Origin: Haloquadratum sp.
Lineage (GTDB): Archaea > Halobacteriota > Halobacteria > Halobacteriales > Haloferacaceae
DNA length: 57,256 nucleotides
Reading direction: 5' to 3'
NCBI GenBank assembly: GCA_028275165.1
Contig: JAQCNF010000095.1
Location: 1 to 57,256 of the forward strand
The notes beneath the pieces are model-generated. The model saw only the letters and a program-made list of their open reading frames with translations. It was not told where the DNA came from and did no database searches. The first letter of the stretch is position 1; the number at the start of each line of letters is the position of its first letter. The translations under genes and the position numbers were made by a program. Shown piece by piece: positions 1 through 57,256 of this stretch.

Positions 1-757
1 TCCATCATCCCCACTCGGAAGCGCGAGGTCTGCCCTGACTCGTGAGTGGCTGCCCAACACTGTCAGTGACACGTGCTCTTGTTCGCGAACACACTGAGTG
101 TTCGCCTATTGTGCGTGATGGACTTGGACGTGAATTGTGATCGTATCGCTTCTCCCCGTTTTTTGTGTTCAATGCAGGATTGGATGCGACGTGCACCCTC
201 GTGACAGGCGAGAACCGAGTGCTAACTGTGCAACTCTATTTGTTGTTGCACCGTGTCTCGAGCTCGGTTTCTGACACCACCCTGAGTGTGTTCGGTCTCC
301 CATGCAAGATTGGATGCGAGATTGCATCCACCGAGCCACTTCTCCATGGTGGATTGGAGTAGCTCGTGATGTATCGATGGATGTGATAGCCGACTTCAGC
401 ACATGCTGCCGCACGATTGACGACAGAGCGACTGATCCAAATCCAAGAACCTCAGATGCAACATGAACTCCCCCGCGTGCGATGGCGTGGGGCATCTTGG
501 TTTTAGGCGAATGTCAACGGCTTCAGCCGTGGGAGCCGACGCTACTGAAACAGACAACGTGTCTGATATCTCACTGTAATCCTCAAACGCACCGTGTGAG
601 CCAGATATAATCCCACAGAGAAAGCAAGACGAGTGCCTCGGCTTTGTTCCCGGGTGGCAATCGTCAATTTCCGTTCCGATAATGATTTTTTGTGTCTCAA
701 ACCACTTCAGTTGACTCCGAAACAGTTCACTTTACTCCCGTCTCCCCTCTATATGAG
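1..757. other. Gene-poor region, no supported CDS
   Basis: About 750 bases with no ORF whose translation resembles a known family. Two loosely similar segments share the words gattggatgcga (around 179 and 309) and tgagtgtgttcg/actgagtgttcg (around 95 and 283), so the stretch may contain an old imperfect duplication. A terminal hairpin typical of IS605-superfamily elements lies at 511-540. The likely history is insertion-element decay between real genes; this is inference. Confidence 0.5.
511..540 (-). repeat. Solitary IS605/IS1341-type terminal hairpin
   Basis: Positions 517-530 form a perfect 6-bp stem (ACGGCT / AGCCGT, loop TC) followed by GGGAG. Read on the minus strand it gives CTCCCACGGCTGAAGCCGT, the same design as the ends of the tnpB elements further along this window (CCTCC, stem, GGG). 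No tnpB remnant is recognisable beside it, so it is a solo end or a trace of an excised or decayed element. Confidence 0.45.
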
Positions 758-2929
758 TCACATGGATTCCTGCTCGCTACGATAGTGCTGAGCGGGTCCC
801 AACTCTCGAGTCCCGCCAATTGTGAGAACATATAAGACTGCTAAACCAATCCCATAAGCGAGCATAAGTGGGATCGTAACTAAAAACATCGTCATGATAT
901 CAGCAGGGGTGAATATAGCTGCGAGAGCAAGCATTGCGACCGTCACCTCTCGCCATCGATTCCGCATCGTCTGGTAAGGAATTCGAGCACGATTTAGCAG
1001 AATCATCAATACTGGGACATCGAATAAAATGCCGATACCAGCTGTGGTAAAGAAGATCAACCAAAAGAAGTTCGTGATGCGATATGCGATAAACATGTTC
1101 GCCACGAGCGCGTCGTTTACCAGCCAAGAAATTACTGTTGGCGCAACCGTGGTGTAGCCGAGAACAAACCCGCCAATAAGTCCACCCCCAAGAGCTGCTG
1201 TCCAGCCCAGTACCGCCTCGCGCCGCTGACTAATAATCGCACGCTCTTGCAGTGCTGGCCACGCATAGTATGCAACTAATGGGACGGTCGCGATTGCTGC
1301 GATAATCGCAGAGAGTTTCACTTCGAATATTAGTGCCTCCATTGGGTGAAGCGCAACAACACTGAGCACCTCAGTCGGTTGCACCTCTGTTGGCAACCGT
1401 CGTAGGAAGTCATCATACACTCGTTTGATACCTCCTGTGTAAAGCCAGCCAAATGCCCCGGCCAGGACGAGCATAAAGAACCCAACAATCCGGAACGCTT
1501 TGGAGGTGAGCGACTCAAGAATGAACGTCAAATCGGCGTAATACCCATCAATACTCTCTTCAGCTGTTGCTTCATCATCAGCAAACTCAGAGAGGAACGC
1601 GCTTCCAGCCCGAGATGCCCGATCACTCACCGATTCTGTCTCATCGGCTTGCTCAGGTGATGGCGAATCATCTGCCTCGGTTGCGTCGTGACGGTCTAAT
1701 ATGACTCGTGCCTTCTGTTTCTCACCAGCGTCCAGTGCCTGATTTGCTGCCTGCATCACATCAGACTCTGAGAGTGACTCAAAGACCTCTGGTGGAGCAG
1801 CTCGCACACCGGCCTCGTCAAGCGTTGAAAGCTCGATTTTCGATGGATTCCCGATCCCAGCTTCAATCGCAGCCACGGTATCAATATCTCGATATATCAG
1901 CCCTGCGATAGTGATCAGTGTTCCAAATACTCCACCTGCTATGATGAGGAGCGCCTGTGTGGCCTCGCTCTCTGGCCGCTGAACCCGGTAAGCACTCTCT
2001 AAGGTGGCGAGTGCTGCATTCGTCTGTTCAAACCCACCATACATGAGAATCATGTAGATCAGTGATCCTCCACCAATCCCAGCAGCAGTGACGAGATTCC
2101 AATGCTGTCGCATGGTCTCAGTGAAATTGAGCTGTGCGCTGCCGCGATGTACGATGGTAACCAGCTTTGATAGATAGAGACTAACACCGTACAGGGCTAA
2201 GACAGGAAGTGCCCAGAGTATCTGTGTGAATGGGTCTGGCGGAGTGAACATCGCCCCTGCAGCGAAGACGCCGAGCACAGCGTAGCGCCATTTTTCTCGA
2301 AACGTCTCGTACGGGACGATTTCCGCATATGAGAGTGCCGGCATGACGAGTGGTAGCTGGCTTGCCAGTCCAAAAGAGATTGTTAGAAGAAAAATAAATT
2401 CTGCCCATTTGACAATCGAGTATGTTGGTGCAAACCCCGCATTTACTGCGTTCTGTGCTAAAAATGAGAAAGTAAACGGGAAGAAAAAGAAATATCCATA
2501 TGTCACTCCCCCAGCGAACAGCGATGCCATTCCAACAATGATGCCAACCACCGTCCACCAAGGGATTGACCTCTGTGGCCAGAGTCCACGTTCACGAAGC
2601 GCATCTCGGCTCACGTACAGAAATGCAGGAAGACAAATCACAACTCCAGTCACTAAGCCTATTTTCGCCTGTAACAGAATCACATCGAACGGCGTCTGTG
2701 CAATGATCGAAACTGCTTTTTCAAGTTGTGCTTCCATTTGGGCGCGCGTAACTCCTTTGAGGAAGTCCCATACGTACAGATTCAATGCATAGAATGTGCC
2801 TAAAAATCCGATAAGAAAAATAACGAATACTTTTTGCAGATCTTTTTGAGCTGCTCGAAGCATCGCACCAGCGGTTTCTCGACCAGCATTGATTGTCGAT
2901 CTGGTGTCGTCGTCGAGCGCACTTGCCAT
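758..2929 (-). CDS. tatC2: Twin-domain Sec-independent translocase TatC (TatCt)
   Basis: A 723-residue membrane protein made of two TatC domains in tandem, roughly residues 20-285 and 470-700, each with about six hydrophobic segments, joined by an acidic, probably cytoplasmic linker containing further membrane segments. TatC is the twin-arginine signal receptor of the Tat pathway, which exports folded proteins and is the main secretion route in haloarchaea. The double-length form is a haloarchaeal speciality usually encoded divergently from a single-domain TatC, exactly as here (3038-4009). The start at 2929 gives a short polar N-terminus ahead of the first membrane segment. Family assignment is strong; which domain reads signal peptides cannot be told from sequence alone. 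Confidence 0.93.
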   Translation of the reverse strand: MASALDDDTRSTINAGRETAGAMLRAAQKDLQKVFVIFLIGFLGTFYALNLYVWDFLKGVTRAQMEAQLEKAVSIIAQTPFDVILLQAKIGLVTGVVICLPAFLYVSRDALRERGLWPQRSIPWWTVVGIIVGMASLFAGGVTYGYFFFFPFTFSFLAQNAVNAGFAPTYSIVKWAEFIFLLTISFGLASQLPLVMPALSYAEIVPYETFREKWRYAVLGVFAAGAMFTPPDPFTQILWALPVLALYGVSLYLSKLVTIVHRGSAQLNFTETMRQHWNLVTAAGIGGGSLIYMILMYGGFEQTNAALATLESAYRVQRPESEATQALLIIAGGVFGTLITIAGLIYRDIDTVAAIEAGIGNPSKIELSTLDEAGVRAAPPEVFESLSESDVMQAANQALDAGEKQKARVILDRHDATEADDSPSPEQADETESVSDRASRAGSAFLSEFADDEATAEESIDGYYADLTFILESLTSKAFRIVGFFMLVLAGAFGWLYTGGIKRVYDDFLRRLPTEVQPTEVLSVVALHPMEALIFEVKLSAIIAAIATVPLVAYYAWPALQERAIISQRREAVLGWTAALGGGLIGGFVLGYTTVAPTVISWLVNDALVANMFIAYRITNFFWLIFFTTAGIGILFDVPVLMILLNRARIPYQTMRNRWREVTVAMLALAAIFTPADIMTMFLVTIPLMLAYGIGLAVLYVLTIGGTRELGPAQHYRSEQESM

Positions 2930-3006
2930 ATAAATAGGTGCTTACTCGCGGTTATCAACTTTTTCCAATCCAGTGCGCTGTCTTCTGACTGATTCATCAG
3001 AAAAGG

Positions 3007-3014
3007 ACTATAAG
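3007..3014 (+). promoter_or_regulatory. TATA-like box of tatC
   Basis: The word actataag is centred about 27 nt before the ATG at 3038, the distance expected for a leaderless haloarchaeal transcript. It supports that start codon over the ATG at 3034, which is in another frame. Confidence 0.5.
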
Positions 3015-3037
3015 AAATCGGCGACGAGTAAGAATGA

Positions 3038-4009
3038 ATGGTGGAGGACTCAGAGCCCGCAGATTCTGTATCTACTGGTTCATCGACTGCCAATGACAGG
3101 CCAGCAGTAGCAGACCCTGATCAATCGCCACCAACTGGCACTGATGGCGGCGAACCGGTTTCACAGAGTGCTGTGGATGCAGATCACACTGGGGCCGCGA
3201 CTGGCCACACGGTTGATGATGGACTCGTTGGTGAAGGCCCTGAAGGTGACGAGGAGATGCCACTTGCGGATCACATTGAGGAGATGATACGTCGGTTGGC
3301 GATTATCTTGGGTGTAGCTGGAGCATTTACGCTTATACTGTATCCTGGCGCTGATCTGCTCAACACTGCGGTTACGGTTGAGTTAATCAGTTCGACTGAA
3401 GTCATCGATTTTCTCTGGAATACACACATTCCAGGGGCCCCCGAGGTCAGTGACCGTCGCCCTCGAATATATGGGCCACTTGAACTCCTATTTACGGAAC
3501 TCAAAGTTGCTGCTCTTGGTGGACTGGTCATTGGTCTCCCAGTGTTTGTGTATGAGACCTATCTATTCATGCGGCCAGGGCTGTTCGAAAAAGAGCGTCG
3601 GTATTATCTAGCAGCCGTCCCGACAAGCGTCGTCTTGGCATTTATCGGGATAGCCTTCGCGCACTTCATTGTCCTGCCAGCCATCTTCGCGTATTTCACC
3701 TCCTATACGACCGGCACAGCGGTTGTCGCATTCGGACTGAAGGAAACATTCAATCTAATCTTGATTCTCATGGGATATAATGCCGTTATTTTCCAGATAC
3801 CGCTTTTTATCATGCTGGCAATCATGATGAATCTCGTCACCCGCCAGTGGCTTCTCCAGCGCCGATTGATATTCTGGGGGACATTCTTAGGAATCGCATT
3901 TCTAGTCAGTCCAGACCCAACCGGCATGGCCCCAATTATTATTGGGGTGACGATGATCGTCCTGTTTGAGGGAACACTCGGTGTCTTGGGCTGGGTCACT
4001 GATCGGTGA
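3038..4009 (+). CDS. tatC1: Sec-independent protein translocase TatC (single-domain, TatCo)
   Basis: 323 residues. An acidic N-terminal extension of about 75 residues precedes a standard TatC domain that begins with the family signature MPLADHIEEMIRRL (equivalent to HLxELRxRL), followed by six predicted membrane helices ending near residue 320. It is the core twin-arginine receptor in the cytoplasmic membrane. It is transcribed divergently from the twin-domain tatC, with about 108 bases between the starts, so the pair probably shares a control region. No TatA gene is visible in the window. The stop is only 6 bases from the convergent larE-like gene. Confidence 0.93.
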   Translation: MVEDSEPADSVSTGSSTANDRPAVADPDQSPPTGTDGGEPVSQSAVDADHTGAATGHTVDDGLVGEGPEGDEEMPLADHIEEMIRRLAIILGVAGAFTLILYPGADLLNTAVTVELISSTEVIDFLWNTHIPGAPEVSDRRPRIYGPLELLFTELKVAALGGLVIGLPVFVYETYLFMRPGLFEKERRYYLAAVPTSVVLAFIGIAFAHFIVLPAIFAYFTSYTTGTAVVAFGLKETFNLILILMGYNAVIFQIPLFIMLAIMMNLVTRQWLLQRRLIFWGTFLGIAFLVSPDPTGMAPIIIGVTMIVLFEGTLGVLGWVTDR

Positions 4010-4015
4010 GTTGGC

Positions 4016-4963
4016 CTATTCAGTGGATGGATATGATGTCTCGAACACATCCTCAACGACAGGCCCATCGCCGGAATCGGTCTCAGATTCATTACCTGGG
4101 CTGACACTTCCTGTTTGATAACCGTGCAGATCGAGTGTGACATGGTCGAATCCAATTTCAGTCAAACGTTGACGGACAGCGATAACAAAATCCGTGTCGA
4201 GCGCCTCAGATAATTCTTCAGAGGCAACTTCGATCCGAGCCAGCCCATCATGATCACGAACACGAAACTGTGAGAATCCCCACTGTCGAAGAGCTGCCTC
4301 GGCTTTTTCAACGCGACTCAGTCGGTCTTCGGTCACTGCAAGTCCTGTCGGAATTCTTGACGACAGACATGCCATCGATGGCTTATCCGCAACCGACAAT
4401 CCATACCAGTCAGCGACACGCCTGACAGCATCCTTTTCGAAGCCGTGCTCACGGAGTGGTGAGTGGACTGAGAGTTCCTCAACTGCTTGCAGTCCTGGAC
4501 GGTGTCCTTCAGATGGGTCAGAGGCATTTGTTCCATCACAAACTGTTGTGATATTTAATTCGTGTGCAGTCTCATACATCCGCCCCAATCGCATTGTCCG
4601 ACAATGATAACATCGATCGCCATCGTTCTCAACAAAATCAGGATTCTCGAGTTCAGAGAAATTTACAATTTTGTGTCGGATTCCAATCTCTGTTGCCACG
4701 CGCCGAGCGTCCTCAAGCTCAGCGGAAGGCAAGGTCTCAGATTTGGCAGTACAGGCAACTGCTGCATCGCCTAAGACGTCATGTGCAATCGCCGCAACGA
4801 CTGCTGAATCAACACCGCCGGAAAAAGCGACAAGAATGGACTCACGCTCTGCTAATGACGCACGAGCGGCTTCGATACGGCGTTCATCATCAGGAGTCAG
4901 AGTCCCAGCATCTGGTGCTGATTGAGTCTCGTTTACACCACCCATACCGGGGTCAATGGTCAT
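4016..4963 (-). CDS. larE: LarE-type ATP-dependent sulfur transferase
   Basis: 315 residues with an N-type ATP-pyrophosphatase domain: the PP-loop SGGVDS lies at residues 48-53. LarE inserts sulfur into the pyridinium dinucleotide precursor of the nickel-pincer nucleotide cofactor. Cys118 and Cys121 form a CxxC (RCYHCR) and Cys199 lies in the ACLSSRIP motif. In sacrificial LarE proteins only the last position is conserved and its sulfur is donated; versions with three cysteines are thought to hold an iron-sulfur cluster and work catalytically. The three-Cys arrangement here suggests the second kind. A larB gene lies about 5 kb away (9590-10357). The C-terminal 25 residues are acidic and look unstructured. 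Family call is firm, mechanism is inference. Confidence 0.88.
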   Translation of the reverse strand: MTIDPGMGGVNETQSAPDAGTLTPDDERRIEAARASLAERESILVAFSGGVDSAVVAAIAHDVLGDAAVACTAKSETLPSAELEDARRVATEIGIRHKIVNFSELENPDFVENDGDRCYHCRTMRLGRMYETAHELNITTVCDGTNASDPSEGHRPGLQAVEELSVHSPLREHGFEKDAVRRVADWYGLSVADKPSMACLSSRIPTGLAVTEDRLSRVEKAEAALRQWGFSQFRVRDHDGLARIEVASEELSEALDTDFVIAVRQRLTEIGFDHVTLDLHGYQTGSVSPGNESETDSGDGPVVEDVFETSYPSTE

Positions 4964-5062
4964 GTTCCGGATTATAGTTTAAGATAGTAAAAATACATGG
5001 GCAGGCCAGTGCGGCTCTGTCACCCGCAACGTTTTGTTGGATGAAACAAGACTGACGCGTGA

Positions 5063-7039
5063 ATGGAGTTTGAGGCAATCCCCGGTGTCGGCCCAAAGAC
5101 TGCAGCCGCGCTTGCAGAGTTCGACGGTGCCGAACAGGCACTGCGGGATGGAGATGTTGCAGCATTAGCGCGCGTATCTAATCTGTCCGAAGGCCGCGCA
5201 GCACGAGTAGCAAGAGGTGCTATTAGATACCGCCACGATGACCAGAGTGAGTTCTTGACAACGGACCGTGCCAAAGAATTGTATCGCGAGATCCTTGGGC
5301 TACTCAAGGATCGGGCCGTCACCGAATACGCAACTAAACGTATGTCGACGTTTTACCCAACTGCATCGCAAGCCCGCATTGAGGAGGTGCGTGAGCAAGT
5401 TACGGCGGCGACAGAACTTGACCCCGACCTTCCGATTCGCGATGCGCTCTCTGAGTTGGCACCACTTGAAGATCCTTCACCACAGCGAGTCCGTGATCGA
5501 TGCTTGGCGACACACGATGCGGAGCGATATACTGCTGCAGAATCGGCATTTCCTGAGCTCTCTATCGAAATTGTCGAAGACACGCGTGGACTGGCTGAGC
5601 TTGCCCGCTCATACTCAACGGTCGTGACCCCAGATGAATCATTTGCAGGCATCGATATCGAGGGTGATGTTCGCGTGCGTCCCGATGCGTTTGAGTCACC
5701 GGATGAAATCGTTCCAGAGCGTGTCCTATCATTCTTTGCACACAATCGTGAGGCAATCCTTGCAGCAACCCGTATCTACGAGGACATTCCACGTGAACCT
5801 CCTTGCAATCTTAGCCACCTCCGTGGTCGACTCGAACTACTCACCGCAGATGGCACCGTTCGAGGTGATACAGAACTACAACGACTCGCGACTGCTATTG
5901 ATGATCTCGATGTGACAGTTTCGACAGCCGAATCAGTTGCGAATGACCGCCTTCGCGCTGCCATTGAGGAGCGCGATGTGACAATTGAAGGGACAGACTT
6001 TCTTTCGCTGGTTGAGCAAGGGGCACGCGTTGACTCATTATTTGGGCGAGAACTGGATGGTGAATACGATGCGGCTGTTGAGGCTGCTCGTACACATCTG
6101 ATCGAAGCAATCGACCTCAAACCAGATGAAGTAGACTTACTCACCCGCGTGTTTCCCCCAGATCCAACATTCCCTGTCGAACATAATGAGACCGTTGTCT
6201 CACGACTTCGCACTGAGCTCACTGCAAATCGCGACCGACGCGCAGCGAGACGAAAACGCGAGCTTGCGAGCGACCTCTCAGACCTTCGCACAGTCGTCAA
6301 CACGCTGGTTGAAGAGGCGCTTGAACTCGATGTTCAGCTGGCACTGGCGCGGTTTGTCGATGATTTTGACTGCTGCTTTCCGACGTTCCGTAGCGACCCA
6401 CCCGGGTTTTCGTTTGAACAGGGATGTTCACCCTTTCTCGATCTTCCATTCGACCGGGTCGAACCCGTCGATTACCACGCCTCAGGCGTCACGCTCCTTT
6501 CAGGCGTGAATTCTGGTGGAAAAACCTCGACCCTCGATCTGATAGCCCTGATTGTTATTTTAGCACATATGGGCTTTCCCGTTCCAGCGGGTGCGGTCGC
6601 TCTTGAGCGATTCACTGAGCTCCATTACTACGCCAAAAATCAAGGAACTCTTGATGCAGGTGCGTTTGAGAGCACCCTCCGTGAATTCCGCAATCTCGTT
6701 GACGGCCAGCGAAATCGATTGGTACTAGTTGACGAACTTGAGAGTATTACCGAACCCGGGGCGTCGGCCAAGATCATCGCCGGCATTCTTGAATCACTCA
6801 GCGAGCAGGGAGTCACTGCAGTGTTTGTCTCTCATCTTGCGGACGAAATTCAGGAGGCGAGCGCAGCTGAGGTTGCTGTCGATGGAATTGAGGCGGTTGG
6901 GCTGAAAAACGGAGAACTCATTGTCAACCGCTCCCCAATGAAAGGACACTTAGCACGTTCCACGCCAGAGTTGATCGTTGAAAAGCTCGCTGGTGAGGAT
7001 GAAAGCGGCTTTTATGATCAGCTCCTGGAAAAATTCTGA
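5063..7039 (+). CDS. MutS-family ATPase with N-terminal helix-hairpin-helix (MutS5/MutS2-like)
   Basis: 658 residues. Residues 1-60 contain a helix-hairpin-helix motif (IPGVGPKTAAALAEF), a non-specific DNA-binding element. The middle is long and helical, like the MutS lever and clamp. The C-terminal ATPase has a Walker A at GVNSGGKTSTL and a Walker B at LVLVDELESITEPG. The MutS mismatch-recognition domain I with its Phe-x-Glu is absent, so this is not a mismatch-binding MutS1. Haloarchaea carry such MutS5-type paralogues in addition to MutS1; their role, perhaps in recombination or branched DNA, is not settled. It ends 50 bases before the orc1 start and could be co-transcribed, though orc1 appears to have its own promoter. 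Confidence 0.85.
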   Translation: MEFEAIPGVGPKTAAALAEFDGAEQALRDGDVAALARVSNLSEGRAARVARGAIRYRHDDQSEFLTTDRAKELYREILGLLKDRAVTEYATKRMSTFYPTASQARIEEVREQVTAATELDPDLPIRDALSELAPLEDPSPQRVRDRCLATHDAERYTAAESAFPELSIEIVEDTRGLAELARSYSTVVTPDESFAGIDIEGDVRVRPDAFESPDEIVPERVLSFFAHNREAILAATRIYEDIPREPPCNLSHLRGRLELLTADGTVRGDTELQRLATAIDDLDVTVSTAESVANDRLRAAIEERDVTIEGTDFLSLVEQGARVDSLFGRELDGEYDAAVEAARTHLIEAIDLKPDEVDLLTRVFPPDPTFPVEHNETVVSRLRTELTANRDRRAARRKRELASDLSDLRTVVNTLVEEALELDVQLALARFVDDFDCCFPTFRSDPPGFSFEQGCSPFLDLPFDRVEPVDYHASGVTLLSGVNSGGKTSTLDLIALIVILAHMGFPVPAGAVALERFTELHYYAKNQGTLDAGAFESTLREFRNLVDGQRNRLVLVDELESITEPGASAKIIAGILESLSEQGVTAVFVSHLADEIQEASAAEVAVDGIEAVGLKNGELIVNRSPMKGHLARSTPELIVEKLAGEDESGFYDQLLEKF

Positions 7040-7059
7040 AGCGGGTGACTGGGCAACGG

Positions 7060-7066
7060 TTAAGTA
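7060..7066 (+). promoter_or_regulatory. TATA-like box of the orc1/cdc6 gene
   Basis: ttaagta sits about 27 nt upstream of the ATG at 7090, inside a near-palindrome cggttaagtaaccg. The spacing favours 7090 over the GTG at 7045 as the true start. No origin recognition box was recognised beside it. Confidence 0.4.
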
Positions 7067-7089
7067 ACCGCCTCGTCGTTATCGAATCG

Positions 7090-8214
7090 ATGAGCGAGGA
7101 TCCCGACGAGGGGATGCTATCGTGGGATGAATCTGTCTTCCGCGATGAACACGTCTTCGAGATTGACTATGTCCCCGAGACCTTTGATCACCGCGAAACT
7201 CAACTTGAGAGTCTAAAGTATGCGCTTCGACCAGCCGTACGTGGATCCCGTCCGCTGAACACGATGACTCGCGGCCCGCCTGGAACTGGCAAAACCACCG
7301 CTGTTCAGAAGCTGCTTACTGAGCTAGATTCACAACGTGGTGTGCAAACTGTAAGGGTAAACTGTCAAGTAGATTCCACAAGATACGGCGTCTTCTCGCG
7401 CATCTTTCAGCACATATTCGAGTATGAGCCTCCCTCGTCGGGGATATCATTCAAAAAGCTTTTTGGGCAGATTGCCGATCAACTTGTTGATGCGGAAGAT
7501 GTCCTTGTCGTTGCACTGGACGATATTAATTATTTGATTTATGAGAATGAAGCATCAGATACGCTTTACTCGCTACTGCGGGCACACGAAGCACAAGCTG
7601 GTGCCAAAGTTGGAGTCATCGTCATTTCATCAGATCTCTCTGTTGAACTCATTGACGAACTCGATAATCGAGTACAGAGTGTTTTTCGACCTGAAGAAGT
7701 GTACTTCTCCAAATACGACGCCACTGAAATTATTGATATCCTTCAGCAGCGCGCTTCCCGCGGCTTTCACGATGGTGTGCTCGGTTCGCCCGAACTTGAC
7801 CGCGTGACTGAACTGACTGCTGCAGATGGGGACCTTCGAGTTGGTATCGACCTCTTGCGGCGAGCGGGTCTCCAGGCTGAGATGCGCGGGAGCAGGACGA
7901 TTGCAATTGAGGATATCGACACAGCATACGAGAAATCAAAGTATGTGCATCTATCCCGCCGACTACAGGGACTCTCTCAGACAGAGTCGGCGCTCGTCGA
8001 GGTCGTAGCAGCAGATAGTGGGGCAACTGCCGGCGAGATTTATGAGTTATTTCATGCTGAAACTGGTCTCGGATATACGCGGTATAGCGAGGTTGTGAAT
8101 AAATTAGACGATCTGGGCATCATTGATGCCTCGTACACAGATATTGAAGGCCGAGGCCGAACGCGATCAATGAGCTTGGCCTACGATGCTGACGCGGTTA
8201 TGGAGCGATTATAA
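7090..8214 (+). CDS. orc1: Orc1/Cdc6-type replication initiator
   Basis: 374 residues from the chosen ATG. An AAA+ domain carries a Walker A (GPPGTGKTTAV, about residue 65) and a Walker B (VVALDDINYL), followed by a sensor segment (VIVISSDLS) and a C-terminal winged-helix DNA-binding domain over roughly the last 90 residues. Such proteins bind origins and load MCM. Haloarchaea encode many paralogues, several not next to any active origin. The gaps on either side (about 50 and 150 bases) show no G-rich inverted repeats of the origin recognition box type that I can recognise, so this copy may be a regulatory or dormant paralogue. The upstream in-frame 15 codons from the GTG at 7045 look non-coding. 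Confidence 0.9.
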   Translation: MSEDPDEGMLSWDESVFRDEHVFEIDYVPETFDHRETQLESLKYALRPAVRGSRPLNTMTRGPPGTGKTTAVQKLLTELDSQRGVQTVRVNCQVDSTRYGVFSRIFQHIFEYEPPSSGISFKKLFGQIADQLVDAEDVLVVALDDINYLIYENEASDTLYSLLRAHEAQAGAKVGVIVISSDLSVELIDELDNRVQSVFRPEEVYFSKYDATEIIDILQQRASRGFHDGVLGSPELDRVTELTAADGDLRVGIDLLRRAGLQAEMRGSRTIAIEDIDTAYEKSKYVHLSRRLQGLSQTESALVEVVAADSGATAGEIYELFHAETGLGYTRYSEVVNKLDDLGIIDASYTDIEGRGRTRSMSLAYDADAVMERL

Positions 8215-8330
8215 ATCCAGCTCGCGTGACCCACGCTGGAGCATCACGGAATCTGACTGAGCTGAGCCCACTCCATTCAGCCGCTAACGTGGCTTCTTCG
8301 ACCCACTTACGCGTCTCTCGTGCTCCTCCG

Positions 8331-8339
8331 AAATATATA
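8331..8339 (+). promoter_or_regulatory. TATA box of rpiA
   Basis: aaatatata is centred 27 nt before the ATG at 8362, consistent with a leaderless transcript. Confidence 0.55.
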
Positions 8340-8361
8340 GATACCTCACGGCAAAGTATGG

Positions 8362-9060
8362 ATGATGAAACGCACAAGTGGAACTGACGAACAAAAGCGT
8401 CAGGCAGGAAAAAAGGCTGCATCATATGTCTGCTCTGGTGATACCGTTGGCTTGGGAACAGGGAGCACCGCTGCAATGGCTGTACGGGAATTGGGCAAGC
8501 GCGTGACAAACGGTCTCACAATTCAGGCTGTGCCAACTTCATACGCAACAGCTGATCTCGCTCAAGATGCAGACATTCCACTCTGCGGGCTGAGTGCGAT
8601 TGAACACATCGACATCGCTATTGACGGTGCAGATCAAGTGACCGAGTCATGTGATGCGCTCAAAGGCGGAGGCGCAGCACACACGACCGAAAAGATAGTC
8701 GCCAGTCGTGCCAGTGAGTTCATCATTATCGTTGATCCGTCGAAAGTGGTGTCGACACTTTCTGGTCCGGTTCCATTGGCGGTTCTCCCATCAGCCGTGA
8801 CACATGTTTCAGATGTTGTTACACGGCTTGGGGGACAAGCTACTCTTCGAGAGGCTGCACACAAAGATGGACCAGTCGTGACTGATCAGGGAAATCATGT
8901 CATAGATGTGTCTTTTGAGAAGATATCCTCGCCTGATGCATTGGGAGCTGACCTGTCAACGATTCCAGGAGTAGTTGAACACGGGCTTTTTATCGATATG
9001 GCTGACGGCGTCTTTGTCGGTAGAAGTGACGGCGTTCGTCAATTGCAGCCCTCTCCGTGA
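8362..9060 (+). CDS. rpiA: Ribose-5-phosphate isomerase A
   Basis: 232 residues, the usual RpiA length. It interconverts ribose 5-phosphate and ribulose 5-phosphate, supplying ribose for PRPP; the PRPP synthetase gene (prs) is also in this window. Signature segments are visible in order: the phosphate-binding GLGTGSTA near residue 28, AIDGADQV near residue 88 (the catalytic region DGAD), and LKGGGAAHTTEKIV near residue 102, containing the glutamate that acts as general base in the family. The start follows a clear TATA box. It stands alone, with the next gene on the opposite strand. Confidence 0.95.
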   Translation: MMKRTSGTDEQKRQAGKKAASYVCSGDTVGLGTGSTAAMAVRELGKRVTNGLTIQAVPTSYATADLAQDADIPLCGLSAIEHIDIAIDGADQVTESCDALKGGGAAHTTEKIVASRASEFIIIVDPSKVVSTLSGPVPLAVLPSAVTHVSDVVTRLGGQATLREAAHKDGPVVTDQGNHVIDVSFEKISSPDALGADLSTIPGVVEHGLFIDMADGVFVGRSDGVRQLQPSP

Positions 9061-9168
9061 CTACCCTTGCCGGTAGTCGATACTCACATTCTCGTCTTGA
9101 GACGAGGGAGCTATCGCTGCGCCTCTCTGAGAGTATTAACCGGCGTGAAAAAGAGTGATGATGTAATT

Positions 9169-9336
9169 CTACAAATCCCGCGGTTGGACAGTTTTTCGAT
9201 CGTTATCCTCTGCTCGTCGCGCTGCGTCTTCGAGCAACTCATTTACTTCTCCATCGAGTGCATCGTAGAAATCAGATGCGACGTTCTTGTCTGCTAATGC
9301 CTCTTTAACGGCCGCCTTGACGATTAAATCTGCCAT
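9169..9336 (-). CDS. Small histone-fold-like protein (DUF1931 family)
   Basis: A 55-residue protein on the minus strand, starting MADLIVKAAVKEALAD and ending KTVQPRDL. I recognise this as the short haloarchaeal DUF1931-type family, widely conserved among archaea and structurally related to the histone fold; no function is established. The sequence is charged and helical, with the conserved pattern DFYDALD, EVNELLEDAARRAE and NDRKTVQPRDL. An AT-rich box (9358-9368) lies about 25 nt upstream of the start, supporting expression. Codon use fits its neighbours. It is easy to overlook because it is so short. Confidence 0.85.
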   Translation of the reverse strand: MADLIVKAAVKEALADKNVASDFYDALDGEVNELLEDAARRAEDNDRKTVQPRDL

Positions 9337-9357
9337 GCAAAGTCCTCTACATCGGCC

Positions 9358-9368
9358 CTATATAAAAA
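9358..9368 (-). promoter_or_regulatory. TATA box of the DUF1931-like gene
   Basis: tatataaaaa, read on the minus strand as tttttatata, begins about 22 nt upstream of the start codon at 9336, as expected for a leaderless transcript. Confidence 0.5.
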
Positions 9369-9492
9369 TATTTTCCAAATCGGCTGTACATACCCCTGTT
9401 CCCCGGAATTACGGCATTTGAACACATATGATTTAAGTAGTATGTCTGCATAGCGCGCGTCGACAAGACGTAATGTGATGTGAGACGGGTAC

Positions 9493-9532
9493 TGGCCTGG
9501 TAGTTTAGACTATCTCAAAAGAGAGGCCAGGC
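9493..9532. other. Inverted repeat in the gap before larB
   Basis: GCCTGG (9495-9500) is complementary to CCAGGC (9527-9532), and inside the loop tagt-ttag-acta forms a smaller stem. It lies 58 bases upstream of larB and could be an operator, an RNA structure or an old element end. There is no tRNA T-loop motif, so it is not a tRNA. Confidence 0.25.
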
Positions 9533-9589
9533 ACTATCGATGTATAGTCAAACCGACACATATGTGACTGAGCAGGCCAATTCGACCGT

Positions 9590-10357
9590 GTGCGAGACGT
9601 TCTTGAAGACGTAGCGGCAGGCGAACTGACACCAGCAGAGGCAGAGGCTCAGCTTGCAGGGTACATCACGGGCGAGGCTGGTCGATTTGATGCTGCGCGT
9701 GAACAGCGCCGTGGAATCCCTGAGGGGATTCTCGCTGAGGGTAAGACACCCACAGAAATCACAGAATTAGCATCATCAGCATTAATTTCGACCGAGCATG
9801 CGGTTATCACACGGATTGATGCAGACACCGCCGAGACCGTCATAAGCTCTCTCAGTGCCGGTGAATCACATACATTTGATGACCGTGCACAGACACTCAC
9901 GATACAGACTGATGAATACTCACCGCCAGAAACAGATGGAACTGTCGGAATTGTGACCGGTGGAACAGCAGATACTGCAGTTGCAGGTGAAGCTGCAACC
10001 GTTCTCAAAGAAATGGGCGTAAGCATTGAGTGGATAACCGACGTTGGTGTCGCCCATCTTGGAAGAGTGATCGACCATATCGACACGCTCAAGCAGACAG
10101 ATGTACTCATCGTAGCGGCCGGCCGTGAGGGGGCACTCCCGACGGTCATAGCAGGGCTCGTAGATACACCTGTGATTGGTCTTCCTGTTGCCTCTGGATA
10201 CGGGTATGATGGAGATGGTGAAGCAGCACTTTCCGGCCTGTTACAGTCGTGTACCGTACTTTCCGTGGTAAATATCGATGCTGGATTCGTCGCGGGATCA
10301 CAGGCTGGTCTTATCGTCAGGGCGATTGATGATGCCCGCAAAACATCAGACAAGTAA
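9590..10357 (+). CDS. larB: LarB, pyridinium-3,5-biscarboxylic acid mononucleotide synthase
   Basis: 255 residues starting at GTG with MRDVLEDVAAGELTPAEAE, the start conserved in haloarchaeal homologues. LarB carboxylates and hydrolyses nicotinic acid adenine dinucleotide, the first step of nickel-pincer nucleotide biosynthesis. The C-terminal two thirds are an AIR-carboxylase (PurE-like) fold with GIVTGGTADTAVAGEAA near residue 120, VAHLGRVID, VAAGREGALPTVIAGL, and GLPVASGYGYDGDGEAALSG as the glycine-rich substrate loop. Together with the LarE-type gene at 4016-4963 this supports a cofactor pathway. LarC and a lactate racemase are not seen here. The stop is followed at once by insertion-element remains. 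Confidence 0.92.
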   Translation: MRDVLEDVAAGELTPAEAEAQLAGYITGEAGRFDAAREQRRGIPEGILAEGKTPTEITELASSALISTEHAVITRIDADTAETVISSLSAGESHTFDDRAQTLTIQTDEYSPPETDGTVGIVTGGTADTAVAGEAATVLKEMGVSIEWITDVGVAHLGRVIDHIDTLKQTDVLIVAAGREGALPTVIAGLVDTPVIGLPVASGYGYDGDGEAALSGLLQSCTVLSVVNIDAGFVAGSQAGLIVRAIDDARKTSDK

Positions 10358-10385
10358 CGTTTGTGTGTGCTGTGACGCACAGATC

Positions 10386-10706
10386 ATGCCCGAGGAACAC
10401 GGTATCGTTGTTGATCAGGTGGACGAAGAAAATCCCCCGAAGACGTGCTCATATTGCAGACAGATTCGAGAGAGTAACCGCGTGGGACGTGGACTGTACG
10501 TCTGTGAGTTGTGCGAGACGACAATAAACGCAGGTGTGAACGTTTGCAGACAGATAGCTCAGAATCCCTCAGCGGGGGATATGAGTAACAGCTGGTTGGC
10601 CAAGCCCGGAGTCTTCCTGTTCGACTGCGAGAGCGGACAGTTCATACCGAAAAAACGGAAAGACTGTAAACTGTCATATCCCAACGCTCGGGAATCCCAC
10701 CCTTGA
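10386..10706 (+). pseudogene. tnpB: C-terminal fragment of an IS1341-type TnpB transposase
   Basis: About 106 codons in one frame matching only the tail of haloarchaeal TnpB: EHGIVVDQVDEENPPKTCSYC, then YVCELCETTINAGVNVCRQIAQNP, then WLAKPGVFLFDCESGQFIPK. The CxxC pairs are the zinc ribbon. The usual RuvC-III aspartate region (ADxNAAxN) reads INAGVNVCRQIA, so a catalytic residue appears lost as well. The N-terminal two thirds of the gene are absent. It begins about 30 bases after the larB stop, and the right-end hairpin of the element follows at 10815-10846. In the same frame the preceding NVCVCCDAQ could belong to another zinc-finger ORF, but this is too short to claim. Confidence 0.75.
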
Positions 10707-11227
10707 AGCGGCGTGAGGAGGTCACATCCAGTTTATATGCTCATCATATATATCAGGAATAGAGATGGGCTGGGATGGAGAGTGCATAGCCTACAAACCA
10801 GTTTACACTCGTTCGAAAGCCCACAAGCTCAGCCGTGGGAGGATGCCGGGAATCACAGATGAGTTCATTCGCATGCGAGAAATTGCTGATTTGCGGAGGA
10901 ATTGTATCTTCGCCGACTCGCTCGGATTCGCCTCGCGCTTGTTAACACGTGGCTAAGCGCCTATAGACCGCTCATGGGTGGAAGAACGCATCCAGAGCGT
11001 TGTGTTCAGTTGAACGTGGTTAGGCGACTGAGACTGCCTGAGTAGTCTTATCAGACAGATACTGACCTCAGCTTCTGTTGTGTAAAAATAAGATATGTTG
11101 ACGCCTGCATGAACAAGGCTGTGTCGATCGACTCAAGACGTCTGATACATCCGTCCATTGCGTTGGCCTGCCGTGTGTGGACCGGAAGGGATAGAACAGG
11201 GCGCTGTTGAATGTGAGATGAGAGTAT
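10707..11227. other. Decayed element end and unassigned sequence
   Basis: The first 140 bases are the tail of the IS remnant, with an element-end hairpin at 10815-10846. From about 10850 to the surE start I see no ORF with a recognisable family and no RNA gene. A 63-codon ORF over 10765-10956 runs through the hairpin and is rejected as coding. Confidence 0.5.
10815..10846 (-). repeat. IS1341/IS605-type right-end hairpin
   Basis: Positions 10820-10839 fold as CCCAC...GC-TCA-GC...GTGGG. On the minus strand it reads GCATCCTCCCACGGCTGAGC, the classical terminal motif of these elements. It lies about 110 bases downstream of the TnpB fragment on the plus strand. The orientation relation to tnpB is the same as in the intact element at 40.3-41.9 kb, so fragment and hairpin belong to one decayed element. 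Confidence 0.65.
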
Positions 11228-12076
11228 ATGGATGAGCGCCTCTCGATCCTGCTGACGAATGACGATGGTATCGATGCACCAGGGTTGGCAACACTGCGGA
11301 CCGAACTGACTGCTGTTGGTGAAGTGACGGTTGTTGCTCCAGCCTCAAATCAAAGCGGTGTGGGCCGAACGCGGAGCGACGAGGTCGTTATTCGTGACCA
11401 TCCCTGGGGGGTTGCATTAAATGGAACGCCTGCTGATTGCGTCGCATATGCACTTTCCGGTCTTGAGGAGCGGTTCGATATTGTCGTCGCTGGTGTCAAT
11501 AATGGTCCGAACGCTGGTAATTATATTGTTGGCCGCTCTGGGACTGTTGGCGCTGGGATCGAGGCCGCATTTCTTGACACCCCTGCCCTGGCGATCTCAG
11601 CGTATCACTCGACCGACTTCTTCATCTCACCTCCAGAGGAATATGATTTTTCGAGGCCTGCACGGATTGCCCGACGAATTGCTGTCCGCGGTCTTGAAGC
11701 GGGAGTATACGATACTGTTGATCTGCTAAATGTAAACGCTCCTGTCGATGCGCCAAATCCACCAGTCATTTTGACTGAACCATATCATGATTATGAGCAA
11801 GAGATTGAACCGGTGAACACAGCCGACAGAGCATCGAGTTCAGAGTTAGATGCTGATGAATCGCTCATTCGACTCCGTGACCGAACATGGCCCGGATCGA
11901 TAGGATGGGAAAATCCGTTTCCTCCGACTGCAGAGCACCGTCGCCGATATCCTGTCGGGAGTGACCGGAGAGCGCTTATGGACGCTGGAGTGAGTGTTTC
12001 TCCGCTGTCAGTCACTCATGGTTCGCCAGATAGCGCTGCGCTCGCTGACGTGATTGAAACGATCGATGCCTCCTGA
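11228..12076 (+). CDS. surE: 5'/3'-nucleotidase SurE
   Basis: 282 residues. SurE is a metal-dependent phosphatase of nucleoside monophosphates. The N-terminal motif LLTNDDGIDAPG (residues 8-19) holds the two aspartates that bind the divalent metal; PASNQSGVGR near residue 40, NGTPADCVAYAL near residue 65 and AGVNNGPNAG near residue 87 complete the active site. The C-terminal part is longer than in bacterial SurE and includes a stretch common in haloarchaeal versions. The stop at 12074-12076 overlaps the start of the next gene by 11 bases, indicating translational coupling. No strong TATA box was identified. Confidence 0.93.
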   Translation: MDERLSILLTNDDGIDAPGLATLRTELTAVGEVTVVAPASNQSGVGRTRSDEVVIRDHPWGVALNGTPADCVAYALSGLEERFDIVVAGVNNGPNAGNYIVGRSGTVGAGIEAAFLDTPALAISAYHSTDFFISPPEEYDFSRPARIARRIAVRGLEAGVYDTVDLLNVNAPVDAPNPPVILTEPYHDYEQEIEPVNTADRASSSELDADESLIRLRDRTWPGSIGWENPFPPTAEHRRRYPVGSDRRALMDAGVSVSPLSVTHGSPDSAALADVIETIDAS

Positions 12077-12344
12077 GGCAGTTTCTCCTCCAGAGGATGC
12101 CCCGCATTGCGTCTATATCGTCCGCTGCGATGACGATTCGTACTACACAGGGTATACGACCGATGTTGAGCGCCGTGTGACTGAGCATAACGCTGGCGAT
12201 GGGGCAAAATATATCAAAGGGCGAAGGCCAGTGAAACTGGTTTACGTTGAGACATTTGCCACTCGCTCTGCTGCACAGTCAAGAGAGTATGAAATCAAGC
12301 AGTTCTCGCGAAAAGACAAACATGAGCTGGTACACCACTCGTGA
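12066..12344 (+). CDS. GIY-YIG domain protein (UPF0213/YhbQ-like)
   Basis: 92 residues from the ATG at 12066. The GIY-YIG nuclease core is clear: CVYIVRCDDDSYYTGYT supplies the two tyrosine-containing strands (VYIV and YTGYT), RRVTEHN the catalytic arginine region, and AAQSREYEIKQFSRKDK the conserved glutamate segment. Small single-domain proteins of this type are widespread; a DNA-nicking or repair role is suspected but unproven. It overlaps surE by 11 bases and ends 46 bases before the phosphohexomutase start, so the three may form one transcription unit. A start at TTG/ATG 12054 would deepen the overlap and is less likely. Confidence 0.85.
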   Translation: MPPEAVSPPEDAPHCVYIVRCDDDSYYTGYTTDVERRVTEHNAGDGAKYIKGRRPVKLVYVETFATRSAAQSREYEIKQFSRKDKHELVHHS

Positions 12345-12390
12345 CTGTCGCAACGTATCTTTTTGTTCTGTTAGTGTTTCACCATCTCAT

Positions 12391-13764
12391 ATGGATGCGA
12401 TCTCCTTTGGAACGGACGGCTGGCGAGCGACGCTGGAGACCTTCACTGACCGACGTGTCCGCATCGTCGGACAGGCGGTTGCCACTTATCTTACCGACAT
12501 GGGGCACACAGCACCTGTCGTCGTTGGATACGATGCTCGTGAAACTTCTGAGGGGTTTGCCACATCACTGGCAGAGGTGTTGGCCACCAACGGCTATGAT
12601 GTCATCTTACCAGAACGTGACCGACCAACGCCACTCGTAGCATATGCGGTTGTTGACCGCGAGCTATCTGGTGCGGTCATGATTACTGCCTCACACAATC
12701 CTGCAGAGTACAACGGAATCAAGTTCATTCCCGACGACGGTGCACCGGCGCTTCCTGCGGTGACAGATGCAATCGCTGAACGACTGGCTGAGCCAATGAC
12801 AGAGACAGACGGTGAGACTGGGTCGATCAAGAGAGTCAATCTCAAACGGCCACACTTTGATCATGCACGCGAACTCGTGCCTGCAGACCTCTCTAACGTT
12901 GAGGTTGTATACGACGCAATGCATGGGTCAGGCCGGCGTGTGACCAGTGAACTCCTCTCGGAGGCTGGTGCGGATATCACCTCGATTCGCGAAGAAACAA
13001 ACCCGACATTTGGAGGGAGCGCGCCAGAGCCAAATACAACACATCTTCAGGAGCTCGTTCAGACGGTCAGACAGAGCGATGCTGATATCGGCGTGGCAAA
13101 CGACGGTGACGCTGACCGTGTCGCATTTGTGACACCTGACCGAGGCGTTCTTGATGAGAACTTGTTTTTCGCAGCAGCCTATGATTACCTGCTTACGCAA
13201 GCATCTGGCCCAGCAATCCGAACAGTCTCAACGACGTTCCTCATTGATCAGATTGCGGCTGATCATGAAACTGAAGTCATTGAGACTGCAGTCGGATTCA
13301 AATGGATTGCCGATGCGATGGCTAACCATGACGCGCTCATTGGTGGTGAAGAATCTGGTGGATTCTCTATTCGCGGACATATTCGTGAAAAGGATGGAGT
13401 GCTGATGGCACTTTTGGGGTCGGCGATGACAGCAACCGAACCGATGGACGCCCGTATTGATCGGATTGAGGCCACGTATGGCACAATCGCCGCTGGCAAA
13501 CGGAGTCTCGACTGCCCTGACTCAGAGAAATCACGTGTCATCGACGAACTTGCGGAGGTACTTCCTGACACAGTGGCTGGTCGAGATATCCGTGATATCG
13601 TCACTCGTGATGGGTTTAAACTACTCTTAGAGGATGGAACATGGCTTCTCGTGCGTCCATCAGGGACAGAACCAAAACTGAGAGTCTATGCAGAGGCCAC
13701 AACAGACACAGCGGTTGAGGCTCTCTTAGACGCAGGGACAACGCTTGTCAAGCCGGTGATTTAA
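12391..13764 (+). CDS. Phosphohexomutase (phosphoglucomutase/phosphomannomutase family)
   Basis: 457 residues from the ATG at 12391, which gives the conserved start MDAISFGTDGWRA; the longer upstream frame overlaps the previous gene and is not homologous. It interconverts 6- and 1-phosphohexoses for glycan precursors. The phosphoserine loop ITASHNPAEYNGIK lies near residue 95, the metal-binding loop NDGDADRVAF near residue 236, the sugar-binding loop GGEESGGFS near residue 322, and the phosphate-binding RPSGTEPKLRVYAE near residue 425. All four active-site loops are intact. Glucose versus mannose specificity cannot be read from sequence. The last 17 bases overlap the convergent acetyltransferase gene. 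Confidence 0.93.
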   Translation: MDAISFGTDGWRATLETFTDRRVRIVGQAVATYLTDMGHTAPVVVGYDARETSEGFATSLAEVLATNGYDVILPERDRPTPLVAYAVVDRELSGAVMITASHNPAEYNGIKFIPDDGAPALPAVTDAIAERLAEPMTETDGETGSIKRVNLKRPHFDHARELVPADLSNVEVVYDAMHGSGRRVTSELLSEAGADITSIREETNPTFGGSAPEPNTTHLQELVQTVRQSDADIGVANDGDADRVAFVTPDRGVLDENLFFAAAYDYLLTQASGPAIRTVSTTFLIDQIAADHETEVIETAVGFKWIADAMANHDALIGGEESGGFSIRGHIREKDGVLMALLGSAMTATEPMDARIDRIEATYGTIAAGKRSLDCPDSEKSRVIDELAEVLPDTVAGRDIRDIVTRDGFKLLLEDGTWLLVRPSGTEPKLRVYAEATTDTAVEALLDAGTTLVKPVI

Positions 13765-14215
13765 CACCAACACAGCGCCGAACATCTTCAGAAGTGTCGA
13801 GACTGCAGATATCAAAGCCAAGTTGTTGATAAAAGGGCTTTACCTGTGGATGAAACTCGACCCCAACAGCTGCTGTGTTGTCGGTCAGTATTTCACTCAC
13901 GAGTGCTGTTGCTATTCCACCCGATTGAAACTGTTGTCGAACTGCAATATGCGTGATTTCGTCAATAGCGTCGACACGTTCGAAGAGTGTCTCCGATGGC
14001 CACTCTGTGGGGGGTTGTCGTTGAAGTGTAATGCGACAGACTCCTACAACTCTTTGATCGCACTCTGCGACTCGAAGGCTCACTGCCTCGGAGGTGATAC
14101 TCTCAGAGAGGTCACACTCTATCGCAAGCATTGCGGCATCAAGCACTGCACGGATTTCGCTCTGGTCAGTCAATTCGGCAGTGCGCGTTCTGAACGTCCG
14201 TTCAGTCGAACACAT
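13748..14215 (-). CDS. GNAT-family N-acetyltransferase
   Basis: 155 residues with the GNAT layout. A central strand, IDEITHIAVRQQFQSGGIATAL, holds the acetyl-CoA pyrophosphate loop (Q/RxxGxG/A written here as QFQSGGIA), followed by AVGVEFHPQVKPFYQQLGFD, the usual C-terminal YxxxGF motif. The substrate is unknown. The gene is convergent with the phosphohexomutase and overlaps it by 17 bases at the 3' ends. Upstream, about 230 bases separate it from the divergent rfcS gene. Confidence 0.85.
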   Translation of the reverse strand: MCSTERTFRTRTAELTDQSEIRAVLDAAMLAIECDLSESITSEAVSLRVAECDQRVVGVCRITLQRQPPTEWPSETLFERVDAIDEITHIAVRQQFQSGGIATALVSEILTDNTAAVGVEFHPQVKPFYQQLGFDICSLDTSEDVRRCVGVKSPA

Positions 14216-14490
14216 CCTCTCTAATCATCCCTCAGTGGTATCAGAGAAGTGCACTGGGAGTACAGTACCACGGATTTGAATCGTGAAAACATGTCAGAGG
14301 ACATTGCACAGCTCAAACAATCGTATTCCACTGTGAACCGCCCCGAGGTCAACTGAAGTGGTTCCCGAGACACGCTTGGAGTTATGGCGGCACTGATTTG
14401 TGACCCCGAGGCACTTGCCCTGGTCGTCCGTACATCGAGCATCATGTGGTATCTAAACGCGGGTGGTTTATGTCTGAGGGGACACCCTGT

Positions 14491-16302
14491 ATGAGTATGA
14501 GCGAGGCAGACACGTCTGAGGGGACACCTACTGGTCGGGAGATATGGATCGAAAAATACCGACCAGAGACGCTTGATGATATCTATGGACAAACGGATAT
14601 CATCGAGCGATTACAGTCATATGTCGAGCGTCAGGAACTCCCTCATCTGTTATTCTCTGGGCCTGCCGGCATTGGAAAGTGTGTCACCGGCGATACTCCT
14701 GTTCTTACAAGCGATGGACTCACTCCAATTGCGGATGTGGTTGGATCAGTTGAGGGGTTTGGACGACCAGACCCTCATCTCAAGGTGTGCACACTCACAG
14801 ATACCGCCACATTTAGATTTGTTTCTCCATCTCATGTGTTCGCACAGACGAGTGAACGACTTATTCGGGTCCAGACCGTGGCAGGCGGAGAGATGCGTGT
14901 CACCCCCGAGCACAAGTTCTTGACTCGAGGTAAAAATGGGGTTGTTTGGCAACCAGCGGCACGCCTCAGTGATGGAACAGCAATCGCACGGCCAGCATCA
15001 CTTCCTGCGCCGCCTGTGCCATCATCAGCACTATCCAGCTCAAGCGCACGAGATATCGGTGAGGCAGTGAGGGCTGAACACCCGCACCCTGAAGCGATAC
15101 CAGCTTCGTCGTCGACAACAGCCCTCCTGCAAGCCAGCCGCTCCACACGCGAGGCATTCCTTGAGGCTGTCTTCGGTGGGGAAGCATACATGAAAAATCA
15201 GAGTACCGCTATCGAATCTGAGTGGACACCGCTCGTGAGCTATGTCGCAGCGTCGACCGGCAAAGAGACACAGATTGTCGAACGAACGACATCACAAACT
15301 CGTCTCGACATCCGACCTCCCTCAGCTCCGGAAACTCATGTGGGAGCGCGGCGTTCAAACAGGGAGGCGTATGCAGACGGTGGGGCAATCTATTTCGATA
15401 CCGTCGAAGCGATTGATACACTGAGTGAGCCGACACGCGTGTACGACTTGACAGTCCCACAAACACGAAATTATGTCGGTGGGCGACTCCCGACAGTCCT
15501 GCATAACACAACCAGCGCAACCGCGATTGCGCGTGCAGTCTACGGTGAGGACTGGCGGGGGAACTTTTTGGAACTCAACGCCTCAGACGAACGCGGCATA
15601 GACGTTGTCCGCGATCGAATCAAAAGCTTCGCACGCTCATCATTTGGGGGATATGACCATCGAATTATCTTTCTTGACGAAGCTGACTCGCTGACGGATG
15701 ACGCACAGTCTGCACTCCGCCGTACAATGGAACAGTTTGCAGACAACACACGATTTATTCTTTCGTGTAACTATTCCTCGAAAATCATCGACCCGATACA
15801 GTCACGCTGTGCGGTCTTTCGGTTCACACCACTTGATGATGAAGCAATTGCAAATCAACTCCGCGATATCGCATCTGCGGAGAGCATCGAGATGACTGAA
15901 AACGGACTGGACGCGCTCGTCTATGCGGCAAGTGGGGATATGCGACGTGGGATTAATTCATTGCAAGCGGCTGCTACGACGGGTACAGTGGTTGATGAGG
16001 AGACAGTGTATACTGTCACGTCGACAGCGCGGCCTGAGCAAATCGAAGCAATGGTTACCGCAGCGATTGAGGGAGACTTCACAACTGCACGGTCTGATTT
16101 GGAGACACTGCTCGTTGAGACTGGTATGGCCGGAAGCGATGTTATCGATCAGCTTCACAGAATCGCGTGGAATCTCGAACTTGATCAAGAAACAACCGTT
16201 CGATTACTCGAGCGAATTGGCGAAGCTGATTACCGAATCACAGTCGGAGGAAACGAGCGTGTACAGTTAGAGGCGCTCTTAGCGACATTAGCGGCATCTT
16301 AG
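14491..16302 (+). CDS. rfcS: Replication factor C small subunit, intein-containing
   Basis: RfcS is the AAA+ subunit of the clamp loader that places PCNA on DNA. The reading frame encodes a host protein of about 327 residues interrupted by a 276-residue intein. Host motifs: [18 protein letters not shown] at the N-terminus, Walker A GPAGIGK/TTSA split by the intein, [10 protein letters not shown], Walker [11 protein letters not shown], the SRC motif (IQSRCAVF), and the C-terminal collar. Start choice is uncertain. ATGs at 14470, 14491 and 14497 are in frame; the word gtctgaggggacacc occurs at 14472 and again at 14514, so the N-terminal MSEGTP is duplicated. A TATA-like ggtttatg at 14465 favours 14491 or 14497. 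Confidence 0.93.
14680..15507 (+). mobile_element. Intein in rfcS (P-loop site), endonuclease eroded
   Basis: A 276-residue in-frame insertion between Lys of GPAGIGK and Thr of TTSATA. It begins with Cys ([13 protein letters not shown], splicing block A), has the block B region with TPEHKFL, and ends with block [18 protein letters not shown] then LHN, followed by the +1 Thr. These are the residues needed for Cys1/Asn-terminal splicing with a Thr nucleophile. The middle is low-complexity, rich in Ala, Ser and Pro, with only a trace of a LAGLIDADG helix ([12 protein letters not shown]). So splicing is likely to work but homing activity is probably lost. The insertion interrupts the ATP-binding loop, so splicing is obligatory for function. 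Confidence 0.93.
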
Positions 16303-16365
16303 TATCTCCCAGCGAGCTTTCGCTCCCGGAACTGTTTTACCGAGCGCGGGGCCAATTCAGAACTA

Positions 16366-19134
16366 ATGAGTGAGCTACAGTCGGAGTATCAACTCCAATA
16401 CTTCGATGATGAAGGATTCTCCCGGAAGCAGTGTCCGGTCACGGATGTGTATTTCTGGACTCGTGATCCGGATCAGGAAACGTGTGGTGAACCGCCAGCA
16501 GATGACTACTCTTTTATCGATAATCCAGGATTTGACACAGAATACAGCCTTGAGGAAATGCGTGAGGAATTTCTCTCTTTCTTTGATTCACGTGATCATG
16601 AGCGAATCGATCCCTACCCTGTCGCGGCTAACCGGTGGCGCGACGACGTATTACTGACTCAGGCATCAATCTACGACTTTCAGCCGCTCGTCACGAGCGG
16701 CGAAACCCCTCCTCCAGCGAATCCACTCTGTATCAGTCAGCCATGTATTCGGATGCAAGATATTGACAACGTTGGAAAAACCGGGCGTCATACCATGGCG
16801 TTCGAGATGATGGCTCACCACGCGTTCAATACGCGCGAAGAAGCCAATGACGAGTACGCCTATTCTGGTGAGACGTACTGGAAAAATGAAACAGTGCGAC
16901 TCTGTGACACGTTTTTTGAGCACATGGGTGCAAATCTCGATGAAATAACCTATATCGAGGATCCGTGGGTGGGTGGTGGCAATGCTGGCCCCGCATTTGA
17001 GGTGTTATATCGAGGGGCAGAGCTTGCGACACTCGTTTTCATGTCACTTGAACAAGACGCTGCTGGCGAATATGAGATGAAAGATGGCAATCGCTACAGT
17101 CCAATGGATACATATGTGGTTGATACAGGGTATGGGCTCGAGCGATGGACGTGGGTTTCACAGGGGACACCGACTGTGTATGAGGCTATTTATCCTGATA
17201 CAATCGAGTTTTTGAAATCGAACGCTGGTATTTCGCTCTCGGAATCTGAGAAAGAACTTGTTCATGAAGCAGCAAAATTATCTGGGTATCTAGATATTGA
17301 TGAAGCTGATTCACTCGGATCAGCCCGCGCAGGTGTCGCCGACGAACTCGGTGTCAGCACAACAAAACTTGCTGATCTTCTCGAACCATTAGAGCATATC
17401 TATGCAATTGCCGACCACAGCCGGACGTTAGCGTATATGCTCGGTGATGAAATCGTCCCATCAAATGTCGGGACTGGATATCTTGCACGGATGGTGCTGC
17501 GCCGAACAAAGCGGCTCGTTGATGAGGTTGGTATCGACGCTCCACTCGATGAATTAGTTGATATGCAAGCTGACCGACTTGGATATACAAATCGCGACAC
17601 GATACGAGATATCGTTCGGACAGAACATAAAAAATATCGTGAAACGCTCAAACGTGGGCGGAGACGGGTTGAGTCGCTCGCAGACACGTACGCGGACCGA
17701 GATGAGCCAATTCCGGTTGATGATCTTGTTGAACTGTATGACTCACACGGTATCCAGCCAGATATGGTAACGACAATTGCCGCCGACCGTGGTGCAGCGG
17801 TTGAGATACCAGATGACTTTTATTCGCTCGTGGCTGCCCGACACGAAGGTGATACCCCGATAGAGACCGATGACGCGCGCTCTTCCCGACTAACAGAACT
17901 CCCACCCACAGAGAAACTATACTATGATGATCAGGACCGGACCGAATTTGAGGCGGTCGTTCTTGATGTCTTTGATCACGACGAGGGGTATGGGGTTGTT
18001 CTTGATCAGACAATGTTCTATCCAGAAGGCGGTGGGCAGCCAGCCGATCACGGCACACTCACAAACGATGATATCACTGCAGAAGTGACGGACGTGCAGA
18101 GTGAGAATGATGTGATTGTTCATCATACCGACACGGCCCCTCAAAAGGGTGAGTTTGTTCGAGGGCAACTTGACGTTGACCGTCGACACCGCCTGATGCG
18201 ACATCACACCGCGACGCATATTATCGGGGCAGCCGCCCGTCGTGTTGTCGGTGAACACATCCGACAGGCTGGCGCCCAGAAAGGAACCAATCAGGCAAGG
18301 CTTGACATCACCCATTATGAGCGTCTGTCTGATGAAACAGTTGCCTCGATTGAAGCAACTGCAAACAGAATGATCCGTCAGAATCACACCGTCAAAGTCA
18401 ATCGTCCCGATCGGCACGAGGCTGAGCAAACACACGGGTTTGATCTGTATCAGGGCGGGATTCCACCGGGTCAGGATATACGGACGATTACCATTGCTGA
18501 GGATACACAGGCCTGTGGTGGAACGCACGTCTCACACACTGGCGACATTGGGGCCATCTCAATTCTGAATACTGAACCGATCCAAGATGGTGTCGAACGA
18601 GTGACCTTCGCGGCTGGCGAAGCCGCCATCGACGCAGTTCAGGAGACAAAACGCACACTCGCCGATGCAGCAGACGTCTTTGATGTCGCCCCTGCAGAAC
18701 TCCCATCAACAGCTGAGCGATTCTTCTCGGAGTGGAAAGCCCGGGGAAAAAAGATCGAATCACTCAAAACTGAACTCGCTGAGGCGAGGGCAGCCGATGC
18801 ATCTGCGACGAGCACAATTGGCGATGTCCCAGTCGTGGTAGACCATATCGATGGTGATATTGATGAACTCCGGGCGAATGCGAATGCAGTCGTCAAAGAC
18901 GGTTCAGTCGCCGTCTATGGGTCGAAATCAGGTGGGAATGCGCAATTTGTGGTTGGTGTGCCTGACGATGTCGATATTAATGCAGGCGCGGTGGTGTCTG
19001 AGCTGGCCAGCCGCGTCGGTGGCGGTGGTGGTGGCCCACCAGACTTTGCCCAGGGCGGGGGCCCTAACATTGATCATTTTGAGACAGCGCTTGAGGCAGC
19101 CCCCTCGATTCTTCGCACAGCCCGGGAGGCATAA
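16366..19134 (+). CDS. alaS: Alanyl-tRNA synthetase (archaeal type)
   Basis: 922 residues, the length of archaeal AlaRS. It charges tRNA-Ala and edits mischarged seryl or glycyl products. Order: class II catalytic core (residues 55-330, with [18 protein letters not shown] and [12 protein letters not shown]), tRNA-recognition helices, an editing domain with [13 protein letters not shown] near residue 607 and [13 protein letters not shown] near residue 710 (the zinc-binding His and Cys/His residues), and a C-Ala domain with the glycine-rich [16 protein letters not shown] near residue 885. All expected parts are present and no intein is inserted. It stands 63 bases after rfcS on the same strand. 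Confidence 0.97.
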
Positions 19135-19164
19135 TATCAGCGACACATATTTTCAGATAAACTC

Positions 19165-19947
19165 GTGACTGAAACAATCACTCGGTCAGGAGCGACTATT
19201 GCGTACTCCACCGCTGGGAGTGGAAACCCAGTCTGTTTCATCGGAGAGCTTGGCTTGGGTCCATGGCAGTGGAGCTGGCAGTTCCCCGCAGTTGCTGGCC
19301 CGTTCAAAGCAATCATTCCAGAGCGCCGTGGAGTTGGACATTCTGCATCTCCAAGCGACGACTATGATATCAGAACGATTCGGCAAGACATTCTTGCAAT
19401 TTTGGCTGCCTGCGACGTGCGCCGTGCGCACTTCGTTGGCTTTGGTGTCGGTGGTCTGATTGCTCTCTCGATGGCTCGACAGACCCATCGGGTGGCATCG
19501 TTGACGCTGATTGGGACTGCAGCAACCCGCTTAGACAGAAGTTCCCCTATGGAGAGCCATTGGTCGCCTCCTCAGCCTGCATCCGTCAGGAGACGGATCA
19601 GCGATGAGTTTTCGGCTATGTTTCTCGATTCACACCCCGACATACTCTCTCAACTCGTCGAGTGGCGGTGTGGTGAGGACAGTGTCCGGCGCGATATGGA
19701 ACGACAGCGTGATGCAGTTGCCGGAATCAATCTTGCGAACGCGCTCTATGAGATCACGGCGCCCTCGTTAGTGATTCATGGTACCGCCGATTCGGCCTGG
19801 CCAATCGAAGCTGGCCGCACACTCGCACGCGACCTCCCTAAGGGAACGTTCCACGCGATTGAGGACGCTGGCCATTTCGTCCAGATCGAAGCCGCTGCGC
19901 CAGTCAATGACCTTCTGGTGACCACACTAGAGCAGCACGAGACATGA
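19165..19947 (+). CDS. Alpha/beta hydrolase-fold protein with an altered nucleophile elbow
   Basis: 260 residues, starting at GTG 30 bases after alaS. The alpha/beta hydrolase fold is clear: GPWQWSWQFPAVA and VIPERRGVGHS-like segments, a nucleophile elbow, the acid in HGTADSAWPIEAGR, and the histidine in EDAGHFVQIEA. At the elbow, where the family usually has GxSxG, the sequence is VGFGVGG, so Gly replaces the catalytic Ser. Some haloarchaeal relatives seem to share this. Either it is not a serine hydrolase or it uses another mechanism; binding or haloperoxidase-like roles are possible. The substrate is unknown. Confidence 0.78.
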   Translation: MTETITRSGATIAYSTAGSGNPVCFIGELGLGPWQWSWQFPAVAGPFKAIIPERRGVGHSASPSDDYDIRTIRQDILAILAACDVRRAHFVGFGVGGLIALSMARQTHRVASLTLIGTAATRLDRSSPMESHWSPPQPASVRRRISDEFSAMFLDSHPDILSQLVEWRCGEDSVRRDMERQRDAVAGINLANALYEITAPSLVIHGTADSAWPIEAGRTLARDLPKGTFHAIEDAGHFVQIEAAAPVNDLLVTTLEQHET

Positions 19948-20001
19948 GCTCTCGCCACGGACAGCGTAAGGTCCTTGTTAGCATGCATATTGTATCTGAT
20001 A

Positions 20002-20724
20002 ATGCCATCTACTCGCACACGACCACGGATTGCTCTGCTAGATGCCTCTCATGCGGATTCAAACACTCGACGCAACTTTCGACGAGAGCTTGATGCTGAA
20101 CTCGTTGAGTACGATGTGACTTCTAATATCACCCCACCTCATGTCGAGTTTGATGGGATTGTTATTACGGGTTCACGTTCGTCCGTCTACTGGGACGAGC
20201 CGTGGATACAGACGCTTATTACCTATGTCACAGAGGCCATTCAGAAGCAACTTCCTGTTCTTGGGGTCTGCTATGGACATCAAGTGCTCGCGAGCGCGAT
20301 TGGTGGCACTGTTTCAGATATGGGTGAGTATGAACTGGGCTATCGCGAAATCACTCAGCGAGCGACTGACCCGCTGTTTGAAGGAATTCCAGACTCGTTC
20401 ATGGCATTTACGAGTCACTCTGACGTCGTCACTGATCTCCCAGATGAAGCCGTTACGCTCGCACACAATGACTATGGTATTCATGCATTCCGCTATGGAA
20501 ACGCCTGGGGAGTGCAGTTCCACCCCGAGTACGACAGGCAAACTGCCGAGGTGATCACACGAAGAAAATCATTGCCAGATGCCTACGTTCAAGAGGTGTT
20601 GGACGAGATCACCGAGGCAAATTATAGCCGTGCGTGCAAGAGCAAGCGACTGTTCGACAATTTCCTCGGTGAAATTGAGCACTCCCCACAGTCGATATCA
20701 ACGGTCAGTACCGACGTGGTTTAG
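20002..20724 (+). CDS. Class I glutamine amidotransferase (GMP-synthase-like, stand-alone)
   Basis: 240 residues from the ATG at 20002, which gives MPSTRTRPRIALLDAS; the 9 codons before it look non-coding. The class I amidotransferase triad is present: the nucleophile Cys in VLGVCYGHQVLA near residue 93, and His with Glu in WGVQFHPEYD near residue 172. GxRSSVYWDEPW near residue 55 resembles GMP-synthase amidotransferase domains. Stand-alone relatives are often annotated as GMP synthase glutaminase-like; the true acceptor of the ammonia or the hydrolysed bond is unknown. The C-terminal 45 residues extend past the standard domain and are helical and charged. Confidence 0.85.
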   Translation: MPSTRTRPRIALLDASHADSNTRRNFRRELDAELVEYDVTSNITPPHVEFDGIVITGSRSSVYWDEPWIQTLITYVTEAIQKQLPVLGVCYGHQVLASAIGGTVSDMGEYELGYREITQRATDPLFEGIPDSFMAFTSHSDVVTDLPDEAVTLAHNDYGIHAFRYGNAWGVQFHPEYDRQTAEVITRRKSLPDAYVQEVLDEITEANYSRACKSKRLFDNFLGEIEHSPQSISTVSTDVV

Positions 20725-21069
<345 letters not shown>

Positions 21070-21154
21070 TTGCTTTCGGCGGGTATACCAGACGGTCGAT
21101 ATCTTCGCCCTTGATACCCAGACGTAGGTGTTTTTTCGCGCGAGACTTCGACAA

Positions 21155-21874
21155 TTAAGCGCTTCCTTGAAGCCCAAAGTATACAAGTAACACACTCAAG
21201 ATGATGCTTGGAATATCGTGACGAGAGAGCTGTAGCGTTCGTAGTGTCGGATTCCACGCCAAGCACCGTGCCTGCAGTGCCTCACTTAATCGGTCAGCTC
21301 TCAGCAAACCATATCTCAGTGTTTTACCCCCCAAATGCTGCATTCGTTCGCGTACTGGCCTGCTCGTTCCTAATCGTGCCGCAGTCGCAGCACGGAGTCG
21401 AGTCACGTCTGCACGGAGTAGTGGGAAGAACCGAAATACCATCTCGATCGCAATCCCTGCTGCACTCCCCACTCGTCCTGGCAGTAGCCACTGCACGGCT
21501 GCACGTGAATCACGTATTGGTGTCGTCACCACGTAGACTCCCGAGACTAATAGAATCAGAACGATACGATAACTGGCGAGTCCAGCAATATATACAGCTT
21601 CAAACTCGACAGTTGGGGGCCATCCAGTAATCCCGGCGACAAGCGGTGCAAGAATTAAAAATGGCATTGCAGGGAGATATCCGCGTAACATACTCTCCGG
21701 TCGACACCGTCCGCTGGCGAGTATGATACCGGCGACAACAGTCAGTATGATAAGACCACGCGGCGTGGTGCGACAAAACGAAGCAAATGCAAAACTCATC
21801 TGAACCAATAGCTTTCCACGAGGGTCAACACGATGAGCAAACGTTGACCCGGGTGTATACTGTAACATTCTCAA
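21155..21874 (-). CDS. bioN: Energy-coupling factor transmembrane protein (BioN/EcfT)
   Basis: 239 residues with about five hydrophobic segments in the N-terminal two thirds. The C-terminal cytoplasmic part holds the coupling helices that touch the ATPase: RAATAARLGTS and SEALQARCLAWNP, the equivalents of the Ala-Arg-Gly coupling motifs. The stop side is the promoter-distal end of bioY-bioM-bioN; the start overlaps the end of the ATPase gene by 4 bases. Together with BioY and BioM it forms an ECF-type importer in the cytoplasmic membrane. Confidence 0.9.
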   Translation of the reverse strand: MRMLQYTPGSTFAHRVDPRGKLLVQMSFAFASFCRTTPRGLIILTVVAGIILASGRCRPESMLRGYLPAMPFLILAPLVAGITGWPPTVEFEAVYIAGLASYRIVLILLVSGVYVVTTPIRDSRAAVQWLLPGRVGSAAGIAIEMVFRFFPLLRADVTRLRAATAARLGTSRPVRERMQHLGGKTLRYGLLRADRLSEALQARCLAWNPTLRTLQLSRHDIPSIILSVLLVYFGLQGSA

Positions 21875-22581
21875 TCTGGTGTGGTAGGCAGAGAGATATT
21901 GAATCGGTCATCATCTGCTGGAAGCTCTGTTGGTGCTCCATTGAATCCAACCTGCCCATCGCTCAGTACAACGAGACGGTCGGCTGGTGCAATAACCTCA
22001 CGGAGATCATGTGTCACAATAATAATGCTTGTTCCTGAAGCAGAAATCTCACACAAGCGTTCGTATACCGCTTGCCGAGATGTCGTATCAAGCCCAGTGA
22101 ATGGCTCATCGCAAATGAGATGATCAGGACGCATAGCCAGCACACCGGCGAGTGCAACACGTGCCACTTCACCGCCAGAAAGCGTATGAACACGCTGTTG
22201 TGCCTTCTCACTCATCCCGACGGTTTCTAATGCTTGCTCAACCCGTGTGTCAATCGCATTCCGTTCCAGCCCGAGGTTTTCTGGGCCAAATGCGACATCA
22301 GCTGCTACTGTTCCCGCAACAAGTTGGTCACGAGGCTGTTGAAATACCATCCCAACGGTGGTTCGCGCATTCAGAAGGTCTGCCTCCACAGGGGTGTCGT
22401 TAACACGGACAACCCCTCGGTCAGGTGATAAGAGTCCATTAAAATGTTTGATGAGCGTTGTCTTGCCTGACCCGTTGGCCCCAGCTATTACGACCCACTC
22501 TCCGTCGTCAATCTTGAGTGAGATCCCATCAATCACTGTGGTCTGGCCCTTGCGATGCGTGAGGTTTTCAACTTGAATCAT
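21871..22581 (-). CDS. bioM: ECF transporter ATPase (BioM/EcfA)
   Basis: 236 residues from the ATG at 22581 (MIQVENLTHRKGQ); the longer frame extends into bioY and is not used. ABC ATPase motifs: Walker A GANGSGKTTL near residue 36, Q-loop FQQPRDQL, signature HTLSGGEVARVALAGVLA, Walker B HLICDEPFTGLD, and the switch His in VTHDLREV. It powers biotin uptake with BioY as the substrate-binding component. The start is 7 bases after the bioY stop and the end overlaps bioN by 4 bases, so the three are tightly coupled. Confidence 0.93.
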   Translation of the reverse strand: MIQVENLTHRKGQTTVIDGISLKIDDGEWVVIAGANGSGKTTLIKHFNGLLSPDRGVVRVNDTPVEADLLNARTTVGMVFQQPRDQLVAGTVAADVAFGPENLGLERNAIDTRVEQALETVGMSEKAQQRVHTLSGGEVARVALAGVLAMRPDHLICDEPFTGLDTTSRQAVYERLCEISASGTSIIIVTHDLREVIAPADRLVVLSDGQVGFNGAPTELPADDDRFNISLPTTPD

Positions 22582-22588
22582 TCCCGTG

Positions 22589-23170
22589 CTAATTCGCAAC
22601 AGCGTGCTCGTTTCGCACAATTCCAATCGTGGCGGCCATTTTGATCGCCTCAAACGGAATGAATGCAACCGCGCTGACGAGGAAGGCATCGATGAGGCCA
22701 ACGTTTTGAACAATCGCGAATCCAACCGTCCCGAGTGTGTAAATAAGTACTGTGCCGGCAACCATTGCCCCGATGAGTCGCACTGTTGACTGCTTTTGCG
22801 GGTCCGAGAGTGACGACGGCCCGTGTGCGAGAAAACCAATCAGCGCTGCGGCGAACGGATATGACCACAGGTAGCCGCCAGTGAATCCGAGCAGTGGGCC
22901 GATACCTGCTGTTCCTCCACTAAATATCGGTGCACCAACTGCCCCAGCACCGAGGTATACAGCCATCGAGAGCCCACCCCAAACTGGTCCGAGATAGACG
23001 CCAGCGAGAAAGACGCCCATGACCTGTAGTGTAATTGGAACGGGAGATAATGGGCTTGGAAACGACACATAAGCGAATGCCCCAGTGAGAGCAGCAAATA
23101 GTGCCGCCCGTGCAAGGTTAGTGGTCACTGCATCTCCAACGAGGGTGACCGACTCGCTCTGAGTTTTCAT
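22589..23170 (-). CDS. bioY: Biotin transporter substrate-binding component BioY
   Basis: 193 residues from the ATG at 23170, with about six membrane helices. Conserved BioY features: PLSPVPITLQVMGVFLAG in the N-terminal half, YLGAGAVGAPIFSGGTAG and GPLLGFTGGYLWSYPFAA in the centre. It captures biotin on the outside of the membrane. It is the first gene of a bioY-bioM-bioN operon. The operator at 23183-23214 lies 13 to 44 bases before the start codon, where the core promoter of a leaderless transcript would be. Confidence 0.94.
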   Translation of the reverse strand: MKTQSESVTLVGDAVTTNLARAALFAALTGAFAYVSFPSPLSPVPITLQVMGVFLAGVYLGPVWGGLSMAVYLGAGAVGAPIFSGGTAGIGPLLGFTGGYLWSYPFAAALIGFLAHGPSSLSDPQKQSTVRLIGAMVAGTVLIYTLGTVGFAIVQNVGLIDAFLVSAVAFIPFEAIKMAATIGIVRNEHAVAN

Positions 23171-23182
23171 ATACACTGATTT

Positions 23183-23214
23183 TTGTAAACCTACAAGAAG
23201 CATTTGGTTTACAC
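23183..23214. promoter_or_regulatory. BirA-type biotin operator
   Basis: TTGTAAACC, 14 bases, GGTTTACAC. The published BirA consensus is TTGTAAACC-N14/15-GGTTTACAA, so 17 of 18 half-site positions match with the ideal spacer. It overlaps the likely TATA region of bioY (13-44 bases before its ATG on the minus strand), so BirA loaded with biotinyl-AMP would block transcription of bioYMN. The divergent gene at 23260 is also near. BirA sites have been described in archaea by comparative genomics; no birA is present in the window. Confidence 0.88.
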
Positions 23215-23230
23215 AGTCTCTGGGCAAACC

Positions 23231-23237
23231 GTTTTAT
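23231..23237 (+). promoter_or_regulatory. TATA-like box of the gene at 23260
   Basis: gttttat is centred about 26 nt before the ATG at 23260 and about 17 bases outside the BirA operator, so this gene could escape biotin control. Confidence 0.4.
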
Positions 23238-23259
23238 CTCTCGTCAAGCTACCTCGTCT

Positions 23260-23886
23260 ATGGATAATAAAACAGCCAATCTTCGAGACCTATTTATTGA
23301 AACCACTGGGTCAAAGAAGACAACTGAGTCACAGGCTGTTGATCGTGGGACGCTCGTCAAAAGAGCCGCAGCGGACGATGTTGACGCTGCGCTGAGTGAC
23401 ATCGTTGATGAAATGGAAGCAACGTTCACGTTTCGAAGCTCTCTCTCTCAGGAGAGATACGTTGAGTTAATAAAAACATTTTATTCAGTTGGAGGTCAGT
23501 CAGCGTGGAGCATCAGCGAAGACGCTCAATTCCGGCCATCGGTCGCAGGGGACGCTGTTGTCATACGCACAGCCCGCACAGATCTTCACCTGATAGCTGA
23601 TGTTGACCGGATCGGACCGCTCTCGCCGAATGAGGCCTACCAGCGGTCAGCGAATCACTCATTATCGGCGATTGCTAATACAGTGGGCTGTGATATCGAC
23701 ACAATTGAACGACTGGTCCATGTTGGAAAAGCAGAGTCCGAATCGCGTCGGGTCAATCATCAATATCGCAACACATTCAGACAGCTACTGACCGATGCGG
23801 AGCTTTCAGAGCAGTTAACTGCAGACGCACGCGAGGATGGCCTTCGTGAGGCGACCGAAGACATTGAGACAAACGTTTCATTATAA
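23260..23886 (+). CDS. Uncharacterised haloarchaeal protein upstream of mcm
   Basis: 208 residues; I do not recognise a named family. It is soluble, acidic and mostly helical, with no signal peptide or metal-binding cysteine cluster. The central part (VGGQSAWSISEDAQFRPSV through TDLHLIADVDRIGPL) looks like a small alpha/beta domain, and the segment SLSAIANTVGCDIDTIERLVHVGKAE resembles a helix-turn-helix, which would suit a DNA-binding or replication-linked role. It sits 54 bases before mcm on the same strand. The mcm gene appears to have its own TATA box, so co-transcription is possible but not required. Codon use matches the neighbours and the frame is open, so it is a real gene. Confidence 0.75.
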   Translation: MDNKTANLRDLFIETTGSKKTTESQAVDRGTLVKRAAADDVDAALSDIVDEMEATFTFRSSLSQERYVELIKTFYSVGGQSAWSISEDAQFRPSVAGDAVVIRTARTDLHLIADVDRIGPLSPNEAYQRSANHSLSAIANTVGCDIDTIERLVHVGKAESESRRVNHQYRNTFRQLLTDAELSEQLTADAREDGLREATEDIETNVSL

Positions 23887-23911
23887 CAGCCGCATGACAG
23901 TGGCGAAGACT

Positions 23912-23918
23912 CATATTT
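23912..23918 (+). promoter_or_regulatory. TATA-like box of mcm
   Basis: catattt is centred about 26 nt before the ATG at 23941, consistent with a leaderless mcm transcript. Confidence 0.4.
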
Positions 23919-23940
23919 CGAGGGGAACATAGTATTCTCG

Positions 23941-26900
23941 ATGGCACAGGCACCGCAGGATTCTCACGACCTCACCAAGCAATTTATTGAATTCTTCCGG
24001 CGCTACTACCGCGAGGAGATTGGAACTCTTGCACAACGGTATCCGAATGAGAAGCGCTCGCTATTCATTGATTATGACGACCTCTACACGTTTGATGCGG
24101 ATTTAGCCGCTGATTATCGCCGTGAACCTGATCAACTGACCGAATACGCTGAGGAGGCCCTTCGACTCTATGACCTCCCAGCGGATGTAAAGTTAGGACG
24201 AGCTCACGTCCGGATGGAGAATCTTCCTTCAACTGTCGATATCCGCTCGATTCGCGTTCATGATGATCACATTAGCCGACTGATTGCGGTCCAAGGAATC
24301 GTGCGGAAGGCTACTGATGTTCGCCCGAAGATCACTGAAGCGGCGTTCGAATGTCAGCGCTGTGGAACAATGACGTACATCTCACAAGCAGACACTGGAT
24401 TCCAAGAACCACATGAATGTCAAGGCTGTGAACGACAGGGTCCGTTCCATATCGATTTTGACCAATCAGAGTTTATCGATGCACAGAAGATCCGCGTTCA
24501 AGAGAGTCCTGAGGGGCTCCGTGGCGGAGAAACTCCACAAAGCATCGATATTGATCTTGAAGATGATATCACCGGCCAAGTGACTGCTGGCGATCACGTT
24601 ACCGTCAACGGGATATTACATATTGAGCAACAGACTGAGAGAAATGAAAAGACACCCATTTTCGATCTTTACATGGACGGTGTCTCACTGAGTATCGAGG
24701 ATGAGGAGTTTGAGGATATGCAGATCACAGACGACGATATCGCCAATATTATCGAACTCTCAAACGATGAAGATATCTATGAAAAAATGGTCGACTCGGT
24801 TGCTCCCTCGATCTATGGATATGAAGATGAAAAATTAGCGATGATCCTGCAGTTGTTTTCAGGAGTGACAAAGCATCTTCCAGATGGGTCACGAATCCGT
24901 GGTGACCTCCACATGTTACTGATTGGTGACCCTGGAACAGGAAAGTGTGTCGATGGGGATACACTCGTTTCTCTTGCAGACGGCTCTGAGACACCGATTA
25001 GGGAATTAGTTGAAGCGAACTTGGAATCTCCAAAACGCGTTGATGACGGTGTGTGGGACCGTGTTAATATTGCAGTCCCATCGATGCGACCTGATGGATC
25101 GTTTACCACGCAGCAGGCAACACGTGTCTGGAAACGTGAAGCCCCAGAGCAGATGTTCCAGATCCAGACCACAGGCGGAACACAGCTGACTGTAACGCCC
25201 TCTCATCCACTCTTTGTGGTTCGGGGTGGGACACCGACAGCTATCATCGCGGCCAATCTTGAGATTGGACAATCAGTGGCTGTAGCCAATACAGAGATAG
25301 ACTGCACTGAGACAGACACTGGTGCAAGAACGCTTCAATCACCTCTCAGTGACGGTGGGATTACTGTTGAGCAGATAACAGCAATCGAAGCCGTTGACCC
25401 GGCTGAAGAATGGGTATACGATCTTGAAATTGCACAGACCCACTCATACATCACGAATAAGATTGTCTCACATAATTCTGCGATGTTGCAATACATTCGC
25501 AATATTGCCCCCCGGTCAGTCTATACCTCAGGAAAAGGAAGCTCTTCGGCAGGCCTGTGTGTGACTGGCGACACCAGAATTCATACAAAAGATGGATTTA
25601 TCAGAATTCGAAATCTCGTTGAACAAAAGCTTCCAGACCCTGTTTCAGTCGAAACATCAGCGACCGACGAACGCGGAGTATACACGCTTGATCAAGGGAC
25701 ACAGACGATTGAATCGACCCAAAGCTCGCACATCTGGCGTATGCCAGAGAAACTGTGCCGACGAGTTGAGACAGCCCGAGGAAAGGAACTCGAACTATCA
25801 GTAAATACCCCCGTGCTCGTTCGCGGTCAAGACCAGACACAGTGGAAGGCCGTCAAGCACGTTGAACCAGGAGAGTATATTGCAGCGCCACAGTATCGTG
25901 GGATTGAGCGATCAGATCCACCGATCGATGATTTTATTGAGTACACTGGTCAGGAAACAGAACTTCTGCTCGATGAGAAGTCGGCTGCTTATCTTCGTGA
26001 CCGACTTATAGAAGCGTTTGAAACACCTCAGAGGGCGGCCGCATCTCTTGGCCTCAGCGAGGAGACCATTCAAAATGCACTCGCATGCCGACCCATTGCT
26101 GTCGGGCAACTCGATCACATACTGAGCACGCTCGGTGAGAGCCGAGAAGAGATTACAGTCTCTCGAGCGAGGGCATCAGAGAGTGATGAAATCCGTATTC
26201 CACGTCACTTCGATACAGAACTCCTCTATCTCACTGGACTCATTTTTGCCGAGGGCGAGTTCACCTCTCAAAACTCAGTGAATGAGTCCAAATCAATCCG
26301 GATCTTCACCGCCGACGAAACTCTGCTGGAGCGAGCAGCAACGATTATTAATTCACGATTTGACATCGACGTTGAGATTCAGGCTACAATGCGGAATAGC
26401 GAAACTTCCTCCATTCATCTTGATAATCCGATACTTCTTCGATTCTTTGAGAATCTCGGACTGGGAGTTACACAAGAGACGAGCGAACTTGACGCACGCC
26501 TGACAAACGCCTCAAACATTGACGCGTTTGTACAGGGGCTAATGGATGCGAAGGCGTCTCTTAGCTCTCCACAACGGTCTCCTTCGAGAGTGCAACTTCG
26601 CCTCAACAGTGACTCACTTGCTATACAAATCCAACTGATCCTCGAAACATATGGCATCAAAGCGACGCGCCGCAGTCGAGGCCAGTATCGATCGCAACAC
26701 ATGAGCGAGCATCGAACAAACGAGGAAGAGCGAGCCCAATATTACATCCAGATACCTGAACAGAGTGTTGCCCGATACGCAGAGGTCATCAACTTTCGCT
26801 CAACAACGAAACATGACGCGCTTGCGGAGATGGTGGCGGCATCAAACATACACGAAAATGACTGCTCTGGCGAAAGCACACAAGTGATTGGTATAGATCG

Positions 26901-29900
26901 AGATGGAGGGAACGGCCTCCTGCGCCAACAGTTGAGTCCAGGTGATCAGCTACTTCAAGCTGAGACTCGTCCACTTACTACCTCTGCCACCACCCATAAT
27001 AGACGTGGCGATACCGAAGCCACTGCAGAGGCTGATGTCGCATGGGAACGAGTTGTCACAGCCGTCGATATAGGTCCCAAAGAGGTGTTCGATCTGACAG
27101 TCCCATCGACACACAATTTCATTGGAAATGGGATTGTCACGCACAATACTGCAGCAGCAGTACGAGATGACTTCGGTGACGGACAGCAGTGGACACTTGA
27201 GGCAGGTGCGCTTGTCCTCGCAGACAAGGGCACAGCTGCCGTTGACGAGCTAGACAAGATGCGGTGTGTTACAGGAGACACGCTCGTTCATCTCGCAGAT
27301 GGAAGCCTCAGACGCATTCGAGACATCGCAGACGAAGCTGCACAGACTGGACAGATTGAATCACTCTCAAATGGGCGGACAATCCGCGATACTGACATCG
27401 AAACTCATGTATGGACGATGAGTGATGAGGGTACCCTCATTCCCCGCCCTATCACAGCAATTCACAAGTACGAAGCACCTGAGGCGCTCATTCAGGTAAC
27501 ATTGGCATCCGGTGAGACAGTGACTTGCACTGCTGATCATCCCTTCTTTATTTTGGAAGACGGCGAGCGTAGCAAGCAGCCGGCAAAATCATTAGCACCG
27601 GGTGAGTTGACAATTGTGCCAACGCAACTCTCGCCGGCGATAAGCGATGGCGGGGTTGATCTACAAGCGGGTTCAGATATGCATGAGGGCGGTATCGACT
27701 CATACCCATCGCCGGCACTGGCTGCTATATTCGGGTACATGTGTACGGAAATAGCGAGTTTTTCACCTGCACGTGCGGAGTCTGACATCTGTTTTAGTGG
27801 CTATGAGACAGGATTGCAGACACCACTCAAACAAAACGCCCAGGCAGCATTCGAAGCAGTCTCTCTCTGCGAACACGGAGAGGTGCATTCAGATGACTCT
27901 GAGACAATCCAGCTCACGGCCAAGGGTGTGATGAACGAATTGAGTGACGCAGGCATACGTCGCGACACGGTTGACAGCCGACAACTCATCGAAACAGTGA
28001 CAACTGGATGTCAAAAGGCCAGACAACAATTTATCCGCGCCCTTGCAGATGTCAACGGAAAAGTAACCGAACAGCAGATACAGATCACTTCGACACACAG
28101 AGAGCTTCTCCTCGGTGTACAACAGCTCCTCACTGCATTCACCGTTAGTGCTTCTGTGCGGCGCATTGCCGCTGAATCGGAGAGCGAACAGTACGAACTG
28201 GTCATCGCTGACCAGGCATCGATCAGGTCGTTTGAGCGGCTGATTGGATTTACCATGCGTCGAAAACAGAGAGCAATCGCTTCAGCCGCGAAGTATGATT
28301 CAGAAGACAATCCACGGCTGAGTGATATCGACGGACTCAGTGAGATTTATGCGAGCATTCGAGAATCTCTCCGACTCGATCATTCAGAGTGCGGGATAGC
28401 TGCGGAGACATACCGCACGTTCGAAACCAATGAGACGAGTCTCTCTGTCCAGCAGGCGCACGATGTAATTGAGTCATTTGAACAACGTGTACAGGAAGCA
28501 CATCGTCAAAAGCCGACGCTTCAAGAGGCCTCGTTGACTGAATTGCTCACACTGGCTGATGAGTACCATCTTTCCGTCTCGGAGTTCGCCAATCAGCCAC
28601 ACTGCACTCAACAACAGATCCAGACTCGTTCCGAAACGAGTGAGCGTCTCCTCACTGCGGTGCGGAATCAACTGAGTGATATTCTTGCAACTGTATCATC
28701 AGTTAATCTGGATGGGATCCGGTCTATTGTTGAAGGCGATGTGAGGTGCTGTCGGATCGAAGACGTCAGCACTATTTCAGCAGCAACTGGTAATGATCAG
28801 CGAAAATATGTCTATGATTTGACTGTCAAAGAGACTCATAACTTTGTCGCGAATGGTATTGTCGTTCATAATTCAGAGGATCGGAGTGCGATGCATGAGG
28901 CACTTGAACAGCAATCATATCACCCACAGTCAGAGATACTTCTTGCTGATGGCCGACGGATCAATATTGGTCCTTTCGTTGACACACTGATGCAGAAGTC
29001 TCCTGAACAGGTCACTGAAGGAGTTGACTGTGAACTCCTTCCAACGGATGACATCGACATACATACCGTTGATTTTGAAACGAATGACATCAGGAAAACG
29101 TCTGTCGACCGCGTGAGTAGACACGCTGCTCCAGATCGATTCATTCGTGTAAGCTTCTCGAATGGGCGGTCAGTGACTGTCACACCTGAGCATCCAATGT
29201 TTGTTGAACAGGGGGGTGAGATTGAGACGACTGCTGCAGAAAATATGAGCATAAATGACCGAGTTCCGGCTCCACGACAGCTTCCAGACACTGAGGACTC
29301 AGCGCTGGACGGAAAGAAGTGCAACACGAAACCGAGCGATATTGACCGCTCAGATGACCTCTCGCCTGTAGGTGGAGAGATTCTCGGAATACTTATCGCA
29401 ACAGAGTATTTTGACGCTCACACACACCCACCTGATGGTGCCCTTTCGGATGTTGGTGCGGACGTACTCTCTCGACTGGACTCTCTCCTCGAAAGAACAA
29501 CCGAAGGAACTGAATCTCCTGCGAGTCGACAGATCGAAACCCGGCGACAACGCGAGGAAGTTCTTCGCCGTATTCAATTCAATCTTGTCGATTCAGCGTT
29601 CGACCCATCGTCTGCCCGGATTCCGCGCGTTGTGCTTGCTGGCTCGGAGACAATTATTCGTCGGTTCCTTGTGGGTGCATTTGCTGTTAATGACACACAT
29701 GGATCTGACGCAAGCACGTTTTCGGCAACTGTCGCTAGCCTTGCAGAGGATTACGCTGATGCGTTGCTCAAACTTGGTATCTCTTCGCAGATTCAACACG
29801 ATGCGAGCATGGATGTGTGGAAAACAGTCGTTGAAGAGCACTCACGGAAGCGATTCACCGAATGTATCGCCGATGTGGTCAACAGGCAGTATGACCGGCC

Positions 29901-31293
29901 GGAGCATCTTGGCAAACCTGTCAATGCGGGTGTTGAGACTACCGATAATCGCCTACCAATATATTCTACATCAAAAGACAAACTCTCAACTCAGCATACT
30001 GGTACAAATGTAAACAAACGCCGACAGACAAATTGTTTTGAAGCGAATATGTCACATATTTCGCCCGACTGTGCTGGCATTACAGTTCCTAAACTGAGAG
30101 CTACGGACATCTGGCCAAGTCAACAATGTGTGGGCCGGCGACCAGGGTCTGTGACTGATACACCACACCAGTGCTACAGTGGTGAGTCGACAGCACCAAA
30201 CAGACAAGCGCACTCTGCCAGGTGGAACGTGGCCGATACCAACGCCAACGATGCAGACACATGTGATCCTCGCAGCAGTGTCGATTCAGACTCAGCGCTC
30301 CAATATTATCATGTGACCAATATTGAAACAATTCCCAATCAAGGACCAGATGCATGTGAGTGGGTGTACGACATTACTGTCGAACCGACACACACCTTCA
30401 TTAGTCAAGGAGTCGTTCTTCATAATTCCATCTCCGTTTCCAAGGCAGGCATCAATGCAACACTCAAATCCCGCTGTTCGCTGTTAGGCGCTGCTAATCC
30501 AAAGTACGGGCGCTTCGACCAGTATGAGTCGATCGGTGAACAAATTGATCTTGAGCCAGCACTCATCTCGCGTTTCGATCTCATATTTACGGTCACAGAT
30601 AATCCAGATCCTGAAAGAGATGCTGAATTGGCAGAGCATATAATAAACACGAATTACGCTGGTGAACTGCATACACAGAAATCGAAGCTTCCAAGCTCAG
30701 AATTTAGTGAAAATGAAGTCGATTCAGCGACTGAGGAGGTCACACCAGAGATTGAAGCAGAACTTCTCCGCAAATACGTGGCTTACGCGAAACGGAACTG
30801 CTATCCAACGATGACTGACGCCGCCAAGGAAGTGATCCGTGAATTCTACGTCGATTTCCGAGCAAAGGGTGCTGATGAAGATTCTCCTGTGCCTGTCACT
30901 GCTCGAAAACTCGAAGCGCTTGTTAGACTGTCAGAGGCCTCTGCTCGGTTACGGCTCTCCGATACTGTGGATAAGCGCGATGCACTTCGCGTGACAGACA
31001 TCGTTGAGTCGTGTCTCCGGGACATCGGCATGGATCCTGAGACAGGCGAATTTGATGCCGATATCGTTGAAACAGGGACCTCAAAGAGCCAACGTGACCG
31101 AATTAAGAATCTTCTGCATCTTATTGAGGCGCTTGAAACAGAGTATGAGAGTGGCGCACCGTATGAAGAAGTTGTCGAACAAGCAGAGAGTGAACTCGGA
31201 TTAACTGAGACAAAGACTGAAGAACAGATTGAGGATCTGAAACGCAAGGGAGAGTTATATGAACCACAGATGAACACTCTCCGGACGACATAG
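23941..31293 (+). CDS. mcm: MCM replicative helicase carrying four inteins
   Basis: A 2450-residue frame that reduces to a standard archaeal MCM of about 703 residues once four inteins (177, 530, 536 and 504 residues) are removed. MCM is the hexameric helicase that unwinds DNA at the fork. Host parts in order: N-terminal domain with a zinc motif (CQRCGT and CQGC, residues 138-160), Walker A GDPGTGK at 329-335, SSSAGLTAAAVRDD, Walker B GTAAVDELDKMR, the sensor-1 region LLGAANPKYGRFD, the arginine finger SRFDLIF, and a C-terminal winged helix. All four inteins fall in the AAA+ core within a joined stretch of about 85 host residues. Every junction restores a conserved MCM sequence, so the protein should be active only after four splicing events. 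Confidence 0.97.
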   Translation: MAQAPQDSHDLTKQFIEFFRRYYREEIGTLAQRYPNEKRSLFIDYDDLYTFDADLAADYRREPDQLTEYAEEALRLYDLPADVKLGRAHVRMENLPSTVDIRSIRVHDDHISRLIAVQGIVRKATDVRPKITEAAFECQRCGTMTYISQADTGFQEPHECQGCERQGPFHIDFDQSEFIDAQKIRVQESPEGLRGGETPQSIDIDLEDDITGQVTAGDHVTVNGILHIEQQTERNEKTPIFDLYMDGVSLSIEDEEFEDMQITDDDIANIIELSNDEDIYEKMVDSVAPSIYGYEDEKLAMILQLFSGVTKHLPDGSRIRGDLHMLLIGDPGTGKCVDGDTLVSLADGSETPIRELVEANLESPKRVDDGVWDRVNIAVPSMRPDGSFTTQQATRVWKREAPEQMFQIQTTGGTQLTVTPSHPLFVVRGGTPTAIIAANLEIGQSVAVANTEIDCTETDTGARTLQSPLSDGGITVEQITAIEAVDPAEEWVYDLEIAQTHSYITNKIVSHNSAMLQYIRNIAPRSVYTSGKGSSSAGLCVTGDTRIHTKDGFIRIRNLVEQKLPDPVSVETSATDERGVYTLDQGTQTIESTQSSHIWRMPEKLCRRVETARGKELELSVNTPVLVRGQDQTQWKAVKHVEPGEYIAAPQYRGIERSDPPIDDFIEYTGQETELLLDEKSAAYLRDRLIEAFETPQRAAASLGLSEETIQNALACRPIAVGQLDHILSTLGESREEITVSRARASESDEIRIPRHFDTELLYLTGLIFAEGEFTSQNSVNESKSIRIFTADETLLERAATIINSRFDIDVEIQATMRNSETSSIHLDNPILLRFFENLGLGVTQETSELDARLTNASNIDAFVQGLMDAKASLSSPQRSPSRVQLRLNSDSLAIQIQLILETYGIKATRRSRGQYRSQHMSEHRTNEEERAQYYIQIPEQSVARYAEVINFRSTTKHDALAEMVAASNIHENDCSGESTQVIGIDRDGGNGLLRQQLSPGDQLLQAETRPLTTSATTHNRRGDTEATAEADVAWERVVTAVDIGPKEVFDLTVPSTHNFIGNGIVTHNTAAAVRDDFGDGQQWTLEAGALVLADKGTAAVDELDKMRCVTGDTLVHLADGSLRRIRDIADEAAQTGQIESLSNGRTIRDTDIETHVWTMSDEGTLIPRPITAIHKYEAPEALIQVTLASGETVTCTADHPFFILEDGERSKQPAKSLAPGELTIVPTQLSPAISDGGVDLQAGSDMHEGGIDSYPSPALAAIFGYMCTEIASFSPARAESDICFSGYETGLQTPLKQNAQAAFEAVSLCEHGEVHSDDSETIQLTAKGVMNELSDAGIRRDTVDSRQLIETVTTGCQKARQQFIRALADVNGKVTEQQIQITSTHRELLLGVQQLLTAFTVSASVRRIAAESESEQYELVIADQASIRSFERLIGFTMRRKQRAIASAAKYDSEDNPRLSDIDGLSEIYASIRESLRLDHSECGIAAETYRTFETNETSLSVQQAHDVIESFEQRVQEAHRQKPTLQEASLTELLTLADEYHLSVSEFANQPHCTQQQIQTRSETSERLLTAVRNQLSDILATVSSVNLDGIRSIVEGDVRCCRIEDVSTISAATGNDQRKYVYDLTVKETHNFVANGIVVHNSEDRSAMHEALEQQSYHPQSEILLADGRRINIGPFVDTLMQKSPEQVTEGVDCELLPTDDIDIHTVDFETNDIRKTSVDRVSRHAAPDRFIRVSFSNGRSVTVTPEHPMFVEQGGEIETTAAENMSINDRVPAPRQLPDTEDSALDGKKCNTKPSDIDRSDDLSPVGGEILGILIATEYFDAHTHPPDGALSDVGADVLSRLDSLLERTTEGTESPASRQIETRRQREEVLRRIQFNLVDSAFDPSSARIPRVVLAGSETIIRRFLVGAFAVNDTHGSDASTFSATVASLAEDYADALLKLGISSQIQHDASMDVWKTVVEEHSRKRFTECIADVVNRQYDRPEHLGKPVNAGVETTDNRLPIYSTSKDKLSTQHTGTNVNKRRQTNCFEANMSHISPDCAGITVPKLRATDIWPSQQCVGRRPGSVTDTPHQCYSGESTAPNRQAHSARWNVADTNANDADTCDPRSSVDSDSALQYYHVTNIETIPNQGPDACEWVYDITVEPTHTFISQGVVLHNSISVSKAGINATLKSRCSLLGAANPKYGRFDQYESIGEQIDLEPALISRFDLIFTVTDNPDPERDAELAEHIINTNYAGELHTQKSKLPSSEFSENEVDSATEEVTPEIEAELLRKYVAYAKRNCYPTMTDAAKEVIREFYVDFRAKGADEDSPVPVTARKLEALVRLSEASARLRLSDTVDKRDALRVTDIVESCLRDIGMDPETGEFDADIVETGTSKSQRDRIKNLLHLIEALETEYESGAPYEEVVEQAESELGLTETKTEEQIEDLKRKGELYEPQMNTLRTT
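24946..25476 (+). mobile_element. MCM intein 1, mini-intein at Walker A
   Basis: 177 residues between GDPGTGK and SAMLQYI, directly after the P-loop lysine. Starts CVDGDTLVSLADG (block A), has TVTPSHPLFVV (block B with the TxxH-type motif), and ends EWVYDLEIAQTHSYITN then SHN before +1 Ser (blocks F and G). There is no room for an endonuclease domain, so it is a minimal splicing element that can no longer home by itself. Confidence 0.94.
25558..27147 (+). mobile_element. MCM intein 2, with LAGLIDADG endonuclease region
   Basis: 530 residues between SSSAGL and TAAAVRDD. Starts CVTGDTRIHTKDG; ends VFDLTVPSTHNFIGNGIVTHN before +1 Thr. Two LAGLIDADG helices are visible: LTGLIFAEGEF, which keeps an acidic residue at the catalytic position, and VQGLMDAKASL, where Lys replaces it. 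A helix-turn-helix-like segment (AAASLGLSEETIQNAL) precedes them. Cleavage is doubtful because one of two catalytic acids is missing. Confidence 0.94.
27265..28872 (+). mobile_element. MCM intein 3, degenerate endonuclease
   Basis: 536 residues between VDELDKMR and SEDRSAMHEA, just after Walker B. Starts CVTGDTLVHLADG, block B is TCTADHPFFIL, and it ends YVYDLTVKETHNFVANGIVVHN-like (final residues VHN) before +1 Ser. The endonuclease helices are weak: AAIFGYMCTEI and FIRALADVNGKV, where Asn replaces the second catalytic acid. The central 300 residues are well preserved in frame. Confidence 0.94.
28915..30426 (+). mobile_element. MCM intein 4, unusual Ser1, degenerate endonuclease
   Basis: 504 residues between HEALEQQ and SISVSKAG. 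The first residue is Ser (SYHPQSEILLADG) instead of the usual Cys; block B is TVTPEHPMFVE and the end is EWVYDITVEPTHTFISQ then LHN before +1 Ser. Endonuclease helices ILGILIATEYF and FLVGAFAVNDTH both lack acids at the catalytic position. The stretch before block F (roughly residues 350-450) is low in structure and Cys/Asn/Thr-rich, suggesting relaxed selection. Confidence 0.92.
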
Positions 31294-31584
31294 ATGGACC
31301 GAATCTCCGCGCTCAGAAATATCGAGAGTGCGCTCCGCGCCTTCGAAGAGGGGGAACGGGATCTCCAGTCTGTCGAATCGCAGACACGGGCGGTTCTCCG
31401 AACATACGCGACAGATTTTGAAACAGATAGTCCAACGCCTAAGCAGGCCTACCGAGCACTGGCTCCTGAGAGCGTGGCTGGGACTATTGTCGTTGCGACC
31501 GATACAACAACCGCGTGTGAACGTGTCGCAGCGCTCTCAGAGGCAGAGATACTCCGGACGGATATCGACATGGTTCAGATATGA
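31294..31584 (+). CDS. Small haloarchaeal protein directly after mcm
   Basis: 96 residues; its ATG follows the mcm stop codon with no gap, so the two are surely co-transcribed and probably translationally coupled. It is acidic and helical (MDRISALRNIESALRAFEEGERDL, a possible short coiled coil), with a C-terminal alpha/beta-like part (VAGTIVVATDTTTACERVAAL). I do not recognise a function. Location immediately after mcm suggests a replication-linked role; this is inference only. Confidence 0.8.
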   Translation: MDRISALRNIESALRAFEEGERDLQSVESQTRAVLRTYATDFETDSPTPKQAYRALAPESVAGTIVVATDTTTACERVAALSEAEILRTDIDMVQI

Positions 31585-32127
31585 TTTGATTCTCTTCTGA
31601 GTTAGGTGGCAGCTTGAATGCGCTGGGTCTCTGCATTCAACAAAATTCGTTTCGTCAAGCAGAACTTGCAATCTGGCAGATACTGCGACCCTAACTCTGC
31701 GATAGACTTTCGATGGTGAATGCGGAATCACTGTAATCAAAGAATCTGGAGGCTGGCAGTTCCAGCCAATGCTCACACCGTGGGAAAAAAGCTGTCAGCA
31801 GACAAGGGTCGCTAGTTATCAATCTTTGCAACTTGGTTAGTCGTCGGCTTTCTCCTTGAGCTCAAAGGTCTGGGTATCTGTCTCTGCAGCCGATGAAGAC
31901 GTCTTCAATAGGGGTTTGATGACGGTGTCGATGTCGCAGGGCTGATGAGTTAGCCTGTCGTTCCTGGTCAGAACGGACCTGAGAGAGAAGACATTACTCA
32001 GTGCCTCACGTGGAGTGGAACAACCATTGTTGACAGCAGGATGGTCATTCAATTAAAAAGGAACTCACGAACTGGTTTAAAAGATCATATGTGTTTTTGA
32101 TAAATGCCGATTATATAGCTGATTATT
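31585..32127. other. Gap in the mcm cluster, possibly with a decayed ORF
   Basis: 543 bases separate the small post-mcm gene from the next cluster gene. A minus-strand frame over 31837-32052 (71 codons) has a plausible composition, but it has no homologue I recognise and no promoter. Otherwise I see no gene or RNA. The length is unusual in an otherwise tight gene row and may reflect a lost or degraded insertion. Confidence 0.4.
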
Positions 32128-32466
32128 GTGTTGCTGGTTGTGACATACTCAACGCAGGCACGTCAGACACTCCGAAATATCTGTCGGCATCACGAGGAGA
32201 CGGTTATCCGACGGTTTGGCCGAGCAGCATTACTCGCTGAGACACAACTCGGGGCTTTCATGACCTGCCGGTTGCGTGCACGCTTCGGCGAAGCCGTTCA
32301 AATTGAGCGAACAGAACCGTTCAATGAATTTCAGAAGGTGCCTTCCTCAGTGCGAGAGGCAGCAAATGCATATGCAGAACGAGAGAATCCATATCTCCCA
32401 TATCCTGCCTTTGCCACCCAGCATAATTATCCATCGGCCGAGCAGATGCGACACAGAGACCTATGA
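32128..32466 (+). CDS. Uncharacterised haloarchaeal protein of the mcm-minD cluster
   Basis: 112 residues starting at GTG (MLLVVTYSTQARQTLRNI). A second GTG 12 bases later (MTYSTQARQ) has a TATA-like ttatata about 25 nt upstream and could be the true start. Conserved-looking features: CRHHEETVIRRFGRAALLAET, TEPFNEFQKVP and AYAERENPYLPYPAF. No enzyme motif is visible. It overlaps the next gene by 4 bases (ATGA type), so it is part of a coupled run of four genes ending in a MinD-like ATPase. Confidence 0.78.
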   Translation: MLLVVTYSTQARQTLRNICRHHEETVIRRFGRAALLAETQLGAFMTCRLRARFGEAVQIERTEPFNEFQKVPSSVREAANAYAERENPYLPYPAFATQHNYPSAEQMRHRDL

Positions 32467-33362
32467 GCTCGTCGGGTTATACTGTTGTCCTGCCATCGGG
32501 GGTGACCCACACTGGATTTACGATTGATGTTCGTCGCACCCAGTGGGATACCACCTGTTGGTGTCGAGTACTTCGACACGGTGGACCACAGACGCCTCAT
32601 TCTCCCTGTCTTTTCAGTCCCCCACCATCACAATTGCAGTATGTACTCCCAGCACTCACGCCAGATATTCGCGTCAGCCGTCGGGCATGTTTGCTGGCGA
32701 TAGGCGCCGACCGAGGTCTTCCGACGCCATACGATGCTGCTCTTCAATCAGCACTTACGGGTCGTCATCAAGCAATTCAGCACTTCACGACGCCCGGACT
32801 CGCTGCACTCCGTCGAGAAGTCGCAGAGCTGACTCATGCTGTAGAGCGCGCACGAGAGAAGGCTGCTGCACGTCGTGGTGCGCTCAGTGCATTTCGCACG
32901 CATGGACAAGAAGATTCGACCGACTCGGTGTACGAAACGTATCAAATCGCTCTTCAGGAGTTAGCTGAAACTGAGACAGCTTACGCCGCGGCCACGCAAC
33001 GACTCGAAATCGCTATCAAAGCAGCTCGCAAACGCCGAACTTCCCGTGAATCCTGTATGCAGCACGCTGATTCTATCAACAATCTTCGTCGTCGGATTCG
33101 TCAACATCGCTTAGCGATACTCAGGGAGGAGTTTAAATCGCAGTCATCTCCGATTCAGCTGACACAAGATGATGCGATATCACTCTCAGCAGCACAAATA
33201 GCTCAACTTAACAAGGCAGTCGAGATGTTACGATTTGGTACGACCCCAGCACCGGTCATTGTTGAAGCGACACTGTTGAGCGCGCTTGATACGCCCGAGA
33301 TGCTCATCACGTCGTTAGGTGGGTTAATCCTTGTTACTCCACCACCTGATCTTAAATACTAA
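32463..33362 (+). CDS. Uncharacterised coiled-coil protein of the mcm-minD cluster
   Basis: 299 residues. The N-terminal third is rich in strands and aromatic residues. Residues about 110-230 form a long charged coiled coil (LRREVAELTHAVERAREKAA through RRRIRQHRLAIL), and the C-terminus returns to a mixed fold (VIVEATLLSALDTPEMLIT). No signal peptide or membrane segment. The coiled coil suggests an oligomeric or scaffolding protein. It overlaps the previous gene by 4 bases and is followed after 12 bases by the next. Function unknown. Confidence 0.8.
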   Translation: MSSSGYTVVLPSGVTHTGFTIDVRRTQWDTTCWCRVLRHGGPQTPHSPCLFSPPPSQLQYVLPALTPDIRVSRRACLLAIGADRGLPTPYDAALQSALTGRHQAIQHFTTPGLAALRREVAELTHAVERAREKAAARRGALSAFRTHGQEDSTDSVYETYQIALQELAETETAYAAATQRLEIAIKAARKRRTSRESCMQHADSINNLRRRIRQHRLAILREEFKSQSSPIQLTQDDAISLSAAQIAQLNKAVEMLRFGTTPAPVIVEATLLSALDTPEMLITSLGGLILVTPPPDLKY

Positions 33363-33374
33363 CCCGGTCCCAAC

Positions 33375-34031
33375 GTGCGTGTGCACTCCGTGGTCAATAC
33401 GAATCAGGTGTCCGGCGTGACGCTCGTCTCAGTCATTTTGAAAAACACCGCTCCAATCAAGCGACGGGTGAAAGTGGTGAATGAACTTGATGGACCTATC
33501 TTGATGCCATTAACAAACGGCACCCCCGAGATTGGATGGAATCAAACTGGATATACCACGGTCATGGCATCTGGAGTCAAGTGCTCGGTGGGGTACGCAT
33601 GCCCATGTCTCACGTCTATCGAAACGAACGATACAGCAGATATCGTAAAAATCGTCACTGAGCCATCCACGACCCAGCGTGCACCTGCTGCGGTCAAACA
33701 TGCAATCCGGACACTGGGTGCTGCCCGCCCACCAGCAGACGCAATTTCAGCGACATCAATAGATGCTGAACTTCCATCTGCCGTTGAGAGATGGTTATAT
33801 GAGATATCAACGCGAGTTGAACGGGCAGAGGCCCTTACGGATCCACCTCTTCAAGCGATGTCTGACACCGCCAGCCGGCATAGGACTACCTCCTGTCCTG
33901 TCCCTGTTCTTGAAGAGTTATATCGTGACCAAGCGCACCTACAGACGATCCGATCACGCGCTGAGGGGCTCACACAATATCTTGAGCGAGTCATCCCCGA
34001 TCAAGAGTTTCTTCAGTGTAAAAACGAATGA
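33375..34031 (+). CDS. Uncharacterised haloarchaeal protein before the MinD-like gene
   Basis: 218 residues starting at GTG (MRVHSVVNTNQVSGVTLVSV). The first 100 residues look like a beta-sandwich (VTLVSVILKNTAPIKRRVKVVNEL, as in NEW3/CARDB-type folds); residues 120-215 are helical with a charged C-terminal stretch. Two cysteines at VKCSVGYACPC are near each other. I do not know the family. Its last codons overlap the start of the MinD-like gene by 4 bases, so the two are translationally coupled and may work together. Confidence 0.78.
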   Translation: MRVHSVVNTNQVSGVTLVSVILKNTAPIKRRVKVVNELDGPILMPLTNGTPEIGWNQTGYTTVMASGVKCSVGYACPCLTSIETNDTADIVKIVTEPSTTQRAPAAVKHAIRTLGAARPPADAISATSIDAELPSAVERWLYEISTRVERAEALTDPPLQAMSDTASRHRTTSCPVPVLEELYRDQAHLQTIRSRAEGLTQYLERVIPDQEFLQCKNE

Positions 34032-34702
34032 TCTGTGCTGTTACGAGTGGAAAAGGTGGTGTAGGTAAGTCTACAGTCTCGCTCGAACTTGCAGCACTTC
34101 TTGCTGCACCAGTCGTCGATGCTGACCTTACGATGGCAGATCTTTGTCTCGACACACATACCACATTGCATGATGTACTCTGTGCGAACTGTTCACCATT
34201 TGACGCACTGCATAGAATGGCTGGTGATATTCTCATCCTTCCAGGTGGAAAGACGCTGGCTGGTGCGCGTGCCGCTGACATCTCTCGAATCAAACCCACT
34301 CTTGAAGCTCTTGAACAGACATTTGGGACAATTATTATTGATTGCCCTGCTGGGCTCGCGGTCGATGCAGGACTCCCACTCGCTGTCGCTGATGTGTGTC
34401 TTATCATTGCTTCACCTGAGAGTTATGCGCTACGTGATGCAATTAAAATACGCGAATTGGCCGAGACATTGCAGTCAGGGATTGCCGGAATTATCATCAA
34501 TCAATGTCATCATGAGCCAGATACTGATTTTTATCGAAACATCTTGCAGGCACCAATTCACACCTTGCCGTACGAACCGCAACTAAAAGAGACTCTTTCG
34601 ACACTCACCCCACTCTGTCATCGAAACACAGCACATCCAATCGCTGATCGACTCTCGCGATTAGCTCACGAACTCATACGTGCAGACGCTGAAACCCATT
34701 AG
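34028..34702 (+). CDS. MinD/ParA-family ATPase
   Basis: 224 residues. The deviant Walker A of the family is complete (SGKGGVGKSTVSLE near residue 7), followed by switch I (VVDADLTMADLCL) and switch II/Walker B (IIIDCPAGL near residue 102) and the nucleotide-base motif IINQCHHEP. Such ATPases dimerise with ATP to position proteins or DNA. There is no amphipathic membrane-targeting tail of the MinD type at the C-terminus that I can see. It overlaps the preceding uncharacterised gene by 4 bases and its stop overlaps convergent tfb by 4 bases. Link to mcm is positional. Confidence 0.9.
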   Translation: MICAVTSGKGGVGKSTVSLELAALLAAPVVDADLTMADLCLDTHTTLHDVLCANCSPFDALHRMAGDILILPGGKTLAGARAADISRIKPTLEALEQTFGTIIIDCPAGLAVDAGLPLAVADVCLIIASPESYALRDAIKIRELAETLQSGIAGIIINQCHHEPDTDFYRNILQAPIHTLPYEPQLKETLSTLTPLCHRNTAHPIADRLSRLAHELIRADAETH

Positions 34703-35589
34703 TCCTCTTTACACACATCGTGATATGTCGCCCGGAGCGTAACTGGAGTCACATCTGCGACGGCTCCAACCTCTTTTTGGGTTACATCCACTCCGTATTT
34801 AATCGCAGCCGCATACAGGCAACCGGCGGCGACACCACTTGGATTCCGCCCACCGAGAGCCCCATCCTGTGAGAGGCCTGCAGCATACTCTCGTGCACAT
34901 CGCTCAACGTCTGTGGGGAGTTCGAGCTCAGATGCATACCGGCTCAGATACTCTGCAGGATTGATTGGCCCAATTGGTAGCTTTAGCTCGCGATTCAATG
35001 CGTCATACGCTGCTTGTTGTTCAGCAGCGGTTGCCTTTGCAGCGGCGGTTACCTCCTTCTGAGTACGTGACACGCTGGCAACTCGACATGCAGCGTATAC
35101 ACACGCCGCAGCAAACCCCTCGAGTGAACGCCCACGAAGTATATCTTCATTCTGTGCAGAGCGAAACAGCGAGCATGCATGGTCACGTATCTGATCTGGA
35201 ACCGACAGCACACCGGTGAGACGTCGAATTTCGTTGAATGCATAGACCTGATTCCGTTCGCGTTTGGTGGAGATACGAGCGCGGTTGTGTTGGCGCCGAA
35301 GTCGCGCGAATAGTCGGCGTTTCCGACCGTTCATTCGTGTTGAGCGACCGATCTCCGTCGATAGCCCTCGGTCGTGCCGCGAGCGAGTGAGTGGGGCACC
35401 AGTCCGTTTTGAATTTGTTGTGTCATCATTGAATGATCGCCACTCAGGACCATGGTCGATATAATATTCATCAAGAACAAGCCCACACTCATCGCAAATC
35501 GTTTCACCATTATGTGTCCGTGGACGCCCATCGCACTCGGGACACGTTGCAGTTGACTCGGTGGAAGTGATTGGCATATTGCTCATCAC
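34699..35589 (-). CDS. tfb: Transcription initiation factor TFB
   Basis: 296 residues. Archaeal TFIIB homologue: an N-terminal zinc ribbon with CPECDGRP and ICDECGLV, a B-finger/linker region (DHGPEWRSFNDD, then GAPLTRSRHDRGLSTEIG), and two cyclin-like repeats of about 90 residues, each with its recognisable AAC(V/L)YAA core (FAAACVYAACRVA and VAAGCLYAAAI). TFB recruits RNA polymerase to TBP-bound promoters; haloarchaea carry several paralogues with different promoter preferences. Full length and intact. It converges on the MinD-like gene with a 4-base overlap and is divergent from the next gene. Confidence 0.95.
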   Translation of the reverse strand: MMSNMPITSTESTATCPECDGRPRTHNGETICDECGLVLDEYYIDHGPEWRSFNDDTTNSKRTGAPLTRSRHDRGLSTEIGRSTRMNGRKRRLFARLRRQHNRARISTKRERNQVYAFNEIRRLTGVLSVPDQIRDHACSLFRSAQNEDILRGRSLEGFAAACVYAACRVASVSRTQKEVTAAAKATAAEQQAAYDALNRELKLPIGPINPAEYLSRYASELELPTDVERCAREYAAGLSQDGALGGRNPSGVAAGCLYAAAIKYGVDVTQKEVGAVADVTPVTLRATYHDVCKED

Positions 35590-35736
35590 AGGTTGAACTG
35601 CGTCCGCATCGGGTATTTAATATAAGCCGATTGTGACCGGAAAGAGCCGTGATCGATGGCAGCACCTACCGGTTACCGGTTGGTGAAAAACTGTCGAGCA
35701 CGAACCTATATATGCTCGCGCGAATCATGGTCGCAT

Positions 35737-36192
35737 ATGACATTGTCGGATATCGCTGCTGATCTCATGATCGAGGAGTCTCAGCAGGACCGACAGATTA
35801 CATATGTTGATGAGACTTCCAATACTCTCTTCGATCGGTTGCGCGAACACGAATCAGCGCTTCCAACCACAGCTGAAGCTGCACAGACAATCGTGGAAAC
35901 GTATCAAGAGGGGGCCTGCGTCGGTGAAACTGCAACTGCTGCTGGAGTTGCCCCAATCACGGCTGCAAAACTATTACATCGATGTGGAATAGCTGGTGTC
36001 TCCACACTTACCCCCACCGGGCGACAGATTATCACCGATTGGATACATGGTAAGCTTTCACGAACACAGGCCCGACAGCTATCTGGCGCTGACGACCAGA
36101 CACTGGCTCTGGCAGTGTACATTGAAACTCACGAACCAATAGCGGCAGTTGCCGGCATCGTGCGTCGTCTCGATCGCGTTCAGTTTGAGTGA
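35737..36192 (+). CDS. Uncharacterised protein divergent from tfb
   Basis: 151 residues from the ATG at 35737 (MTLSDIAADLMIEESQQD); an in-frame start 27 codons earlier adds a basic, unlikely leader. It has two helical halves, with a possible helix-turn-helix at CVGETATAAGVAPITAAKLLHRCG and another at KLSRTQARQLSGADDQTLALA. Haloarchaeal homologues seem to keep the place next to tfb. A DNA-binding role is suggested only by the helix-turn-helix pattern. No metal-binding cysteines or membrane parts. Confidence 0.75.
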   Translation: MTLSDIAADLMIEESQQDRQITYVDETSNTLFDRLREHESALPTTAEAAQTIVETYQEGACVGETATAAGVAPITAAKLLHRCGIAGVSTLTPTGRQIITDWIHGKLSRTQARQLSGADDQTLALAVYIETHEPIAAVAGIVRRLDRVQFE

Positions 36193-36830
36193 TATGAATT
36201 GAATTCCCTCACAGACGAGTGAGCTTTCGTTCCTCTTTGATACCTGATAGCTCCATGCGACTACACGAATATCAGTCGTTGAAAACACGGCGATTCAGCA
36301 ACACCTCCGGAGAGTCAGTCAGCGCCTGAGGAGACCCCCGGTCGCCAAATAACTGTCTGAACTCTCGATTGCTCGGTGGCGCTGAGAGATCATTCTCACA
36401 GGCCTGGAACGACTCGGTTAGCGAAACTCTCGAAGACATGGTATCTGTCGTGTGCGCGGCTATTCGGCCAGCAACACGATGATGAGCAGATCTATTTGAC
36501 ATCACTCGACTCGGTCAGCAACTCCCGCACGACACCACGCTACCTGAACGCGAATCACGGCTGTGCCAGGTTCCGCCAGGCGTTAGGGGCACTTGCAGAG
36601 CGGCGTTCTCCGGGTCGGCAGTCACTCGAAGCACGGCTTCGGGGAACTTCGAGTCGACCCCCGCTCGAATCAGTGTCAGAAATCAAATGAAAAGACAAAG
36701 CTTACCGGGTGAGATAGCTTCTGTCTGACAGGAGAATCGACACGAAAAAATCACGCCGCAGACTGAATCCAAAAATGGTATGTATGACAACTGATATAAT
36801 ACACGTGTCTTTCTCAGTTGGTGAGCAGTG
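36193..36830. other. Gap with degraded sequence, no supported gene
   Basis: 638 bases. Short frames occur on both strands (for example minus 36272-36505), but none has a recognisable family. The section around 36590-36680 is richer in G and C than its surroundings and holds a CTCGAAG / CTTCGAG inverted repeat (about 36627-36655). It may be remains of a foreign or broken gene. No tRNA motif was seen. Confidence 0.4.
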
Positions 36831-37595
36831 TCAGGTTCCTCTGCCGCTGAATAGTCGACCCAGTCGATCAAGAAACCCTGTTCCAAATTCAGGGGTAACT
36901 GTCTCCCTTGCTATTCCTTCCGCAACCGAGAGAATCGCATCTGTATACTTAGATCCCTGTGATGAACTGGGAATCTCAACGGTATCGGCAGTTGTCGCCT
37001 CCGGAAGTGAGTACTCAGCGTTTTCAAGAGTTCCAAAGTTCGAAATAACGAAGTCAGCCCGTGAGCCAATATCGCGCATCCGCTCTCGAGTCCGCTCAAC
37101 AGCGATTGAGCCTTGTATGGTGGCTGGTGAAACAATCAACGCCTGCTCAGCCCGATTGACGGCTGCAATAGCGAGGTTAGTTGCTAAAGGCGGGACATCC
37201 ACGAGCACCCGGTCACTCAGGTGAGCAGCTTCGGTCAACAGGTGTTCAAACTCAGTAGCTGCCTCTGGTGTCTGTGCCCGTGCGAGTTGTTCAAACGAGG
37301 AGTATGCTGCGACAACGTTGACCTGACCTTCTACAGTTTGTGTTGTGGCAACTTGCCGAACGGCGTCGGTGAACTCATTCTGATCTGGAGCGCTACACAG
37401 TGATGTGACATCTGGCTCAATCCGATCTGAAACGTATCCAGCGAGTCCTTGAGTTGCAACGGCTGCATCACACACCGTGACGACTTCGCCTGCAGCAGCG
37501 AACAAAGCCGCTATTTCGACCGTCGTTCGGGTCGTTCCTGCGCCTCCAGTCGCGCCAACGAATGCAGTAATCGGTGCGGTATCATGCACTGTCAT
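36831..37595 (-). CDS. ParA/MinD-like protein lacking the P-loop lysine
   Basis: 254 residues with the SIMIBI fold pattern of ParA/MinD: TAFVGATGGAGTTRTTVEIAALF at the N-terminus where the P-loop should be, VTVCDAAVATQGLAGY (switch I), RVLVDVPPLATN (Walker B) and VISNFGTLENAEYSLP. In the P-loop, the pattern xKGGxGK(S/T)T reads TGGAGTTRTT, so both the signature lysine and the phosphate-binding lysine are missing; the nearest basic residue is the Arg two positions later. It may bind nucleotide weakly or not at all, like some CpaE-type relatives. No parB-like partner is seen. Distinct from the canonical MinD-like gene about 2 kb away. Confidence 0.82.
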   Translation of the reverse strand: MTVHDTAPITAFVGATGGAGTTRTTVEIAALFAAAGEVVTVCDAAVATQGLAGYVSDRIEPDVTSLCSAPDQNEFTDAVRQVATTQTVEGQVNVVAAYSSFEQLARAQTPEAATEFEHLLTEAAHLSDRVLVDVPPLATNLAIAAVNRAEQALIVSPATIQGSIAVERTRERMRDIGSRADFVISNFGTLENAEYSLPEATTADTVEIPSSSQGSKYTDAILSVAEGIARETVTPEFGTGFLDRLGRLFSGRGT

Positions 37596-38426
37596 GATAC
37601 TCTATCAGACCATACTCATATAAAATTGAGATGACTGCCCGTGAGAGTGCAGTCTATATAGATTCAACCAGCATATGAGTGACTTTCGCCACCAGATGAG
37701 TCCGGCGACTGAACCAACAACCCTGCTACAAGGCATAGATATGTGTGCGCGGATACAGTATATGCCACTTCGACCGAGAGTAAAAAGCAAGGCGATTATG
37801 CTGACCGTTACACATCAATCAAGCGAACTGAAGCTCCTCAACGGGGACGAGCAATAGCTTCGTGGCAGAGCCACTGACTGTCCAGCAGATCTGAGACACT
37901 CACTCATCAGGATTGACCTGCTCGGTGAATACCCGATAAGAGGCCAGCAGCTTGAGCAACGAGATGATGTCTCCAGCCGACGCTAGTTGCTTGAGGGTAG
38001 GTAGTTCAGCGAAGCGAGATAGTGAGAGTTCCACGGGTCTTGACCTCCTCCAACGGCTGAAGCTGTGGGATTCCGCGAAACAGGTGTTCAGGTTGCGTGT
38101 TTCCCCGGCGGTGAAGCACGCCTTCGCGCCTCCGTCAATAGTGACCGCTGATGATGACCGCGAGCGTGCTTTCCAACGCGTGTCGTGGGGTCAAAGCCGC
38201 CCTCTCATCTGCACTGCACATGGCAGGCAATCACAAAGCAGTCGGCACAGTGTTTGGCGTGCTGGGCTACACAGTTCACGTCGCCCAAGGTGTTACGCCA
38301 TGCTTGTCTGGCTTATTAGCTGACAGCACGTCAGAGTGATTTTCTGTCGCACGTGAAACGTGTAAACACTCGCCGGTGAACACCATCGATAGAAATCTCA
38401 TGTTTGTGACTCTTCACCCGTATTGA
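37596..38426. other. Gene-poor region with an IS-derived end
   Basis: About 830 bases. A terminal hairpin of the tnpB elements lies at 38041-38075. The following stretch (about 38090-38340) is relatively GC-rich and contains short frames without recognisable products; it could be the body of a decayed element. No other feature supported. Confidence 0.4.
38041..38075 (+). repeat. IS1341/IS605-type terminal hairpin
   Basis: gacctcctc, then CAACGGCT-GA-AGCTGTGG, then gattcc. The frame CCTCC-stem-GGGATTCC is the same as at the ends of the elements at 41890 and 46999. The stem has one mismatch and one G-T pair, a sign of age. No tnpB remnant is recognisable next to it. Confidence 0.55.
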
Positions 38427-38522
38427 ATGGAATATCCACTTGAGCGTGTGAACGCCGACTGGTTCCTCGTCGTCGTGTCGTCTGCTTTATCGATGGGCTT
38501 TCATCTCGCTACACCGCTGTAA
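38427..38522 (+). CDS. Possible 31-residue hydrophobic peptide
   Basis: ATG to TAA reading MEYPLERVNADWFLVVVSSA and on to LATPL: a short polar head and one hydrophobic stretch that could cross a membrane. It ends 4 bases before the convergent HIT gene. It could be a real micro-protein, the start of a truncated gene, or chance. There is no clear promoter. Confidence 0.25.
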   Translation: MEYPLERVNADWFLVVVSSALSMGFHLATPL

Positions 38523-38526
38523 TTGG

Positions 38527-38946
38527 TCAGGATCTGATTGTCTCAGCAATCGTTTCAAGCTCAGATTGACCCAAATCAGGGCGCTGATTTACGACAGCAT
38601 GAATTGGACTCCCATTATCATCCTCAAACCGAGGGATAATATGAATATGTACATGCGGAACTTCTTGCCCTGCTTCGCTTCCATCATTCACCCCGACTGT
38701 TGTTGCATCAGCTTCAACTGCCGACTCGATTGCCGGAAGCAGCTTGTGGACTGTCGTCCAGAGATCTATTCGGGTTGTCTCAGGTACGTCTGTGAGTCGT
38801 TCGTATGGTTCATGCGGAACCACCAGTGTATGTCCGACTGCGAGTGGATTCGCGTCAAGAAATGCAGAGATAGTATCCGACTCATACACCATGTGGCTGG
38901 GGATATCGCCGGCTATGATCTGTTCAAAGACGGTTGGGGTATCCAT
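38527..38946 (-). CDS. HIT-family nucleotide hydrolase/transferase
   Basis: 139 residues. The histidine triad HVHIHIIPR near residue 97 gives the HxHxH motif, with the conserved N-terminal FEQIIAGDIPSHMVYE and DANPLAVGHTLVVPHEPYE segments of the HINT/Fhit-like branch. These proteins hydrolyse nucleoside phosphoramidates or related AMP esters in the cytoplasm. Full length. It lies 45 bases downstream of prs on the same strand, so a shared transcript of prs and this gene is plausible. Confidence 0.92.
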   Translation of the reverse strand: MDTPTVFEQIIAGDIPSHMVYESDTISAFLDANPLAVGHTLVVPHEPYERLTDVPETTRIDLWTTVHKLLPAIESAVEADATTVGVNDGSEAGQEVPHVHIHIIPRFEDDNGSPIHAVVNQRPDLGQSELETIAETIRS

Positions 38947-38991
38947 ATCTTAGATTTGTGTGTAATGATACAAAGAGTATTTTGGCTCACA

Positions 38992-39849
38992 TCAACTGCC
39001 CTCCAGAAACGCTCCAATCACGGGGGCCGCTGAAACGACGCTTACATCACGCTCAAGTGTATCTGTGGCGATAATTTGTTCAACGCCAGCGGTTTCAAGT
39101 TTTGTCCGAGCGTTCTGAACTAACAGTGGATGAATACACGTTGCAAAGACACGGCTGGCACCGGCATCATTTAATAAATCAACTGCCTGACTGAGCGTCG
39201 ACCCCGTGGCAATTATATCATCCACAACTACCACATCTCGGTCAGACAACTCCGTGTCCCGCGTCGTGAGATCAACCTCTTCTCCTGAGTGACGCGTCTT
39301 GAGGAAATAATCTGTTTTCCCAGATCCATATGAATCACGAACGCGAGTAGCCAATTCTACTGCGCCTGCATCCGGTGCTAAAAAGAGCGGATCACAAAGT
39401 GTCGTGGGTAACGCATCTGCCAACAGATGTGCAGTAGAATAGATATTCACTGGAACATCAAAGTAACTGTCTAAGTTGTCTTCATGTGGGTCGATGAGAA
39501 TAATATGATCGGTCGTTGTTGAGACTGCACGTGCCATTGCTCTCGCTGAATTCGGCTCTCCAAACTTGAAGGCCTGGTCTTGTCTTGCATAACTCATGTA
39601 TGGAATAACTGTCACTACCCTTTCAGCGCCTGCTTCGCGAACAGCATCCTGTAATTGCAAGAGTTCGATCCACGCCCTGTCCGACTCCGCACTCCCAATT
39701 ATTACTGCAGTGTCGCTATCGAAATCAGCGACCCGACACAGTCTCTCCCCATCCGGAAACTGCTGATAATGAACAGTCGCCAGTGGTATCGACTGTGCTT
39801 TTGCAACCGCCGCCGCAAGTGCCTGTGATGCAGAGCCCGGAACAATCAT
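38992..39849 (-). CDS. prs: Ribose-phosphate diphosphokinase (PRPP synthetase)
   Basis: 285 residues from the ATG at 39849 (MIVPGSASQALAAAVAKAQ), the usual start for archaeal Prs; longer in-frame starts at 39903 and 39963 add an unlike leader. It makes PRPP from ribose 5-phosphate and ATP, the product of rpiA feeding nucleotide, His and Trp synthesis. Motifs: FPDGERLCRV, the flexible ATP loop region PYMSYARQDQAFK, DPHEDN in place of the metal-binding DLHxxQ, and the PRPP loop VVVVDDIIATGSTL near residue 205. Intact. Confidence 0.93.
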   Translation of the reverse strand: MIVPGSASQALAAAVAKAQSIPLATVHYQQFPDGERLCRVADFDSDTAVIIGSAESDRAWIELLQLQDAVREAGAERVVTVIPYMSYARQDQAFKFGEPNSARAMARAVSTTTDHIILIDPHEDNLDSYFDVPVNIYSTAHLLADALPTTLCDPLFLAPDAGAVELATRVRDSYGSGKTDYFLKTRHSGEEVDLTTRDTELSDRDVVVVDDIIATGSTLSQAVDLLNDAGASRVFATCIHPLLVQNARTKLETAGVEQIIATDTLERDVSVVSAAPVIGAFLEGS

Positions 39850-40302
39850 ATCCACATATCGAGAGTCATTACAAAATGACCTTTCGGCTTTCGTTTTGCT
39901 CATCAAATCCCGACTGGACCGGTTCAGATATGCGCTGATCGTACTCAAACACACAACGGGCAAAACACCGAGAGTGAAACCATATGGGTATCTCTGAGCA
40001 GAAATACCGACATTCTGTCATGCGAGCATCTCAGTCTTTGCCAGACTAATCTGAAGGGGTCTTTGCCACGATGCCGGATCGAATGGATCCTCAGATTGGA
40101 TGAGCCAAGCGCTTTGAGGCTTGATCCCAAGAGCAGTTCACGAGAACATCTTGATGATAGCTTGAGGTAGCACAACGGAGCTTGAGACAGAACGTGGCAA
40201 TCGCACAGCATGGATGTGAGTCACATGCCTGTTGGCGACCATGTCAGGAAAGATTGTTATTCCACTTGCTGGACATTATGTTCTGCGTCAGCAAGATGCA
40301 TT
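39850..40302. other. Spacer between prs and the tnpB element
   Basis: About 450 bases with no ORF of recognisable family and no RNA gene seen. It is AT/GC-mixed and adjoins the right end of the insertion element; the last 20 bases before it would be the guide-encoding flank if the element makes an omega RNA. Confidence 0.4.
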
Positions 40303-40305
40303 GTG

Positions 40306-40590
40306 ACATCCTCGCCCGCGGTAAACGGCGGGGCTTCCTACAAGGGAAGCCTCGTTTCGAGAGGGGTTTCAGGACTGAAAGGCCACAAGCGTCGTCTGTC
40401 CGGGTTTCGGACTCGGCGTGTGGTGTCCTGTGGCGGTGTCACAACCGCTCCCATCCTGTGGCGAGTCATCGCCTACCGATTTCCAAGGCAGGCTCTCTCC
40501 CCACGGGTCAAGGCGACCAGCTATATTGGCCGCCGTCGCAAGATCGCGACGCGATCTTGCTGCCCGCCAGACGTCGTCTGGCGACCGCGT
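40306..40590 (-). ncRNA. Candidate omega RNA (reRNA) at the tnpB 3' end
   Basis: Strong structure spans the last codons of tnpB and the region after it: a 23-bp perfect palindrome at 40538-40560 (11-bp arms), a 19-bp one at 40565-40583 (9-bp arms), and the terminal hairpin at 40314-40331. In characterised TnpB systems the guide RNA derives from exactly this place, with the guide in the flank beyond the right end, here below 40303 on the minus strand. The RNA itself is inferred; the palindromes are seen directly. Confidence 0.5.
40308..40337 (+). repeat. Right-end hairpin of the tnpB element
   Basis: gacatcctcg then CCCGC...ggtaaacg...GCGGG then gcttcc. Stem 40314-40318 with 40327-40331. It lies beyond the 3' end of tnpB. 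Confidence 0.7.
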
Positions 40591-41665
40591 TGATGTCTGC
40601 TTGATACTCCGTGAGCCAACACCCGTCGTTCGTACACCTGAATTCTGCTTGCGAACCCCGTCGACCAATATGCTCGCAGGCATGGCACGTCTGCGAAGTG
40701 TAGGCATGGTTCACGAATTGAACCGGAATGCCAGCTTCGGCGGCCTTGTCCTCAATCCGATCAGTGAGCCGAGCGAACGCCCATCCATGCAGTCGACGGT
40801 TCATGTACGCACCGTAATCCAGCCGCTCACGGATGTACGACAGGTCTTCGAGGACGATAACCGGATCATCGAACTGTTGGGTATACTCAACAGCCTGTCG
40901 AGACGCCTGCTCGACAATATCCGTCAAAGCGTTCTGGTAGTGGTCGAATCGGTTATCACGTCGCCACTCTGCACAGTCGCGTTCTTGCAGGCGTTTCAGC
41001 GTGGTGTGCATCTCCTTGCGGAGCTGTCGAGCGCGAGAACCGTCGAACAGAAACGGCTCTTTCGGCGTTCCGTTCTCCGTGAGGGCACAGCCCGTCAGGA
41101 GTTTGGATTCGCCGATGTCGAAGCCAACCGGTGTTGGGTCATCCGGCATCTCGGCGGCTTCGATCTCGTATTCAACAGTGACGTGCAACACCCAGTTCGT
41201 CCGGTTCTGTTGCAGCCGGAACTCACCGGGCGACAGCTCGCCGTCGAACAGGTCGACCCAGAGATCGCACTGTTGTGGATTGATCCGCAGCGGAATCCAG
41301 AAGGCGTTGCCACGCCCAGGCTGCGGCACACGCCAGCAGAACTCATGTCGGCGGTCATCGGATTGATCGAGACAAAAGCCTCGGTTGGTGAATCGAACCG
41401 GATGATCGTCTCTGAGTTCCGAAGCGTTGTACGTGTCACGCAGTTTCGGCACGTAGCTCTTGAGAGCGTCTTTGGCGTAGGACGTGAGACTGTAGGGTGT
41501 CACAATGTCGTTGACTGCCGATTGGGTATCTGCGCCACTCTCGAAGGCGTCTTTGAGGGCATGCCGGTAGGTCGCCACGGTTCGGTGAAGCCGACGCTCT
41601 TTGTGCGCCGTAGGTGGCGCGAGCGTAGCTTCAAGCGTCTTCGTGGCGGTGGTTTCGGCAGTCAT
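40508..41665 (-). CDS. tnpB: TnpB-family RNA-guided nuclease (IS1341/IS605 OrfB)
   Basis: 385 residues from the ATG at 41665 (MTAETTATKTLEATLAP). All three RuvC acids are present: Asp183 in VGFDIGESKLL, Glu273 in VIVLEDLSYIRERL and Asp357 in YQADINAVARR. The zinc ribbon between them has Cys327, Cys330, Cys344 and Cys349. TnpB cuts DNA under guidance of an RNA from the element end and helps retain the element. The last about 20 residues are encoded by perfect palindromes, so the peptide tail may serve the RNA fold more than the protein. The plus-strand frame covering most of the gene is a shadow. Confidence 0.92.
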   Translation of the reverse strand: MTAETTATKTLEATLAPPTAHKERRLHRTVATYRHALKDAFESGADTQSAVNDIVTPYSLTSYAKDALKSYVPKLRDTYNASELRDDHPVRFTNRGFCLDQSDDRRHEFCWRVPQPGRGNAFWIPLRINPQQCDLWVDLFDGELSPGEFRLQQNRTNWVLHVTVEYEIEAAEMPDDPTPVGFDIGESKLLTGCALTENGTPKEPFLFDGSRARQLRKEMHTTLKRLQERDCAEWRRDNRFDHYQNALTDIVEQASRQAVEYTQQFDDPVIVLEDLSYIRERLDYGAYMNRRLHGWAFARLTDRIEDKAAEAGIPVQFVNHAYTSQTCHACEHIGRRGSQAEFRCTNDGCWLTEYQADINAVARRRLAGSKIASRSCDGGQYSWSP

Positions 41666-41722
41666 CCGACAGTACAGTGTAGGCAACCAAAGCAAATAAA
41701 CACACAGATAACACACATATGC

Positions 41723-41860
41723 ATGGTCAAATCAATCCGAGTAGAGGTAGAGGACGATCAGCACGAACGACTGAGCGAGATCAAAGACCGACGCGGCTAT
41801 ACGTGGAAAGGATTGTTGCTGGAAGGTGCGAAAGCACTGGACACCGACGACACCCAGTAG
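41723..41860 (+). CDS. Ribbon-helix-helix-like small protein of the tnpB element
   Basis: 45 residues: MVKSIRVEVEDDQHERLSEI then RRGYTWKGLLLEGAKAL. The strand-helix-helix layout matches the short CopG/VapB-like proteins often encoded next to haloarchaeal tnpB. It starts 57 bases from the divergent tnpB start, so it may repress the shared promoter. The left-end hairpin follows 30 bases after its stop. A decayed copy in the same place is in the second element (46833-46970), which argues it belongs to the element. Confidence 0.82.
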   Translation: MVKSIRVEVEDDQHERLSEIKDRRGYTWKGLLLEGAKALDTDDTQ

Positions 41861-41884
41861 TGGGACAGACAGCCAAGTGTCGCA

Positions 41885-41919
41885 TTCCTCCCCGCCGCAA
41901 GCGGCGGGGTTTCCTGCTT
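41885..41919 (+). repeat. Left-end hairpin of the tnpB element
   Basis: cattcctc, then CCCCGCCG-CAAG-CGGCGGGG (41890-41909, perfect 8-bp stem), then tttcct. This is the 5' end relative to tnpB. Confidence 0.78.
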
Positions 41920-41967
41920 GTAGAAAGATGTGTCAACTGCTGAATATTATTGGAACTGTATTTACAC

Positions 41968-42420
41968 TCAAAGAAACTCTCGGACATCAGTATACCACAT
42001 GTCATGATAGTCGAGTTCACCAATTCGCTCTGCGATTGCGACCGCTAAGACGTGCCAGCAGCGTTGAGTCTTATCCTCGGCGTCAAGGTTATACTGACTA
42101 TCCTTACAGGTACAGCGAGCTGCCTCGATAATATATTCGTCCTCATGACCAACAACAATCATGAAATCATTATACTTTTTTATTCGATTCTCTGAGACTG
42201 CTTCGACTGCTCTCACGCCACGCTCTCCATGCTGCTCGACTAACCGGTCGACGGCTGTGGGGATGAGCTCGCCCGCAGATGCCAGCTGAACTGCCCACAG
42301 AGCCTCTTCACTATCTGTCCCTGTCGGGACTGCGTATGGTGGCTCAGCATCCGTATCTACTGAGCTCGAATCAGAATCCTCTCGCTCTCCGTCTGCCACG
42401 ACCAATGCTATTATCGACAT
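41968..42420 (-). CDS. SWIM zinc-finger protein
   Basis: 150 residues. The SWIM motif CxC-x(n)-CxH is present near the C-terminus: CTCKDSQYNL then TQRCWHVLAVAIAERIG, with Cys-x-Cys and Cys-x-His as zinc ligands. The N-terminal 40 residues are acidic and low in order; the middle (ALWAVQLASAGELIPTAVDR and RIKKYNDFMIVV) is a small mixed domain. SWIM proteins bind DNA or proteins, and haloarchaea have many with unknown roles. It is divergent from trm1 with about 177 bases between, and lies 43 bases from the end of the tnpB element. Confidence 0.88.
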   Translation of the reverse strand: MSIIALVVADGEREDSDSSSVDTDAEPPYAVPTGTDSEEALWAVQLASAGELIPTAVDRLVEQHGERGVRAVEAVSENRIKKYNDFMIVVGHEDEYIIEAARCTCKDSQYNLDAEDKTQRCWHVLAVAIAERIGELDYHDMWYTDVREFL

Positions 42421-42597
42421 TGACTAAGTCTCTCCGATGCCCGGAGATTGATTCAACTCGCATGCGTCTAACGCACTGATTATGTTACCCCATCCCACCT
42501 GTGTTGTCTTCAATATGAATCTTGACTATCTCTCGGTTCATAGATGTGTGTTAGCCATACCGTGTGGTTTTTGCTATGACCTTCCTACCGCTTGCCT

Positions 42598-43713
42598 ATG
42601 GAGGTTAACGAGGGGGAAGTGATAATCACTGTCCCGGAGGTTCGTGATGGCGCGAGTGAGGGGACTGGATCATCAGTATTTTATAACCCAACGCAAGAAC
42701 TCAATCGAGATATTACTGTGGCTACTCTTCGGGCATATCGAGCGCGACAACCACAGGTGGAAACGTATCTTGATGCGATGATGGCAAGCGGTATTAGAGG
42801 GGTGCGCGCAGCCACTGCCGGATTTCAGGTATCTGGGACGGATACAGACTCTGCGGCCGTTCAGTTGGCTCGAGAGAATTTTGCACGAAACAACGTTTCG
42901 GGAGATCTGCGGCAGGCTGATGCGAATGTCGCGATGCATCAAACCCGATATGACATTGTTGATCTCGACCCGTTTGGAACCCCTGCTCCGTATCTCGATG
43001 CCGCCTTAGCAAACACTGCTGGGCTGGTTTGCGTTACCGCGACTGATACTGCTCCGTTATGTGGCGCCCATCAGGATTCTGGAATCCGCTCTTATGGCGC
43101 CGTTCCACAGAACACAGAGTATCATCCAGAAATGGGATTGCGGACCCTCCTCTCAGCGATAATTCGAACCGCAGCTCGCCACGACAGAGCCGCAGTGCCG
43201 ATTCTCTCGCATGTCAGTCGACACTACGTTCGGACATACGTTGAAATTGAAGCTAGTTCGACGGCTGCGAATGAACGTATTGCATCGCTGGGATATATTT
43301 ATCATTGTGAAGACTGCCTCCATCGCGACGCAGAGACTAGTCTCATCGCACATCCACCGTCACGGTGTGCTGCATGTTCAAGTGAACGCATACTAACTGC
43401 AGGACCAGTCTACGTAGGCAAAATATGCGATCCGGAATTTGTTGCGGCAGTTTGTTCGGAGACTGATTCACGCTTGGCCACTGCGAATAAAGCGAGACGT
43501 ATTCTTTCGACGATTCAAACGGAACTTGATACCCCGACACACTATGACCAACACCGGCTGTGTAAACTCTGGGGCCGATCCGCAAGCGCGATGGATGATT
43601 TTCTTGAAGACCTGCACGAGAGCGGTCACTCAGCATCACGAGCACACTACTCTGGAACAGCGTTCAAAACGACAGCATCGATTACAGAGATTCGCTCAGC
43701 AACGGGCAGCTGA
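42598..43713 (+). CDS. trm1: tRNA (guanine-26-N2)-dimethyltransferase Trm1
   Basis: 371 residues from the ATG at 42598 (MEVNEGEVIITVPEV). It dimethylates G26 of tRNAs using S-adenosylmethionine. Features in order: VFYNPTQELNRDIT near residue 30, the SAM-binding DAMMASGIRGVRAATA near residue 60, FARNN, the family motif IVDLDPFGTPAPYLDAA near residue 120 (the NPPY-equivalent), and a C-terminal zinc-binding domain with YHCEDCLHR and CAACSSERILTAGPVY. Length and motifs are complete. Confidence 0.95.
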   Translation: MEVNEGEVIITVPEVRDGASEGTGSSVFYNPTQELNRDITVATLRAYRARQPQVETYLDAMMASGIRGVRAATAGFQVSGTDTDSAAVQLARENFARNNVSGDLRQADANVAMHQTRYDIVDLDPFGTPAPYLDAALANTAGLVCVTATDTAPLCGAHQDSGIRSYGAVPQNTEYHPEMGLRTLLSAIIRTAARHDRAAVPILSHVSRHYVRTYVEIEASSTAANERIASLGYIYHCEDCLHRDAETSLIAHPPSRCAACSSERILTAGPVYVGKICDPEFVAAVCSETDSRLATANKARRILSTIQTELDTPTHYDQHRLCKLWGRSASAMDDFLEDLHESGHSASRAHYSGTAFKTTASITEIRSATGS

Positions 43714-43833
43714 CTCGGTTGAAGACCGACTCTCGTCTCGCGAGGAGTGACTCCATGACCACACGAGATTATTGTGTGCATCTATACATATCGGCAGCTA
43801 CAACATCAGCGGGTGAATGTCTCAAAGCAGACA

Positions 43834-44292
43834 ATGGGCGCGGACGATGAGCATACGGGCAATTCAGACCCGGCGGATGCAGGTGATCAACCGGATGAGA
43901 CAGCCACTTACGACACGACAGAGCAGTCCTCCAACAGTCTAGCGGCCGAGGTTGAAACACTCCGCGGAGAGGTTGAGCAACTCGAATCAGTGGTTGAATC
44001 GCGAACGATAGACCGCTCAGATTTAAAAAGTGAACTGGAGGAATATGTGCGCTCACGAGTTAGACGCAGCAAGGCCCGTGGCTGGGGGCCATACCTCATT
44101 TTGTTATATGGGAGTCTCACCTCAATTGCTGCTTTCTATCTCCTCTCAGACCTCGTGGCTATCCTTGCAATGATAATCGTTTTCCTCTCTACACTCGGGC
44201 TCTACGTTCTGTTTATTCTCATTGGAGTGACGCTTCGAGTGCTCGGAACACCGACTCAGGCAGCGCGTTGGTACCGTAACCGCAGCGAGTAA
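43834..44292 (+). CDS. Haloarchaeal coiled-coil membrane protein
   Basis: 152 residues from the ATG at 43834. An acidic disordered head of about 35 residues is followed by a coiled coil (SLAAEVETLRGEVEQLESVV), a basic stretch (RSRVRRSKARGWG) and two hydrophobic helices (LILLYGSLTSIAAFYLL and LAMIIVFLSTLGLYVLFIL). The basic stretch before the first helix predicts the coiled coil inside the cell. Similar proteins are sometimes called bZIP-like, which is probably only the coiled coil. It is coupled to the next gene, whose ATG follows the stop at once. Confidence 0.78.
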   Translation: MGADDEHTGNSDPADAGDQPDETATYDTTEQSSNSLAAEVETLRGEVEQLESVVESRTIDRSDLKSELEEYVRSRVRRSKARGWGPYLILLYGSLTSIAAFYLLSDLVAILAMIIVFLSTLGLYVLFILIGVTLRVLGTPTQAARWYRNRSE

Positions 44293-45171
44293 ATGCACCA
44301 GATGTCTGCTCTTCGGTTAATGTGGATGCGCGGTGTTGGCGAAGCTGAGTTCGCGAGTGGTCTTTCGACGTCTACACAGCTGGTTTTTTGGATACTCACG
44401 CACCTTGGAAATCCATATGGACTGCTCGCAGTGGTTTTATTACTCTATGTAAGTGGCCCCAAATTGGGGGTCACACCACAATATGCGCTGTGCGTGCTTG
44501 CCTGTGGATTGATTGCAGTTGGTGTGACAATTGGGCTCAAACATTACTTTTTGCTGGCCCGTCCACCGACCTCGTATCGGGGCGGCTACGGATTTCCGAG
44601 TGGGCATGCATTCGGTGCAACAGTCTTCTGGGGAGCGATCGGAATCTTGTCGGCGCGACAGGGCAGACGAGCACGAGTTGCTGGAGCCATCTGCGTTATT
44701 CTGACTGTCGCCGCTTCACGCGTTATCCTTGGCGTCCACTATATCATTGATGTTATTGTGGGGATGACATTGGGTGCCTCTGTTCTCCTCGTCGCGGTCA
44801 CGCTTCCGACGTTAGCTCGGCGTCACGGCGCTTCCTCACCAACTCGCGTCTCACTGAACGTGCTGTTCGCTGGGGCAATACTATCTAATTCGACTGCGAC
44901 GCTATTTGCTCCGGGACGAAGCGAGTTGTATATCACTCTTGGTATTGCACTCGCAGTATCGGCTGCACTCTGCAGGCAGGACAGGAGTTTCATTCCCGGA
45001 TTCCGCTCACATGCTTTCCCACCACTTACTGTCGCAATCATCATACTTGCTGCCAGCGGGGGATTAGTTATGACACTGTATCAAGCTCAACTGAATGGTC
45101 TGATGCTGACGCTCTGTGGAAGTGGCCTCACTGGTGGTTGGCTATGGTTTGCTACAATAGTGCGCACCTGA
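44293..45171 (+). CDS. PAP2-family membrane phosphatase
   Basis: 292 residues with about eight membrane helices. The phosphatidate phosphatase triad motifs are intact: KHYFLLARPP (KxxxxxxRP) near residue 85, GYGFPSGHAFG (PSGH) near residue 100, and SRVILGVHYIIDVIVG (SRxxxxxHxxxD) near residue 142. It dephosphorylates a lipid phosphate or pyrophosphate such as an isoprenoid pyrophosphate at the membrane; the exact substrate is unknown. It starts immediately after the stop of the coiled-coil membrane protein. Downstream lies the decayed tnpB element. Confidence 0.92.
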   Translation: MHQMSALRLMWMRGVGEAEFASGLSTSTQLVFWILTHLGNPYGLLAVVLLLYVSGPKLGVTPQYALCVLACGLIAVGVTIGLKHYFLLARPPTSYRGGYGFPSGHAFGATVFWGAIGILSARQGRRARVAGAICVILTVAASRVILGVHYIIDVIVGMTLGASVLLVAVTLPTLARRHGASSPTRVSLNVLFAGAILSNSTATLFAPGRSELYITLGIALAVSAALCRQDRSFIPGFRSHAFPPLTVAIIILAASGGLVMTLYQAQLNGLMLTLCGSGLTGGWLWFATIVRT

Positions 45172-45344
45172 CTCACGCACAAATATCTAAGAGCATACAG
45201 AAGAGTCAGTATCAGGCGGCTGATAACAGAGGTCACAACTCGATATCAATGATTACAGGACGCCGTTTCGCGCAGTTGATTTCATGCTCTATCGTGGCGT
45301 ACTCACTACGCAATTCAGAAAGTTTGTGTGGCTATCGTATAAAC

Positions 45345-46765
45345 TAACCTACACCTACTTCGCTCGGAGGCAATGGCCCCGCTCGCTTCGTTGAGGGTAA
45401 GCGCTTTGACGTTGACTCCCGTCCTATGCCCAGATGAGGCAGGAAGGTCGCACTCCTCACTCACGTTCAACCTCCCGCGATTCAAGCGCACGTCTATGGG
45501 TGCGCCTCTGTCGTCTTCGTTCTCCCGACCCCGGAGAACTGAAGCCCGATGTTCTTCGCAGCGTTGTAGTCGGCGTGGCTCTGGTAGCCACAAACCAGAC
45601 ACTCAAAGTCCTCTCCATAGCGGTTGTCGTCGTGGGTAAACCCACAGGTCAAACACCGATTCGAGGTGTTCTGTAGGCCTACTTGAACGGCTCCGACGCC
45701 CTGCTCTTTGGAGTTGTATGCGACGTACTCGTAGAGGTGGCGAAACGCCCACAGATGGTGCCCATGTTTGAGCATCGCTACATGAAGATACCAGTCGCCG
45801 TCGCGCCGATGAGTGTCGCTTCTATTTCGCTTGTTTTGTTTTCGATTCGACCCTGTCGCCGGGCGAACGCCCATGCGTGGACTCGACGGTTCAGCTTCAT
45901 CCACCTTCGATCATCCAATCGTTCACGGATGTACGAGAGGTCTTCCAGTCCAATCACTGGGTTGTCGAATTGGCGGGCGTACTCGACAGCCTGCCGAGAC
46001 GTCTTTTCAACAATCTCTGTGAGTGCGTTCTGCGAGTGGTCAAATCGTTCGTCAATCCGCCACTCGGCGGCATCCCGTTCCTGTCGCCGCTGGAGAGTCG
46101 TGAATATCTCTTTGCGGAGGTATCGCGCTCGAGTGCACGAGCATCGGCTTCCGACGTCGCGTTTGAAGGCGTAATCAAGGCGCTCTCACCTCCGTCGAAA
46201 CCGATGCCTGTCTCATTGTTTAGGTCCGAATCGACTGGTTCGTCGAGTGAGTATTCGACGGTGACGTGCAACTTCCACGACATTCGGTGTTTCTGTCGCC
46301 GGAGTTTGCCAGCTGTCGCCTCATCGTTCAAGGGATCAGACCAGAGAGATTCCTGTTCTGGGTTGATCCACGACGGAATCCAAAAATTCGTTCTTCGTTC
46401 GGGTTGCGGAGCTTGCCATACAAAGCTCTATTCGCACTCACTGGAGTTATCGAACTTTGCGGCCCGATTGACCAATCGAAGCGGATGTTTGTCGTCCAGT
46501 TTCTCGGCATTGTTGGAGTTTCGGAGTGGAGCTCTTGAGTGCGTCTTTGGCTTGATACGGCAGGTCGTAGGGCGTTACAATGTCGTTGATCGTAGACATT
46601 GTGTTCGCCCGGCATCGAAAGCGTCGTGGAGTGCTTCGCAGTAGGTGTGAGTTGTGGTAGGCGTTGCCGTTTACGAGAACGACGAGGAGAAAGCCTCGCG
46701 CTTGAGCGCGGGGAGGATGTCAACCGTAGTGGGTGTGGCGAGCATAGCCTGCAGTGTCTTTGTCA
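45345..46765 (-). pseudogene. tnpB: Decayed, mosaic tnpB
   Basis: TnpB pieces lie in several minus-strand frames. N-terminal parts (TKTLQAMLATPTT) are near 46735. A RuvC-I piece (TGIGFDGGESALI) is near 46210 and a RuvC-II piece (VIGLEDLSYIRERL) near 45940, followed by [17 protein letters not shown]. Then comes a different TnpB type, [20 protein letters not shown], with its zinc ribbon [11 protein letters not shown] and [10 protein letters not shown] near 45560, and a frameshifted tail ([15 protein letters not shown]) near 45500. At least three frameshifts and a stop break it. The two WAF segments come from different TnpB lineages, so it is a recombinant with an internal deletion. Confidence 0.8.
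46686..46724 (-). repeat. Extra IS-end hairpin inside the decayed tnpB
   Basis: Stem CCTCGCGCT / AGCGCGGGG (46694-46702 with 46705-46713, loop TG) followed by aggatgtcaac. On the minus strand it reads GTTGACATCCTCCCCGCGCT, the canonical terminus. It interrupts the alignment between TLQAMLATPTT and the following TnpB helix, so a short end-only element seems to have inserted here in the opposite orientation to the host element's ends. Confidence 0.65.
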
Positions 46766-46832
46766 CCGTTTCGGACACATACTTACTCACACCTTAGACA
46801 AAATCACGCATATCGGTTACATAGAATTTCGC

Positions 46833-46970
46833 CTGCCAAAGATCAATTTTGAGGTGGACGACGACCAGTATGAAGAACTGAGAGAGACGAAGAAACGACA
46901 TGGATTGAGGTGGAAGGGGATGATGCTTCATGCCCACCGAGAGTTGGATTCCAGTTCAGATGTCGAATAG
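46833..46970 (+). pseudogene. Ribbon-helix-helix-like gene of the second element, start codon lost
   Basis: 45 codons parallel to the intact 41723-41860 gene: LPKINFEVDDDQYEELRETK then KRHGLRWKGMMLHAHREL. The position of the initiator ATG is CTG, so either the start is lost or an upstream or alternative start is used. The rest of the frame is open, in contrast to the ruined tnpB beside it. Confidence 0.65.
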
Positions 46971-46996
46971 CGGTTGGTTAGAACTCTGTCGCATTC

Positions 46997-47024
46997 CCTC
47001 CCGGCCTGAAGACCGGGATTCCCT
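46997..47024 (+). repeat. Left-end hairpin of the second element
   Basis: cattccc, TCCCGG (46999-47004), loop, CCGGGA (47013-47018), ttccctg. Same layout as the left end at 41890-41909. Confidence 0.65.
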
Positions 47025-47169
47025 GTTTGGATGAAGATGGGTTGGCGCTCTCTTTGCCTGCGACCAGTAAAATAGCAGCTGACAACCGTGTTTCATCTTT
47101 GACACCCTCTGTGTGTACAGCGTTTCTGTGGCCTTCAATACTCTTCGTGAGTGCCGAAGAGAATATCAA

Positions 47170-48543
47170 TCAGTAACTTTCGAGGTACCGATCAATCTCC
47201 CATGGCGAGACATCAACACGGAACTCATCATACTCGACTGACTTCGCCTCGATGAATTTTTCACGAATATGCTCACCAAGTGCGCCCTGAATCACTTCAT
47301 CTGATTTTAACGCATCGACTGCTTCGCCAAGGTTGGCGGGAAGCGTGTCGATGCCGTAGTCCTCGCGCGTGCTTTCATCGAATTCATAGATATTCTCTCT
47401 GATTGGATCCGGTGCGTCTAACCCTTTCTCGACGCCGTCAAGTCCAGCAGTGATAATTGCTGCGAAGGCAAGGTATGGATTACATGATGGATCTGGTGAT
47501 CGAAGTTCAATTCGTGAGGCGGCGGGAACACGAGCAGCCGGTTTGCGAACAAGTGCCGACCGATTACGATCAGACCAAGCAACGTACACGGGCGCCTCAT
47601 ATCCAGGCACCAGTCGTTTGTAGCTATTCACTGTTGGATTTGCGACAGCTGTAATCGCGGGGGCATGCTCAAGAACCCCGGCAAGGAACGCATGTGCTGT
47701 CTCAGAGAGATTAAATTCGTCTGATTCATCGTGGAATGCATTATTTCCGTCCTCAAACAACGATACGTGGGTATGCATTCCTGAGCCGTTAATCCGTGCA
47801 ATCGGTTTCGGCATGAACGTGGCATGCAAGTCGTGTTGTGCAGCGATTGCTCGGACGGTTGTCCGAAATGTCGCAACATTATCTGCGGTTGACAGTGCAT
47901 CGTCATACTCAAAATTAATCTCATGTTGTCCTTGGGCTACCTCGTGATGGCTTGCTTCCATCTCAAAGCCCATCTCCTCAAGTCCGTAGATAATGTCACG
48001 ACGGACGCCTGAGGCGAGATCCTTTGGAGCAAGGTCAAAGTATCCGCCAGCATCAGACGTTTTCGTCGTCGCTTTTCCATCTTCGTCCTCCTCAAAGAGG
48101 AAAAATTCCGGTTCAGGAGCGACATTAACAGTATATCCCATCTTATCAGCGCGTTCAAGCGCATCTTTCAGCACTTTTCGCGGATCTCCAATGAAGGGGT
48201 CACCTGTCGATGTATCAATGACATCGCAAATCAATCGAGCAGCTGTGCCATCGCTCCACGGGAGAATGGCAAAAGTCGATGGATCTGGCTTAAGCCGCAT
48301 ATCCGATTCTTGAATCCGAACGAACCCTTCGATACTGGATCCGTCGAAGTAGATTCCATCAGTAAACGCCTTTTTTGCCCGCGATGAAGGAACGGCGACG
48401 TTCTTGACAGTACCTAAGATATCTGTAAATTGGAGTCTAAGAAAATCGATATCATTCTCTTCGATCTCGTCGACGACCCGCTGCTCTTCAGCAGAGAGGC
48501 CGCCATCTGTAGCGACTGGACTGGATGTTTTTTCGTCCGTCAT
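47170..48543 (-). CDS. glnA: Glutamine synthetase type I
   Basis: 457 residues. It makes glutamine from glutamate, ammonia and ATP, the main ammonia-assimilation step. GSI features: the N-terminal beta-grasp domain ([20 protein letters not shown]), [18 protein letters not shown], the metal-binding [53 protein letters not shown] and [18 protein letters not shown]. The adenylylation-site region common in bacterial GSI-beta is not obvious. It is divergent from an lrp gene, a known haloarchaeal arrangement in which Lrp affects glnA expression. The 127-base shared intergenic region is AT-rich. Confidence 0.96.
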
Positions 48544-48670
48544 ATTTCTGGACAGTGAATAATTGATACGCCCAGTATTAAGACGTTATCGCTTAGTGCA
48601 ATTACCCCATACTGCCTATCAAACTGTATATTCGTAAAATTCTAATCCCCCCTTCACGTTATAAATTGTG

Positions 48671-49129
48671 ATGACGTACGAAAATCTCGATGCAAAGCTA
48701 ATCAATGCACTTCTTGGAGACGGACGGGCAAGCCTTCGGAGCTTAGCAAAAGATCTTGATGTGTCGGTCACAACCGTGTCGAATCATCTTCGCGATTTAG
48801 AGGAGGATGGCGTCATCCAAGGATATACACCAAGTGTCGACTATAACGAGATTGGCTACGATGTAACCGCGATAATTCAACTCAAAATTGAAGGAAGCGC
48901 ACTTCCGGACATTACTGACCGCTTAGAAGATCAGCAGCAAATGATCACAGTATATGAAGTCACTGGTGACTATGACGTGATTGCGGTCGGTAAATTCGAG
49001 GATACAGACGGTATGAACAGCCAAATCAAGGAACTACTGGTTGATGATGATATCCGTGAATCAAACACCGCCGTGGTTCTGAACCCCGTCGTCGAAAATC
49101 AGCAGTTTACTCTTGAGGTTAATAATTAA
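48671..49129 (+). CDS. lrp: Lrp/AsnC-family transcriptional regulator next to glnA
   Basis: 152 residues from the ATG at 48671 (a GTG one codon earlier is also possible). N-terminal winged helix: [20 protein letters not shown] followed by the recognition helix [20 protein letters not shown]-terminal RAM domain: [32 protein letters not shown] and [11 protein letters not shown], the ligand- and oligomer-forming part. In Halobacterium an Lrp beside glnA acts on glnA and other metabolic genes; the same role is inferred here from position. It overlaps the convergent aminopeptidase gene by 4 bases. Confidence 0.93.
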
Positions 49130-50223
49130 TCTTGAGCGTGGGCAAACCCGTCCTCAAACTGGAATGTCCCGTTTCGTTGAATAACCTCATCATCAAGACG
49201 TATCTCAGAGTCCTCACTCATATCAATAATCATATCAACGTGCTCAGCGCTTTCGTTCACTTCGTTTCTCTCTCCAACTGTCTCCGGATAAGCAGACCCC
49301 ACGGCTAAGTGTACTGTATCCCCCATCTTCTCGTCGAATAGCATATTATATGAGAACGTATCGATTGCTCGATTCATCCCAATCCCGAGTTCACCAAGGT
49401 ACATTGCTCCATCATCGGTCGCAAATATTCCGTCCAGGACAGCTTCATTTCGTTCAGCACTGTACGCTGTGATACGGCCATTCTCGAATTCAAGACGAAC
49501 GTCGCGTATCTCTCGGCCCTGTCTATAGAGTGGCATATCGAAATGGACCGTTCCTGATACCGAGGTCTTGACCGGCGCAGTAAACACTTCCCCGCCTGGG
49601 AGATTTTTTTCCCCATAATCATTGATTGCCACGTTTCCCTCAATACTCAGCTTTAGCTCTGTCTCCTCACCAGAAGTAATTCTCACCTCGTTAGCGGCAT
49701 TCAGTCGCTCAACCATCTCTGCTTGGTGTGATCTCTGTGCCTCCCAATCCAGACGGACTGCATTCCATACGAACTCTTGATAAGCGTCTGTACTCATTCC
49801 TGCTAACTGTGCATTCCCGCTTGTGGGGTACTGTGTGAGACACCACGTTTTGGAGAGCCGTTCTTGTAGAACCGGTTGCATTGCCCGTCTATACTCGGCG
49901 TTGGTATCTGGATCAATATCGGCCGTCTCCGTTGCGTTTCTATCGCCCCTAACAGCGATGTATACGTCCATTTCCTCGTATAGTGCTAGCAGATGCTCTG
50001 GTGTATCGAACGTTGTCGTGTGATTTGTGAGAAAACCTCGTGTTGCTCGTGAATCGCTATAAAGTGTAATTGGATGCGCTTCTTTCTCTGCACAGCGTTC
50101 ATACAGTGCGACGACGAAATCTTCTGCTGCGCTCGGAGCACTAATAACGACGTTATCACCGGCTTCAATTCCTGTTGAGTGGTCAACTACCGTCGCAGCA
50201 TGCTCTCGAATCCGAGAATCCAT
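49126..50223 (-). CDS. M29-family (thermophilic) aminopeptidase
   Basis: 365 residues from the ATG at 50223 ([19 protein letters not shown]); the 20 codons before it are unlike the family. M29 metallo-aminopeptidases release N-terminal residues in the cytoplasm. Recognisable: a conserved N-terminal Rossmann-like half ([40 protein letters not shown]), then [18 protein letters not shown] and [39 protein letters not shown]-type segments (for example GELGIGMN and [11 protein letters not shown]) that carry the metal-binding Glu and His residues. The final His-Asp motif of the family appears as [11 protein letters not shown]. Intact. Confidence 0.88.
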
Positions 50224-50394
50224 ATCACACTTATCAGTGGTGGTTTCAAACTCCTTTCGACATATTCTGTCGTCAGGAGTCACGCGGAAACGCCCAACTC
50301 AGCTGAATGAGGACTCATCTCAAAATAGACTGTCGTAACTATCAAAAATATGACACAGAGCATGATTCTTATGCTGGGCTCCACTCCATATATC

Positions 50395-50919
50395 ATGCTT
50401 ACAATCGTCTCTGACACCCATAGTAGAGATGGACACCGACTCACAAGCCGGACACGGGAGGCAGTTGAGTCCGCAGCACTCGTTGCGCACGCAGGAGACT
50501 TCGTACGAAGTTCAGTGCTTCGAGAGTTTGAAGCCCTCGCTGAGAAGTTTATTGGTGTCTACGGAAACAACGATGATACAGAGATCTGCGCTCAGTTACC
50601 GAGTAAGGCGCAATTCGAGTATGCAGGAGTCAAATTCGGAATGACACACACATGCCGTGGTGGCCCCACTGCAGAAGCACTTTTTGGGCGACAGCAAGGT
50701 GTCGATGTTGTCATCACGGGACACAGCCATGTGCCATCGATTGACTCAGCAGGCGAGATAACATTAATCGACCCGGGGAGCCACGCACAACCCCGAGGGA
50801 ATCGACAGGCCCACATAGAAATTGACAACAGTAGTGAGAGCGACTCTCTTCAGTGTCGGCTCGTCACAGTAGATGGAGATATTTTTGAGCGGAGCGTGCT
50901 TACTGGGAATAAGAACTAA
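50395..50919 (+). CDS. Metallophosphoesterase (MJ0936/YfcE type)
   Basis: 174 residues from the ATG at 50395 (MLTIVSDTHSRDGHRL); the preceding 15 codons lack similarity. Motifs of the calcineurin-like family: SDTH near residue 6, HAGDF near residue 37, YGNNDD near residue 59, MTHTC near residue 85 and TGHSHV near residue 107, then DPGSHAQPRG. All five metal-binding blocks are intact. It hydrolyses phosphodiesters such as cyclic nucleotides or other small substrates; the true substrate is unknown. It is preceded by 171 bases without a gene. Confidence 0.9.
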   Translation: MLTIVSDTHSRDGHRLTSRTREAVESAALVAHAGDFVRSSVLREFEALAEKFIGVYGNNDDTEICAQLPSKAQFEYAGVKFGMTHTCRGGPTAEALFGRQQGVDVVITGHSHVPSIDSAGEITLIDPGSHAQPRGNRQAHIEIDNSSESDSLQCRLVTVDGDIFERSVLTGNKN

Positions 50920-51105
50920 TTTCAATCTCATTCTGTGATCAAGTACCTCAGGTTATCCATTCAGACGTACACGACAGACACCAATCAAACTTTCATCTCA
51001 TAGACAACAGGGTTCAAGCTCTTTTGGAGAGTAGCTGAACTAGAGCCAAGTGTGGAACGATATGACGACGAAACGACTTTGTTCGTACCTACAAAATCGA
51101 AAGCT

Positions 51106-51327
51106 ATGGTCGGAGTAGCTGTACCGTCTTGGAGCCACCATTTAACTGAGGTGACGCCGGTACAAATCAAGCAAATTAGCAATATTCTTGACTTTGTCTT
51201 GGCGCATCCCGATCTGATTGGCTTTGTGGCGCTTATTTTAGGATTCGTCTTTGTGGCTTATCTATTTGTCCGGCGGACACTGACCGGACTGCGTGAAGGA
51301 TTTGACGATGGGTACAAGGGGAAATAA
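51106..51327 (+). CDS. Small single-helix membrane protein upstream of the phosphate transporter
   Basis: 73 residues from the ATG at 51106, with one strong membrane helix (LIGFVALILGFVFVAYLFV) followed by RRTLTGLREGFDDGYKGK, so the C-terminal tail is probably cytoplasmic. The stop is 6 bases before the transporter start, and in haloarchaea a protein of this kind usually precedes this type of phosphate transporter, so it may be a partner or regulator. The true start may be even later, at the helix (for example the start of LDFVLAHPDLIGF). The upstream extension from 51052 looks non-coding. Confidence 0.72.
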   Translation: MVGVAVPSWSHHLTEVTPVQIKQISNILDFVLAHPDLIGFVALILGFVFVAYLFVRRTLTGLREGFDDGYKGK

Positions 51328-51333
51328 CCCGGG

Positions 51334-52536
51334 ATGGTTGCAGTCGTCTCGATTCTAACACTTCTCATCGCCGCACTCGCGAGTCTATTCATGGCCTGGT
51401 CAATTGGTGCAGGCTCTTCGGGCTCAACACCGTTTGCGCCAGCAGTCGGTGCAAATGCGATTTCTGTGATGCGAGCAGGATTTATGGTGGGATTGCTCGG
51501 ATTAGCTGGTGCCGTTCTTCAAGGTGCGAATGTGACCGAGGCTGTTGGTGCAGAACTTGTCGTTGGTTCCGTACTCACCGCTGGTGCTTCCATCGTTGCG
51601 CTTGTTACCGCCGCATTGCTTGTCGCTGTTGGCGTATTCGCCGGCTATCCGATCGCAACAGCATTTACTGTGACTGGAGCAGTCATTGGAGTCGGGCTTG
51701 CAAACGGTGGAGCACCTGCACTGATAAAATATCAACAAATATTCGCGCTCTGGACGCTCACGCCATTTGTCGGCGGAGGGACCGCGTATGTGACCGCGCG
51801 TGCTCTGCGAAGTGACGCTGTCCCAGAACGATATTCGATTCCCGCGCTCGGTGGGCTAATGGGTGCACTTATTGTGAACATACAATTTACAGTACTCGGT
51901 AGTAACGGCACCGGAAAGTCACTGGCATCTGCTCTCACAACTACTTTCCAGCAGTGGATCCCTTTCTCCTCACTTGGATATGAATTTCTCATTACACTTA
52001 CCGGTATTTTGATTGGAACGCTCCTGAACTACCGGGCAATCATGAATAGTCCAGAAACAGGTCAACGACGGTTTCTGCTCGTACTGGGAGGGCTCGTTGC
52101 GTTTTCTGCCGGTGGGAGCCAAGTCGGTCTTGCAATCGGCCCACTCGTGCCTTTGCTCGAACGCTTCGTGATTCCATTACCAATGATTCTTCTTGGCGGA
52201 GGTATTGGACTCCTACTGGGCTCATGGACGGGTGCTCCGCGTATGATCAAAGCTCTCTCACAGGATTATTCATCCCTTGGTCCACGGCGCTCGATTGCAG
52301 CCATGATACCCTCTTTCGCAATCGCTCAGATTGCTGTTGCACTGGGGATTCCGGTTTCGTTCAATGAGATCATCGTCAGTGCGATTATTGGAAGCGGATA
52401 TGCTGCAGGGAGCTCGGGAGTCAGCCGGAAAAAAATGGCATACACAGTCGCGGCATGGGTGGTGTCACTCGCACTTGCGTTTGGGCTCTCTTATGGTGGG
52501 TTCTGGACACTTGACCGTCTTTTTCTGTCGAGCTGA
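51334..52536 (+). CDS. pit: PiT-family inorganic phosphate transporter
   Basis: 400 residues with about ten membrane helices. The PiT/PHO-4 signature is present in both halves: the N-terminal AWSIGAGSSGSTPFAPAVGA (the GxNDxANxxG-like motif, here with an SGSTPFAPAVG variant) near residue 21, and the C-terminal GSGYAAGSSGVSRK near residue 351. Transport is driven by a sodium or proton gradient across the cytoplasmic membrane. It follows the small membrane protein by 6 bases and is followed by a convergent CorC-like gene. Whether the altered signature shifts specificity is not known. Confidence 0.87.
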   Translation: MVAVVSILTLLIAALASLFMAWSIGAGSSGSTPFAPAVGANAISVMRAGFMVGLLGLAGAVLQGANVTEAVGAELVVGSVLTAGASIVALVTAALLVAVGVFAGYPIATAFTVTGAVIGVGLANGGAPALIKYQQIFALWTLTPFVGGGTAYVTARALRSDAVPERYSIPALGGLMGALIVNIQFTVLGSNGTGKSLASALTTTFQQWIPFSSLGYEFLITLTGILIGTLLNYRAIMNSPETGQRRFLLVLGGLVAFSAGGSQVGLAIGPLVPLLERFVIPLPMILLGGGIGLLLGSWTGAPRMIKALSQDYSSLGPRRSIAAMIPSFAIAQIAVALGIPVSFNEIIVSAIIGSGYAAGSSGVSRKKMAYTVAAWVVSLALAFGLSYGGFWTLDRLFLSS

Positions 52537-52631
52537 TACTGCGAGCGAATCTGATTTCTCGTGGAGACAGTCTGTACATCTCAGCTTCGCCCTTCTGATG
52601 TCGTCAGCAATGATTGTTTCTGTACATAGAG

Positions 52632-54014
52632 TTACTCGGAAACAGACGGTTCTTGCGAGACAGTGTCTTGCTCCTCTGAAGGCCCACTGGCATCTTCGTC
52701 CATGACAATGCGCGCTTTCATAATTCTCGTATTGTCAACTTGCTCAATCCGGATTCGCGCGCCGTCAACTGCGATCTCCTCACCCTCCTCGACTAATCGG
52801 CCAACACGATTGAAAATAAATCCAGCAAGTGTTTCAAACTCCTCACCCTCTGGAAGGTTCAATTCTAATTCTTCGTTTACCTCATCAATGTTGACTTCCC
52901 CTCGAACTAACATTTCATCATCTGAAACAGGCTCAAACGCCTCTTCTTCATCATCCTCGAGAATATCGCCGACTATCTCTTCAACCATGTCCTCAAGTGT
53001 AATCAGACCTTCAGTTGTTCCAAACTCGTCGATAACGATGACCATCTGCAGTCGATTGTCTTGAATTTCTGTCAAGAGTTCATCAACGTTTTTTGATTCA
53101 GGAACATGGAGTGTTGGCTGTACGACGTTCGACAGGTCAGCAGACCCTTCGACATAATTCTTCTCGCGAACTAAGTCTCGGACTGTCGCGATCCCAATGA
53201 TGTTATCTAAGTTGCCGTCATATACAGGTATTCGCTCGTGATCTGAATGAATACAAGTTTCAATCGCTTCATCTATACTTGCGTCCTTCGAAATTCCTGT
53301 CATATCGAGACGAGGCGTCATAACCTCTTTGACAATCGTCTGATTAAACCGGAAGATTCGATCGAGCATTTCTCGCTCTTCCTCATCAATCACTCCCTCA
53401 CGTTCACCGGTCTGGATGAGATTTTGAATCTCATCACGAGTGACATATGAACTCTCAATTGCTGACTGTCCACCGGTGACCTGATTAATGACACGGGTCA
53501 AATAATCAAAGACGATGACGAGCGGGAGCAGTAGGTATTCTGAGTACTTCAGAGGCTTTGCAATCTGAAGCGCCCAAGATTCAGTATTTTCTACCGCATA
53601 CGACTTTGGTGCGCTCTCACCGAACAGTAGAACGAGCGTCGTAATGCCAAATGTTGAAACCAATACTGCAGCCCCTGGATCGAAATAGAGACTCACCAGT
53701 GCCGTGGCGATTGATGACATCGCAATATTGACGATATTGTTCCCAACGAGAATAGTAACAAGTAACCGGTGTGGATTCGATTTGAGTTGATCAATGGTTT
53801 CTGCGCGTGGCACTCCTTCTTCAACCATCGCCTCCACGCGGTGTTTTGCCAGCGAGAACATGGCGATTTCTGATGATGAAAAGAATGCTGAAAGCGCGAT
53901 AAGAACAATAATTGCACCGCTACCGAGGATAGTTATCCCAGTTTCAGATGCTTGGACAATCTGTAATAACCGCTCAATCGCGACTGAGACAGCGATTTGT
54001 GGCACATATATCAT
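52632..54014 (-). CDS. CNNM/CorC-type membrane protein with CBS domains
   Basis: 460 residues in the standard order: an N-terminal DUF21 membrane domain (residues about 25-190; SAFFSSSEIAMFSLAKHRVEAM, then VGNNIVNIAMSSIATALV, then LLFGESAPKSYAVEN), a CBS pair (about 220-340; VMTPRLDMTGISKDASIDEAIE and IATVRDLVREKNYVEG, then IDEFGTTEGLITLEDMVEEIVG), and a C-terminal transporter-associated (CorC_HlyC) domain. The family acts in magnesium or other cation export and efflux, controlled by nucleotide binding at the CBS pair. The acidic C-terminus is typical of the organism. Substrate not established. Confidence 0.9.
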   Translation of the reverse strand: MIYVPQIAVSVAIERLLQIVQASETGITILGSGAIIVLIALSAFFSSSEIAMFSLAKHRVEAMVEEGVPRAETIDQLKSNPHRLLVTILVGNNIVNIAMSSIATALVSLYFDPGAAVLVSTFGITTLVLLFGESAPKSYAVENTESWALQIAKPLKYSEYLLLPLVIVFDYLTRVINQVTGGQSAIESSYVTRDEIQNLIQTGEREGVIDEEEREMLDRIFRFNQTIVKEVMTPRLDMTGISKDASIDEAIETCIHSDHERIPVYDGNLDNIIGIATVRDLVREKNYVEGSADLSNVVQPTLHVPESKNVDELLTEIQDNRLQMVIVIDEFGTTEGLITLEDMVEEIVGDILEDDEEEAFEPVSDDEMLVRGEVNIDEVNEELELNLPEGEEFETLAGFIFNRVGRLVEEGEEIAVDGARIRIEQVDNTRIMKARIVMDEDASGPSEEQDTVSQEPSVSE

Positions 54015-54205
54015 ATATTCACTCGTTCAGTAGCTGGCACATCCAGAAATTCGAGACATTCAGCAGTCCGTGAGACCGTACCCTAACGGGATTGCCCATG
54101 CGACTGTACTCAATTGTTCGGCACATAAATTAAGCGTTCCCCTCGCGAACGCTCCATATGCCTCATAGCGAAGCGCTTAGGCCACACACTCTACATACCT
54201 AGTAT

Positions 54206-54475
54206 ATGGCTTCCGCCGAGACACCAATGACGTTGTATCGATTGGAGGCATGTCCATTCTGCGAGCGAGTCGTTCGCATACTCAACGAACTCGGAATCGA
54301 ATATGATTCACGCTTTGTTGAGCCAATGCATTCTGACCGCGACATTGTCAAACGCGTATCAGGGAAGCGAAGTGTTCCTGCAATCGTTGACCCGAACACG
54401 GGTGTCACTATGTCTGAATCTGCAAACATTGTTTCGTATCTTGAACAGACATATGGGACGGCAGGTGAGCGATAA
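54206..54475 (+). CDS. Glutaredoxin-like (GST N-terminal-type) protein
   Basis: 89 residues with the thioredoxin fold: LYRLEACPFCERVVRIL contains the redox motif CPFC, and VSGKRSVPAIVDPNTGVTMSES holds the cis-proline of the fold. It is probably a small disulfide reductant or a GSH-independent redoxin, since haloarchaea usually have gamma-glutamylcysteine instead of glutathione. The stop TAA overlaps the ATG of the next gene, so the two are translationally coupled. Confidence 0.88.
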   Translation: MASAETPMTLYRLEACPFCERVVRILNELGIEYDSRFVEPMHSDRDIVKRVSGKRSVPAIVDPNTGVTMSESANIVSYLEQTYGTAGER

Positions 54476-54984
54476 TGGTGGAATTTCCAGTCACCGACCT
54501 CCCATCAGCGAATCCCCCAACATCAGGTGAGCGTGCCCCTGATTTCGTTCGACCGCTCGTAAATGAAGAGTACTGGGAGGACACCGCGCTTTCAGCCGTT
54601 ACTGAGACAGGCCCAACGATGCTGTGTTTTCACCCGATGGATGGGGCTTTTCCAACCACGTATCTCTGGAATGCAATCGATGATCACGGATTTGGGACAC
54701 AACTCGATCTCGTTGGCATTTCGATATCATCGCCATATGAGCATAAGTCATTGCTTGCAGAGCGGAGTATCGAGGCCCGCCTGTTCTCCGATCCAACTGC
54801 CACTGTTGCATCAAAATATGATCTTGAGAACGAACTTGATGGAATGACAGGAGTGGTTGAGCATCGACCTGCGGTTTTTGTGCTTGAGCCAGATCGAACC
54901 ATCGAGTATGCGTGGGTCGCGACAGAGTGGCCAGCATTCCCTGATTATGAAGAGGTAGCCGACGCTATCGATGCCATCGCCTGA
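54475..54984 (+). CDS. Peroxiredoxin-fold protein without the peroxidatic cysteine
   Basis: 169 residues of the AhpC/TSA fold: GERAPDFVRPLVNEEY, then TMLCFHPMDGAFPTTYLWNAI in the place of the active site, then LVGISISSPYEHKSLLAER and VVEHRPAVFVLEPDRTIEYAWV. The usual motif Px3TxxC reads PMDGAFPTT, so the peroxidatic Cys is absent; the Cys before FHP is elsewhere. It may be a redoxin scaffold with a lost or changed activity. It is coupled to the glutaredoxin-like gene before it, which suggests a shared redox role, and its stop is next to the Sua5 start. Confidence 0.82.
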   Translation: MVEFPVTDLPSANPPTSGERAPDFVRPLVNEEYWEDTALSAVTETGPTMLCFHPMDGAFPTTYLWNAIDDHGFGTQLDLVGISISSPYEHKSLLAERSIEARLFSDPTATVASKYDLENELDGMTGVVEHRPAVFVLEPDRTIEYAWVATEWPAFPDYEEVADAIDAIA

Positions 54985-54985
54985 G

Positions 54986-55624
54986 ATGCCCTCTGAATCT
55001 GCAGATACTCACAGAGACATAATTGAACACGCTGTCGAAGCGCTTGAGGCCGGCAAGACTGTTATTTATCCGACTGAGACGGTCTATGGACTCGGTGCTG
55101 ATAGCCGTCGTCCTGAGGCGGTTTCACGCGTATTCGAGCAAAAGAATCGCGACCCCAACAATCCGCTCTCAGTTGCCCTTCCATCAGTGAGTGCAGTTGA
55201 GTCGGTTGCAGAGCCAACTGACCGTGCTCACGACTGTATGCAGACATTTCTCCCTGGCCCCGTCACAGTCATCACTGAGGTCAACGACACAATTGCTTCA
55301 GCTGTGACGGCGAATCAAGCGCGTGTAGGTATACGTATCCCTGATCACGAACTCTCACTGAAATTTCTCAGAGCAGCGGCCCCAATCCCAGTGACAGCGA
55401 CAAGCGCAAATTTGAGTGGCGCTCAGAGTGCTCACACTATTTCAGCAATCGATAAACGTCTACGCAGAAGCACTGAGGTGATCATTGATGATGGGGTGAC
55501 TGGTGGGGCTGAGAGCACCGTTGTTGATCCAGATAAAAACATCATCTATCGAAAGGGTGCCAATGCAGAGGCCGTCATTGACTGGCTCACGAGAGTAACT
55601 GGCTCGGCTCCAACGGTCACATAG
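54986..55624 (+). CDS. L-threonylcarbamoyladenylate synthase (Sua5/YrdC/YciO)
   Basis: 212 residues from the ATG at 54986; an in-frame ATG at 54971 is possible and overlaps the previous gene. It makes threonylcarbamoyl-AMP for the universal t6A37 modification of tRNA. Motifs: KTVIYPTETVYGLGADS near residue 25, FEQKNRDPNNPLSVALP, LPGPVTVITEV, VGIRIPDHELSLKFLRA, and PVTATSANLSGAQSAH near residue 135. The C-terminal segment ends in IYRKGANAEAVIDWL. Starts one base after the redoxin stop, so it is part of the three-gene row. Confidence 0.92.
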   Translation: MPSESADTHRDIIEHAVEALEAGKTVIYPTETVYGLGADSRRPEAVSRVFEQKNRDPNNPLSVALPSVSAVESVAEPTDRAHDCMQTFLPGPVTVITEVNDTIASAVTANQARVGIRIPDHELSLKFLRAAAPIPVTATSANLSGAQSAHTISAIDKRLRRSTEVIIDDGVTGGAESTVVDPDKNIIYRKGANAEAVIDWLTRVTGSAPTVT

Positions 55625-55762
55625 CATCTGCATCTGTGAGAAAGATACAGAGATATTACACAAATTCACACAGAGAGTCGACGAGGAGTCTGCCCAAGAG
55701 GTCGCTCGGAGTCAACCGCCATTCCAAATCATTATTCGTCTGTTCGTCTATTAGTGGGTAAG

Positions 55763-56992
55763 ATGGATTATTCAACACTTAGTGATCCAAACGCTGAATA
55801 CACGATGCGGGACTTGTCTGCAGAGACAATGGGTATTGAAAATCCCCGTAGCAAAGGTCGGAACGTCACCATTACTGATATCCAGTCGGTCATTGTCGAT
55901 GGCAATTACCCCTGGACGCTGGTCCGCATATACACTGACACCGGGACGACAGGGACAGGCGAGGCGTACTGGGGAGCGGCTATACCCGAGATAATTGATC
56001 GAATTCGTCCATTCCTTGTTGGAGAGAATCCACTTGATATTGATCGCCTGTATGAACACATGGTTCAAAAGATGAGTGGCGAGGGGGCAATTGCTGGGAA
56101 AGACCTCGCAGCAATATCTGGCATAGAGTTAGCTCTTCATGACTTAGCTGGAAAAATTCTTGAAGTCCCCGCATATCAGCTCTTAGGTGGGAAGTATCGA
56201 GATTCCGTCCGGACATACTGCGACTGTCACACCGAGAATGAGGCCGACCCAGAAGCCTGTGCAGACGAAGCCGAGCGCGTCGTTGATGAGCTGGGTTATG
56301 ATGCGCTCAAGTTTGATCTTGATGTTCCATCTGGACATGAAAAAGACCGTGCGAACCGGCATCTTCGCCGTGCTGAGATTGATCATAAAGCCGAGATTGT
56401 AGAGCGCGTGACAGAGCGTGTTGGCAACAAGGCTGATGCAGCCTTCGATTGCCACTGGTCATTTACTGCTGGAAGCGCTCGCCGGCTTGCACGGCGTGTT
56501 GAACCGTGTAATGTCTGGTGGCTTGAAGACCCTGTTCCACCGGAGAATCTTGAGGTCCAACAGACTGTCACCCAGTCAACTGCGACACCAATCGCAGCCG
56601 GTGAGAATCTCTATCGGAAAGACGGACAACGCCGACTGATCACCGAGGAAGGTGTCGATATCATCGCCCCTGACGTCCCAAAGGTTGGCGGGATGCGCGA
56701 GGCAATGAAAATTGCAACACTTGCAGAGATGTACTACGTTCCCGTGGCGATGCATAATGTTTCCTCACCAGTCGGGACACTTGCTTCGGCGCACGTTGGT
56801 GCAGCGATTCCAAACTCACTGGCTGTGGAATACCACTCGTATGAACTTGGGTGGTGGGAAGACTTGGTCGAGGAGAAAGACCTCATCGTCGACGGCTATC
56901 TCGAAATCCCAGAAAAGCCCGGTCTTGGTGTGACTCTCGATATGGACGCTGTCGAGACGCATCTTGCCTCTGGACAGGAACTGTTTGATTGA
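55763..56992 (+). CDS. gad: Gluconate dehydratase (enolase superfamily)
   Basis: 409 residues from the ATG at 55763 (MDYSTLSDPNAEYTMRDLSA), the start shared by haloarchaeal gluconate dehydratases. It turns D-gluconate into 2-keto-3-deoxygluconate in the semi-phosphorylative Entner-Doudoroff route. Enolase-superfamily residues are present: the Lys/Arg-type base in ALKFDLDVP near residue 180, metal ligands Asp in AFDCHWSF, Glu in WWLEDPVPPENL and Glu in AAGENLYRKDGQ, and the catalytic His in VAMHNVSSPV near residue 330. Full length and intact. The sugar specificity is inferred from similarity, and a galactonate activity is possible. Confidence 0.9.
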   Translation: MDYSTLSDPNAEYTMRDLSAETMGIENPRSKGRNVTITDIQSVIVDGNYPWTLVRIYTDTGTTGTGEAYWGAAIPEIIDRIRPFLVGENPLDIDRLYEHMVQKMSGEGAIAGKDLAAISGIELALHDLAGKILEVPAYQLLGGKYRDSVRTYCDCHTENEADPEACADEAERVVDELGYDALKFDLDVPSGHEKDRANRHLRRAEIDHKAEIVERVTERVGNKADAAFDCHWSFTAGSARRLARRVEPCNVWWLEDPVPPENLEVQQTVTQSTATPIAAGENLYRKDGQRRLITEEGVDIIAPDVPKVGGMREAMKIATLAEMYYVPVAMHNVSSPVGTLASAHVGAAIPNSLAVEYHSYELGWWEDLVEEKDLIVDGYLEIPEKPGLGVTLDMDAVETHLASGQELFD

Positions 56993-57256
56993 ACAGTCTG
57001 CGTGCAGATTCAGCTTCTGTGTGAAAGCGACTCAACAACGGATTTGAGTATTGAATATGTGTCTGCGCAGCTTGTCCCGAGGTCCTTCCGCAGGCGAGCA
57101 TCCACACCGCCAGCTAAGCTAAGAGAATGCAGATTTGTTATCCAGAGAGCCTGACTGCATTGCGAGTTCCAGCACAGCTATCCGGAATCTGGACGCTGTC
57201 CAATCCGTTGGCCGACTGTGGTGATCTCTAACGCCGTGAGCGGTAAGATGTCTTAT

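Follow-up and report, generated by a model that had tools for sequence, protein, structure and literature searches.

The stretch of DNA analysed here (the window; 57,256 nucleotides from a draft genome of Haloquadratum sp., which comprises 194 contigs, is 72.9% complete and is designated G000 in our sample) carries on its forward strand, at positions 23941-31293, an mcm gene that starts with ATG and runs through 2450 amino acids as one open frame, stop-free inside. Pfam recognised in this frame MCM_N, MCM_OB, the MCM P-loop domain (in four stretches), MCM_lid and the MCM winged helix, together with four stretches of Intein_splicing (E 8.3e-72) and four of LAGLIDADG_3 (PF14528), a LAGLIDADG (DOD) homing endonuclease (HEN) domain being recognisable. 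NCBIfam identified the N-terminal and the C-terminal splicing regions of inteins four times each, and its whole-MCM model gave the unspliced frame 648.6 bits, below the cut-off of 940. The features are as follows.

23941..31293, + strand: gene of the MCM replicative helicase, interrupted in frame by four inteins; precursor of 2450 aa (Pfam, NCBIfam)
23941..24945, + strand: extein 1, 335 aa, N-terminal and OB domains and start of the AAA+ domain, with the Walker A end ...GDPGTGK
24946..25476, + strand: intein 335, 177 aa, mini-intein without HEN; Cys1, ...VSHN, +1 Ser
25477..25557, + strand: extein 2, 27 aa, C-terminal SSSAGL
25558..27147, + strand: intein 362, 530 aa; Cys1, ...VTHN, +1 Thr; degenerate LAGLIDADG HEN
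26221..26262, + strand: intein 362 block C, LLYLTGLIFAEGEF; family D replaced by E, still acidic
26527..26562, + strand: intein 362 block E, FVQGLMDAKASL; catalytic D replaced by K
27148..27264, + strand: extein 3, 39 aa, with Walker B DELD inside and C-terminal DKMR
27265..28872, + strand: intein 401, 536 aa; Cys1, ...VVHN, +1 Ser; degenerate HEN
27718..27759, + strand: intein 401 block C, LAAIFGYMCTEIAS; family D replaced by E, still acidic
28030..28065, + strand: intein 401 block E, FIRALADVNGKV; catalytic E replaced by N
28873..28914, + strand: extein 4, 14 aa, SEDRSAMHEALEQQ
28915..30426, + strand: intein 415, 504 aa; Ser1, ...VLHN, +1 Ser; degenerate HEN
29377..29418, + strand: intein 415 block C, EILGILIATEYFDA; T aligned with the family E, the alignment being unsure by one column
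29665..29703, + strand: intein 415 block E, FLVGAFAVNDTHG; catalytic D replaced by N
30427..31293, + strand: extein 5, 289 aa including the stop codon, remaining AAA+ domain, lid and winged helix

Cut at the splice-junction residues, the inteins of 177, 530, 536 and 504 aa make up 71.3% of the frame, and Pfam, NCBIfam and the junction residues bear out the sequence-only reading of this DNA, which had seen a single MCM frame split by four inteins of these lengths (71%). Removal of the inteins leaves an MCM of 703 aa with Walker A GDPGTGKS and Walker B DELD, the canonical helicase which that reading had expected and one residue above the 697-702 aa range given for core haloarchaeal MCM after intein removal (PMC3972481). 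The insertions follow host residues 335, 362, 401 and 415 of the window MCM, and the exteins between them (27, 39 and 14 residues) span 80 residues instead of the proposed "about 85". Walker B had been placed at DKMR; it is DELD, and the third insertion (site 401) lies three residues (KMR) past it. The description as a single MCM gene holds for the intein-bearing mcm, which is one frame, but on another contig of the same genome (G000:C137:71-802) part of an MCM-like sequence matched at 35% identity (E 7e-31); it is interrupted by a TAG and may be an outlier MCM or one of viral origin.

Class 1 inteins begin with Cys or Ser, end in His-Asn and are followed by Cys, Ser or Thr at +1. In the window, position 1 is in order C, C, C and S, all four inteins end in HN, and the +1 residues are S, T, S and S. 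The block B TxxH is present in inteins 335, 401 and 415, and intein 362 has SVNTP there, as does its family consensus. Pairwise identity among the four is 22-31% in alignments of at least 67 residues and higher only over shorter stretches; by this measure they are distantly alike and not recent copies of each other.

Among the best 80 of 263 loci, the nearest MCM was that of Haloquadratum sp. J07HQX50 (L046, KE356563.1), with 99% identity over the first 335 residues, compared with 84% for the two H. walsbyi-type MCMs. The window also aligned with J07HQX50 in four pieces of about 20 kb in total at 95-97% DNA identity, and on these sequence comparisons it belongs to the J07HQX50-type lineage, not to H. 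walsbyi; J07HQX50 is treated as a separate species, perhaps genus, in Lake Tyrrell assembly papers. Absence of the inteins from an assembly had been named as what would speak against the sequence-only reading, and the J07HQX50 scaffold, a separate assembly, is occupied at the same sites. Its inteins are about 93-95% identical to those of the window in the readable parts, with identical residues at the lost HEN acids, but unlike the window it has a run of N that hides where the second intein ends and the third begins, along with the 39 host residues between them. The four insertions match exactly the haloarchaeal MCM sites A-D of PMC3972481, whose letters run along the protein (335, 362, 401, 415). 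In PMC10643990 the MCM sites are lettered by discovery, and its MCM-d, between R/S or D/S and with proline in most empty alleles, fits site 401. Because the two letterings differ, we name the sites by host residue.

To describe the distribution of these inteins, we read the MCM frame at 119 loci (the window and L046-L163) and kept 116, leaving out two truncated MCM frames (L106, L123) and one at a contig end (L081). An MCM N-terminal match was found in 57 of 60 genomes, of which G036, G047, G049, G052 and G058 are left out of the loci read, and some named and other genomes in the sample may be one species. In G011, a genome of the same genus (3.5 Mb, one contig), the MCM N-terminal part was unmatched and an intein-bearing PolD is present. 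Sites 335, 362, 401 and 415 are occupied in 56, 24, 53 and 14 of the 116 MCMs, 27 have no intein, and only four carry the whole set: the window, J07HQX50, the H. walsbyi J07HQW2 record (L052) and G013 (L132). About 0.6 such genes would be expected if the sites were independent, the four observed coming from two lineages. The set itself is already known, since PMC3972481 (2014) gives H. walsbyi MCM all four inteins, a precedent that the sequence-only reading had correctly named. An earlier survey of 118 halobacterial genomes found 13 intein alleles common to two H. walsbyi strains (PMC4071816). Trees were used to ask whether the J07HQX50-type and H. walsbyi-type genes go back to one four-intein ancestor. 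In the MCM extein tree, both types fall within the Halobellus clade, where an open fork leaves them on different branches. The site-362 intein tree unites them at 98/97, with a long-branch warning, and for site 415 the grouping of the two types was not rejected (p-AU 0.27).

We then examined the two catalytic acids of the HENs, counting only MCM inteins of at least 300 aa; the J07HQX50 rows at sites 362 (465 aa) and 401 (455 aa) are partial. At site 362 both acids are kept in 20 of 24 inteins and at site 415 in 10 of 14, the losers being in both cases the window, J07HQX50 and the two H. walsbyi-type genomes. Site 401 retains both in 42 of 45 (losers: the window, J07HQX50 and L157), the two H. 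walsbyi-type genomes having mini-inteins there. At site 335 both are retained in 36 of 38, the exceptions being L103 and L160, which is shortened. At least one acid is therefore lost in all ten HEN-length inteins of four-intein MCMs versus 3 of the 111 elsewhere in the sample, although the ten stem from two lineages and are not ten events. Every one of the four-intein genes has a mini-intein at site 335, the first; among all MCMs read, mini-inteins make up 18 of 56 at site 335, 8 of 53 at site 401, 0 of 24 at site 362 and 0 of 14 at site 415. In the window, the block E acid is replaced by K in intein 362 and by N in both 401 and 415, so that none has an acid in both motifs, and inteins 362 and 401 retain the block C acid as E for D. 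We would therefore not file the three large inteins as active endonucleases, although some residual activity, such as nicking, is possible for inteins 362 and 401 because these two of the three HENs retain the block C acid. The residues replacing the site-362 acids differ between the lineages (E and K in the J07HQX50 type, C and G in the H. walsbyi type), which suggests that the HENs decayed separately.

The loss of acids in every HEN-length intein of the four-intein MCMs is apparently new. Within the open-licence literature we found no statement that Haloquadratum MCM HENs are inactive or that J07HQX50 carries the four-intein set, which is weak evidence of absence, and the word "intein" does not appear in the main text of two out of three papers naming J07HQX50.

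Inteins are also present elsewhere in the window's genome, where 15 stretches of PF14890 were read as 11 inteins: four in MCM, two in the PolD large subunit and one each in RfcS, RpoA'', Rir1, dCTP deaminase and RtcB. RfcS was confirmed by Pfam, and the host names other than MCM and RfcS come from reading of the sequence; PolB (PF00136, on another contig) seemingly has a further short intein. The RfcS gene lies in the window itself (14404-16299, + strand, about 7.6 kb upstream of mcm), with a 276-aa intein (Cys1, ...VLHN) behind the Walker A lysine. The gene read as the PolD large subunit (G000:C91, L166) has two inteins with degenerate HENs, the first of which ends in Gln, not Asn. We aligned these families leaving out low-scoring loci and those whose alignment spanned less than 75% of the query, including J07HQX50 PolD intein 1 and L248. 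Both acids were retained in 25 of 29 rows for PolD intein 1 (losers: G000, G013, G009 and G011), 13 of 19 for PolD intein 2 (losers: G000, G001, G009, G011, G013 and L281 of G079), 18 of 21 for the RtcB intein (losers: G000, G001 and L230 of G032) and 9 of 12 for the dCTP deaminase intein, where the columns are gappy (losers: G000, G001 and L253 of G032). All seven HEN-length inteins found in G000 (three in MCM, two in PolD, RtcB and dCTP deaminase) thus lost at least one acid. Judged by these alignments, HEN acid loss is not special to MCM, and it is not confined to Haloquadratum-type genomes, because other genomes lost acids too (G032 in RtcB and dCTP deaminase). PMC10643990 describes H. walsbyi polB as having three inteins still with HEN domains; inspection of the G013 polB by eye, with no family alignment, revealed no intact pair of motifs.

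The extent to which the degenerate HEN regions remain constrained was assessed from omega between the window and J07HQX50 (Nei-Gojobori), which was 0.019 for the exteins, 0.29 for the splicing domains (bootstrap 0.17-0.51) and 0.32 for the HEN regions (0.22-0.44; 71 silent and 75 replacement changes in 1065 codons). Neutral simulation at the observed transition bias, taken from fourfold sites (60 to 9), gave a mean of 0.67 (0.45-0.95) and a lowest value of 0.40 in 300 runs, and the other three bias settings gave means of 0.99, 0.76 and 0.69 and lowest values of 0.53, 0.47 and 0.40; this simulation is a simple one, and the two sequences have diverged little. For the H. walsbyi-type pair, omega by the same method was 0.37 in the HEN regions and 0.165 in the splicing domains. 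At the longer scale, the ratio of HEN to splicing-domain divergence at sites 362 and 415 was 1.6-2.75 in the four-intein genes versus medians of 1.14 (n=20, site 362) and 1.28 (n=9, site 415) for intact members, a comparison that leaves out the 388-aa site-415 intein of L135. From an omega below neutral and a long-scale divergence greater than that of the splicing domains, the HEN regions look relaxed, not free. Two of them are near full length, intein 362 having 530 aa versus 521-527 in most relatives and intein 415 having 504 versus 520-524. AlphaFold modelled intein 362 from a 23-sequence alignment with a mean pLDDT of 81.8 (low confidence at 434-489) and placed helices 220-232 and 321-332 at the two motifs. 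The best PDB matches of this model in Foldseek, TliVMA, 2cw7 (PI-PkoII), PhoVMA and PI-PfuI, are intein endonucleases, with modest top-five TM-scores by query (0.47-0.62). The model of intein 415 was poor (mean pLDDT 58.8, residues 329-460 below 50). Because both alignments consist mostly of intact relatives, the models would indicate that a HEN fold is possible, not that it has been retained.

We consider it likely that the window encodes an MCM precursor with four fixed inteins at a post-homing stage, whose nucleases would be dead and whose splicing would be kept. Homing has very probably ended in this lineage, because the mini-intein lacks a HEN altogether and each of the three large inteins is short of at least one catalytic acid. 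All four inteins would splice in the cell, and their excision from the precursor would bring Walker A and Walker B together with the following region in a working AAA+ ATPase. With the inteins fixed in the population and empty alleles gone, the nucleases, now presumably inactive, would have lost their selection; the homing-cycle model predicts HEN loss after fixation (PMC1654191, PMC8966425). The inteins would persist since only an exact deletion that keeps the frame, or recombination with an allele lacking them, could remove them from a gene that is presumably essential. As for the folding order that the sequence-only reading had asked about, the linear order of the gene suggests that splicing probably proceeds intein by intein, each as its splicing domain is finished, during translation or shortly afterwards. 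Our confidence in the post-homing reading is reduced because two of the three HENs retain the block C acid. Plain decay is also opposed by the near-full HEN length in two of the three and by an omega below the neutral simulation for the set. Two inteins of related genomes, both judged by eye without a family alignment, are counter-examples to the loss of acids: that of L307 (G009, J07HQW2), which keeps its first acid, and one in the Rir1-like gene of G013, which retains a block E acid.

The survival of three large remnants would be explained if the dead HEN regions were scaffolds required by the splicing domains (HINT-HEN mutualism), an idea that is compatible with the post-homing reading and that we regard as unlikely though worth taking seriously. 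The HEN omega, close to that of the splicing domains and below all 300 neutral runs, the lack of mini-inteins at sites 362 and 415, the predicted fold of intein 362 with its matches to intein endonucleases, and the impairment of splicing on HEN deletion in some inteins (PMC8966425) are consistent with it. However, the omega comparison relies on a simple simulation and on little divergence, intact relatives in the alignment may have lent the model its fold, the intein 415 model is poor, mini-inteins at 335 and 401 indicate that the HEN is dispensable there, and PhoVMA spliced without its degenerate HEN (PMC8966425). It is doubtful that in Haloquadratum and the J07HQX50 lineage homing is dead across nearly all inteins and the dead HENs are kept as splicing scaffolds.

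The sequence-only reading had also asked whether a late step controls replication onset, and splicing conditional on salt, redox or temperature could act as such a checkpoint on helicase activation, which we hold to be improbable. The first intein lies directly after the Walker A lysine, so the precursor is presumably inactive, and the replicative helicase DnaB of mycobacteria is reported to have inteins that splice conditionally (PMC6195587, PMC7360933), but we found no regulatory feature among the intein motifs, and relatives often gain or lose these inteins (a quick MCM tree, in which 36 forks are open, requires at least 40, 20, 25 and 10 changes of state for sites 335, 362, 401 and 415) or, in 27 of 116 MCMs, have none. 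PMC10643990 argues likewise that two of them bring no sweeping benefit. The evolutionary evidence points to old selfish inserts that have seemingly lost homing, and regulation is neither shown nor excluded thereby. Quite improbable, in our view, is that neighbouring HENs cut one allele together, homing then fails and HENs in multi-intein genes lose their use. Two active MCM HENs do hinder each other's homing in Haloferax mediterranei (PMC10643990), but the single inteins of RtcB and dCTP deaminase in G000 have lost acids too, which weakens this account, and among 17 MCMs with inteins at 335 and 401 only, one (L160) is a loser, some of the others having mini-inteins. That the gene is an assembly artefact or a pseudogene has a negligible probability: the genome is a draft, but the 2450 codons are open, the extein omega against J07HQX50 is 0.019, and same-site inserts occur in the separate J07HQX50 assembly and in the two H. 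walsbyi-type genomes.

Compared with known systems, the window MCM resembles that of H. walsbyi HBSQ001 (Q18E84; PMC3972481 Table 1) in having all four sites filled but is longer (2450 versus 2216 aa). The third intein is 536 aa in the window and a 211-aa mini-intein in the H. walsbyi-type L052 and L132, in which the residues replacing the HEN acids are also other than those of the window. Haloferax mediterranei MCM has inteins at two of the four haloarchaeal sites, both with active HENs (PMC10643990), whereas none of the four in the window looks active. A likeness to the window's inteins is offered by PhoVMA (7qst), in which the acids are gone from both LAGLIDADG helices and the architecture is kept (PMC8966425); it is, however, a single intein in a V-type ATPase, and its HEN is dispensable for splicing. 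The window thus adds to H. walsbyi a second lineage with the four-intein MCM and, set beside the reported active H. mediterranei HENs and the acids intact in 108 of 111 other MCM inteins, would provide a natural comparison for the homing-cycle model. It raises the question of why seemingly non-homing inteins persist at four sites of a presumably essential gene and whether degenerate HENs aid splicing. If homing is indeed dead across nearly all inteins and the dead HENs are kept as splicing scaffolds, maturation of the replicative helicase would depend on relics that selection cannot drop, a ratchet of complexity in a protein central to replication.

Three further observations concern the related genomes and the neighbourhood of mcm. 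The gene carrying the L307 intein reads as helicase-like, with LVGLFVADG around the intact first acid and a run of N over the second motif, and the intein is possibly a live HEN in these genomes. The names J07HQW1 and J07HQW2 seem to be swapped between record NZ_KE356561.1 (L052) and PMC3630111. Downstream of mcm, at 32128-34031 (+ strand), lie three consecutive genes which Pfam assigns to DUF7855, DUF7856 and DUF7857, families of unassigned function.
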